A stretch of DNA of 64,000 nt from Euonymus europaeus (lineage: Eukaryota > Streptophyta > Magnoliopsida > Celastrales > Celastraceae). The notes below the pieces were generated by a model that was given only the letters and a program-made list of their open reading frames with translations, searched no databases and had not been told where the DNA came from. The stretch spans positions 26,555,555-26,619,554 of the forward strand of contig OY756963.1 of assembly GCA_963580455.1 (NCBI GenBank). Direction: 5' to 3'. Shown in pieces: positions 1-64,000 of this stretch (positions are counted from its first letter, which is position 1; each line of letters opens with the position of its first letter). The translations under genes were made by a program, and so were the position numbers.

Positions 1-559
1 AAGTGCCTTCTAGGTTTTTTTTATGGATCTTAAATGGAACTTATGACTTGTTAAAGCAACTAAAACAACTACATAAGCTTTAAGCAGAAATGATTTTTCT
101 CTTAAGGTATCGATATGGTTTGAGATAAACCCGAATTATGGAAATTTGTTTCCCTTCTGATTTTGGAAGCTGTAATTATTGATAAAAATTTCAATCAATA
201 CAAAGAACTACTTTCTTTTCCCACAGGGGGAAATATCTCTATGTCCTAATTAGTCCTTGGTTAGTTCTGCATTCACGGTAACGTAGAGCATCTAGAGGTC
301 TTTGAAACCATTGGGAGCCATTGCAGAAACAGTATTTCTACTTAGTTCTCCCGACGTTTGATAATGGAAGAGTCTGACAAAAGTTTCAGTTTCTGAATAT
401 GAAATATGAAAGATGGAACTCAAGATTCTCCATTCACTTATAGTATGGTTGAGAGTAAGATGTACCCCTACGGTGATTCTAGGCCCTAAGTTCTTCCACC
501 CTTTATTTTTCGTATAACTTCATCTGTTTGTACGAGTACCTTTACTCGTTTTAATACAG
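1..559. other. Upstream intron or flank of the CW zinc-finger gene; no exon recognised
   Basis: AT-rich sequence before the first recognisable exon. In homologues, the exon that precedes the 'LQDVLGHFQKDFEGG' block encodes an acidic 'ELEEGEA'-type N-terminus. I cannot find that block in any frame here, so it probably lies before the window. The stretch ends in a 3' splice site (TTAATACAG) at 559. Confidence 0.4.
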
Positions 560-3500
560 TTACTACCTTGAAGGATGACAAACTTCAAGATGTTTTGGGA
601 CATTTTCAGAAAGATTTTGAAGGTGGAGTTTCTGCTGAGAATTTGGGTAAGTGAATTTTTGTGTGGTGTGGTTTTAGGCTTGTAGCAAGCTCAAAGGGCC
701 ACAATGAATTCTTCTAAAGTAATAATACTGTTAATTTTGGAATGTTACATGCCTGTAGGGACAAAGTATGGTGGCTATGGTTCATTTCTATCAGATGATC
801 AGCTGTCTCCTGTTGCGTCTCGTCCTAGGGCTCCACCGAAAGTTCAGACCTACAATGCATCTATTTCACCAAGCAACTTGCATCAAACGGTACGGATTTG
901 TAGAGTAGATCAGTAGAACATATTAATACACCCATTGAATATAATGGAAAAGCCTTTGATAAGATGTTGGGTGATTTGGTAGTCTCTGTTTTGCCAACTA
1001 CTCATTGAAAGTTTTGTACAGGATGTCCATTGTGACTCCACAGCATTTGGTACTCATTCATTGAATGTTGGATCTGCTTCTCGTAATGGCTCGTCATTGC
1101 CTTCACTGAAGTTTTCCTCCATTAATGACGTGTCTAAGCAAGACATTCGCCCGCCCGCTTATTTTTCTGAAGGTTTTACTGTTGCACATGAATCCTCAGA
1201 CAGGAAATCTTCTAATTTTCCAGACAAGAAAAATTTGAGGTTCCGAATCAGAGTGGGTTCTGATAAATTGTCGACAGGAAAGAATACTGAAATATACAGT
1301 GGTCTTGGCCTTGATGGGTCGCCATCTTCATCACTTGGTGAGAGTCCTTCAGAAAGTGAAGGGACATCTCATGAACATCTTGAGGCACCTTTTGAATCTC
1401 CGACAAGTATCATACAGGTGAATTGCTTCTTTACAATTTGAATACTTTTTGTTTATTTTTTCTATTGTGCATAACTAATTGGAGTTGATTCAATGCATGA
1501 TCAGATCATGACTTCCTTTCCTGTGCTTGGAGATCTATTATTATCACCTCTTGCTGATGCTCTAACGCACTTGAAAGAAAATGAGAAGCTGCCAAAATAC
1601 AGTGGATCCATGCCTGTTCGAATGGTTGGTCCAAATAGTTCCAAGACTAAACTGAATGCAATTCATTCTTCGAGGGGTGATGGGAAAGTGTTAGGAGAGA
1701 AGAGAACAAGATCGGTAGAGAATGATTTTTGTACAGAAACCGAATTTAATAGTGGCAGTCGTAGAGATGCTCAGAATGCCATTGGTGCTTTGTCAAGAAA
1801 TGAGGCCGACCCAGACACATTGGCTTGTGAGGAGCTTGTTTCTAGTACCTTAAAGCTTCCACTCCTGTCTAATTCACATACAACAGTTGGTGACTCAGCA
1901 AAAGTCATGGGTAGGGTTTCTCATATGTCCGAAGATGCTTGCAAGGGTATCATGAGGGAAAAGGTACCCTCTGATTGCACGAAAGATGAACCTTTGGGGC
2001 CAATTTTTGCCCAAGAGGATGACTGGGTTGGGAAGTCTGATCCAGTTCTGAAAATACGGGAAGGCAGAAATGTTGGTTGTCTTGACAAAGGTTCAGGCTA
2101 CCCAAGGAAGGACCTGGAAGGAGAAAAACCACGCAACTCTGTCCAGACTGACTCTAATTTTCCTAAGGGAGGGAATGTGGAACTTACCGATCTTCCCCAA
2201 AAAAAGGCTTACCAAAAATTTGTTTCCCAGGGAGAGGAAATTATGCAGTTACCTCCTAACAAGGAGTTACCATCTTCTGGGGGAAAAAAGAAAGTGAAGG
2301 TGAGCAAAAGTCATAATATACGAGATGCAGATGCGTCAAAAAAAAGCTCAAGGGTTGGCTCTTCTTTGGTGCCAAAAAATAATAAGGGTTCTCATGATGG
2401 TTTTGCAACTAAAAGAGAGTATGAAAATTCAAAACTACCAAAAACTACTGAAAAGGCTGAAGATACATATAGAGAGATTTTTGGTGATACGTTAGAATTA
2501 GAAAAAGAAGAAAAACAATTAAGTTCGCCGGAAATGCCTGGTGAAAAGAGGCTGAAGGATGATATGGTCATTGATAAAAGCACGTATTTCAGTAGCAATG
2601 CTTTAAAAGAGAGGTCAAGTGGTAAGAAAATGGATAAGGCATCTACATCAGAAGCATATCCTCAATCAACTTCAAAAGTCACTTCTCGCCATGGAAATGG
2701 ACCTTTTTGTGATGCAGCTTCTGCGGCAGCTGCCTCTGAGGATAATTGGGTCTGTTGTGACAAATGTCAGAAATGGCGGCTTCTTCCACTTGGTAAAAAT
2801 CCCAATGACCTACCTGAGAAGTGGCTGTGTAGCATGCTTGACTGGCTGTAAGTGATAAATTTTTGCATTTCAGACATTTTAGTAATTCATATCATGCTGA
2901 AACCTCCAAAGTTATTAGTTTGGCATATTGTTTCAAAAGAAAAAGATCAATATCAATGATCCAAACCCCCCCTCCCCCTTCCCTCTCGCTCAACATCTGA
3001 AGTTTGACTATCTTAATTTTTTTAGGCCTGGGATGAATCGATGTAGTTTCAGCGAAGACGAAACAACAAATGCCCTCATTGCATCTTACCAAGTCCCTGC
3101 CCTAGATACTAAAAAAAATGTTCAAAGTAATCCTGATGTGGCTGTATTGGAAGGTATCTTTGCTGATGCTTTGAATCACAATCAAAATGATTTGAGATTT
3201 GGTATGCATGTCATGGCTGCTGCTGGTGGCAAGAAGAAGCATGGTCCAAAAGAAATATCAAATGCAGCTGATAAAGCTGGTAACTTTCAGTCCTCCAATT
3301 CTGTGAAGAAGAATGTGCAGACATCTGTCAAAAATGGAAGCTTAAATGATAATAATTCGTCTCCTGGGGTAAGGGAACCTTATTTTCCTCAGCTACGCAG
3401 GCAAAGTGAGTTCACTCCGGAGAGGCATAAACATAAGCAAATTGAGAAGCATAAAGTACATGAGAACAACTCTACTGGAGGTATTGCATTAAATCAGACT

Positions 3501-6500
3501 TTAATTGTGCTTGTGAAATTCTCTTATCTTAAACTATGCTATTCACATCTTTGGTAAAACATGTACACAGGTATTACCAAGGGTTCTAAGTTAAAAAGCA
3601 GAAGAGACTCCGATCTTAATGGGTCAACAGCATCAAAGAAAATCAGGACTGAGAGTTTGCATTGTACAGATGAAGATTGGATGTCTGATCATAGTGAAGG
3701 TGTCGGGAAGGTGGGCCATAGTTCAGGCACTGATTCACATATTATTTCATCTGTTAAGGATAGGCCTAGATACAATGAACGCTCTTCTTCTAAGGACTTA
3801 AAACGTGATAAAAGGGACAAGCTGCAGTTTTCAGTTAAACAACCAAAAGACCGAGTTGTGGCATCCATGGATAATGGGTCCATGCGTATGGAAAACAATG
3901 AAGCTAGAGATATCATGGTGAAAAAGAGGATAATGAAGGAAAATCACGACTCTAAGATTTATCCAGGCTCTATTTCCAATAAAGGGCATCGTCTCCAGGA
4001 TGACAGAATCTTTGCTAGGGAAGTGTTCAGTGAGAATGACAATAGGAAGGCAAAGAAGGCCCGTGTATCCAAGTCTGAGGAAAAACATTCTATTGCAAGT
4101 AAAGGCAATGGTAGAACAGACAAAAAAGACAGTCACAGAAAGAGTCAGCAAACAAGGCTAGATCTAGGGAGCAATCAGTCTCAGCGGAGCTTGGAAGGTA
4201 TTGATTCTTTGAAAAGGGATTCTGGACGCATACAGCCTTCTGTAGCTGCTCCTTCAAGCTCTTCTGAGGTTTCTGTTTCTACTAAAAGTAAAGCCAGCTT
4301 CCGTGAAGCAAGGGACTCACCTGCGGAATCAGTTTCATATTCTCCGATGAGAGTTGAGAATCCAGATACGCTCATTTCAGCAAAAAAGGGTCTCATGGTG
4401 AAAGATGACTCTTGCAATGCTGATCATTTTGTTGTGAATAATCCAAGAAGACGCTCAGATGATGAAAATGAAGGTGAGGGTAATCGATTAGGGAAAGTGA
4501 GGAAGGAGAAACATTCTGAAATGGCGCATCACGGTTCTCATGAGTCCTTTGTTCCTGATTTTCTGGACAAGGGCTTGAGCCACCTTTCTAGTGCTGAAGG
4601 TGAAGCACATACTGCATCTGCTTCTGATATTGCAAACCACCACTTTACAAATGGTGATGCTACTCAGCTAGACCAAGTTTCTCGATATCACAGTAAACCA
4701 ACAACTTTTGACCAAGATCTTAAAGAGGAAAGACGGAATGAAAATACTTACTGTGCTCATGGATCTGACCCTAGGAAGTCTGGAGAGGGTTCGTCTTTGC
4801 ATTCTAAGAATAAGAACCAGAATTCTAATTCCAAGTTTGGGGTAAACAATTCCAAGCTCGCGGGTCCTGTTGATGCATTGCAAGATCATCAAACTTCCTC
4901 TAAAGTAAAACCTAGGCGTAAAACCAAACCTCAGGATAAGTTCGTGGTTGACTTTGATGAAAATGGAGATAGATATCTTGGTAAAGACTCTTCCAGAAAA
5001 TCATCAAGTGAGAGTAGTAAAAGGGAGAGTCACTTAAATTTAGGTGGAAATGGTGCTGCAGACATCAAGTTAGAACCTATTCACAGCCAGGATCAAGCTT
5101 CTACACCAAAGCAGTGTCTGCCGCAAAACTGCAAGGGAGAAAGATCTTCAAAGAAGATCCAGTCTTACGAAACTGATAAAGCCGTGATAGTCTGTGGGCA
5201 AGGGAAGTCACTATCAGCAGAACCCTTTGAACGAGCTCAGAATGGGGCAATATCTGTATTATCTGCGCCAGATTCTGGGTCCCAAAATGGAAATGGAGCA
5301 AACAATCTGCCATCAGAAGCCTCCGAAGTGGAAAATGCATTAAAGGCCCCTAGACAGTTAAGAAATCCTGATCATCAGAGTAGGTTTCAGCGGATTATCC
5401 CAAGACATTCCACTGCAAATGGGCACAAGGTTGGGGATCCTGATGCCCCAAGTCCAGTTAGAAGGGATTCCTCCAGTCATGCTGCTGCCAACCTTATCAA
5501 AGAGGCTAAAAATTTAAAGCATATGGCAGATCGCCTCAAGGTTGTTACTGATTGTTAGTTTGTCTTCTTGCTTTTTTATATGCCCTAACTCTTAAATAGA
5601 TTTTTTCTGTTGCAGAATTCTGGGTCCAGTGTAGAGAGTACAGGGCTGTACTTTCAGGCAGCTCTCAAGTTTCTTCAGGCTGCCTCTCTATTAGAGTGTA
5701 GTGGTGGTGAAAGCAGGCATGGAGAGAGTCAGTCAATGCATATTTATGGTAGCACTGCGAAACTCTGCGAGTAAGTCAAAATACATCAGTTTATTTGTGA
5801 AAACTCAAAATCATGTATTAACATGTTCTTTCTCTTTGGTTTTGGGTTCATGTCACTGAGCAAAAGAAGTTTGTGATATATTGATGATGCCTCATTGCCT
5901 TGCATTGTCTCTGGAGGAGTTTGATGCTTTATGTTTTAACTTGCTGATTGTCTTTGAAAGTTCATGTTGAGTCAATGGCATAGTTAGGTCATTTTTCAAG
6001 CTGGGAATCACTTTTAGTTCTTGTGACTTTCACGATTAAGTGAGGAATGGATGGTGTTTTTGCGGTTCTTTCTCTTCCACGTTTGTATTTACTTAACTGC
6101 TTATGAAGGCTTTTTGTGGAACAAGTGACATTCTAGTTGTGAGTTTGATACAATAGAGTTCTCAGGGATGTTCAATTCCTCCATGCTTTTGGCTTTGTAC
6201 TTTAGGACACAAATGTTAAATCCCAGAAATAAGAAGTGCTACCAAGATTAATATGCCCATTTTTTTTCCTTTTTCCATTCTTTGTTTTATCCCCTTTTGC
6301 TTCCGCTGTGGGTGATTTCACATCTCTTGATCTGATTGAGATCATTTGAGTATTTTTTCAGCTATGGAACTCTTTTGTTTGTTCTCACCAAAATTTTCAT
6401 ATATTATCTGCATTTCAGATTTTGTGCACATGAATATGAAAAATGCAAAGACATGGCTAATGCTGCTCTGGCATACAAATGCATGGAGGTGGCATACTTT

Positions 6501-7787
6501 AGGGTAATTTATTCCAAACGTGCCAGCGCAAACAAAGATCGGCGTGAGTTGCAGACAGCTCTGCAAATAGGTCTGCATTATCTAGAATAATTAATGATTT
6601 GGAATTATGATTTTTACTTATGGTTGGAACTTTTCCTTTTACTTCCTTATCCTGTCGAGTTTGTTAACTGGGACTTGGGCTGCTGCTTAAGGGTGACTAA
6701 TTGGCAAATTCCATCCGCTCTTGCACATTTTTCGAGGTTCAAAGCCTAATAATGAGTATAAGATGCACTCCACAGTCAGAAAACACTGAACGGTTCCAAT
6801 TTCTTATAGTCCTATAGCAGTTGGCTTGCTCAAGATATTACGCTTGTTCTGGTAGTGCTAATAATAAATGAGAATTTATCTGTCCTCTGGATATACATGA
6901 TCTTCTTTTTAACATTTCATTAGGTGAGTCACCTTCATCTTCTGCTTCGGACATTGATAACTTGAACCAGCCAACAGTGGATAAAGTTCCCTTACCCAAA
7001 GGTGTCAGTCCTCCTCAAGGTGCTGGAAATCCTGTGATTGCTGCTCGAAACCGTTCACATTTTGTGAACTTGCTTGATTTTGTAAGTTAATTTTATTTTC
7101 CTTGCACTTCTGTATGTTATTTCTTGTATGTTGTCGGCTGTCCTGTTTCCTAAATTATATCAGAAAGGAATTTAGCTTCGGGCACAACTATGATAAAAGT
7201 AGACTGTAGGATTATGTTTTTGGTTGATTCGGAGTTGCAACTGAGAAGCTTTGAGGAAAGGATGGATATACTGACATATTTCAACTTTCCTATAATATGT
7301 CAAGTCATGTTTGCAACTTGCTAGATGCATCCATTTTAAACCTGTATCACTTATTATGTTGCATCATGCGTGCACATGTGAAGCATGTAAAGTCTGTTGT
7401 GTGGTCTTGGCTATAAATCCAAGGCTACACCCTTTGTTGAAGGCTGTTGATGGATTAAAATTATTCTTAATTTCCATTCTATTTCTGCGAAACATGTTTC
7501 TATTGGCAGTATTCAACTTGTGTTAACCACATTTATGGCTCTCTATATGATTTATATGTGACCAACAGTTTACTAAATGGGATGACTTGCAGGCTCAAGA
7601 TGCAATTTTTGCCATGGAAGCCACCAGAAAATCACAGATTGCTTTTGAAGCTGTTAGTGTAAGCTTGGCAGGAGGTCAATACAAAGAGGGTATTTGTTCG
7701 ATTAAAAGGGCTCTTGAATTTAACTTTCGAGATGTAGAGGGATTACTACATCTGGTACGGCTTGCAGTGGATGCCACCAGTCGTTAG
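560..7787 (+). CDS. CW-type zinc-finger nuclear protein, 5' end outside the window
   Basis: Large plant CW-domain protein; the family is predicted to be nuclear and CW modules bind histone H3 methylated at K4. I read ten coding exons: 560-646, 759-889, 1022-1417, 1505-2847, 3026-3480, 3571-5540, 5616-5770, 6419-6570, 6924-7081 and 7593-7787. They join in frame to about 1680 codons ending at TAG. The first visible exon gives 'LQDVLGHFQKDFEGGVSAEN', a family signature. The CW finger lies near visible residues 617-665: NWVCCDKCQKW, then KWLC, then NRCSF across the 2848-3025 intron, so all zinc Cys and the aromatic-cage Trp are present. The middle is Ser/Lys-rich and disordered, with many basic clusters. 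The conserved C-terminal part (5616-7787) has the helical 'YFQAALKFLQAASLLE' block and ends in LVRLAVDATSR. Remembered Arabidopsis relatives are At3g62900 and At4g15730. Family assignment is firm; the start is missing. Confidence 0.9.
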
Positions 7788-10610
7788 AGTCCCAGTGTTT
7801 GTGGGTACTCTGTTATCCTTATGATTTATTTTTTTTCGATTTTGGTTGGTGCAATCTTTGGTATCAAGACTCTGAGGAGGAAAGAAGATGAGCTGATTTT
7901 TTTCTGCTGCACCACTTCTGTTAATAACTCTTTTGCACAACAACTCGATGAGGTCTATACCTATGTGCAGTGCAGGATAATTTTCGGCGTATATCATTTC
8001 CGTGGTTCTGCTTCCTTTCTGACATGAGAGAGGACCAGAATTACTGAACCCACACCAAGATTGGTACCAGGTGTTCATAAGGCTTCTGGAGAAAATAATA
8101 TTGTGTTTTGTACAAATAGTAAGATTTAGTTGTCAAACTGGAGACTGGTTGAAGATGTAAATGTGTATAGAGAACCAGGTGAAAATGTGCTGTGTTAAAG
8201 TTCAGATACAGAGGTTGCCATAATTGGGGCATTTTTCACTGCGGCTTTGATTCCTTCTGTCCCGCTAATTTGTCACCTAATGATTTCGTTGAGACGTCTT
8301 TTGGAGGGGAAGACCACCAGCTATTTGCCTCAGCTTATCGATCTCGTTTTACAGTCAACTCAATCCATCATCATTCTTTTGTCCCTTTGTGTCAGGAAAA
8401 CATACTAGATGGCAGTCTCAGGTTGGCTTCCAAGCTGTTCTCACAATCTTGTATCTTTCTCCACACATTGATCCTTTTGCTTCTATTTCTCCTCGTCTTA
8501 TTTTGATTTCTCTGTATCTGTGCAGGTTGTTTTATCCAGCTTAAATCCTATTCTTTATGGTTTAGAGAGACAATAGACAGCGGAATTTTGATTAGTAGTT
8601 ATACTCATGTTGATCCAACTGCCAAGGCGCTGGAGTTATTTTCATAACAGGTTGGTTGAGTTTTAATTAAGAACTATGACGATAATATATGCCCCTCTTG
8701 ACCATTCTCTCACTCCCTCTTTGACGTTGTGGCAGGGGTTATTGTTTTCTGTATATACATAATACAATCCATGAGTGCTCTTTGTTTAGGGGTAAGCTCA
8801 TTCTTCCATTGTTTTCCTTGTGAAAACATAATTTTCTTGATTGGTGATTATTGTGTCTTCTATTTATTTTCAAATGACTCGTAATGAACAGTAAGTGATC
8901 AAAATCTAACTAAAGAAGATGTTTTGGTTTCAGGTTGGAGCAAGGCGGTCGGTTCCTGCGCTGGTTGTTTTGGCTACCGGACTGTTCACGACAAATGAAA
9001 CCGGCCCCGTTACCTTAACGCTGCTGACAAACTGTAGTAAACTGTAATGTAATACAGGTACTGTAGCATAAACATTTGTTCAAGAAAGTCATAATAAATT
9101 TTTGAAATCTTGTTATTACTGAAGATTGTGCATTGATGAAAATGAGCTCTTTTATGTTGGGAGATCAGCAGCTGGGACTGGAACTAATTAGCTTGTGCTG
9201 GCCGTCTCTCGGTCCAGCAGGAATTAGGCCCAAAACTAAAAATTGGGCCTGATGACCTTTAGAATAGTCCTGTTGGTTTGCTAGCGGCCTAGCACTCTTG
9301 CTGAAGAATATGCCATCTTGCCCGCTTTAACCGGCCCATCAACCCAAATTTTAGAGACTATATAATTGTCCGCAAATCTACCCTCACTTTAGTTATGTTG
9401 TTTGGAAGAAACTAGGTGTATATTCGATGATCTAAACATTGATATAAGTATAATTTCTGCATTTAATATTTCGTAGTAAGAGTCTGTAATTGATGTACAA
9501 TATTAGAATGAATGTTAGTGATTTTTGTATCTAACATATGAAGAGTCATGTCCTTTTGGGTTGATAATACACAACATAAGATGCGATTTTAGGGATTCCA
9601 AACATAAAACCCATTTTTTTATTTTTTATTTTAAATTTTTGTATAAAATCAAAAATCACATGTATAATGCATTATACAGTGATGGTTTGTTTCTTTTATG
9701 TTTGGATAACAATGAAATGTGAACGCTTAGAGTAATCAACATTGAAATCTCATAACAATTATTATTATTTCTAAAAAAAAATGGTTCTTAAAATTCTTGA
9801 TAATATGTGAATACACGCAATTACTTTTAGTTGAAACTATAATTTATTTATTTTTAAAAAATGGTAGAAGCACAACTTTTGATAATATGTAAACAAACGT
9901 GATTCTTTGAGTCCTCAACTTTATTGTTTTTTACTTCTTCCGATTGGATAAGGACACAACTCTTTGATCATAATATGCGAATGAATATGTCACTATTTAT
10001 TTTTTAAAAATTTAATTAAAATTAATTGATATTCCACATGGCAGCATGTGGTTACTTCTATTTTGAGATCTTTATGTTAGTTAATAGTATTGATAGTCAT
10101 TTCACATTGTAGTCTCATTTGTTCTCGATTCTGTTCACGATTCTATTTGCTGGAGATTTTTGTACACTAGTGTTGTTTAAATGATAAAGTACTACCCAAT
10201 AGATTGAGTTAGAGTTATTTATAAGAAAGAATAAAGTGTAGTTAAATATATGTATCATTGGTTTAAGGAACAACGTGTATTTTGACGTATAATAGGTATT
10301 ATGATTGGTGGTGCTAGTCATCCAAAAATAAAACATCTCAAAATCTTTATAATTTTATGTGATAACATATACATCACAGGATTTGAAAGTAAATTCAGGA
10401 TTTAAAATTTAAATTCACAGAAAATGTCTTTATTAAGACACTTTTAGAATGTTTTTTGTTAGGATACTAACATTTTGGATTATGATATAAATTTTATTTT
10501 AAGGTGTGGTATAAATTTTATTTCATCAAAAATTTTATTTTAAGGTGTGGTCATGGTTTGAACTTTGAAGTTTAAAACACTACATCATCAATCACTGCAA
10601 AACCCATATT
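7788..10610. other. 3' flank of the CW gene and intergenic DNA
   Basis: No convincing coding sequence. The first ~1.3 kb may be a long or spliced 3'UTR: pyrimidine tracts with AG occur around 8510-8530 and 8920-8935, and AATAAA-like signals sit near 9090. From 9100 to 10600 the DNA is AT-rich and low complexity. GGCCCA/TGGGCC words also occur at 9220-9350 but are far from any start codon. Confidence 0.5.
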
Positions 10611-10613
10611 TTA

Positions 10614-10645
10614 TGGGCCGGGCTGATTGGGCCTGTCAGGCCCGT
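10614..10645 (+). promoter_or_regulatory. Site II (TGGGCC) cluster upstream of LD
   Basis: Two TGGGCC words (10614-10619 and 10628-10633) and a nearby AGGCCC occur in about 30 bp, some 340 bp before the LD start codon. Site II elements bind TCP factors and are common in promoters of housekeeping and growth-linked plant genes. Function here is inferred from motif and position. Confidence 0.5.
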
Positions 10646-10834
10646 GTTGAAGAATGTAAGGATGCAGACTGAGACCGCTGTACGCGTCTAGAGCAGCTAA
10701 AATGCACGAACGGCCTTTTTGTTCCAGTTGTTCTTTGGGGTTGGGGGCCTTTCTTTCCTGCGCGTTTGCACTTTGCACCCTCTTGCAGTCCTTCCCGTCT
10801 CCGAATCCCCTACACATTCTTTTTTGTAATCACC

Positions 10835-10849
10835 AAACCCTAACCCTAA
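10835..10849 (+). promoter_or_regulatory. Telo-box in LD promoter or 5'UTR
   Basis: AAACCCTAACCCTAA, two overlapping telomere-type repeats, lies 137 bp before the LD ATG and about 200 bp after the site II cluster. In plants, telo-boxes near the transcription start act with site II motifs in growth-linked promoters and can also recruit Polycomb through telomere-repeat-binding proteins. Confidence 0.6.
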
Positions 10850-10985
10850 TCATATCCCGTGAGTAGAAATTATTGTTAATTCACTCATTGCATTGGAAAG
10901 ATCGATTAGTTATTCTTTAATCGAATGCCTGGATTGCATTCTTCTGGTGCTTTGGTATTCAGAGCTCCAAAATTCGGGTTCAATC

Positions 10986-13900
10986 ATGGAGGCGTTGAAG
11001 GACAATTTAGAAGTGGTAGAGATCGGGAGCTCAGTGGAATCGTTTCAAAAATTATTGAATTCACAGAAGGATCTTTTCCACAGTCAGATCGACCAGCTCC
11101 AGGGAATCGTCGTCACTCAATGCAAGCTCACCGGCGTCAACCCTCTATCTCAAGAGATGGTGCGTATTTCTTGAATCTCAAAATCTGATCAGTAAGAAGT
11201 TTATACCTAGGAGGGTCATCAGATAATTTGGGAGTTGTCTTAACTGCCGTAACTTGTTGCCAGTCTATTTAGTTGGATGAATTATGAGGCTTTTGTTTAT
11301 ATTAATGTCTTCTTGTACTAAATTGGTAAAGCACTATAGGGTTGATTGTTTCCTCTGCAATCTACAATGCTTACTCTGTTTCAACACCTGCTAGAGGTTG
11401 TGGCAGTTCAATTAGGTTGAATTGTAATGGTATCTAATCTAGTGTGGTGGGCATGGCAGCGTTGCACGAACTATCGCCTGAGTAGGAACACTCTTTTTAA
11501 CTAGCCGCTTAGGTTCATACATTTGGGGTATTAGTTTATCTGTTCTCCTAATATGGTGCTAGCTGACGAGTATCTTCTTTTTCCTGTTTTTTTTTTTCAA
11601 TCCTCTGCAGGCAGCTGGTGCCCTGTCAATAAATATTGGTAAGTCTTGGTGGTTCATATATTGTGATTATGTATCATGTCTTGTTATTCCTTTATTATTT
11701 GAGTGACCTAATAGACCTCGAGGAGATTTGGATTCTGCTTTTCTGTTTTCACTTTGCATGGTCTTAAGAATTTGAGAGCATATTGAAATAATTTCAAGTT
11801 TGTTCAATCTACCATCAATTTGAGAATTTTTTTGAATGATGAATGTTATCATCTTATACAAATCTTACTGAAAGGGGAAATTTGGCCATGTGGTAAAGGT
11901 TTTTCACCACAATTTAGGTAGGTGCCATAGTTTCAAATATTTTAATCAACCTCTATGTTATGCAGTAGTTAAAGTGTTAAACACCTTTAAAAAATTATAG
12001 TTTTAAAATGTAAGGGCGTTGTCACCCTTTTGGAGCCCACTGTTTCCTCACTTCTCAAATTGTATTGTTCAGTCCACGACTTGTCTATTTATTGCAATAT
12101 GTGAGATTATTTATCATTCAGACAATTTGACTGAGCACTGCTGCTATTATTTAGTCTGCATTATTTTGCTGGCTAAAGGTGATGTACGTGATGAATTTAT
12201 AATAGTCATTTATATGTGGATCTGGTATTTTACTGACCACCATCTTTCTATGTTCTAAATTTTGACAGGAAAAAGACCGAGAGATTTGCTAAATCCGAAG
12301 GCTGTAAAGTATATGCAAGAAGTTTTCTCCATAAAGGATGCAATTAGTAAGAAGGAGTCTCGTGAGATAAACGCTCAATTTGGCGTTACAGTCACACAGG
12401 TTCCACTGCCCACACCTTTTTATACTTAATGGCAGTATCTTTCACTTTATCATTTTTGGTTTTAGTCAATATGATATGAACTAATCTATTACCACATATG
12501 CTTGCTTATTTGGAGCTGGTAATGGGAATACAACTTTAACAATTCTTTTTATCCCTTTCTTGTCTCATGTTGTCATTAATCCTACCTGGATCAACTTTAA
12601 ATTGATGGATAATGAGTCTTCGCACTCTGGTCACATTTTGAATAGGTTCGGGAATTTTTCACTAGCCAGCGTGCAAGAGTGAGAAAATTAGTACGATTAT
12701 CACAGGAGAAAGCCATTAGGTCTGTCGCTGATAAACAACCTCAGGATGGGATCCTAGCAAGCTCAGATTCTGATTACATGATGGCTATTGATCCAGTTCC
12801 TTTGAACAGCGTTGGCCCTGTCACTATAGAAGAAGCACCATCTTCTTCAACGCAAGATGATACTCCCCCTGGCTTGAATGACTCAGATAAACATTTTGTT
12901 TATAATATTTTTAATATGTTGCGAAAGGAGGAAACATTTTCTGGGCAGGTGAAAGTGATGGAATGGATTGTGCAGATAAAAAATCCTTCAGTAATACAAT
13001 GGTAATTGCCAATCTGTTTTTTCCATTCAAGTTTTATAATATATTGTTTTACTGTTTTCAATTTTATTAGATCCAACATTTTCTTTTATGCATGCAGGTT
13101 TTTAACTAAAGGTGGTTTAATGATTTTAGCAACATGGTTGAGTCAAGCAGCTGCTGAAGAACAAACAAGTGTCGTTTTTGTCAGCCTCAAGGTATATTCT
13201 GATTTCTCTTATAGATTTTCTTTTATTTTGCTTTGTCACCTTGGGTAGGTTATTTTATGTGTTACCACTTGCAGGTTCTCGGTCATCTGCCCCTACATAA
13301 AGCCCTTCCTGAGCATATGTCAGCCATACTGCATAGTGTTAACAGATTGAGATTTTATAGGACATCAGGTGCACCTTTTTTTTTCCCTCAACCTCTTATT
13401 CGTCTCCCTCTCCTTCTCTGTCCTTTCTTTCTGCCTACATCTATATGTGTGAATTTATTCCCTTTCTTGTACTCTTCTCTTTTGATTAAATCATCAACTC
13501 AGCATTACATTAGGAATCAGTGAATCAATGCTGATGCCTATATCTATGCAGAGGTTAATTTGGATAATAAAGGGAAAATTTGTATGTTAAGGGATATAAA
13601 ATTCATTTCAAACTGTGAATTTAGGTTTTGGTATAAAATGTTCGGTAGACTTCTTGGGGAAAAAATACTATGATTTGTCTATGAATATCTCCCTATTTTG
13701 TTATTGCTGTTGTTGCTGTGGTTGTCATTTTTACCTTTGTGACAAGAATCTTTTTGAGCTTTTCTCGCATTTGTCTTTGTTCCTTATGGTAATTTGAATC
13801 TCATGAATCTGGTTTGAAGATCAGACATATCAAACAGGGCAAGGGTTTTGCTAGCAAAATGGAGCAAGATGTTTGCAAGAAGCCAAGCTGTGAAGAAACC

Positions 13901-16900
13901 CAATAGCATAAAATCTTCTAGTGACATGCAGAAGGAGATACTGCTGAAGCAGAGGCAAGTCTGTTTGTTGCTTTTCATAATTGTGAGATTAGTTCAATCA
14001 GTTTCTTGTTCTTTATCCGCTACTTATGTGCAGTATTGGCCAAATTATGAGCGATGAATCATGGCAGCCAAATATTGCCCATGTAAGTGAATTTGCTTCA
14101 TCAAACAGAAAAGTGATTAAGTCAGATCTGTGGCGTATTCTAACTTTTGCTATATCTGAACAGGAAAATCTCCTTGGTCTCTCTCATGAGAGTTCAGATA
14201 ATTTGAGGTATGGATACCTTGTTTACTGGGCATACATTATACTTGGTGGGCATTGCTTCTTTTGGTAGCAAGGGAACTGATATTAACTTCTCTGGTCAGG
14301 AAATTGGAATCATCCCAAGGATTGAAACTATTGCCGGCTTCAACAGATGATTCTAGTAGGAAGCACATCCTAGGTGTACCTACATCCCGTATCCTTGGGG
14401 CATTTTTATCATTTACTTTAGATAACATTAGTACCTTCCAGGTTAAGAATACTGATAATTTTTTGAAATGCAAATAGCGAAGAATTTCTCCCACCCAAAA
14501 CTCCCTCAATTTGAGGAAAGGAAGAATAGAAAAAGAAATATCAAATTATGTGGTTTTTAAAAGGAACAGATCTTTTTGTTGTGATGTTTTGGATGGGTTC
14601 ATTAATTTATTCCACATATTGGTCTTTTTCGATTTTTCTCAAGGATATGCAGAGACTGCTTAGGCTTGGTATATGTATACTGAGTTTGAAACTAACCCTA
14701 TTTTTGTAAGTTTGTGTCTGTCATATGAATCAACTTGAACAATGTAGCACATCCCACACACGTGCCTTGGTATATATGCATACTGAGTTTGAAACTAGAC
14801 CTATTTTTTGTAAGTTTGTGTCTGTCAAATGAAACAACTTGAACAATGTAGCACATCCCACACATGCGGATTAAATGCAAGGTAAAAATCACGTAATTAT
14901 AAAATTTACCCACCGTTTGATAAAATCTCAGCACTATCAAAGAATAAAAAGGTCTTGAAAAGATACTTATACAATTGTCATTATTTGAATTCTATATGTA
15001 TGGAGGCTCTGGAGTTCATTTCCTTAGCTAGGAATAGATGCGAGAGAGCGCAGAAAAGTTCAGCTGGTGGAACAACCAGGCCATAAAATGGCTGGCAGAA
15101 GCCCACAGACTACAAGGACTGCTCCTGTGAATCAAGGTCGCCCAATGTCTACTGATGATATCCAAAAAGCAAAATTGCGTGCTCAATATATGCAGAGCAA
15201 GTATGGAAAATCTGCTTCCTCTTCTAACGGAGGCTTTGGAATGAAGTCTGATGGTTTGAACAATCCTTTAAACACTCAGGCTGATATTGTAGCTCTAGCA
15301 ACCAAAGTTCATGTTCCATCTAAAAGTGAAGAACATAAGAAAACTATGGTATCTCCTCCTAATATTTCTGATAAGCCTGAAACCACTGTTGATCCTAAGC
15401 CAAAAATGGATTCAAATGTCTTCATGTGGGAGAAGTGTGCGATGATCCAGATCCCATGGCAGACACCACCAGGTACATTTGCTTATGTTGTTCCCTTATT
15501 ATCACTTTGACCATCTGCTAATTAGTATAAAACAAGTAGTTGTTCACGGATAAATGAAGGTCATTTTAAGAAGTTCCTTGAATTTAAAGTGGCCCACTAT
15601 TAAAGAAGCAGTTTGAACGTCTTAGCTAGTGTTCCCATATCTTCATGGTGAAAAGTTTATTGCTTCGCTGCAATTACTGATTTTGACCTTTACTCTTGAT
15701 TTCTCCTCCAACCTACTCAAATTATTTGGTCCTCCTCGGCGGATTACTTGGGTTTCGTTTGTTGCTTGTATGACTTCTGGTAAACTACTTTATATTTAAG
15801 AGACGAGCTTTGATAAGGCAATGAGGACTTGTTTGATAGTTGGCTGATTTCAATAATACATTTTATTTATAAGTTTTCTTATTTATATATACATTGAAAC
15901 AAAGAGAGGATTACATCATCCATATCAATAAAAGTTCAATTTGATTAAATTAGTAGAGAATGATTAATTTATTTTTTTAATATATTTCCTCATTTTATTT
16001 TTCCTCCTCGCAATAGCAGCTAAAATTTGCTTCTCCCATTAGAAATTTTAATTTCTATCTATTTCATTTGAAGTGTTTTCAACTGTAAGTCGGTAACACT
16101 TGATAAAGTGCTTTAAACCCATTGCATAGGACTATCGAAGAATGTGTTGGTTTCTAAGCCTGGATCTGGCCGAAAAGGTACAGACGCAGAGTGAGGGAGA
16201 GATGAACTTGTGAACCTTTTGGGTTGAGTTCCGTAAAATGATCCTACTGGATCATGGTTAACAACTTAGCCAGTGAAGTTTATGGTCGTGTTCTGTCAGA
16301 CATGCAAATTAATTGGCAGACATTAATTTTTTGGTGGTACAAACCTTGATTTGGAGAATCAAAATTCTATGATAAGATCATTGGCGAGTACAATGGCATG
16401 ATGATGTCTCAATTGGAGGCAAAAATTTAACAGACCTTCCAATGCCCCGGTGAATTGATGCCATATTATTTGGTTTAATGATTTCATGGATATATCAAGA
16501 TAAGATCACTTATATTTTATGGTCTTACCACACCAGGAACCTAAAGTTTAATGACAATGGTTATTCTAAAGGAGGCTCTGTTCTCAAATGGCTCTTAGGG
16601 AAAACACACTAGAATTTTGAATTGAAATATTACAATATTCATGTGGCATTTGATTACCACATCAGCTTACTTCACAGCAGTGAACCCTACTTTTCTTTTT
16701 TACTTGAAACTCGTGCGCAAGTCGACTTTTAATTTACCGTTAAAACAATATATTTGCATTGCTGGGATCAAGTCTAGAGTTGCTATTACATAGTTGTGAT
16801 ATCTAAAGCGCAGAAACAGCCAAGCATTACAGACAGATTGTAAATCAACAACGCAATGAGAAAAGAGCCTAATGTTTGAGACGCTAAGTACCAAGTGGAT

Positions 16901-19460
16901 TTAGGTTACTAAAACACACTAGCGTACTTTTTCCCATTTATTCATTATGTTCTATGTGTCGAAACTCAAACAACTTGACCTCACTTGCACGCAACGGGGA
17001 GTGCAAAATCTTTCTGACAGCCAGAACTTGAGGATTACATTTTGAAAAGGCAGGGTTTTTGGGCATATGATCTATGTGGATTCATTTCTTCGAGTGTAGG
17101 GGCTTGTAATGAACAGTTGACTAACTGTTGAACTATGATCTATTCTAAACCATTGTAAGGGGTCAGATGGAACCCATCCGATTCTTGTCATTTTCCTCAT
17201 CAGTCTGTATTGAAGAATTGTCATGACTCGAGTTTAGCAATGATTTTCATACTTTCATTTGGCTTTTAGTTTTCAGAACAACCGGGATATAATATGTATT
17301 TTTGTCCTCATGTTAACTAAAGCCTTTGATCTTGAAAGGGCATTATCATTGTTTTGCTTTGCTGTGATAACTCGTTATATTGTTGTTGTAGTAGTATCAT
17401 AACTGTTGAATGTCATTTTGTGTGGGTTCAGCCTTTTATGCTATTGCCTTTCTGCAGAAATTAAACTGAATGATATCTGGAGAGTTGGTGCTGGAGAGAA
17501 TAGCAAAGAGGTTGATGTTCAGAAAAATAGAAATCGTAGGGAGATGGAAATCATCTACCGAACTGCTCAGGAAATACCATCAAATCCAAAGGGACCATGG
17601 GATGTTGAGATGGACTATGATGACTCCTTGACCCCGGAAATCCCTATTGAGCAGCCACCTGAGGTGGATGCTGTAGAAACAGATCAATCCCAAAGTGAAC
17701 ATGTTGATAACACAACTGTATCAACATTGTCAGTGTCCCAAAATAGTTTTGGAAGTGCAACAGAGCCAGATCTTGAGTTACTCGCTGTACTGCTCAAAAA
17801 CCCAGAATTGGTTTTTGCCTTGTCTTCCGGGCGAGCTGCTAATTTATCCAGTGAGGAAACTGTGAAGCTGCTTGACCTGATCAAGAAAGGTGGGGCTGGT
17901 CTATCAGGTAATTTAAGCGCCTATGCTGGGAAAGCAGAGGAGAAAGTTGAAGTTTCCCTTCCATCACCAACTCCATCAAGCAACTCAGGCATGGTGCGTG
18001 ATATAGGCTCTCAGCTTGTGCTACAAATCATATTTTAAAAAAATAAAATTATAAATTTTTGGTTTGCTGAACATGGGTTCCTTTTTTGTTCGTTTGAAAT
18101 AGGGGATTCTGATAGTGCTTGCATTACCAATTACAATAAACGTAGGTCAGGCATGAATGACTTTAACCGTTTAACGACACATGTCATGAATTCCATGGAA
18201 GTACAAGAAAGATCACTCGTCTTGGAATATATGTACAAAAAAAAGTAAATGATCCACTTTCATTGTTTGGGCATCTGTCAGAAGAAAGCAGTAGATACAA
18301 TTGTAGTTTTCATACCCTTTTTCTGCCATTTGGGGATTAGGAGATCTGGTTCGTTTTGTATGTGCTTGGTGTTGTCAGGGAGCCTGTCCAATTAAGATAC
18401 CCCATAATAGTGTATTTTTCATGGATACAAATGGGACCAATATAATGTTCTCTTCAGTAATAGTGGTTACATTAATAAGAACATCAATCATAAGTAAAGC
18501 TAATTTATTGGATAATTTTTGTACTGATGTCCATTTTCTCATTCTGTGAAACATATTCCAAATTTGCAGAGTGGATGGAGATCAGAGGATGTCAAGAACT
18601 CATATCTGCAGAATGGTAGTACACTGGGAAACAGAGTTGCACTTTCTGCTTCATCAGTAGCCAAGAACTCATTTTCTGCTGCTAGTTTGGCACTGTCTCA
18701 GGTTCAAACTAATAACATGACCGTATTGCAACAGTCATCAGGTGTGGCATCACTGTCTGAACAAGTTCCAGGCTCAACAACTCATGCCTCTTTGCCTCAG
18801 ACAAATATGTTTCATGAAAAGCAACAACTTTCTCAGGTTCCATCTTTATACCCCCGTCACTCAGCCAACCCTGTCACTGGAGGTTCAATGCCAAACTTAT
18901 CTGCTGTTGCTGGGCCTTCTTCAATGCGGGTTGAAACCATAAGCAATGTTCAACCTGTAACTGTGTCCACAATGAGGAGTTTACCTGGTAGGCAACCAGC
19001 TCCATATCTTCCCTCATCGCCATTCCTGGCACACTCACAAGCGCAACCACAATTACCCCACATGTCTAATCCACCCTACTCAACGCAAATATACTCAAAT
19101 AGGACTCCTGGAAATTTGGGTGTAGTTCCTGATTCGTTGCGAATCAGGCAGAGTTTACCATCTAATTTTGTTACTGAAGTGAATCACACTAATTTTAGTG
19201 AATCATTTGGAAGACCAGGACAGCGGCCATCAAGGGAGAGAGATAAGTATGTGGCTGATGGATTCGAGTCTTGGAGCCCTGAGAATAGTCCAATGAGGTC
19301 TTCGGATTATATGCAGGGAGGGAGTTTTCCTCAACCTAGAATGAATTCTGGTTGGACTAATAGGGTAGATGATAGGTCACGACAACAGGGTTATTCTGGT
19401 TACCAAGGACAAGGACAGAACAGCAAGGGGGACGGAAGGTGGCGTGATCGGAGACGTTAA
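10986..19460 (+). CDS. LD: LUMINIDEPENDENS, homeodomain protein of the autonomous flowering pathway
   Basis: Nuclear regulator that promotes flowering in Arabidopsis by lowering FLC expression. Thirteen coding exons: 10986-11159, 11611-11638, 12269-12399, 12646-13001, 13098-13191, 13275-13368, 13825-13954, 14034-14082, 14164-14207, 14300-14388, 15032-15472, 17458-17993 and 18570-19460. They sum to 3057 nt, 1018 aa, close to the ~950 aa of Arabidopsis LD. The homeodomain spans roughly residues 67-133 (start KRPRDLLNPKAV, recognition helix VREFFTSQRARVRK). A TFIIS N-terminal-like helical domain follows (KVMEWIVQIKNPSVIQWF to AKWSKMFARSQA, residues ~215-320). Then comes KVQLVEQPG, the EIKLNDIWRVGAGENSKE block and a long Ser/Gln/Pro/Asn-rich tail ending GDGRWRDRRR; Arabidopsis LD has prion-like behaviour in yeast through such a tail. 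The intron after 13954 has a GC donor. The ~2 kb intron 15473-17457 holds no gene I recognise. Confidence 0.95.
14665..14867 (+). repeat. Two-copy ~100-bp tandem repeat in an LD intron
   Basis: About 101 bp starting CTTGGTATAT at 14665 is repeated from 14766. The copies differ by a few substitutions and one-base indels, so the duplication is not very recent. It lies in the intron between 14388 and 15032 and has no coding content. Confidence 0.85.
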
Positions 19461-21410
19461 GAGTTCATTGCTAATTTGTGTTTCGTTTGGGATTGCCTTG
19501 CTGGTTCTTTGACCCTAGATGGAGTGATACTCGGACGGTTGTGGGGTTGAATGCTGGGCTACTTGATGTGGATGGTTGATAAATTAGAGGGCATTTTGTC
19601 CAATTGGAGTATCCACATTATATTCAATCTATGGCACAAGCACAGTAATTGATTTTATAACACTCTCTCTCTCTCTCTGGACAATATGCTTCATTTTATA
19701 CTGGAAAAAAAGAACCTTGGACACACAACTTAGATTTCCTCAAACATTACAAAAAAATTATGCCTCCAACTTTGCAGCTCTCATCGGATTGGCTTGGGAG
19801 ATCCCTGACATGTTATTTCTTGGGGAGTACTTCGATCATTAGTGAGCTTGTGTAAACTTACACTTCTAATGAGCTTGTGACATAAAAACCTCGATTTTTT
19901 TTTTCAATGTAAAATCTGTCAGGGCTTGCGTCAATGTTGGCATGTTGCTACTTACTACCATTTACAAGAGATGAGAAAAAGTTAGAAGCATCAATATCTT
20001 TAGTTGTTCACATTAATGTTTCTAAAATTTAAGAAGAGATATTATCAACCATCTTCCCTTCAAAATAAACAAATTTGGAGATTGTTGTTAGGGGTGACGA
20101 AAAGAATCGATTACAGGGTTGATAATCTAATGTCTTTACGAAATATTTATATGTTTGAATCTAGATTCGTTTGATTTTTGGATATGGATCACACCCGAAT
20201 TGATTTAAATTCAGACAATAATTCAATCCAAATTAGGATTTGAACAACTAAATCGGATAAAATTAATCATGTTTGAATCCGTATGCGATTTTAAAATTTA
20301 AGCCACACAAAAATTTTGTGTTTGAACTAGAATTTCGAACATATAATTTAGTGGAGACTATTTAAGCCTCTCATTTTCCCATGGATACCACAAATTTAGG
20401 AAACTTCATTTTAGAAAACATAGTCAGACTACATTCCATTTTCAAATTATTCTCATTTTTCCATAAACATTCCCCCTTCTTCACTATCTTGATCAGGTAC
20501 CAGATTCTTGATTTTGTCCAAATTAGGCTTGATTTTGCAGTGGATGTTCCAATGGTGTCCTCCAAATAGAGGGCATAATCGCTCGTTAGATTCAGCTTCA
20601 CAAGTTCACCTGCAATATGCAGGTTTTCTTGATTTTATGATGTCCTTCGATTCAGCTTCACAAGTTCACCTGCAATATGCAGGTTTTCTTGATTTTATGA
20701 TGTCCTTCGAACTGCAAAATTGAAAATATGAATAGTCTTCGAGTTAAATATATTTTTAATCATTGAAATATTTGTCATTTTTAATTTTAATCATTAAATG
20801 TTCAAATGTTACCGAACTGATCACTTTAAACTGATCTTTAACGTTTCAACAACTTAATTACTTTAACCCTAGAGTTCATTAATTTCACAAGTTCTTGATC
20901 TTCACAAATTTAAGAGAGTTGATCAGTGAAAAGAGCTGCATAAACAATTGACATAAATAACAAAAAGACGTCAATTGGTCATGAAAATTAGGGTATTTAG
21001 AGAGTAATTTTTTCAGTTATTTAGGAATGCTCACAAAAAAAATGAGACGCTCATAACCACATAAATTTATGTTCAAACTGGATTTAATCAAGACTTGTCG
21101 CCCTTAAATTCTTTCTTCTAGAAATATGCTTCTTCATATCCTTCCAAATTGCAATAGTTTTTTTTTTGGGGGGGCTCCTTCATTAACCTTCACTGTTAAC
21201 GTTGTATGTGTTCCTATATCAAGCATTTTCGCAATTTTGTCCGAGTACCAAGAAGAGGAAAATCCGAGAGCAATAGCCCATCAGGATATAAATGAATCTT
21301 TCCAAGGATAAAGAAGTTCCAGCCATTGTTTCCAGCATAAAATCACAAGGGACAAGGAAAACAAGGTTGGAATCAACAAAGAAACAGTAAGAAAGAAGGA
21401 AAGAAAAAAA
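19461..21410. other. LD 3' flank and AT-rich intergenic DNA
   Basis: The LD 3'UTR probably ends within the first few hundred bases; a (CT)n tract is at 19664-19678. The rest is AT-rich without a supported gene, apart from a perfect 60-bp tandem duplication near 20.6 kb. A short T-run on the minus strand directly follows the snoRNA that begins at 21411. Confidence 0.5.
20589..20710. repeat. Perfect 60-bp tandem duplication containing a short palindrome
   Basis: Bases 20589-20648 and 20649-20708 are identical, and two more bases of the unit follow. Each copy contains CCTGCAATATGCAGG, a 6-bp inverted repeat with a 3-base loop. Perfect identity in non-coding DNA implies a very recent duplication or an assembly artefact. 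Confidence 0.9.
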
Positions 21411-21489
21411 GCCATTGATCAGATAATTGTAGTCTGAATATTGAAGTCGACATCGTATTTTCCGTAAAATATATCATCACACCAATGGC
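21411..21489 (-). ncRNA. C/D box snoRNA, predicted guide for 25S rRNA Um144
   Basis: Read on the minus strand, a perfect 7-bp terminal stem (GCCATTG with CAATGGC) encloses box C GTGATGA (21480-21474) and box D CTGA (21422-21419). The 12 nt CAGACTACAATT just before box D, with two spacer bases, are complementary to AAUUGUAGUCUG of plant 25S rRNA as I recall it. The base paired five positions upstream of box D is U144, which I recall as a methylated position in plant 25S rRNA. An internal CGATGTC could be box C'. A T-run follows the 3' stem. It lies ~100 bp downstream of a second C/D snoRNA on the same strand, a typical plant snoRNA cluster. The structure is seen directly; the rRNA match is from memory. 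Confidence 0.85.
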
Positions 21490-21591
21490 TCTAACTCAGT
21501 TATCAACAAAGTTCGAAAATTAATTAAAGACAATGGAAAAGCAACTCCAACAACAGAGCAAAGAGAGAAAGATGCTCAAGACAAGAGGATG

Positions 21592-21680
21592 GAGGCTCAG
21601 AAGGATCCATTGGTGATTTTTAATCACAAAAGGGAAATTCAATCCCTCATAAAATAGGTAGTTTTCAACATCACTGCCTC
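21592..21680 (-). ncRNA. C/D box snoRNA, snR41-like, predicted guide for 18S rRNA (yeast Am541 equivalent)
   Basis: On the minus strand, a 5-bp terminal stem (GAGGC with GCCTC) flanks box C GTGATGT (21674-21668, one mismatch to RTGATGA) and box D CTGA (21600-21597). The 12 nt CCAATGGATCCT one base before box D are complementary to AGGAUCCAUUGG of plant 18S rRNA, recalled from the segment just before GAGGGCAAGUCUGG. The box D plus five rule points to the A of AGGA, matching yeast 18S Am541, the snR41 target. A possible box C' is TGTGATT near 21628. It sits upstream in transcription of the second snoRNA and downstream of a telo-box and site II promoter, so the pair is probably cut from one Pol II precursor. 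Confidence 0.82.
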
Positions 21681-21912
21681 ACTCATCCTCTATTGAAAGA
21701 ACCAATCCAGAGAAACAGACACAGAGAGCGATACGTATATAATCAAAACATCATTGAAACAAAATTCATCACAGAGAGAGAGAGAAGGAGAGACGTGAAG
21801 GAAATCAGACAACCAGAGCAACAATCAGAGATAGAAAAACAAACTAAGACAGAGAGAGAGCCGCGAACAAGCAGTTTGTGACTAAACATTGATCAGAATA
21901 TATAGAACACTT

Positions 21913-22221
21913 GGGTTAGGGACTTAGGGTTAGGTTTTCTCGAGTGGCGGCGATATGCGATTTGGGGAAAATTCTTTTATCGAATTAGGGCTAATTTCAT
22001 GGGCTTGTATTGGAATTTGGGCCTCCCTTTAGAAATATTGCAGCCCAAATTATGGTAACAGTAAGTCAGTAACGGATAACAACCCTAGGAATGGATCCAT
22101 TACATCTTCATTCAAAATTATAACAGGCTTATTCAAGGACTTATTATATCAAGTCATGACCAGCAGATCTAAAAGTTACAGGCCCAATTTGAAGCCCATC
22201 AATTATAGTTCTTGATGGGCC
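21913..22221 (-). promoter_or_regulatory. Telo-box plus site II promoter for the snoRNA pair
   Basis: On the minus strand, AAACCTAACCCTAA (21937-21924) plus a further CCTAACCC lie 230-250 bp upstream of the first snoRNA. Three site II words lie farther upstream: 22018-22023, 22181-22186 and 22216-22221. This pairing is the known promoter layout of many plant snoRNA clusters and ribosomal protein genes. CT-rich sequence between 21770 and 21865 would form the leader. The region also overlaps the probable 3'UTR of the IDD gene, which is on the same strand, so readthrough is an alternative source of the transcript. Confidence 0.65.
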
Positions 22222-22282
22222 GTATATCTGTCAAGCCCATTTTTCACATCCGAATGCCTTGTCCGACATTTTCCACCGACTT

Positions 22283-24681
22283 TCAAACATCCCAAACGTT
22301 TTTCTCCATAGCAGATTCTGCACCATGTGAGAGCTGTTGCTGTAAATGATTCATCATAGGCTGCAATCTATGTTGGCTCATCGCCTCCATCTGTTGCTGA
22401 TGGTGCTGCTCGTGCAAATTCGCCGGCCTAGGCCCTCCTCCAATCCCCAAGAAATCAACAGTCATGGTATCATTACCTCCACCAGTACTACTACTTCCAA
22501 ACCTTGAAGGCCCTGTCAAATTCCGATCAACTCCACCTCTTGATTGCATCAAACCAGTCGTACTATCACTATCCGCATGTTGTTGTTGCTCGATGTTTTT
22601 CAAGAAGGCCTGGTGGTTGATCTGTTGATCATGACTAGTGCTACTACTCATGAACATACTAGTGAACATCCCCACATCATTCATGGCAGAACTACAGTCG
22701 AAAAGATGTGACATGTCTTGTGACCCTTTTTGCAACATCTGGTTAGCGAATCCTCCTCCGGCCACCACGCCTTGTTGGATTCCAACCATGTTTGATTGTT
22801 GATGGGAAAAAGGATGATGATGCTGAGGATCAAATGATGAATCACTATTCTGTTGATTCGCAGCGCCGACAACGTTGTATGATTGATGCTGTGGTCTAAT
22901 TGAAGAAGACATTTGGTCAGGACCAGCCATGCTGCTTGTGAAGCTCTTCTGCATCATTGGAGAATTGATGCTGTTACTAGCAGTAGCACCCATCTGTGCT
23001 GCTTTCTGCAACAATGCTGTAGCGGACATGTGTGCGGAACCCGCAAATTGAGATGACCCGTTTTTCCCATCTTGGAGGTAATTGATGCCGGAGGAGTTGC
23101 TAGAGCTGAGTTGGAGATTATTAGAAGAAGAGGATATGCTTCTTTGAGCTCCAAATAGACTCCCGGAACTGCTCGAAAACATGCCTCCAGACATGTTCGT
23201 TGGCTTGAAAGGCATTGGTACTAATTCTTGTGGGATTGACCTGGGAGGGCTTTTGGGGTCGAAATTGTTGAATTCGGGGTTCGAGTTTAATGGCATAGAT
23301 GATATGAGCTCTTGTGCCATTTGAGATTGTAGATGTTCTGATCGCATGTTGGACATTAGTCCTTGGTTTACTTTGTTGTTTTCTTCGGCTAATGCGTCGC
23401 AGAAGGCTCTGTGGGTTATGAAGCTGTCTCTTCTGCACATACAATATGAAACATAGATATGATTTAGCTAGGGTCATGAAAATTCAAAGCGCACATATGC
23501 TGTAGAAAAGTTTTCAAAAAAGAGAATGGGAAAGAATCTATCTATTGTCGGCCATTCAACTAGCTTGCCTTTTGTCTCGATCTAGAGAACTCACTTAAAC
23601 AATCATGCAACGTTTTTTTTACCACAAGGAGACAACCTATAGATGCACACACTACAAAAAGCTATTTTTCAACTATATATATACACACACATTAGGTAGC
23701 TAGGGTTATGAACCTGGAAAAGATGGTGCCACAATCACATTTGTACTCCCTTGTGCCACAGGTTTTCTGGTGAGCTTTCCAGTCAGATTGCACTGCGTAT
23801 TTCTTGGAGCATTTGTCGCATTTCCACTTCTTCTCACCATGTTTACGGCTAAAATGTTTCTTAATACCAGTAAGGTCTCCTAATGCGCGAGCAGGGTTAT
23901 GGTGAACACATGTTGGTTCAGGACATATGTACACTCGTTTCTTCACTTCAGTGCTAGTCCTTTGCTTCAGCTTCCATGGAAGATTGTGACCTCTCCTGTG
24001 TAATTGAAGGTTTTGGTCCCTTTGAAACCCTTTGTTGCAAATCTCACACACGAATCGGTTCGTCGCCATTAGGGTTGTTGGTGATAGTGCAATAACTTCA
24101 GCATTTGGATCTAGTTAAGTGATGTAAAAGCAAATGAATTCTTGGGCAGTAAACAGTCACTAGAAACAAAAAGAGAGAGATACAAAAACAAAAAGTAGTA
24201 GTAGTACTGTGGTCAACCCAATTGTCCGCACCAATTATTGAGACATCACCCCAGACAATAATTGAACATCCTTTTGTGCACCAATAATTAGTATCCAATA
24301 TTTCAACATTAAAAGAAGAACCCAAATTCTGAAATTGCTGATCTTCCTTTTGATCTCTATGATCATCAAATCCCACCATGCATACACACACACACACAGA
24401 GATATATATAGATGTGTAGTTGATAGTACTACTATATCATATAACTAAAGCATCTATATCTAATTAGCTTTGTGGGATTGATGAGAATTGCCTGGAGTTC
24501 CAGGTAGATTTCTCTTCTTCTTGATCGGCTGTTGATGAGAAGTGGAGGTGTTAATATCAGAGGCAGCGGAAGTCGTCGAGCCATGGAGTTGATTTTGCTG
24601 GTGCTTGTCTTGAGTCTGTAGAACCTCTTCTCCAGTGTTTCCAGAAGAGAAGCTACCATCATCACCTGTGATATTTGACAT
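22283..24681 (-). CDS. IDD: INDETERMINATE DOMAIN (BIRD/IDD) zinc-finger transcription factor
   Basis: Plant-specific nuclear DNA-binding factor; IDD proteins act in root patterning, gibberellin/DELLA signalling and metabolism. Three exons read leftward: 24681-24492, 24110-23714 and 23432-22283, giving 1737 nt and 578 aa. A basic KKKRNLPGTP signal (~residue 53) leads into the ID domain: two C2H2 fingers (CEICNKGFQRDQNLQLH and the CPEPTCVHH finger) and two C2HC fingers (CDKCSKKYAVQSDWKAH and CDCGTIFSR-RDSFITH). The long Gln/Ser/Asn-rich C-terminal half holds the conserved MSATALLQKAAQMGA motif and a TVDFLGIGG motif near the end, both IDD hallmarks. Intron 1 starts with GC, not GT, and splits the Asp codon of GTP-D-PNAEVIALSP. 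Which IDD it is remains open; its place next to LD recalls Arabidopsis IDD12. Confidence 0.93.
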
Positions 24682-27600
24682 TAATCGGAAAACTAGTAAT
24701 ACAAGTAGTTAATTATAGTTATGTGGATCTCTTTTGCTGCTTCTTGTTGTTGGCGCTCGATCTAAAAGGTAGAAAAGAAAGGGCTTGACGTTTTGTTGGT
24801 CGTGCACGTGAAACCGGGAGTTGTGCACTCACTAGAGGAGGACAAAAGACCAGGGAATTCTCCTCTATTTCTGGCGGAGAGACTAGAAGAAAGAAACAAT
24901 GGCTGCTATAGGACTAACAATATTGGAACCTGGTCTTCTTTGGCTGTATATAACATTTCGCATATACAAGACAATTGTGTTTTAGAAATATGCCCCTTAA
25001 CTTGTTCTTATTATAAAATAAGATAAAGATGTAATTAGCTTACTAGCTAGCCCTAGCCAGGTTGTAACTGTAATATAGTAAAACCATCATATGGTAATTC
25101 TTGGAGATTGTTCTCGACAACTCCACAATGTAATCGTCTAATAAAATTATCATATATATTTATGGTAATCACAAGAACGGATTTGGTACGTTTAATGTAA
25201 ATTACTAGGTATTAAATCATCTTAGGATTGAGTACTTAGGGCTAAAAAATGCGCACTTGTATGAGAGGAGCTGCACCTTTACTTATATACCACTTATTTA
25301 TGTCAATCCGATGTAGGAGTGCAAGTCTTGACACTCTCCCACACTTGTTGATTCGATTATACGAGGCCGTACAAGTGGATGCGAGTTTGATAGCTTGAGT
25401 TTAGACTCATATTAGATATTCAAATAACAAACTTGTATGATATATTTCTTGTGGTTACTATTTTTTTTTTTTTTTTTACTAACATGCTTAATTTTCTAAT
25501 ATTTCTTAAACTCTAAAGGGAAAAAAATCATAGTAATAATAAGTGAATTATATAAATGTGAAAAGGAAGGTTATCTTGTCACTAGGCAAGATGTGGCTGT
25601 CATAAGCCGAACGATGCCGAACTCCTTTTTGTCCCTGTTCGGTGCAGAGGACGAACCACAACCAAACATACCAAGTCGTTGTTTTAGAAAATACAAAAAT
25701 TGAATTAAAAAAAATATGTTTTCTAGGTAAAATTTAAATTCATATATTATATGTTTTACAAAGATGTAATGACGATAGCTAAGCATACAATTTATAAATA
25801 AACTTGGATGCAAAAAAACAAAAAACGAGACCATAAACGAGGTCGCCACCAACTATGTTTAAATTATTGTAATAGGATTAGATAACCGTGTACTTAATTT
25901 TTTGTATAAATTTGATGATATTTTGTATTGTTCATTTTTAAAAATACTTGAATAAGTCACACATCACAAAATAAATTGAGCTAAAGTATAGTGTAGTTAC
26001 AAGGGTGTTTCGGAAATCGAATTCAAGATTTCCCGAGTTCAGATAATTTGACTCAAAAAATTTCACCAAATAAACTATTACTCAAATGATTTACAATTAA
26101 AAGATACTCCACAGAATATTTATGACTAATTGTGTGTGCAATTGTTGAAGTGACAATCCGTGAAGCAAATTGTGATTGTTTAACTACATATCCGTACAAA
26201 TCCATTGCCAAAATAACAAAAAATTTAAAACGCAAATTCCATTACATAATAATTCGGTACTACCTTCTAAATTACGAGTAGTTCAGATGACATTTATTTG
26301 TGGGATATCTCATATAGGTTTCAAGTTCGAGCCTCCCAGCCTCATTTTTAATTTGTTTTAAACAAAATTAATGATTATATTTAATCACGACAAAAAAATG
26401 TACTTAGTTATCAACGATGAAGATCGATGAAACTTATGAAAGCTAATTACATCAACACAACCATATGAAGACAATGTATGAGCCAACGAATTAATCCATC
26501 CATAAAAAATTTAATTAATGATGAAACCCATAGAAAGACGACCTAGGCTGGGATTTGGTCGTCCAAATGCTTCACAATTAGACTCTCCCAAATACTAATT
26601 TACATAGCAACAATTCCATGGATAAAACCAACACAGAAGACGGCATTATTGCCATATATAAATCACATTCTATGAAAGTGATATTTAATCAAAGGAAAAA
26701 AATAATAATAATAATAAATATTCTTTCTTGTTGTCTTGTTGATATAGACAGGTTTTGATAAGGAAAAGTAATAATGACTTGCAATCTCTATATTATGAGT
26801 CTTTAATTTCCATATTAAATGTGACAAAGATAGACACTACTAGCATTACAACAAAATTATGGTAAAAAATAATAATATTTTGACAAATAATACGAGAGAT
26901 TATTAGTTAAGGACATATGCATATCACGTCAAGTCAAATTATTTGCCCTAAATAGCTATTTTTGTTGAAAGAAAGGCAAACACCTTAACATCAGCTTTAC
27001 GACTTTTTTTTTTCCGTAACCGAGAACGACATCATACATGTTTACTCTTTAGACATTCGATATGGGTCTTATGCTAGGCCATCAAGCTCATGCGCACAAA
27101 AATTTTCGGATAAGTTGAGTCAAAACTTAGCGCGTGATCACAAAGGTGTTACTCTCGGTGAGAGTTGAACTCGCGATTTTTCGAATTCATACGATTTGGC
27201 CTCACAAAGATTCAAACTACAAAATGAAAGTTTCTTGAGCTAATTTTCCATTGAAAGGATCAAGTCAAGTTTTTGATCTTTTGTAGGGTGGTGAGCACAA
27301 AAAATAGAGAAGAACAGCAAATTTTGTATAGTTTGCTCTATAACTGTGGCTGTGCTACAAAAGAATATGATTTTCTAAAGAAGTGTAAAAAACAGCAGCT
27401 GCTATGGATTTGCTCAGGCGTTGTAACGTCGGGTCAGTGACTCAGTAAGCATTCCTATGAATCCTACTACTGGCATGCAATAGAAGATCACAAAAACTTT
27501 CCCTGTACCATAAAGCCAACTTAACAACAGTATTCTTAAACAAATGAGAGTAGCTCAGGGCAGATTCCAGCAAGTTTCTATTCTTCATTCATAATAAATC

Positions 27601-27814
27601 ATCGAAACAAAATCTAGAAGTTTAAACTAATACAGCAAAATAAAACCAACATGTGAATCGAATCAGTTCATTATTGATTTGTTATTTTAATATGTATAAC
27701 AACCTTTATTCAATAAGATTAAGCTTCAAGAAACTTGATCACAGTCAAACCAGCTGTAGAGCTACTCCTGAACTAACACAAAGATTGAAGACGGTGCCAA
27801 AAACTTGTCCATAA
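24682..27814. other. Intergenic region between IDD promoter and SANT gene 3' end
   Basis: No coding sequence supported. The first ~400 bp are the IDD upstream region. Stretches at 26280-26350 and 27100-27210 contain tRNA-box-B-like words (for example GTTCGAGCCTCCC) followed by low-complexity DNA and may be decayed SINEs, but without flanking duplications I do not call them. AT-rich runs are frequent. Confidence 0.45.
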
Positions 27815-30800
27815 TCACCTCTTGCCGCCAGGAAAGTATCGTAAGATCTTCAAAGTGTCATTTGGATCAAAACTTTCCGCCTTCTTCGAATTTGCAATTC
27901 CAGTACCAGCTGCATTTTCCAAAGTTGTACTGACATTAGTCGTTCTATGGACTCGCAGAGACAATGCTGGTGCATCTACACCTTTCCTCTTTCTCTGTGT
28001 GTTAAAGAGGTCAGATTCCAAAGCTTCTAATGCTTTTGTAGTCAATGGCCGGTTCCTTGTACTCTGCCTCCGGAATGGCTGTTGGTCTGTGCTATCTACT
28101 TTGTTAGTGTGCATTGCACCTGCGGTGACATGGAATTGGGTTTCTCCATGAGACACTTCCATACCTGGGGTGTCCTTACTCAAAATGCAGTCATTGCTCC
28201 CATCTGGGCTGCATTTAGGCATAGAACTAGGACATGAAAAGAGCTTAAGCACATCCACAAGAACATTCATGTTTTTCCTTGCATCAAGCGGGCTCGAAAT
28301 GGAGTGGGAATCATCTCCTTTTAGTTTCCAATCTGCAGAGAGTATATTAGCATTGCAGTTTGACTCTGCATGGTTAGAAGCTTGTTCCTTCTGTGTGGTA
28401 ACGGGAGCCAAATATTTTGCATGGCCACACTTTCCTTTCCGGGAAAATTGATGCGTTGCGTTCTTTATATGCTGATCCTCAGTAAGTGTCTTTTGATTTT
28501 CAAGATCAGCACTTGGATCAAAGGTGTTCGGCATCTGAGCATTCAAAATATTATCTGCACAATCTGATGAATCAGCACATGCTCTCACATTGCTATCTTC
28601 TGCAGCATTTAGTGTACTAGTTTCCTCTGCTGCCTCTTCGGACTCTTCAGAAGTATATTGTTCAGTGCCACTAGAAATACTTGAGATATTAGATACCCTA
28701 GAACATTCAATGGGTAAGTGTCTCAGTTCTTGCATCTTAGGTTGTTCAGCTCTATGAATCAAACTTGTATCCACAATTGTATACTTCTGTAGATCTTGAG
28801 TAGAATTTGGTTCACTTGGCTTCAGGTAAAAACAGTATTCCATAGTTGACACACCATGAGGATCCTGTATGCTGGAATCCCACATGCATTTTTCGTTATG
28901 TCCACTTTCATCAGCTGCTTCCTCTTCAAGCTCCAGAAGCCCTGGCTCCGATGCAACTTTATCCAAGACATCTTTAACAGAATCAAAGTAATCTTTGCCT
29001 TTCACAAAACTACTCTTTGAAAACTTCGTGACTCCAGCTGTAAGAAATACCAATGAATTCTTTGGACAAAAACTGCCATGATCATTTTGCATTTCTGAAT
29101 GCCATCCCCTCGCCAGAAGACGGGGCCAAACAGCTTCCCAGAAGAGATCACTGGATCTGGCTTTACTTAACCTAACATCCCCAGTAAGAAACCCGATAAT
29201 TTCAGCAGATGAAAGAGAGGAAAGAGCTTTGCCAACTGGAATCTCAGGAAGTAAGGAAAATGGATAATTTTTCTTGATTGGTTCACGACCTGTCAGGTCT
29301 CGCTTCCCTTTACCTATACCCACTGCTTCTACAAGCACATCGATTCCAACCATATTTTTTAAAGTGAAAACATACCTTTCAAATGAAATTTTTCCCGCCA
29401 CATACCTTACGGCAACCTACAAGGGTTCACATGCACAGAGAATCAAGACATTGTATATTTCATCATTAACAATTAGAGAGCAAATTTGTTGCTTAAATGA
29501 AGCCATCGTAGCTTTTACTAAATTCGGACTTTGATTATTGGAACTAATAATCGTAGCTTTTACTAAATTCGGGCTTTGGTCATTGGAACTAATAAGAGTA
29601 AATTTTAAACTCAAAAAGACGTGGGGAAGGCCTAACATGATGCTACAACTTCTATCAAAGCACATTTGTCAAAGAAAAAGATAGAGAATAAAAAGAATAT
29701 ATATGATCTGAGCAACAATAAGAGACTTCTGCAGTAATTTCCACAAGCATAAGGAAACATATGTGGAGAACTAGAAAATCACCTCAATTATCTATGTTGA
29801 GTATGAAGAAATACCTGAAATATTTATGAGGATCAAGTGATCAACAAAACATTTCTAAAAGATAAGTTTAACTACCTAAGACATCAACAAAACTTATATT
29901 CATGACCTATATAGGGCTATTTTTTTTTTCTTTCCAGAGTTGGTTCAGTTTCTTCAACTACTACAAAACAACTTAGGGGAAATGCTCCTTCTATCCAGTT
30001 CCTACTCTTAACACTTGAACTTCTTGCAGTTTATGCACCACCCAAGACTGTTTATTCAATTCCAGTGAAAAAGTTTCACCAAGCGCAAGGTGGTTTCACA
30101 AGCTAATATCTGACCTTGATCCCTCGAGCAAGTTAAAAACTCACTTATTGGCTGTCAACTGCATATCCATATTAGAGATTTTACGTGTGAAATATTGATT
30201 ATAAGAATCCTATTATATGCTTAAACAGAGTTTACATATTTGCATGTCCAAAGAAAAAACATAGAGCACTAAAAATGAGATTATGAATTATGTGATAACA
30301 TTACTGCAAAAACAAGAGAAGAGAGTGATACAATAGTGTAAGAAATATACCTCAAGCACCCTGCTTCGACATTCCTTTGAAACCCGAGAAATTAGGCGAG
30401 ACAATAACTCCATATGTCTAGTCTTAGAAAATAACCTTTTCCCTTGTCTACACCGCTTACTTTTTTTCCTGCAGAATCCTGACCATATACAATATACATC
30501 AGACCTGTAAAACCTTCCATAATAGAACGACAGTATATCTCCCATCTCTTTACCCTCAACAAATATCTTCACAAGGTTTAGATTTTTCCCAAATATATAC
30601 AAACCAAGGAGAAATCTGTCACTTTCAACATCTCTCCAAGATCCACCTAGTGAGCCAGGAAGAGGACACAAAGCTCCCGAATTGATATCCAACTTGATTT
30701 TGGATTCTTTTACTACGACTGCATCAACTTCCATCTTGTCATCCAGATCTGTAGGATTCAGATTTGAAAGCAAAGTCACTCTTTTCTCTGCATCCACCGG

Positions 30801-31136
30801 TTCCGATTTTAGTTTTTTATCTTCATTGTTTGAAGTAATCTGGTTCTCAACAGTGCTTTCAAATTCAACAGTCTCATTTGTGCTTTCAAACTCACTATTA
30901 GCCCACATCAATGGGATGGGTAATCCCATTAAAAGAGAGTTGGGACATGTAGGCATGACTTCTAAATCACTTGGCTTGCTTATTATAAGTTGTAAACGAT
31001 CACTTTCCACATTTAGAGAAGGAATAGCTGCCTGGTACTGATTTCCCATGGAAGGAGAAACCTTAGGATCCCCCAAAACAGCTTGATTATAAGATGAAAT
31101 TTTAGAAAGAGCCCTTTTATCTTGAATGCCTTCCAT
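27815..31136 (-). CDS. SANT-domain nuclear protein, At2g47820-like
   Basis: Plant protein related to metazoan RERE/MTA-type SANT proteins. Exact function is not established; a chromatin role is inferred from the domain. Two coding exons, 31136-30351 and 29407-27815, join in phase to about 792 aa. ATG 31136 is chosen because an in-frame TAG lies 21 bases upstream in the same exon. Exon 1 holds an N-terminal motif (LLMGLPIPLMW) and the SANT-like segment (residues ~165-262: GSWRDVESDRFLLGLYIFGK, then GDILSFYYGRFYRSD and KSKRCRQGKRLF). Exon 2 continues AGKISFERYVFTLKNMVG and VGIGKGKRDLTG, followed by a WEAVWPRLLARGWHSE block. The acidic, Ser-rich remainder ends LKILRYFPGGKR. The 3' splice site of the 943-bp intron is uncertain: CTTGTAG 11 bases earlier fits better by consensus but breaks the frame, so I use the AAG at 29409-29408. 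Confidence 0.85.
29505..29594. repeat. 45-bp tandem repeat in the SANT gene intron
   Basis: Two adjacent 45-bp copies (29505-29549 and 29550-29594) begin ATCGTAGCTTTTACTAAATT and differ at only a few positions. They are intronic and lie less than 200 bp from the acceptor of the only coding intron. Confidence 0.85.
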
Positions 31137-31162
31137 TTTGCTATCCAAAACAAGCTAATCAA

Positions 31163-32255
31163 TCTGCACAATGCAAGAAAGATAGATCTCGGATGACGAG
31201 AATGTGCATGAAGGCAAAGTGTTATAAAAACTAAGCCTTAAATTTAAAAGACGGATACAAAAAAGATAATAACACAGCCATGTTTACTCCCGTAAGTTCC
31301 AAATATGCAGGAGAAGTTTATCATTAAAACCCACTTCATGACAGAAACTCTTCATCTATGCATATGTATAGAGTTATAGACTAATGCATAAAGGGTTCAA
31401 TTTGAACACAACATTAGGAAATCATATCAACTGACAGAAGAAGACAACAGAAACATCATCTGGAACATAATTACCAATTTACCAGAGAATGAACTGAAAC
31501 CGGATCAATGAAGCCCAAATATGAAGCTGCCACACATGATCATGTGAAACTGTACACGCTAACAATAAGAAAATTCCATAATTTAAGAAATCCAACAGTA
31601 ATAGAACCTTCAACATATCCAACATTGTACAATCGAATCCAAATGATCACATTAAAGTTGCATCAATTAACTGAAACCGTTTTCATATAACTTGGTTAAG
31701 ATTGTTATCTAATTCATTATGATTGCAGGGAGACTAAACAACTGATTTCACAGTAATAGAAACACAATGAAAGATATATGATCAACAAATGAAACAAGGC
31801 ATGTAAAGTAAAAAAATCATAGCAACATCTGGCATACCTCCTTGAAAGAACTTGAAGAACAATAAAACCCACGTGAAAAGAGTACTCCTCTGTTATTGGG
31901 TCTTCGTGTTTATGCACCAATTCACCTTGATTGTCAACTTCCACTGACAAAGAACAAAACATAACATAAAGTAAGAAACACAATATCAATAGAATAAACA
32001 AAATGTAAAATAAATAGACATGTTACATGAGAGAGGAGGAGAGGTGATAGATATTATTCTATACTTTACCTTATGTGGTGAAAGAGCTGCACTTTCATGG
32101 ACATAAAAAGTAGAATTCTTGAGTAGTAGCAGATAGAGGGAGAGAAATAAAAAGAAGCGAAGAAATTCTCTCTCTCGCGGTGTTGCTGAGAGAGACAGAG
32201 AGGATTGAAAGACTTTTTGGGCTAGATTTACGAGCGATACCACACGCGTAAGCAA
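31163..32255 (-). other. Spliced 5'UTR of the SANT gene
   Basis: Upstream of the start codon, GTGCAG at 31169-31164 is a good 3' splice site, leaving a short leader to 31137. A likely second leader exon is 31943-31838 (acceptor TTTGTCAG, donor GAG|GTATGC). The first is about 32255-32070 with donor AAG|GTAAAG and CT-rich leader sequence. No upstream ATG chain joins the coding frame because of the TAG before the start. Transcript evidence would fix the exact ends. Confidence 0.55.
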
Positions 32256-33204
32256 GGAGCGATCAATAATAGCATGAAATTACCATAAAGTTCGTATTGC
32301 TCTCCCTTCATGTGTCAAAACAAACGGGGGCATTTTTGTCCATTTGTTGAAGTCCGTAATTAAAAATAATAATTATTAAGTGTTAATTTATTTTTGGAAC
32401 GTAAAATTAGGAGTGACAAAACTCTGTCCTAATGATCGAATTTGTCCGACCTTTATTGAACTAAGTTTGGATATATTCTGTATGTCGGATGTCGGAAATT
32501 TGAGTCCAAAGACAAAAATTGTTCGGTTTAAAATGGGGTAAGAGTCCAAACATAATAATTTTGTTTGATTTAATTATTAGGAGTTCGGATCTTAACTCGG
32601 ATTGAATTATTATAGAAATTTAAATTAATTTATATGTGATCAATTAAGTACGTCTGAAAATCCAAATAAATATGAGTCCGAACATCAAAATATTTCGACT
32701 CAAAACTGACCCAAAACCGATTTTTCCACTCTTACAAATAATGACCCTCTTTGAACAGCTGAGATTGGCCTATCTAACTTCATAATTTATCTCGTATTTT
32801 AAAATGATATATATAATATTTATCCTGAAAACTTACTACCAAGCCAACCCGTTGGGGTTTGGGCCACATCCTTTTCTTGAACATGAAATCCATTTCCATC
32901 GATGTAAGCCCATGCATTCACCTAGGCTAGGAGGAAGAACAAGGATGAGAAGTAGACTTGGGCTTGAAAGGAATAAGTCGTGGCATGTGGGCTTTAGGAA
33001 GCCCAAACTATTTTGGTTTGATGGGCATAGCAACATGATTGGCTCGAGTTTTTATGATGAACACGGTATGGGCTTTTATAGAGAGGCCCAGCCTCATTCC
33101 ATTTTGCAGATAAACTCATAAACGTTTCTAGTTTTCATCAGATCAGCTTTCTTTATTATTATTTTTAATTAATTGTAGATGCTAGAGAAATTAAGAGGGA
33201 TTAA

Positions 33205-33315
33205 CCAACAAGAGGTGACTCGGTTGGCAATCGGCTGGGTTTAGGCATATGTGTACCCAAGTTTCGATTCCAACTGTAAGAAATTTCTCTGCGGTATTTC
33301 AAAAAAATAAATTAA
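33205..33315 (+). mobile_element. Probable tRNA-derived SINE fragment
   Basis: A box-A-like segment (GGTGACTCGGTTGGCAATCG) is followed ~40 bp later by a box-B-like AAGTTTCGATTCC, then an A-rich tail (TTTCAAAAAAATAAATT). This is the layout of plant SINEs. No clear target duplication was found, so the limits are approximate. Confidence 0.45.
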
Positions 33316-33396
33316 AGTAAGATGGATTAATTGTAAACAATTAACGAATTAAAGAGACATATAACATTCTGACGAAGTTAATTGGTTTAACAAAAG

Positions 33397-33703
33397 TTAA
33401 TTCAAAGTTTTATACTGAAATAGAAGTAGACTTTGTATAGGTAGGATTGGTCCGACCTAACTATTAGTACGTAAAAATTAACCTTTATTATGTGTTTGAT
33501 AAGGGTGTAATAATTATAAGGGTAATTAAAATTATATGGATAAACAAATACTCCTATTTGATATACATGTATATTATTTACTTGGGTAATATTTTTAGAC
33601 AATTTTCTTCATATTTTTAGTTAATTCAAAGTTTTATACTGTAATATGAGTAGACTTTGTACAGCAAGGATTGGTCCGACCTAGCTATTAAAAATTAACC
33701 TTT
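33397..33703 (+). repeat. Direct repeat pair, ~85 bp, 135 bp apart
   Basis: 33397-33487 and 33621-33703 share TTAATTCAAAGTTTTATACT and GGATTGGTCCGACCTA in the same order and orientation, with several substitutions. No coding content. Confidence 0.8.
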
Positions 33704-36603
33704 AGGTTGATATATAAAATCTGAGATAGATAGATCAGCCTAAGATTCCCACTACATATTAAAGCAGATTAGTCGTAATTAATGGTGGATGGGAATCTTA
33801 AGAAAGACGATTAAGAGAGATTAAGAGAATGTGTAACTTTCTAGCTAATATCCCACATAAAGTCATTTAATTTAGGGTTTTCTTCATCAAGTCTATTTCC
33901 GTAGCTACTTTTAAGAGTTTATTACATTTTTTTTCAATCTCTATAGTTGAAATTGAGATTGAAACCAAATTATGAAGTTAAATCAAAACATTTTTCTGAT
34001 AATAGTCAGCTGAACTGCCCGCTCTCTCTCTCTATATATATATATATGCAAAAAGATGAAAGAATCATATAAAAAATTCTCAAGTCATTAAACCCGTGTG
34101 TACAAAAGTTTTTCACTATACCAGAATAAAAACACACTTTAAATAGAAAAGCTAGTAAGAAGGGGTTGATAATTAAATTAGGGTTAACTTAGGGGCCCAA
34201 AACAAATTATATTTATTTTGTATTGCGATTCCTCAGCTTTTGGCCACCAGCTGCCTGGCGACTTCTATCAAAATATATTGTATTAATTATTTAACTCGTT
34301 TTATTGGTAAAGTGATGCATATGGAACACAACTCATGTTCATGGAACAGTAGTTTCACGCAGGAGGAGTTCGGTTGGTTGGCTAACTAATTAAGCATAAT
34401 AAGCAGCGACTTTACTTATAACCATATATATATATATATATATATAGTCTTGGAACATGTATCGAGGTATGCTTCTGTTGATGTGTGTGTTAGAAAATTA
34501 TATATTCTATAAGAATATTGTGTATGTATAGTTTACCTAATTATAATTACGAATTTGAGATAAACAAATAGAAGACAACTAAATCACTTGGGTGGTATTC
34601 TAGTGATCAATCTCTCTAGATGCAATATTTTTATACTCGAACATTGATTTTGACCTAACTTATACTATTAATATTAAGTGATAAATCTTTATGTTTCCAC
34701 GGATCTGAAGATCCAAAATAAAAATAAAAAATGACAACTGAAGGATTGAATAATTCGATCTCTATTTCAGTTTATGCTTAATCTTGCTTGGAGGACATCT
34801 GTGATTCGTGTGATTATGATATTCTATCTAAAATTAAGGTGTAAGCATCTCATTATTGTTGGCTTGCATATGCAAAACATTAATTTATTAAAAAATTAAA
34901 ACTTACAGTGATGCTTTAGTACTACCAGATCGAGTAATTAAATAAATCTCAAATAGTAAGATCATTTCTGAGAGCGTGGGGGAAGGTTATTTAGCCCAAA
35001 TAATACAAGTTTGCCTCATCCACATAGTAGATAGATCAATCTACCATTACTTGCCACATGTCAACCCTAGCTAACTCACCCGTGAAAAGACCCATAGGTT
35101 TTTCTATACTTTTCATACATAATATAGTCTTAAGTTATGTGAGCCTTTAGAAATCTCATTCAAACATGTCTTCAGAGAACTTAATAGTCCAGTTGATTTT
35201 TTTGGCTCCCAAAGTCTTTAATAGCAAGTCTCTGAAGATTATGACAACTTTAGTAATATCCCTCTCAGGATTAAAGGCTTCATTCGGATGGATAGATGAG
35301 GGATTCTGACTTTTAGAATCAAAAAATAGGGAATTTTTGTAATCTCTTTGTTTATACTTTTTAGCCTTTTGTTTTAGATTTGTTGGTTTTAAATTCGTGT
35401 TGTACTTATTCTTGCTTGTTGCTGAGGTTAGGTTAATATCCCTCCCATTTTATGTTAGCCACCGAAAAAATGTTTTTTGTCTTCTTTAATTAATAAAATC
35501 CGGGCTAAGCCGTTTACCAAAAACAAGAAGGAGTTATATATAAAGTGAGATTCATTTTTCTTTTTGTAGATTGACATTATCTTATATATATGCACAAAAA
35601 CCTAGGTAGGTATCCAGCATGATAGGGACTATAGTGTAGTTCATTGGTTCCTTTTAGGGATAATTTGGTTGTATCTACAATGTATTAAGTACACGTGTGT
35701 GTGTGTATATATATGTATATATATGTAGTCCACAAACTCCAATTTTAAGGCATAATTATTTAAAGAGTGCAAAGTCATTAATGAGAACATGACAACCCAA
35801 AATCGAGGAGGGTAGGGACCATTATTGCGCATCCATAATTGATGAATGTGACTTACTAAAGTAATTATGCCATTAGGGTTTTGATGGATCCATTCTACCT
35901 ATAATCACATCCACATCACAAAATTAATTCACTAATAAATAAATAACTCCTAACTCAAAACCAACAATAAAAAATTGTCCCCCAAAAACGCTGACAAATT
36001 ATCGTCCGACATGTCACGCTAGCTGTTTTTTAGATAAGTAATGTGATTATATTATTAATTTTTCGGAATGAAAATGTCAGGACTTGTTGTCATACTGCAA
36101 ATTTATATGGTATAGGCAAAGGTTCAACACATCTCACATAATGCATTTTTTAGATCTAAGCATTTTTTAGACCATTCCAAAAAAAATAAATTTGTGCAAG
36201 CCTCTGATACATAATATACAATATAACTTTATCCCTTGTTTGGTTGTGAGAGAGTTTAAAGTGAGAATAAGTTTAAAGTGAGCTGAGCATGAACTTGAGA
36301 TTAGAGAGGGGTGAATGAGTTTATATATATAAATTTTTATTTGTTTGGTTAAATGTGAGAATGACCATAAATTTTATATAAATTAACAATTTTATATGAG
36401 ATTTAATGAAGGCTATATTTGTCATTTTTAAAAAATGTTATTCTCCCCCTGTCATCAAAACATGAGCTCATGCTCATGACTCATGTTTTATATAAACCAA
36501 ACAAAGAAATGAGTTTTGAAAGTTCATTCACTGCGTCTCCCCATCTAACCTTTTTAACAATTTTTACTATAGCATTGGCAAGGAGTAGAATATCACTACA
36601 CCG

Positions 36604-36874
36604 ACCCTCGGGGCATATGGTCCAGCGGTAAGCTGAGGGGCATGACCCTTAAATGGGAGTAGTAGCGTGTGTTTGTTAGCGTGCTTTGATGCTAGGATTC
36701 GAGTCACGCCAGCGACACGCCTTTGATGCTCAGCGCTAGTGGGCGCCCTTTGGTGGACAGTGTGAAAATCCTCTCTCCCCTTGCTATTGGGCGCATAACC
36801 CGTATTTTACATTCTATTCCTCGACTCAGGGCAGAGTCGGGATAGAACGGGTTCTTGGATCCCGTCCCAATCCA
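36604..36874 (+). mobile_element. tRNA-derived SINE with a perfect 17-bp target duplication
   Basis: The 271-bp element is flanked by identical copies of AGAATATCACTACACCG (36587-36603 and 36875-36891). Near its 5' end is a Pol III box A (TGGTCCAGCGGTAAGC, from 36618), and about 75 bp on a box-B-like GGATTCGAGTCACGCC. The middle and 3' part are not tRNA-like. A long perfect target duplication with an internal Pol III promoter marks a recent SINE insertion. It is about 300 bp upstream of NF-YB5. Confidence 0.88.
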
Positions 36875-37177
36875 AGAATATCACTACACCGTATAGGACA
36901 TCCTTAATTACATGCCACGTCATCTTGCGGAACCTTTACCGTCTTCATTGGACACACACATATTTGTACTATAGAGACACTTCTATATATTAGATTTAGC
37001 TACAAAATTAGAGCAAAGTGTCTGTTTGACTATATATATATATGTGGGGATTCTTCAATGCGGAATCCTGCACATAAAATTTGGTATAGGATATTGTACT
37101 GGCCGTTGGATGGGATGTGGATGCCGGTCCATGATTATATATATATATATAGACGCACACACTTTCTCTTTATAGAC

Positions 37178-37684
37178 ATGGTTGATAACATGGGCGAAAA
37201 TTCATCAGACAAACAAGTTCCCAACTACAACTTTGGAGGAGGAACCACCGCCTCGGGTGGCTCAGCTGATCAAGATTATAACTATGGATCATCATCACTG
37301 CTCATAAATGAACAAGACAAGTTGCTTCCAATCGCCAACGTCGGTCGGATCATGAAGCACATTCTGCCTCCAAATGCTAAGATATCGAAGGAAGCTAAAG
37401 AGACCATGCAAGAATGTGTGTCTGAGTTCATAAGCTTCGTCACCGGAGAGGCATCTGATAAGTGTCAAAAGGAGAAGCGAAAGACTGTCAACGGCGACGA
37501 CGTTTGTTGGGCGCTGGCTACGCTTGGATTCGATGATTATGCTGAGCCACTGAAGAGGTATCTGCACAAGTATAGGGATTTTGAAGGGGAGCGAGCAAAT
37601 CAAAACAAGAGGACGGGGATGAGCAATAATTATGAGGAGAAGGATGAGGAAGCACCACTCAATTATAGAGCAATTGATAGCTAG
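37178..37684 (+). CDS. NF-YB5: NF-YB5-like histone-fold subunit of the NF-Y (CCAAT-binding) complex
   Basis: Histone-fold protein that pairs with NF-YC; the dimer recruits NF-YA or CONSTANS-type CCT proteins to CCAAT or related DNA sites. Intronless, 168 aa. The conserved core (residues ~46-142) runs [56 protein letters not shown] and [19 protein letters not shown]. The N-terminal NYNFG and the VGRIMK (not VSRIMK) wording resemble Arabidopsis NF-YB5 and the YB4/5 subgroup, as opposed to LEC1-type YB6/9. The frame is open upstream to an ATG at 37058, but that extension would read through a TATA-like (AT)n tract and has no NF-YB similarity. I choose ATG 37178; ATG 37190 is also possible. The SINE and an (AT)n-rich promoter lie upstream. 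Confidence 0.92.
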
Positions 37685-39687
37685 AATTAATAGCTCTCTT
37701 TCACGACGGATTTGAATCTAACTACAAACCATGGTAAAGTTTATAGTTTTCTAATCTACTGATGCCATAAAACTGAAGTACCGAGAGAATGATGCATATA
37801 CATGCTTTAATTTTGAAGGGGTTTGTTCTAATCTTGTCATAGATAGCGTTGGCATAAAAACCTTTGGGTTTGTCTCCTGATTGAGTACTGTGGTTAGTTT
37901 AACAAGAATGGGAAATTTCACTTGGAGTTTGTATTTTGATATTTTCACTTTAATTTAACGAGATTTTTCCGTCCTCTTTTATCAAAAAAAAAAAAATTAA
38001 TGAGATTTTTCGAGAGGAGATCCATATATTCAGGATAATTGAGATGGAAATTTTCTTTTTCATTGGTTTGAGTTCAATTCGATTGTCGATTTTAGGTATC
38101 TATTTTTAGGGATTTGCTTGACAGTTTTGAATTGAATTTGATTATCAATTCTTATAAGGGTTTTGCTTTGCCCGTTTTGAATTGAGTCGCCAAAACAATT
38201 GGGGTCGTTGATTCGTTTACTGATGGAATAAATTGTTAGGGTTTTCATTTCAGCTGTTTTTCATATATCTGTGTGTATATAATTGTTGAGTTTAAAGTTA
38301 ATTTGTTGCCGATTCTATTAGGGTTTTATTGCCACTCCAATTTAATGAGATTTTTGAAAGGATATTCATTATTCATATGTAGGACGCGCGAGATGGCAAA
38401 ATCCTGTTTTCCATTTGAAGTTTGATTCTATATATTATCGAGTTTTGGATTCAATTATTAGGGTTTTTTGTTTTGCTAATTTTAATTGAGTCACCAAAAC
38501 AAATCAGGATCCTTATATTAATTAATTGATACGTAATCCACATATTTTAGGGTTTTCATTTATACTGGTCAAATCACTTATGGTTATAAAGTTTTGAGTT
38601 AGTTCATTAATGATTGGCAGCTAACTAACAATATTTAATTTCCTGAGAAATTTCGGTTAACTCATTTATATATATATTATTTACCTTTCTCGCCTATTTC
38701 ACCTGAAGGAGGAGCTTAATTAGAAAATGGGGTTAATTCATGCATCGACAAATAGTTTTGTGGTTGCATTGTAATTAGCCAAAGCTTCTGATGATCAGTT
38801 CTGAGTTTAGCATCATTATTCATGTTTTCACTTGAGATCATTTGAAGAAACAATGAAAATGAAAGTTTTGACTGGTTTATTTAGAGACAAATTGAGATTT
38901 TATATATATTTTTTGGATATTTCTTGTCTCCATATTCTGAGAAGTTTTGGGCTTATTTTACTCACTGCGACAAGCCTTTTCTTGGTGCTTCAATCGCCTA
39001 CCATCCAGGTGGGTACAAAGCTACCATTGCCAAACCCTCTGATGCTAATATCTCTCTCTCTGCATGCTGCCTTTTTTTGACCATTTACTATGTATGTAGC
39101 AAGCTAGGCAATTATAAGCTACAGAAAAAACAAAATTATTCAAGAACAGTTTTTTTGGATCGATGCGGAGACAGACAGACATGCACACCACCCCCCACCC
39201 CCTTAGTTTTCTTACTGAAATTCCCTTTCATTCCTTTTCTTTATGTTCCCGTGAATCTTCTCCTTCCTCGATCGATCTGTTCAACAGAGAGTTTCCCAGC
39301 CTTAACAGCTGAATCTTCCAAGCTTGAGATTTCTGATTCTAATGACTCCCAGCCCCGGCCACCAACCACAAAGTATATATACACATATATATGTTGTATA
39401 TTAGCTTATAAATTGCTGTACGTGCATGTTTAGTACTTTCAAGAGTTACAACGGGGGAACAATGCCACCAGTAGTCTGTACGTAGTCTTCAATGGTTTTA
39501 CATTAATTCTGGTTTTCTTCATGAAAAACCACCCACAATAATGTCTTGATATTTCTGCCTCTTGCTACTTCTTTTTCAGTCACTTTTATTTGTTTGGATC
39601 ATCTTCCAATTATTAGCGACCTGGAATGACCTGACCTTAGAGAGTTCTGTCTATAAAGCAGATATGACCCACTGTTCCTAAAATTAA
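37685..39687. other. NF-YB5 3' flank, no gene seen
   Basis: AT-rich DNA. The phrase 'ttagggttttcattt' and similar TTTAGGGTTTT words recur at 38230-38570, probably by chance in AT-rich DNA. Open frames at 38832-39433 have no family match I know and no codon structure to support them. Confidence 0.4.
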
Positions 39688-39842
39688 GGTGCCGTTCGTT
39701 ACCGCTTATGTGAAAGCTTATACGCTAAACAGCTTATAAGTTTATTTCCATCGGTCAACAATCACATCAATTATATATCAAAAAAATTGTCTGAATTTCC
39801 TCTATTACCCCTATTCTATCACACATTTATCCGTTTATGTCT

Positions 39843-39876
<34 letters not shown>

Positions 39877-40081
39877 AATTTTGAAAATAATTACATATTC
39901 GAACTTAACGCGTAAAACTCTTTTCAACAAGACTCATATTCAATAGCTTCTCTTTCATTATTAAAGTATTTTACATATCCCTAATAGTAAATTAACAGCT
40001 TATATGCTATCAAAACATCCGTTCTACCGAATAGTACACAACTTATATGCTATAAAAATTTCCGCTCTACCGAACGGACCC
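39688..40081. mobile_element. hAT-like MITE
   Basis: Imperfect terminal inverted repeats (GGTGCCGTTCGTTACC at the left, reverse complement GGGTCCGTTCGGTAGA at the right) enclose 394 bp. The flanks are 8 bp with one mismatch: AAAATTAA (39680-39687) and TAAATTAA (40082-40089). An 8-bp target duplication is the hAT signature. No coding capacity. Confidence 0.7.
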
Positions 40082-40629
40082 TAAATTAAAAAAACTATAA
40101 ATAACTAACGAAGTTGGATCCAGGACTAGGAGTATATATACCTCTCTATATAATATATATCAAATTATATACTCTTTCATACCTAAATAGCTTAGCTGCA
40201 TGTATCATATATAATTTTGAACTTCGAGTTTGAAACCCACTCTCTTCCCCTTGTTAAAAAAAGCTTCCTGCCATATAAAAACTACATACATGGTAGGGTT
40301 TCCTGACAAGTACCTCTGTCAAAAAAAAAAAAACAATTCATTGATTTTTTTTTTAAAAAGATTAAACTTCACTAATGACCAAAAATTTAACATAACCTTA
40401 TAAAAAAATCGATCAAAATCAATCATTACTGCATTACACCCTACTAACAATTACATAATTATGCCCAATAGAGGGCCTCCTTAATAAAAAGGCCCAAGAG
40501 AAAGATAGAGCCCATACATAAATAAGCCCAAGAGATAGAAGATTTGGGGCTTCTATCAGTACAAGTGGCGAAAAGGGCGAGGGATCAGTTTACGATCTAC
40601 GGTGCCGATCGAACTGGCGTCCTAAACAA

Positions 40630-41362
40630 AGTTTTCTCTTTAGTTGAATCTCATCTCTATTAGATAAAAATGGTCCAATATAATTATTTACATTAACAAA
40701 ACACGTATATTAATATAATCAGATCAATAAAACACATCTTCTAATACATTCTCATTAGTCAAGTAATCAACATTTCATTTTTTCATCTTTTTCCTCACTA
40801 AAACTAATAATGAATCCCATTTTTGTTACTTAAAAGTCAAGTCACATTAACAAAATACATCTATGAATAGAGCCCCATCAACAAAATACATATTTAAATA
40901 TATATCCACATCAACAAAAACATATATCTCAACAATACTAATGTCCCCAACAAATCACCACCATTATGATTGCCCTGACAATCATTAGGACACTAATGAG
41001 AATGATGTATTTTTAGGGGGAAATGAATAATATATGAGAATGTGTGTTTTTGATGATGTGGTTGCATTGAAATGTTTGTTTTGATGATTTGAATGTATGC
41101 GTAGATTGCCCTTTTGTAAAAGATGTGAGAATCAATATTAATTTTTGTATTGTTTTGTTGAGGAATGAATGAATGATGAAATAGAAGAGTAGATGTTGTG
41201 TTAACGAAGAATGAAATTTTTTTATAGATATTTATATTTTGCTGTTGTAACTATATTAAAAAACGTGTTTTTGATGATGTAGATGAGTGTTTTGTTTAAA
41301 TTTTTGTATGATATTGATAAGACACAAAATTGATTTTAGTGCGCTTCCCATAGTGAGCCCGA
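40630..41362. mobile_element. Two adjacent Tourist-like MITEs upstream of PUX1
   Basis: The first (about 40630-40973) ends with ACCACCATTATGATTGCCCT, whose reverse complement resembles the AGGGCACTCACAATGG terminus of the element at 50003-50370. Its interior shares the 'aatct(c)atctctatta' block with that element. The second (about 40985-41362) has diverged ends (GGACACTAATGAG and, reversed, GGGCTCACTATGG). It stops about 20 bp before the GC-rich PUX1 promoter. Confidence 0.55.
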
Positions 41363-41378
41363 GGTCAAGAGTCTTGGC

Positions 41379-41402
41379 AGGCCCGGATCGGCCCGGCCCA
41401 AG
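41379..41402 (+). promoter_or_regulatory. GGCCC-rich core promoter region of PUX1
   Basis: AGGCCCGGATCGGCCCGGCC runs just after the MITE end and about 130-150 bp before the PUX1 start codon. GGCCC/GGCCCA words of this sort are site II-like and common close to plant transcription starts. Motif and position only. Confidence 0.4.
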
Positions 41403-41528
41403 GCTATCACGAATCGCCATAAGTACAATCTTCGCACATTCGGTTTCGTCTGTCCCACTGCAGACTTGCAAGGTAAAGGAAGGAATATATCATCATCAGT
41501 ACCACGATTAGGAGAAGATTATGCGCTG

Positions 41529-43934
41529 ATGATTGCGGGTACTTCATCTCCACTGACCTTGAAGAGAAGGAGACTCCGTACCATCGATCCTATGGAGGCT
41601 GAGTTATCTAAGGTTCTTATTTGACTCAGATAGTCCATTTCTTAATATTATAGCTTTTCCGCCATGTATTTGTTGTTTCTTTTTTCAATCTTGTCATCTA
41701 GGTTTTTGGATTGAACATTTCCTCAATTCCGTTAGTTTCAATTCGATATATGTGCGTTGTTGATTTTAGGGTTTCTGTAGTATTGGAATCGTGAATAACC
41801 TGGTGTGACTGTATTGTGCACTGAAATCACGGGCAACGAGCTTAATGTCTTGGTTAAAGCTTTAGCACCTGTCAGTGGTGATTGGTGAACTTTTGTTGTA
41901 GTCGATGAACAGAAACTCCTTGAAGAGTTTAATTTGGTACCTTAGATCAGTGTAATTGAGCGTCTGTGATCTCGATAATTATATGAATTCCTTGTGGTTG
42001 TGTTCTTGCCTCTGAGGAATTTAGTTACAAATCTTTACCCAGAAACAAATAACAGATTGGAAATATGATTATATGTCCATGGTATATAGGTCGAGGCCTT
42101 TCAGCTCCATAGTTCTTCCAATGTCGTGCATTCCTAATTTAATTATTTAATAATGTCTGATCAACCATTGGAGTCTCCTAAAATTTGGATGATTGCTTAA
42201 AAAGGGCGTTTGCATAATTCTCGATCTACCTTAAAAAGTTATGGAGAGTTAGCCTTAATTCTAATCTGGCCTTGTGCTATTTTCTTATCACTGAATGCCA
42301 CATGCCTTACTTTTCCAGTTGTTAAACTTAATAGGATAGTTGAACTCATTGTAGAAGTCTTAGAAAAGATTAGTAAATGAAACATCAGAAGTCATTTTAT
42401 CCTAGACCATCTAATTTTAGTTAATATCTGCAACTTTGAATTGCACATTTGCACAATACAACTTATCCACTCTTTTCTAATTATTATAATAAATATCTAG
42501 CTTAACCTTTGTATAGGAGATCTTCCAACTATAATGCTAGACTTGCTGGCATTCTCTGCCTTCATTTGATATTTATTTGCTGGTTGAGAATGTGATCAGG
42601 CCAAGTTTGCAGCTGTAAGAGAAAAGTTTGGACGGGATATGCGTGTGTTTGAAACATCACAAGTTTCTATATCACCTACTGAAGTTACGAACAGTGGTAT
42701 GAACAACTTTAAATCACCTACGACAAAAGTCATCTAGTTAGTTGCCTGATCAAGTGTTTATTTTGCTTTCTTGCCATATTATTTTTGACAGAGGAGCCTG
42801 ATGACTACTATGAGTTCAGTGCAGAAGATTACTATCGAGTTATGAAATCCAAAAAAGAAGGTATTATTTCAAACTATTGTATCAGTAGCTAGAGGAAATT
42901 TCATTGCTGATCTTCACATGTGATGAACCTAGGATCCAGGAAAAATCACTGCAACAAGTCCATAGATTTAGTAATCATGTTGTTTTCAGTTGAGAGCTAA
43001 ACCTGCAGCTTTTTTAAAGAAGATAAATTGAGATAACAGTAAACAAGTTTCAACTTAGATAGCTCTGTTTTAGTTTATGAATTACCTATTAATACTAATA
43101 GGAAAATGTCCGACTTAAAGTGACATTGCTTGTTATTTATTTTAGTGTGAAACCAATCAACTATGTTCCTAACTGTTGATTTTATAACATTCAGAAAAGG
43201 AACTTTAACGACTACTTTACCCCACCCCAAATTTCTCATATTCTAGCATATGACAAACTGCTCTAAACTGCTGCTTTAGCTTTTACTTTTCCGAAAATAG
43301 AGAACTGCGTCCAATCTGCATATCTCAGTTTGGTTACTGAAGTCTCTTGGGTCCTATCATTTCTCCCCTGTTTCCTTCACTCAGAGGTGGATGATTGACT
43401 TGGGAAACTCATATAAATTGAGAAAGCAAGATGTCTGATATATCTTAACATTTATTTATTGGATCATGAACAGAGAGGTTTTTAAAGACACGGAAATTTC
43501 GAGAAGCCGAAGAGGCAGCCCGGAGGGCAATAATAACTAAGGTTGGTGATAGAATCTTAAGGTTTATGTTTCTGAGTCTTTGATACAACTTTGATGAAAA
43601 TTCGTTTGTTTATGTATTTTAAATTTTTGACACTTCATTGGAAGTTATTATGTGATGGACCTTTTCCCATCATGTACTGTGAAATATAATTTCTTTTGCA
43701 CGAGTTTGAAATAATTTATTTATTCATGCATGCAGGCTGTGGTTAGAGTCCGCTTTCCTGATAATCACACATTGGAGGTTACGTTCCATCCATCAGAAAC
43801 AATCCAAAGTCTAGTTGATCTTCTCAAGAAACTACTGACTCATCCAGAACTGCCATTCTATCTATGTAAGGGATTACAATTTTTTCCCTCAGGTTTTAGT
43901 GAGAAAAATCGTACTTGACGACTATATGTATAAT

Positions 43935-43969
<35 letters not shown>

Positions 43970-45480
43970 ATATATTTAAATAAATAAATATGATTGCACA
44001 TTTATATATATTACATGTGCACATATATCTATATATTTCCTTGAGCTTCTGGCGTTTCATAGTTATTTCAATGATTGAGTTTTCAGTGGCACACTGCCAC
44101 TGATAATAGTGTGCTGTTAACTGGTTCTTCCTGAAATTATAAAGCATATTGGGTGTTTGTGTTGCAGATACTACTCCTCCTAAGAAGCAATTAAGAGACT
44201 TATCTCAGGATTTTTACAGTGCAGGCTTTATTCCTGGTGTAATTGTGTATTTTTCTTATGATCTACCAAAAGGTTAGTACATGGCTACATGCATAATGTG
44301 CTCGAATGTTTCAAAACACTAAGATACTTATGGCTGAACTTTCATATTTCAGGGTGACTTGTCTTAATAATCACACTTCCTAGTTGGTGTGATAGATGAT
44401 AATTTAAGCATTTAACCCCAAAGATTTTTTTTTGTTTCATTGTTATTTCAATGTTTTAGTTACTGTGTTAGTGCTGTTATGATGCATTTGATGGATTAGA
44501 TTTTAATTTTCTATTTTTGTTGGTTTTTTTGGGTGGGGAAGTGGGTGTGAAAGGGGAAATTATTTGGTTTTCTTTCTTTTTGTTTGTTTCCCTTCTGATT
44601 GGGTATAGCAGTTTTTATGGGAGAGAGGAAACTTGAAATGTTGGTAAGGTGTCAAGAGTTATTTGCGAGTGTAGAGGAAACTTGAAATGTTGGTAAACTT
44701 GAACTGTTTTTTGTAAAGATAAGAAATCGAGGACTTGTTTCTTAATTTAAAAAAGGTCCTATTTCTTATTTCTTTTTGTTCAATAATATTTAGGGCTCTT
44801 TTGCCTTCTAGTTTATACTCATTGAGGCTTGTCCAGAGTGCGCTTCATTTGTCTTGTGTCTTGTCATTTCCATAGTTATTCACCACATCTTTTTCCTTAA
44901 ATCATATAGCATTTACTTTGAAGTTGGTGCTTTTTAACATTTCAACAGACGCGAGCGTGTGTGTGGCCCATATGTGATAAATTATCACATGTGGTAGGAC
45001 AAAACATATCAAATTTCGAAGCTAAATTGTGTTGGACTAATTGAATGCTTGATCCGTATGCATGTCTGTACAAGTAGTTATTTCCTGGGAGCCTTTTTAC
45101 TGAAAAAAAGAAGAGAAAATAAGATGTACAAAGTGTGACTTATTGGTAAAATTACTGCATGAGTTGGCAGTTTCTTTATACCTTTTGTTACATAAATATA
45201 AGAGTGACCTTCTATCTGGAGTAGTGATTAAGCTTTTGCTGATGAATATCTCTTTTCTTCCTCCTCTCTGTAACATATAGATGAGGATTCTACAGTCGGC
45301 AATTTGAGTCCATTCCTCCAAGAGGAGGTCATGGCTTTGAAAGGTTTGGAAGTGATCGATGAGCAGACAGAGCCTGTACAGTCTGCGCCAGAACCTGTTA
45401 CGGAATCTCCACCCCCTGTTGCTCAAGAGCGTAAGCCTACTGACAAAAAGCCAGCAAAGCCAAAGTGGCTGAAAATGTGA
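41529..45480 (+). CDS. PUX1: Plant UBX domain protein 1, CDC48/p97 regulator
   Basis: In Arabidopsis, PUX1 binds the AAA-ATPase CDC48 and promotes disassembly of its hexamer. Seven exons: 41529-41612, 42600-42696, 42792-42860, 43474-43541, 43736-43865, 44168-44272 and 45281-45480. They sum to 753 nt and 250 aa, matching the ~251 aa of Arabidopsis PUX1. Residues 1-28 contain LTLKRRRLRTIDPME; 29-105 are the helical KFAAVREKFGRDMRVFETS and the acidic EEPDDYYEFSAEDYYR, ending in EEAARRA. The UBX domain is residues ~106-184 (VVRVRFPDNHTLEVTFHPSE, YTTPPKKQLRDLSQDFYSAG, GVIVYFSYD). As in other PUX1 proteins the S3-S4 loop reads TPPKK, not FPR. The tail ends AKPKWLKM. ATG 41529 is in frame with all exons and gives the family N-terminus. 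A short intron may lie in the 3'UTR (about 45500-45598). Confidence 0.93.
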
Positions 45481-46311
45481 TACTGAAAGGTTCTTGATGT
45501 GAGCTTCTCAACCTTGTCTATACTCCTTGCTCCATTTTGACTGATTTGATTTATAATTTAACTATTCTAATCCTCCATCTTGGCCTTGTCGCTGCAGGGA
45601 AGGTTCATCCTGTTCTCTCCTCACATAAAAATAGAGCTTCACTTTATGGATGGACTTAAGTGGCGAACGCATGGCAACATTTATTAGCTTTCTGGGACTG
45701 CAAGGATGTTAATACTTCTAAACTTGCCTATATAAAATGTCTGTTTAATTCCTCGCACCTCTTCTGTACTTTGTCTTCATCGTATATCACTTTGCTCAAT
45801 TACATGATGACTAGGTCAGGGGAAGCTTGGTTCTGGGATCGAAATTATGACCATATTAATTAATTAGTTTTGTTTTCCAATTTGAGCCACGTTCAAATTT
45901 GGGAGCAGAATGTCACTGGATAGCTGACAGCTTTTTTTTTTTTTTTTCTCGTTATAGTGACGTAGCTATGCTCTTTTTGTGTCAAAATAGCCCAATTTTA
46001 TAAGCTCAATGGGCCCGTACGATTTGGAACTGATAGGCCCAAAAATCACAAGACCCGTTCTTACCGAAATCGAGTAGGTTTAGTGGAGAGTCGACGTGTA
46101 ATCCAAGTGGGGTATCCGATACCTATTCGTAATCGTACTTTTGCAATCTCTGGTAATAAAATCGTTAAACTTGTGTAATTAAAGTATCAAACAGTATTTA
46201 CAGCAGAATCTGTCTCGATCTCCAGAAGAATAACAACGACAAGAGGATTGAATTCTCCGTCACTCCACCTCCGCCTAGAATCCTCCGAAGTTCCTACTAG
46301 ATCCTCCTCCT
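45481..46311. other. PUX1 3'UTR and ATG18a promoter
   Basis: PUX1 3'UTR sequence probably extends to around 45.85 kb. The rest is a compact promoter region with site II motifs at 46010-46041. The ATG18a leader is CT- and purine-rich and ends in a Ser/Pro codon-like run before the ATG. Confidence 0.5.
46010..46041 (+). promoter_or_regulatory. Paired site II motifs upstream of ATG18a
   Basis: TGGGCC at 46010-46015 and GGCCCA at 46036-46041 lie about 270-300 bp before the ATG18a start. TCP-type site II sites are the likely meaning; no telo-box is visible next to them. Confidence 0.5.
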
Positions 46312-48891
46312 ATGGCGACCATCTCCGCCTTCTCTTCTCCTCCATGGCCAAACACAAATCCAAACCCAAACCCGAATTCCAACTTTGACACTGATATTCT
46401 CTCTTCTCGCGATTCGGATGACGCGCAATCGGACTCTCAATCTGATGCTCTCGATGCTATCTCGTCATGGACTCTCGATGCTCAAGAACACACGGATGAC
46501 CCGATCTCTAACCCTAATTCTGGCCCTGCTACTTCTATAACACATGATCATAATTTAAATTCCCCTCTCTCCTCCCAACCGGAGTCTGTTTCACTTGGGG
46601 CGCCGCTGTCTCTTTACCATCTCTCGTTTAATCAAGATTTTGGGTGCTTTGCTACTGGCACAGACCGGGGTTTCAGGATCTATAATTGCGACCCCTTCCG
46701 AGAGATTTTTCGCCGTGATTTTGATCATGGAGGTGGTATTGGAGCTGTTGAGATGCTTTTCCGGTGCAATATTTTGGCGCTTGTTGGTGGTGGTCCGGAC
46801 CCTCAGTATCCTCCGAATAAGGTCATGATATGGGACGATCACCAGAGCCGATGTATTGGGGAATTGTCGTTTCGTTCTGAAGTTCGATCAGTAAAGCTCC
46901 GGCGGGACCGGATTGTTGCAGTCTTGGAGCAGAAGATATTTGTTTACAATTTCGCGGATTTGAAGCTCTTGCATCAGATTGAGACTATCGCGAACCCCAA
47001 GGGGCTATGTGCGGTGTCACAGGTGGCCGGGTCGTCGGTGCTGGTGTGTCCTGGATTGCAAAAGGGGCAGCTGAGAGTGGACCATTACGCATCTAACCGT
47101 TCTAAGTTTATTATGGCGCACGATTCCAGGATTGCCTGTTTTGCACTCTCCCAAGATGGGCAGTTGCTAGCAACAGCTAGTACCAAGGGGACTCTTGTTC
47201 GGATATTCAATACCACTGATGGGACCCTTTTGCAAGAGGTAAGTAGCTGCATTATGATCCATTACTATTTGTTTTTTTTATAGTCACTTTACATCAGGCA
47301 CATTTACTTACTGTGGTATCTTTTCCAATAAATTATCTCTCTTTTTTTTCATCTGAATTCTCACTAAGTTCTCTGCTGAGACATTATGATTTCATAAAAC
47401 CCGAGACGTTGAAATTTAAGTGGATTTCATATGTAGGTACGGAGAGGTGCAGATAGAGCAGAGATTTATAGTTTGGCTTTCTCTTCAAGTGCCCAATGGC
47501 TAGCAGTTTCAAGTGATAAGGGCACTGTCCACGTTTTCAGCCTCAAGGTCAATTCAGGATCCCCAGCGATTGACAAGCCACGAGGTGCATCGGACCCAAA
47601 TCATTCTGTAGTGTCTCCATCCTCATCTCTATCTTTCTTTAAAGGTGAAAATTTTCATTTATTCTCAGTGTTAGAATGAGTGTTTCTTTTGCTGTAAATT
47701 CTTTCAATGTCGCACTTTACTAATCATTTATCTCGGATCTTACTTTCTCAAATCATTTTTGTTTATTTCCAAGCATTTAATGCTAGAATTTCTGATCTGT
47801 CTGAACCATTCGAAGCACTGAAATTGGTGTCGTGTGAGTGTGTGTTCGATTGGTGGTGTCTGGGGGGCTAAGAGTAAATGTTACACTTGATAATGATACT
47901 GTAAATTTTAGAGTGTGTGGAGAGAGTGATTTGAAAAAATTGTATGGGAAAATGTGTAAAATGGTAGGAAAATGTGTAAAATTGTATTGTTAAATGTTAA
48001 GGTGAGATATTCTAAAAGTTCAATAACATTGTTAGAATAACTTTTTGCGTAATCTTCTATCGCTATAATGAAAGTAAAGTTTGGTTTCCTTCACATTCTG
48101 ATCTAAATTAGAGTCCCTATTGCAGGAGTTTTGCCCAAGTATTTCAACTCTGAGTGGTCTGTGGCTCAGTTCCGCTTGGTTGAAGGTTCGCAGTATCTGG
48201 TTTCTTTTGGTCATCAGAAGAATACAGTGGTAATTCTAGGCATGGATGGAAGGTAAGAAACAAAATATAGGATGTTCAAATCCAGCTTTGGCTTCTTACC
48301 ATCAAAAGTTTGCCATCCTATTGTTTACTATGAAATTTTTAGAAGCATAGATGAAACAAGCTTTAAGTTATATGGTGTTTTTGTGGCAACTGGCATGAAC
48401 GAATTGCTGAATTTGTGGAGTAATCGGCCAGAATTCCAGCTAGTTCACACTTTATAGCAATATGTTGCCATAATTCTAAATAGTCCATAGATTGAAAATG
48501 TGTTCATTTTATGCCTGTCTAACTTTGCTGAGGGGACTTCAGAAGCAAATGGTCCAACTTCTAGGAAATTTCTAATCATGATCCCATGTTTCAAGTTCGA
48601 TTATTTCTTTCAAGAAATAGCCTATGTGGGGTTTGCATATTTGTTTTGGCATCTTGTATTCTCCTTTTTTTGTCGATCTTGCGTGCCCTTGATGACTAAT
48701 TTCTTTTAACATCTCGTCATATCTTTTTGTCTTTTGGCTTGGGCAAAGGCTAAATTTTTTTAGAATTAGATTGCTGATATCCTTTCCAATATAATTGCAG
48801 TTTCTATCGCTGCCAATTCGACCCAGTGAACGGAGGGGAGATGACTCAGTTGGAGTATCACAACTTTCTGAAACCAGAAGCTACCTTCTAA
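46312..48891 (+). CDS. ATG18a: ATG18a-like PROPPIN, PI3P-binding autophagy protein
   Basis: WD40 beta-propeller that binds PI3P/PI(3,5)P2 and, with ATG2, is needed for autophagosome growth. Four exons: 46312-47238, 47437-47644, 48126-48252 and 48801-48891, giving 1353 nt and 450 aa. About 95 N-terminal residues are disordered (Pro/Asn repeats [10 protein letters not shown], then Ser/Asp-rich). The propeller follows: [38 protein letters not shown] and [20 protein letters not shown]. At residues 310-313 is VRRG, the two-Arg lipid-binding motif (usual form F/L-RRG), followed by [12 protein letters not shown]. It begins exactly at the exon 1/exon 2 junction. The last blade ends with [20 protein letters not shown], close to the Arabidopsis C-terminus. 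Arabidopsis ATG18a (~425 aa) is the nearest family member I know. The GST repeat array starts 150 bp after the stop codon. Confidence 0.93.
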
Positions 48892-49346
48892 AAGGATTTA
48901 TGTTTATGAAGAGCTTTATGAACACCATGTATTATTCTTTTTCCTTTCCCCCCTTTATGTTAGTTAACCTTTATCCAAGCTACATATAGATGTTGCTGTA
49001 AATATATGTCGTAACACATCTTGTAAATTTCCACCTATTAAAAGTTATATAAATGCAAATGCAGCCATTGTTCATTATCTCAACTATGTGGGATTTTTTT
49101 CCCGCAAACAAAAGTACTGTACGTTCTGGGTCGGCCACTAATGGTCTGGCCTACCCGCATTTATTTCGAGAAAATATTATGTCTAATCTTCTCGAACTCA
49201 TGACCTATTCCAGAAGTGGGGAAGAAGGTTTCTCAACACAGACAGACTCATTTTTTAATTTTCTAATTGGAGCACTTGATCACATTGTGCTACTCATGAC
49301 CTATTCCAGAAGTGGGGGAAAAAGGCTTCTTAACACAGACAGGCTC

Positions 49347-49911
49347 TCCTCTCTCTCTCTTCTCTCTTTTTTCTCTCGCTTCTCTCTAGAAACACAGCAC
49401 ACCTCCTCTCCGAGGAGGAGGCTTCTGTCTTCTCTCCTCCTCCTCTACTCTTTACTTTTACTTTATGTTTGTTGCACTATCTCTTTTTCATTCAATAAAT
49501 TCCTGGTTAGGGATGATATGACTGATGATTTATGTAGATCTGCTATGTTCTTGGAGAAAAGGTGTCTCTTGGTGGTGGTTAGAGGTCTTGTGGCATCAGA
49601 TCTGGCTTTGGGTGATTCTTATAGATCTGATTTGACATTTACAGGCGCCCGTCTTCAAATCTGCAGTGATAATAGCAGACCTTTCCAGATCTAGCCCTTT
49701 TTGGGTTGTCTCTACTATTGGTGTACTGATTTTCTTCAAGATTTTAGTTTTTTACATGATCTTTTGGTTGTTTTTCTCCCCTGTGTGGGTACTTGTCTTC
49801 TCCCCATTTTGTGGGGTTGTATCTCCATTTTGTGAAGTTGTCTATCCATTTAGTGAAGTTGTATCTCCTTCGGGAGCCTTCTAATAGAAATGTCCGTTTC
49901 TCTAAAAAAAA
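49347..49911 (+). mobile_element. Poly(A)-tailed retroposed sequence with a 15-bp target duplication
   Basis: AACACAGACAGGCTC occurs at 49332-49346 and again at 49912-49926, flanking 565 bp that start with a CT-rich leader (TCCTCTCTCTCTCTTC) and end in an A-run. After the second duplication the sequence resumes the interrupted spacer (TTTTTTAATTTTCTAATTGG), also seen at 49250. This is the mark of L1-type retroposition: a processed transcript or a non-autonomous element. The body contains three similar short segments (TTTTGTGGGGTTG, TTTTGTGAAGTTG, TTTAGTGAAGTTG) and an open frame of ~60 codons with no known family. Source transcript not identified. Confidence 0.78.
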
Positions 49912-50002
49912 AACACAGACAGGCTCCTTTTTTAATTTTCTAATTGGAGCACTTGATCACATTGTGCTATCTTTCTATATGGAGAAAGACTTGACTTTAT
50001 AT

Positions 50003-50370
50003 AGGGCACTCACAATGGTGAAAATGGCGGAAGTGTTGATGACCCATTAAACATATATAATGAGTCTAATCTCTATTACACAAAAATATATTTTCTAGTA
50101 TAGATATATCAGCACAACATATCTCTCAATATAGACACATCAGTAAAACATATCTCGAAATACAATCTCATTAGTCATATCACTAACTTTCCATTTCTTC
50201 ATACTTTCTTTACTACAGCTAATTGTAGGTCTTACATCTATTAGACAAAAACACATCTCCCAAAACAGTCACATCAGCAAAACATATCTTGAAATACAAT
50301 CACATCAATAAAAATACATCTTCCAATAACATGTAATATCCCCCATTACATTCACTATTGTGAGTGCCCT
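50003..50370. mobile_element. MITE with ~20-bp terminal inverted repeats
   Basis: The left end AGGGCACTCACAATGGTGAA and the right end, read in reverse as AGGGCACTCACAATAGTGAA, differ at one of 20 positions. The interior is AT-rich and non-coding, with repeated 'aaaacatatctc.aata' blocks. Related copies are at 40630-41362 and 61414-61820. The last of these has TAA on both sides, which suggests a Tourist/PIF-Harbinger family. This copy ends 400 bp before GST copy 1 and lacks a clear duplication. Confidence 0.85.
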
Positions 50371-50772
50371 TGGTAGTTTCAAAAGTGTTTAAATTTGTTT
50401 TGATTCTTTACAGTGATTGCGATCCTGCCCATATGGACACACGAGTCTAAGTCAAGTCTTTGTCCTCTCCCCTGAGAAATTTTTTATAGATTAATACCAA
50501 CTTTGTCGCAGTTCCCATGATTTACGCAAAATATTAGGTAAACAAGTGGTGTGAGCACAAGTGGTCATTTGAAATTCCACAAAATGGTTGCCAACAACTC
50601 TTTATTATTAAAAATGGTGAATCTTTATGTGCCAAATTATACAAATTTAGAATTTGAGGAGGAAGTATCATTCTTCTTCTCTTTCAACTACAACTACACC
50701 GCAACCCCAACAAAAGTCTTATTTCGTTCTTTCATTTTGATCAGCAATTTGATATTTCTGTGTTCACTCCCG

Positions 50773-52069
50773 ATGGCTCTTAAGCTTTATGGACTCCCTT
50801 ATTCAACTTGCTCAGGGCGAGTGCTGTTCTGTCTCCATGAGAAACAAGCGGATTTCTAGCTTATCCAGGTTGATCTGATGACTGGTGAACATGAACAACC
50901 TCCCTTCCTCGCTAAGAACGTAATTCATCGACAAAATCCAAACATACATTTCGATTTGTTATGTAAGATCTTATTCAGTCACTGCATTTCGTTGATTTTG
51001 AATTTGAACTGTTTCAATTTGGTTTATGTGATTGCAGCCGTTTGGCCAGATTCCGGCACTGGAAGAAGGTGATCTCACTCTGTTTGGTAAGCTCTTGTTA
51101 TTTGCCTCTTGTTTCTCCATGTTGTTGCCTCTTGTTATAGATCTGCTTTATATTATGTCTTTATATTGTTTTTGTATTATGTATTATCACATCCAGAAAT
51201 CGACATGTAATCTTATCAACTTTCAATTGAAAGAGAAATACTATTACTAACAAAAAGACCTCCATTGAAGTACTACTGGATTGATCATTACACTTTTTTT
51301 TTTATGGCAAGCAAAGAACCCAACAAAAACTACAAACCGCACAAATCCAACTCAAATCCGTGATTGGGAGGATCGTAACCATCATGAAGTCAATCCTGAA
51401 AATATAAAATATAAAAGAAAGAAATTGGGAATGCTTCCCAATGTGGTGGTTCATTGCACTATTTGCTTCTTACTAATTAACTTATGATGGACAAGTGTGT
51501 TTCACTGTTTCTGGAAATAAAATTGATAGTGTGATTATTCTACTTAATTGGGTACATATATGTTTGTCCCTCCCCCTTTTTTGTTGCTAATTCTTGATTG
51601 ATTACCTACATGTATGCCAGAGTCCAGAGCAATCACAGCATATGTGGCTGAGAAATTCAAGGAAACTGGTCCTGATCTGCTAAGGCATTCAAACCCCAAA
51701 GAAGCAGCATTGGTGAAGGTCTGGTTGGAGGTCGAATCGCAGATTTACGATCCTGCTATAGCCCCAATTTACTTCCAACATTTTATTGCACCGATAAGGG
51801 GTCAGTCGACAGATCAAGCTGTGATCGATGCCAACTTAGAGAAGCTAGAGAAAGTCCTTGACGTGTACGAAGCTAGGCTGAGCAAAACCAAGTACCTTGC
51901 TGGAGATTTTTACAGCCTAGCTGATCTGCACCACCTCGCATACACTCACTACTTCATGAAAACTCATTATGCCAAAGTGATCAACGAGCGTCCCCATGTC
52001 AAGGCATGGTGGGAGGACATTTCTTCCAGGCCAGCTTCCAAGAAAGTTATGGAGGGCATGACTTTTTAA
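50773..52069 (+). pseudogene. Phi-class GST copy 1 (GSTF13-like) with a stop codon in exon 1
   Basis: Exons 50773-50919, 51038-51086 and 51621-52069 have the two phi-class intron positions and would encode 214 aa. Codon 29 (50857-50859) is TAG where copies 2 and 3 have GAG: CLHEKQADF-stop, against CLHEKQADFEF in the others. All else looks functional: Ser11 (YSTCSGRV), NPFGQIPALEEGDLTLFESR, and a full helical C-terminal domain (KTKYLAGDFYSLADLHHL, HVKAWWEDISSRPASKK). Splice sites are intact. The next in-frame Met (50878) would omit the catalytic Ser. So it is a recent single-base loss, a segregating null allele or a sequencing error. It is the first GST after ATG18a, the position of GSTF13 in Arabidopsis. 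Confidence 0.85.
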
Positions 52070-52279
52070 GAGATAAGATTTCCATGTTGGGTAATCTTTC
52101 TCAGTGTTTTTGTGCTTCAATGTGCGAGACATAAGTATTTTCTTTGTTTTTGAATAACTGAATGGAACAGTGAGCTGTGTGTTTCTGTGTTTCAGGCATC
52201 TAAAAGTTATCTAAATGCAAATGCAGCCATTGTTAGACCTGTGTTTTGTTTGGGTTTTCTCAAATATCTTTGACACTAA

Positions 52280-53158
52280 GGGCAACTCCAAAAGAGGTCG
52301 GAAATGGGTATGCATATCCATAACGGTTGATATGCATACCCATTTCATGCTTTTTGGCAAGCCAACAAAGGTCGAAAATAGGGTCGCAAATTTGCGACCC
52401 CAAATCCGGTTCCCATATTTGCGTTTCCAGAAGGGAGAGAGACAGGGGTCGTAAATCAACGCGCGAAGCTACAGTTGGTTACTAACAGCTATTGACGAAA
52501 TCAACTTTCGTTTGCCGATCTGCCACAGGGCAAAATAGTGTGGAGTGGACTTAAATTCATGGCGTTGAGGGCCTTGTGGGGATCAAGAGTGATGACAGCG
52601 ACGCCGATTTGATGAACATCTGCCTTGACGAAATCGTCTGCACTTGTACCAGCAACCATGATCGATAGAGTGCGAGGAGTATAAGAGAAAGAAGACACAC
52701 AGATTTTAAGTGAGACTGAGAGTTTGCAAAAGACGAACGATGATGATCTGCCGAAGGTTTGGGAAGCTGAGGATATGCTTCTCATGCCTCCACTTGGGCT
52801 GGGCCTGAGCTTATGTCCACATATTTGGGCTTTTTGCAAGTGTTGCTGGGAATTGATATACCATGGTTCTTGAACTTGAATTGATGTGCCATGGTTGCCT
52901 CTGTTTGCATCCACATCAAGCTCTGATCTCCTCTTGACTTCTACATCTCCAGCATCTGTCTCAAGTGTTTATTCCTCAACTTCATATCTGGTGTTGGCAC
53001 CAACTATCTATAGAAATATCATGTAGGAAAAAAATGAAAACCCAATTTACATACCTATTATTGGAGTAGAAAAATGAAAAGTGATATGCAAATCACTATT
53101 CAAGTATGGAAATCCTTTTTTGCATACCCATTTTGCATCCTTATTGTTGGAGATGCTC
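52280..53158. mobile_element. Non-autonomous PIF/Harbinger-like element with a TAA duplication
   Basis: Related ends (GGGCAACTCCAAAA at the left; reverse complement of the right end GAGCATCTCCAACAA) bound 879 bp, with TAA immediately outside both (52277-52279 and 53159-53161). Unit 3 lacks the insertion, giving an empty site. Further sub-terminal inversions are visible (GGTATGCATATCC near the left, GGATGCAAAATGGGTATGCA near the right). The middle carries a 137-codon minus-strand open frame (52914-52501) that looks like captured genic DNA; the part after VAGTSADDFVKAD reads GVAVITLDPHKALNAM, loosely like an enoyl-CoA hydratase start. No transposase. Confidence 0.72.
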
Positions 53159-54627
53159 TAACAAATATCAAATAATTCAGTTAACAATTTAAACTATATG
53201 TAATCTGAAACCTCGAGTTAAACGCGCTCCCTTTCCAACACTCTCATAATGATTACGGAGAGAGGTTCATGTTTTAATTTTTCCAAGTGGAGCACTTGAT
53301 GACATTGTCCCCTTATCGTTTTATATGGACACTTGCACAAAACAAAGCCCAAGTCTTTGTCCCCTCCCCAGAAAAAATTTATAGAATTACCAACTTTGCA
53401 CAATTCCCATCATATAAATACATAAATATAAGAAACAACTGGTCTGCATTTGCAGTTGGTCTTAAGTCGGGATGAATGAGGAGCATTTTGCCAAATTTAT
53501 GAACATGGGTCTGACTGAGAATTCCATCTATTGATGCCCACATAAAACCTTATCAAATATCCAAATTCATGAACTTTAGTCTGACTGAGAAAATTTTTTC
53601 ATTAATGGCGTGTGCACAAGTTGCCATTTGAAATTCCAAAAAAAAATGGTGGACAACAACTTTATTATTATAGAGGACTAGGATGTATACAAATCCACAA
53701 AGAGACTGAATACAAAATTTAAATTTTTTATTACATTAGCCAATATAGACTAGTGCGCAATTAATTTTTGATTTCTGAATAAGAAATCCAATTGTTTTCA
53801 ATCGAGTAGGGACTTATAAATAGTTTATATACTCCATTCGTTTCTATTTGATTAGACCGCATTTTTATTTTAGTTTGTCTCAAATTAGAACTCGTTTTTT
53901 ATTGAAAATAAGTAAAAATGACTAGTTAATAATGAAGTGTGAGTAGAGTGGTGTTAATAAAGGATATATTGTGAAAAAATTAATATGATGTAAATATGGG
54001 AGGAATAGACATTCATAACCATTAACTCTCACATTTACAAGGAGTAATAATTATGAGTTGAATATTTCTATAATCATCTTTATTGCCGCCCAATTAATCC
54101 TCCACATTAAAAGCCCCTCTCGACTTGGGATCCGCTTACCCAAATTTTTGTATCACTTTCTTGTTCAATTTAATTTTTATTTGAGATAAAAAAAAAACAT
54201 TTAAACTCATAATTCGGATAAAAATATTTTCACGATCTTTCTTTTTTTTAAAAAAAAAAAAAGGTTTAGCTTAACTAGAGTATATCTAGCCATCCAGTCA
54301 CTCTACCATAAATCTATGTCTCCCCTCTATTTATTTTATTTCTAAAAGAAAATTGAAGAGGAAGAATTTTTTTATTTTTATAAATGCATATTTTTTACAT
54401 TCCAAATATAACTCATAACAACATATCATATGCAATGAATTTTTTTAATCTATTTTTTTAAATAAACTTTATCATTTTTTTATACTTATTTAATACGCCA
54501 AGGACACAAATTATCATTTTTTTAAAATAAAAAATCCTTTTAAAATTTTATTTATTTTATTTCCGTCACACTATCACCACCTACCCTTCTCGCTCTATTG
54601 TGTAGCTCAAGCTTTGACCGATAATAC

Positions 54628-54635
54628 TATAAGAG
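54628..54635 (+). promoter_or_regulatory. TATA box of GST copy 2
   Basis: TATAAGAG, 108 bp before the ATG, in the same context as TATAAAAG of copy 3 (58189-58196). The A-to-G change weakens the match to consensus, so copy 2 may have a weaker core promoter. Confidence 0.5.
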
Positions 54636-54735
54636 GATCACCTCTTTCAACTACTACTACACTGCAACCCTGGTAGCTCTCTCATTCCTTCCATTTGATC
54701 AGTAATTCGATCTCTTGCTGGGTCTCAATCTCGTG

Positions 54736-55902
54736 ATGGCGCTTAAGCTTCATGGAGTCCCTTTTTCAACCTGCTCAGGGCGAGTGCTGTTCTGTCTCCA
54801 TGAGAAACAAGCGGATTTCGAGTTTGTCCTTGTTAATCTGAAGGCTGGTGAACACAAACAGCCTGCCTTCCTTGCTAAGAACGTAATTCATTGACCAAAT
54901 CCAAACATACGTTTCGATTTGTTATCGAAGATCTTGTTCACTCACTGCATTTCGTTGATTTTGATTTTGATTTTGAAATGTTTCAATTTGGTTGTATGTG
55001 ATCGCAGCCGTTTGGTCAGATTCCAGCACTGGAAGACGGTGATCTCACTCTGTTTGGTAAGCTCTTGATTCGCAGATCTGGAATTCTTTCTCTATGTTGT
55101 TGCTGTTTGTTGTCGATCTGCATTATATTCTGTCTTATATGTTGTTTTGTATCATTTTGGGTTATGCATGACATCCAGAAATCGACATGTAATATTATAA
55201 ACTTTGAATTGAAGGAGATATGCTAACAAAAAGACCTCTATTGAAGTATTACTGGATTGATCATAGATTGTTTGTTTCTTGCTTATCTATTATGGGAATG
55301 TGTGTTTCACTGTTTCTGGAAACAGTGTAACTTGATGGGGTGATTATTCTACTTGGTTGGTTACAATGTTACGTGTGTGTGTTGTACGTCCAGCTTTTTT
55401 GGTTGCTAACTCTTGATTGATTACTTGATGATTGCCTAAATGTATGTCAGAGTCCAGAGCAATCACGGCATATTTGGCTGAGAAACTCAAGGACACTGGT
55501 TCTGATCTGCTAAGGCATTCAAACCCCAGAGAAGCTGCATTGGTGAAGGTCTGGCTGGAAGTGGAATCCCAGAATTACAATCCTGCTATAGCCCCAATTT
55601 TCTTCCAACACATTATCGCACCACTGAGGGGTTTGCCGACTGATCAAACAGTGATCGATGCCAACTTAGAGAAGCTAGAGAAAGTCCTTGATGTGTATGA
55701 AGCTAGGCTGAGCAAAACCAAGTACCTTGCTGGAGATTTTTACACCCTAGCTGATCTGCACCACCTCTCATACACTCACTACTTAATGAAAACTCCTTAT
55801 GCCAAAGTGATCAACGAGCGTCCCCATGTCAAGGCATGGTGGGAGGACATTTCTTCCAGGCCAGCTTCCAAGAAAGTTACGGAGTGCATGACTCTTGGTT
55901 AG
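54736..55902 (+). CDS. Phi-class glutathione S-transferase, GSTF13-like, copy 2 (intact)
   Basis: Cytosolic enzyme family that conjugates glutathione to electrophiles or reduces peroxides; the substrate of this member is unknown. Exons 54736-54882, 55008-55056 and 55451-55902 give 215 aa, usual for the class. Phase 0 and phase 1 introns are at the standard phi positions. Ser11 (PFSTCSGRVLFCLHEK) is the expected catalytic serine. The thioredoxin-like half has NPFGQIPALEDGDLTLFESR (the cis-Pro is in QIPAL), with ESRAI supplying the Ser that binds the glutathione gamma-Glu. The C-terminal half has ALVKVWLEVESQ, KTKYLAGDFYTLADLHHL and KAWWEDISSRP. Small changes mark this copy: Asn at residue 35 (LVNLKAG) and KKVTECMTLG at the end. 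Its TATA box is at 54628. Confidence 0.92.
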
Positions 55903-56768
55903 AGATAAGATTTCCATGTTGGCTAATCTTTTGCAGTTTTTTTTTGTGCTTCAATGTGCGAGACATAAATATTTTCTTTGTTTTTGAATAACTGAATGGA
56001 AGGGCATGCTGTGTTCCTGTGTTTCAGACATCTAAAAGTTATCTAAATGCAAATGCAGCCATTGTTAGACCTGTCGTTTTGTTTGTGGTTTTCTCAAATA
56101 TACTCACAAATATGAAGCAGCTCAGTCGACAATTTAAATCATATCCCTTTCCAACACTCTCATTTCCAACACTCACAATAATTACGGAGAGAGGTTCATG
56201 TTTTAATTTTTCGAAGTGGAGCACTTGATGACATTGTCCCCTAATCGTTTTATATGGATACTCACACTTGCACAAAACAAAGTCCAAGTCTTTTTCCCCT
56301 CCCCAGAAAAAATTTATGGAATTACCAACTTTGCACAATTCCCATGATATAAAAATAGAAATATAAGAAACAACTGGTCTGCATTTGCAGTTGGTCTTAA
56401 GTCGGGATGAATGAGGAGCATTTTGCCAAATTTATGAACATGGGTCTGACTGAGAATTTCATCTATTGATGCCCACATAAAATCTTATCAAATATCCAAA
56501 TTCATGAACTTTAGTCCGACTGAGAAATTTTTTTCATTAATGACGTGTGCACAAGTTGTCATTTGAAATTCCAAAAAAAAATGGTGGACAACAACTTTAT
56601 TATTATAGAGGACTAGGATGTATACAAATCCACAAAGAGATCGAATACAAAATTTAAATTTTTTATTACATTAGCCAATATAGACTAGTGCGCAATCAAT
56701 TTTTGATTTCTGAATAAGAAATCCAATTGTTTTCAATGGATTAGTGACATATAAATAGTTTATATTAT

Positions 56769-56980
56769 ACATCCGTTTCTATTTGATTAGATCACCTCTC
56801 TATTTTAGTTTGTCTCAAATTATAGCTCACTTTTTTATTAAAAATAAGTAAAAATGATTAGTTAATAATAAAATGTGACTAGGGTGGTCTTAATAAAGGA
56901 TATATTAGGAAAAAAATTAATTAAATTTATTATTTTAATCATATTAATTGAGTTAAGCCTATCAAACAGAAACGGAAAAA
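56769..56980. mobile_element. Stowaway-like MITE, complete here and truncated in unit 2
   Basis: Left end CATCCGTTTCTATTTGATTA and right end, read in reverse, TCCGTTTCTGTTTGATAGG are inverted copies about 210 bp apart. The (C)TCCGTTTC word is the Stowaway/mariner-type terminus. The matching place in unit 2 (from 53830) has the left end but lost roughly 60 bp including the right end, so it was present before the duplication. Confidence 0.7.
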
Positions 56981-57576
56981 TTAAAATGATATAAATATGG
57001 CAGGAATGGACATTCATCGCCATTAACTCTCACATTTACAAGGAGTAACAATTATGAGTTGAATATTTCTATAATTATCTTTATTGCCGCCCAATTAATC
57101 CTCCACATTAAAAGACTCTCTCGACTTGGGATCCGCTTACCCAAATTTTGGTATCACTTTTATGTTCAATTTAATTTTTATTTGAGATAAAAACAAATAC
57201 ATTTGAACTTATAATTCGGATAAAAATATTTTCATGATCTTTTCAAAAATAAGAAGAAAAAAAAGTTTTAGCTTAACTAGAGTAGATCTAGCCATCCAGT
57301 CACTCTCCCAAAAATCTATGACTCCCTTCTATTTATTTTATTTCTAAAAGAAAATTGAAGAGTAAGAGTTTTTTTTATTTTTATAAATGCATATTTTTTA
57401 CATTCCAAATATAACTCATAACAACATATCATATGCAATGAATTTTTTTAACTAATTTTTAAAACAAACTTTATCATTTTTTTAAATAAAAAATCCTTTT
57501 AAATTTTTATTTATTTTATTTCCGTCACACTATCACCACCTACCCTTCTCACTCTATTGTGTAGCTCAAGCGTGAC

Positions 57577-58172
57577 TAGGGATGGCAAAAAAATTCGATC
57601 CGTGCACTATTCGCAGGGTATCCAATCCGTTTAAAATTCGAAAACCGATCCTATAGGGTTTGGAAACGGTTTTGGTTTTTATTTTCAAATCCGTCACGGT
57701 TTCGGGTCGGTTTTAGTATTTGATGCCGGGTTTAGGATACCCGAACCGATTAATAAATGGTTAAGGTACCCGAATCGAAACTGTACCCATAACCATAACC
57801 AACCCGGCCCAACCCAACCTTTAATTTCAAGTAAATTCTTAAAAATATAGTATATATATTGGAGAAGGGATTCGAATCTTATACATGTATACAAAACTAA
57901 ATCACTTAACCACTAATCCAATTGTTTGATTTTTTGTTATAGACTTTCATAGTTTATAAATATATATTGAGTGTTTGGAAATATTATCCAATCAATTATG
58001 AAATAAATTGAAAAAGTACAACGGTAAATGGGTACCCGGCGATAAACGGTTATGAAAAGGTTTCGGTTTTGGAAATCTAAATGATTTTTTAAACGGTTTT
58101 AGAACAGTTTTGGTATTACATTAAACGATAATAATTTTAATATTTTTTAAATAGAAGGGTACCCGACCTGTT
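57577..58172. mobile_element. 596-bp insertion just upstream of the GST copy 3 promoter
   Basis: Unit 2 reads straight through this point (54610-54620), but unit 3 has 596 extra bp between GCGTGAC (57570-57576) and GCGTAAC (58173-58179), a 7-bp imperfect duplication. The insert starts TAGGGATGGCAAAAAAATTC, a start often seen in plant hAT-type elements. It contains many diverged 'accc/gggta', 'aaccgat' and 'ggttttgg' words and no open frame. I see no matching inverted terminus at the right end, so class is uncertain. Confidence 0.65.
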
Positions 58173-58188
58173 GCGTAACCGATAATAC

Positions 58189-58196
58189 TATAAAAG
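58189..58196 (+). promoter_or_regulatory. TATA box of GST copy 3
   Basis: TATAAAAG, 104 bp before the ATG and 16 bp after the end of the 596-bp insertion. Everything upstream of the core promoter differs from copy 2. Confidence 0.55.
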
Positions 58197-58299
58197 GATC
58201 ACCTGTTTCAGCTGCTACTACTACACTGCGACCCTGGTAGCTCTCTCTTTCCCTCCATTTGATCAGTAATTCGATCTCTTTCTGGGTCTCAATCTCGCG

Positions 58300-59443
58300 A
58301 TGGCGCTTAAGCTTCATGGATACCCTTTTTCAACCTGCTCAGGGCGAGTGCTGTTCTGTCTCCATGAGAAACAAGCGGATTTCGAGTTTGTCCTTGTTGA
58401 TCTGAAGGCTGGTGAACACAAACAACCTGCCTTCCTTGCTAAGAACGTAATTCATTGACCAAATCCGAACACACACTTCGATTTTTTATTGAAGATATTG
58501 TTCACTCACTGCATTCCGTTGATTCTGATTTTGATTTTGAAATGTTTCAATTTGGTTTTATGTGATTGCAGCCGTTTGGTCAGATTCCAGCACTGGAAGA
58601 CGGTGATCTCACTCTGTTTGGTAAGCTCTTGATTCGAAGATTTGGAATTCTTTCTCTATGTTGTTGCTGTTTGTTATAGATCTGCATTATATTCTGTCTT
58701 ATATGTTGTTTTGTATCATTTTGGGTTATGCATGACATCCAGAAATCGACATGTAATATTATAAACTTTGAATTGAAGGAGATATGCTAACAAAAAGACC
58801 TCCATTGAAGTGTTACTGGATTGATCATAGATTGTTTGTTTCTTGCTTATCTATTATGGAATTTCTCGATGGGGTGATTATTCTACTTGGTTGGTTACAA
58901 TGTTACATGTATGTGTTTGTACGTCCAGATTTTTTGGTTGCTAACTCTTGATTGATTACTTGATGATTGCCTAAATGTATGTCAGAGTCCACAGCAATCA
59001 CGGCATATGTGGCTGAGAAACTCAAGGACACTGGTTCTGATCTGCTAAGGCATTCAAACCCCAAAGAAGCTGCATTGGTGAAGGTCTGGGTGGAAGTGGA
59101 ATCCCAGAATTACAATCCTGCTATAGCCCCAATTTTCTTCCAACACTTTGTCGCACCGCTGAGTGGTTTGCCTACTGATCAAGCAGTGATCGATGCCAAC
59201 TTAGAGAAGCTAGAGAAAGTCCTTGACGTGTACGAAGCTAGGCTGAGCAAAACCAAGTACCTTGCTGGAGATTTTTACAGCCTAGCTGATCTGCACCACC
59301 TCGCATACACTCACTACTTAATGAAAACTCCTTATGCCAAAGTGATCAACGAGCGTCCCCATGTCAAGGCATGGTGGGAGGACATTTCTTCCAGGCCAGC
59401 TTCCAAGAAAGCTACGGAGGGCATGACTCTTGGTTGGAGATAA
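58300..59443 (+). CDS. Phi-class glutathione S-transferase, GSTF13-like, copy 3 (intact)
   Basis: Exons 58300-58446, 58572-58620 and 58986-59443 give 217 aa, about 95% identical to copy 2 by eye. It keeps Ser11 (PFSTCSGRV), NPFGQIPALEDGDLTLF, the helix ALVKVWVEVESQ, KTKYLAGDFYSLADLHHL and KAWWEDISSRP, and ends ATEGMTLGWR. One change deserves note: the ESRAI motif of copies 1 and 2 is ESTAI here (AGA to ACA at the start of exon 3). The Ser that contacts glutathione is kept and the neighbouring Arg is lost. Promoter sequence from 16 bp above the TATA box outward was replaced by an insertion, so its regulation may differ from copy 2. Confidence 0.92.
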
Positions 59444-59520
59444 GATTTCCATGTTGGCTAATCTTTTGCAGTTTTTTTTGTGCACCAAGGTGTGACATTT
59501 CAGTATTTTATTTGCTTTTG

Positions 59521-60504
59521 AATGTGGAACGGTGTGCTGTGTTTCAGGTATCTATCCATGTTCGTCTTAGCATTTTATCTTGTTTTATGACAGGATTTAC
59601 TAGAATACCGTTTGGTCAATAAACGGTATGTGTACCGTCCAGTCCATATGGTGACATGTGTAGAGTTGACCAGTCAACACACATGTGCCAATTTTTTAAT
59701 TTTTTAATAAAATTTTATTGTTTGTGAAATGACAGTTGTGAGCATATAATATCTGATATTTACAAACAGTAGATTAACGTTGTTTAGGGTTTAGCTGATA
59801 TAATATCTGATATTTAGTTGTACTGTTTTGTAGATCGGTCAGCCCGTTTTATGACAAAATTAGTAGAAAGACGACTTATATATTATCTGGACTTGTGGAT
59901 TGAACTTGTTCCTATGCTATAGCTGGCAACAACCAACAAAGTGAGTCAATAACAGATTGAAAGGGACTAACCCAAATTATGCCTCTAATTACAAAAAAAT
60001 AATAATAATGAAATCCCTTCCCATATTTGTCCAATGATTTTAGAGATGCTAAAAGAAGAGGCTACTCTGTTACTAATGGATTTCTCTTTGCAAAGATAAT
60101 CTAAAAACTACAAATCACATGTTTCATCTTTTTAGGGTCAATCATTTGATCGTATACACAAGCACCCTGCCTTGCTTGCCATGGGATGTAATCAAATACC
60201 ATATGATCCTTTTTTGTTTTCTCTTAGAAAGCTATACATACATACAGTGCTGCATATCTAGATAATGTTTTTTTCCCTCTTTCTTGCCATTATTTTCGCC
60301 ATGAATATATTATGTTATCTTATGAAGACATTTCTAGTAGACTTTTAATCACATTCATTAATTTATAGTTGTTCATTTGTGAAGATAAACAAGGTCAGGG
60401 TAGAGAAAGCAGAATAAAAAATTATCAATGCGACCTACCCTCTATATATACTAGGACTACACTACAGGACCATCCTAAATTCCTAATCGTCTCTGCAAAT
60501 TAAG
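59521..60504. other. Spacer between GST copy 3 and the decayed GST copy
   Basis: AT-rich, unrelated to the unit spacers except for a TATATATACT core-promoter-like word near 60442. No gene seen. Confidence 0.45.
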
Positions 60505-61340
60505 ATGGGGCTTAAGCTGTATGGGACCCACGTCGCCAATCACCGGCAGAGTGCTGCTCTGTCTCCATGAGAAAGAACTCAACTTCGAGTATGCCCTTGT
60601 TGATCTTCTCTCTGGCGAACAGAAGCAACCCACCTTCCTTGCCAAAAATGTAATTACACAAGCCACACTTTGTTCCTTTGTTGATTTTTTGTTGCTGCTG
60701 TTGCATTGGGGTCACTCTTGTCTTGTGTGTTATATATGCTATGCAGCCATTTGGTCAGACTCCAGCACTAGAAGATGGTGATCTCACTTTGTTTGGTAAG
60801 CGGGTTATGATTATTCTTCTCTTTTTCTGGACAAAATTGTTATCCAGGAAATACTTGACTTATCAATTGATGCTTGCTTACCTTTTAGAGTCGAGCAATG
60901 ACAGCATATTTGGCTGAAAAATACAAGAACACCTGCTACGATCTTACAAGGCATCAAAGCCCTAAAGAAGCTGCATTGGTGAAGGTATGGACAGAGGTGG
61001 AGTCACAGAGTTTCAACCCTGCAATTCACCCAATTTACTACCAATACTTTGTGGCACCATTGTGTGTTAAGTCCCCGGATCGAGCGGCGATCCATGCTTA
61101 TTTGGAGAAGCTAGAGAAAGTCCTTGATGTGTACGAAGCTAAGCTGAGTGAAACAAGTATCTTGCGGGAGATTTTTACGGCCTAGCTGATCTGCATAACA
61201 TTACATTCATACACTATTTGATGAAAACTCCTTGCGATAAAGTGATATAGGAACGTCCCCACGTGAAGGCTTGGTGGGATGACATTTCTTCAAGGCCAGC
61301 TTCCATGAAAGTTGCAGAGGATCTAATTCTTGGTGATTAG
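60505..61340 (+). pseudogene. Decayed phi-class GST copy (copy 4)
   Basis: GST homology runs from ATG 60505 to the TAG at 61340 with both phi introns recognisable, but the frame is broken several times. In exon 1 the region around the expected catalytic Ser is 2 nt short and the frame shifts between MGLKLYG and RVLLCLHEK. At the start of exon 3, ESRAI has lost 2 nt. One base is missing in the KTKYLAG block. A TAG (61247-61249) replaces the Asn of KVINERP. The remaining sequence (NPFGQTPALEDGDLTLF, YDLTRHQSPKEAALVKVW) is more diverged from copies 1-3 than they are from one another, so this is an older duplicate. Exon 2 is untouched. Confidence 0.88.
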
Positions 61341-61413
61341 GTATAAAAGTTCACAAGCTGTAGATGATATGATAAATGAGATTTCTGTTATTGTTCTAGG
61401 ATATAGGATATAA

Positions 61414-61820
61414 GACCACCCATAATGATGTCATTTTAATGAGGAAGAGATAATATATGAAAATGTGTTTTTGTTTATGTGATTATATTGGAAGATGTAT
61501 TTTATTGATGTGACTGTATTGAGATATATTTTTTGGTAATATGGATGAGTATGTGATTTTATTTTTTGTAAAAAATGTAAGATTCAGTATTAATTTTTGT
61601 GCAGTTTTGTTAGAAATTGGATGAGATAATGGAAGAGTAGATGCCTGATTTTTATTGAGAAAGTAAAATGTACACGAATTTGTGTTTTGGTAATGTGACT
61701 GTATTGGGAGACGTGTTTTGCTCATATAGATAAATATGTGACTTTACTTTTTGTGTAATAAAAGTGAGACTCAATATGTAATTTTATTGGGCAAGTAAAT
61801 TTTTGCTATCGTGATTGCTC
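61414..61820. mobile_element. Tourist-like MITE, third family copy
   Basis: Flanked by TAA on each side (61411-61413 and 61821-61823). Ends GACCACCCATAATGATG and, reversed, GAGCAATCACGATAG are diverged relatives of the element at 50003-50370. The interior shares the 'atgtgact.tattggga' and 'acaaaa.gtaa' blocks with the copies near 41 kb. Confidence 0.65.
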
Positions 61821-61980
61821 TAATATTTCAATAACTTTGTAGTTCACTCTCAATCTTAAACATTAGCCATGCATTTTCTCCTTGTTTTGTTATAGAATTA
61901 GTACAAGAGAGATCATGAAATAAACCCATTACTTGTGAATAAAGTCACTGTCAATTAGCGTTGCCGTGTAATTAATTATT

Positions 61981-62110
61981 AGGGTCCGTTTGGATTAGAG
62001 TATGTCTCATAGAGTATAAGCTCTCGTAAAGCGTAAAAGCTGTGAGTGTCTGAGAGTATGAGTGACAGAGTATAAGCTAGCTTATATTCTGAAACAAACG
62101 GAGACTTAAT
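61981..62110. mobile_element. Small MITE (~130 bp)
   Basis: TTAGGGTCCGTTTGGATTA at the left and its diverged inverted copy (reversed: TTAAGTCTCCGTTTGTTTC) at the right enclose a short non-coding interior with inverted 'gtataagct' words. The GGGTCCGTTTGG terminus resembles the element at 39688. Confidence 0.6.
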
Positions 62111-63336
62111 ATACAGATATAATTCAAACTAATCCCACTTAATTGCAGACTAATTTATGTCGTAACAAAGATAGGGAAGCAGAGCAATTTAGTCTATGCT
62201 CTGCTTCTAGGTCAATTAAGTGGTAATTAACAAGATTTTAATCTTTGAGAAGTGCATAGCTGTCCAAATTTGAGGAGAGTGTTCATGCGTGATTTACGAG
62301 GTGTATAGAAAGTAGAAAATCTCATTCTAAGCAAAATTATGTCCGATTCGGATGATTGAATACATAAGATTAAAATTAAATTAGATTTGGTCATAACTTA
62401 TATGTCTAAAATTTGGGTCTAAATACTAATATTTTTTCATATTTGAAACCGGATTTGAGTTCGGATCCAAATACAAAATTATTGTTCAATTTAATTGTCA
62501 TGAATTTATACTAATTCAAATTTGATCTATTAAATACGTTCTAAAATTCAAATCAATCCAACACACATAAATACTTCGTAAGCACTTTCTATTATCTGAC
62601 CTGGAGCTGTTTTCCCATCCATACTCATTACTCCATTTAGTGTTGAATTTATTATTAAGAGTAGCTGAGTAGGTGTTTTAGGTGCGACATTGTCCAATAC
62701 TTCATCACATACGTGCTCATTCATGGAAAAGGTTTTCTCTTTTTTGCCCCCTCTTTGGGAGGGGGTTTTGTGGTTAGGTTAAGTATGATGTTGTCCTTTC
62801 AAAATATTAATAAAAAACCGTTACTTATTCATAAAGAAAATAAAATAATTAATTAATTGGTTGTTAGTACTACTCTTTCTTAAAAGAAAATAATAATCAT
62901 ATAAGCTTTCTTTTGGACATATGATGAGGGTCAAAATTCGGATATAAAAAAATCTGAGTGCACATAAATTTTTTATCTGACGACAAATTAAGTCAAGCTA
63001 AATTAATCATCGCTTGATAACAACAACAAAAATATTAATTGTTTCTTTTAAAAGTCGAACTGAAAAAATTTCTACTCAATGGTATACCCAACACTCAATA
63101 ACTTTGAATTTGTGAATGGTATCAAAATTTGGTGAGATTGTGACATGGGTGTGCACATGTAAGTGAACCCCGCCAAATATATTAAAAATCTATAGTCATT
63201 TGGCTGGAATTCATCTCTGCCCTAGAAAAGCTGTTGCTCTATAAATTATTGCCTGGACAGAGCCACTACCATCATATACTTCTCTCGTCTTCAATTTCTT
63301 GCTTATTATTGATCTCAGTCTTTCACATCAGCAGAC

Positions 63337-64000
63337 ATGGCAGCCATAAAAGTCCATGGGAGCATGATCTCCGCAGCCACGATGAGAGTTCTTGCTTGTC
63401 TCTATGAGAAGGAGGTTCATGACTTCCAATTTGTTAACGTTGACATGGCAAAAGGAGAGCACAAGAGGGAACCTTTCCTTTCTCTCAATGTAAATATTAA
63501 ATATTAATTCAAATCGATCAAACATATATATTCATTCCTCTTGATTGTTTGAATCTTTTTTCTTCTAAAACCATATGACACTGCCTTAATTTACTCGAAA
63601 TTTATGATGCAGCCATTTGGTCAACTTCCAGCTTTTGAGCAAGGAGATCTGAAGCTCTTTGGTAAGAATATTCATCCGATCTCCGATCTGGTTATTATTT
63701 GTTATTAATCCAATATTAGTTAGGTTACCGTATAAATTCAACTCAAACAACTCGAAGATGTTTTGGGATCTCTTAGTTGGGAGGGATCGGATCTTATCGA
63801 GCTAAACCGGGTATTTGACTATTGGGTATTTGTTGTATGCAGAATCAAGGGCAATAACTAAACACCTTGCGCATGCATACGCGACCAAAGGGAACCCACT
63901 GTTGTGCGATGGCGAGCTGTTGCCGATGCTAATCCAATGGATGGAGGTGGAGGAGCAGCAGTTCGAATTGCCGTCGTCGACGCTGGGCTTCGAGCTAGTC
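63337..64000 (+). CDS. Phi-class glutathione S-transferase, GSTF2/GSTF8-type, 3' end outside the window
   Basis: Divergent phi GST, not part of the GSTF13-like repeat. Exons 63337-63489, 63613-63661 and 63843 to beyond the window keep the two phi introns. The N-terminus MAAIKVHGSMISAATMRV carries the catalytic-position Ser12 and lies in a GSTF2/8-like context (ACLYEKE, VDMAKGEHK, FLSLNPFGQLPAFEQGDL). ESRAI is intact at the exon 2/3 joint, and the C-terminal domain begins QWMEVEEQQFELP. All visible sequence is open. Arabidopsis GSTF8 lies in the duplicated counterpart of the ATG18a-GSTF13 region, so this neighbour fits the same ancestral block. Confidence 0.88.

Follow-up and report, generated by a model that had tools for sequence, protein, structure and literature searches.

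Results

A snoZ155-family box C/D snoRNA

The minus strand of the window, by which we mean the whole 64 kb stretch of DNA analyzed here, carries at positions 21411..21489 a 79-nt element with the features of a box C/D guide snoRNA. Its box C (RUGAUGA) reads GTGATGA at 21474..21480, its box D (CUGA) reads CTGA at 21419..21422, and the 5' arm of its terminal stem, GCCATTG (21483..21489), forms seven perfect pairs with the 3' arm, CAATGGC (21411..21417). Both boxes and the 7-bp stem had been described in an earlier, sequence-only reading and are present as stated there. RNA folding lengthens the stem to 12 pairs, including wobbles; the fold has a z score of -2.61, equaled or bettered by 4 of 200 shuffles. 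Taken by itself, the box pattern is not beyond chance, as GTGATGA-N40..70-CTGA occurs once in the window against 1.5 occurrences expected from shuffles. A second (D') guide was sought by eye and none is proposed, because the D'-like CGGA lies about 9 nt from box C.

The covariance search that the sequence-only reading had called for assigned the element to the snoZ155 family. Model RF00326 aligned over its full length (1-81) to positions 21413-21487, scoring 58.2 bits against a gathering threshold of 43 (E 8.2e-7 for the 64 kb window). Two Rfam matches reach their gathering thresholds in the window, this one and a snoR41 (RF00205). The boxes, the terminal stem and CAGACUACAAUUAUCUGA, which spans the guide and box D, agree with the RF00326 consensus, whereas the middle part of the window copy is shorter and diverged. 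Identity as a C/D snoRNA is convincing because of the family score together with the guide, the boxes alone being insufficient. No tRNA was found in the window by ARAGORN, and phage records searched with the locus gave no match.

Predicted pairing with 25S rRNA

Two bases before box D lies a 12-nt guide, CAGACTACAATT (21425..21436, minus strand), defined by its pairing to the presumed start of 25S rRNA; the reference consisted of the first ~180 nt of this presumed sequence. All CTGA sites in the window (494 on both strands, 261 and 233) were scanned for exact antisense matches to this segment ending 0-2 nt before box D. The 12-nt match of snoZ155 was the longest and the runner-up measured 9 nt, in line with the previously claimed match near the 5' end of 25S. 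When the 25S segment was shuffled letter by letter (n = 200), the longest match in the window was 10 nt in 29 shuffles, 11 nt in 6 and 12 nt in none. Counted back from box D, the fifth base is the A at 21427, which falls opposite U144 within 12 pairs adjoining box D, the number 144 resting on the presumed rRNA start; counting from such a start had also led the sequence-only reading to U144. The snoZ155 snoRNA is thus most likely a guide for methylation of 25S U144, as predicted from this pairing. A search for the eukaryotic 25S sequence in viral contigs returned 0 matches, and a scan of a set of genome contigs gave 33 loci, none of which was flagged as eukaryotic rDNA by a simple flank check. 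RiboMeth-seq in Arabidopsis has mapped 2'-O-methylation to 25S U144 (PMC8053127), and Um144 appears in a review for tomato and tobacco as well. Arabidopsis SnoR36 is assigned to 25S U144 (PMC8053127, table 1), the same nucleotide predicted for snoZ155 of the window.

Partner snoRNA and promoter motifs

The element had been presented as one of two C/D snoRNAs, and its partner was found upstream on the same strand: a snoR41-family C/D snoRNA (21590..21682, minus strand; RF00205, 61.8 bits against a gathering threshold of 40). The box D guide of snoR41 predicts as target an A in GGATCCATTGG, presumed to be a stretch of 18S rRNA. Arabidopsis SnoR41Y has been assigned to 18S A545 and 25S U1067 (PMC8053127). 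An IDD zinc-finger gene, encoded on the same strand, lies upstream of the two-snoRNA cluster.

Upstream of the cluster are a TATA-like site, TATATA (21899..21904, minus strand), a telo-box, AACCCTAA (21924..21931, minus strand), and, between 22000 and 22239, seven copies of the Site II element (TGGGCY in either orientation). A telo-box and TGGGCY elements upstream, a TATA-like site and at least two snoRNAs on one strand place the locus in the telo-box/Site II class. Promoter motifs and clustered C/D snoRNAs are the same in the Arabidopsis polycistronic snoRNA genes of this type (PMC4660826); the shared transcript, in contrast, is for our locus a prediction from the DNA. Elsewhere in the window, a further stretch with seven Site II elements (32860-33090) may serve a ribosome-related gene as its promoter, and four AACCCTAA words, all on the minus strand, occur within ~320 bp (38236-38554).

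An altered second copy

A DNA similarity search identified one other snoZ155 copy in the genome. In this copy box C is retained, the two arms of the stem are still complementary and the guide pairing is largely preserved; the order of the two snoRNAs is also kept. Its box D reads TTGA and its RF00326 score is 36.5 bits, below gathering; it was mildly surprising to find that this copy looks worn. Compared with the window, the distance from the second cluster to the IDD ORF (L036 5796-8711) is greater by ~2.3 kb, and the 600 bp adjoining the second-copy snoRNAs contain no Site II element or telo-box. The longer gap could reflect an insertion separating the promoter from the cluster. Within this gap (L035 2891-2996) there is a sub-threshold match to the precursor of MIR6445, presumably a poplar family (32.3 bits against a gathering threshold of 100).

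Discussion

The sequence, its assignment to a snoRNA family, the pairing with the presumed 25S start and the motifs of the promoter together make it very probable that the locus is a telo-box/Site II two-member C/D snoRNA gene whose snoZ155 guides methylation of 25S U144. Extrapolating to this plant from established knowledge of C/D snoRNPs, one transcript would carry snoR41 followed by snoZ155, and the latter would be trimmed out and bound by snoRNP proteins at its C/D motif. The box D guide would then pair with 25S rRNA, allowing fibrillarin to methylate the 2'-O of U144.

That box-like motifs and a lucky guide match merely mimic a snoRNA here is hardly credible. Such a box pattern is indeed expected by chance in a window of this size, but the E value to one specific snoRNA family speaks strongly against coincidence, as do the in-register guide, whose length no shuffle reached, the second snoRNA close upstream on the same strand and the preservation of the two-snoRNA order in the other copy. 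We also consider it quite unlikely that the window locus is a silent copy and the working U144 guide is made elsewhere. A second copy does exist, with much of its structure and pairing preserved, and there may be further copies; however, it is the window copy that has boxes, stem, guide and promoter motifs intact, and the sole other copy found by DNA similarity has the changed box D and the sub-gathering score.

To the sequence-only reading, the present analysis adds a family name from Rfam, a set of promoter motifs and an altered second copy. The family, target site and promoter type are all already known, and there is nothing new in guide, target or mechanism; to this the altered duplicate adds modestly. 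A guide for rRNA methylation already known from plants is here cleanly annotated, along with its partner snoRNA and the motifs of its promoter, and the pairing of an intact with an altered copy provides a small natural example of the fate of duplicated snoRNA genes.
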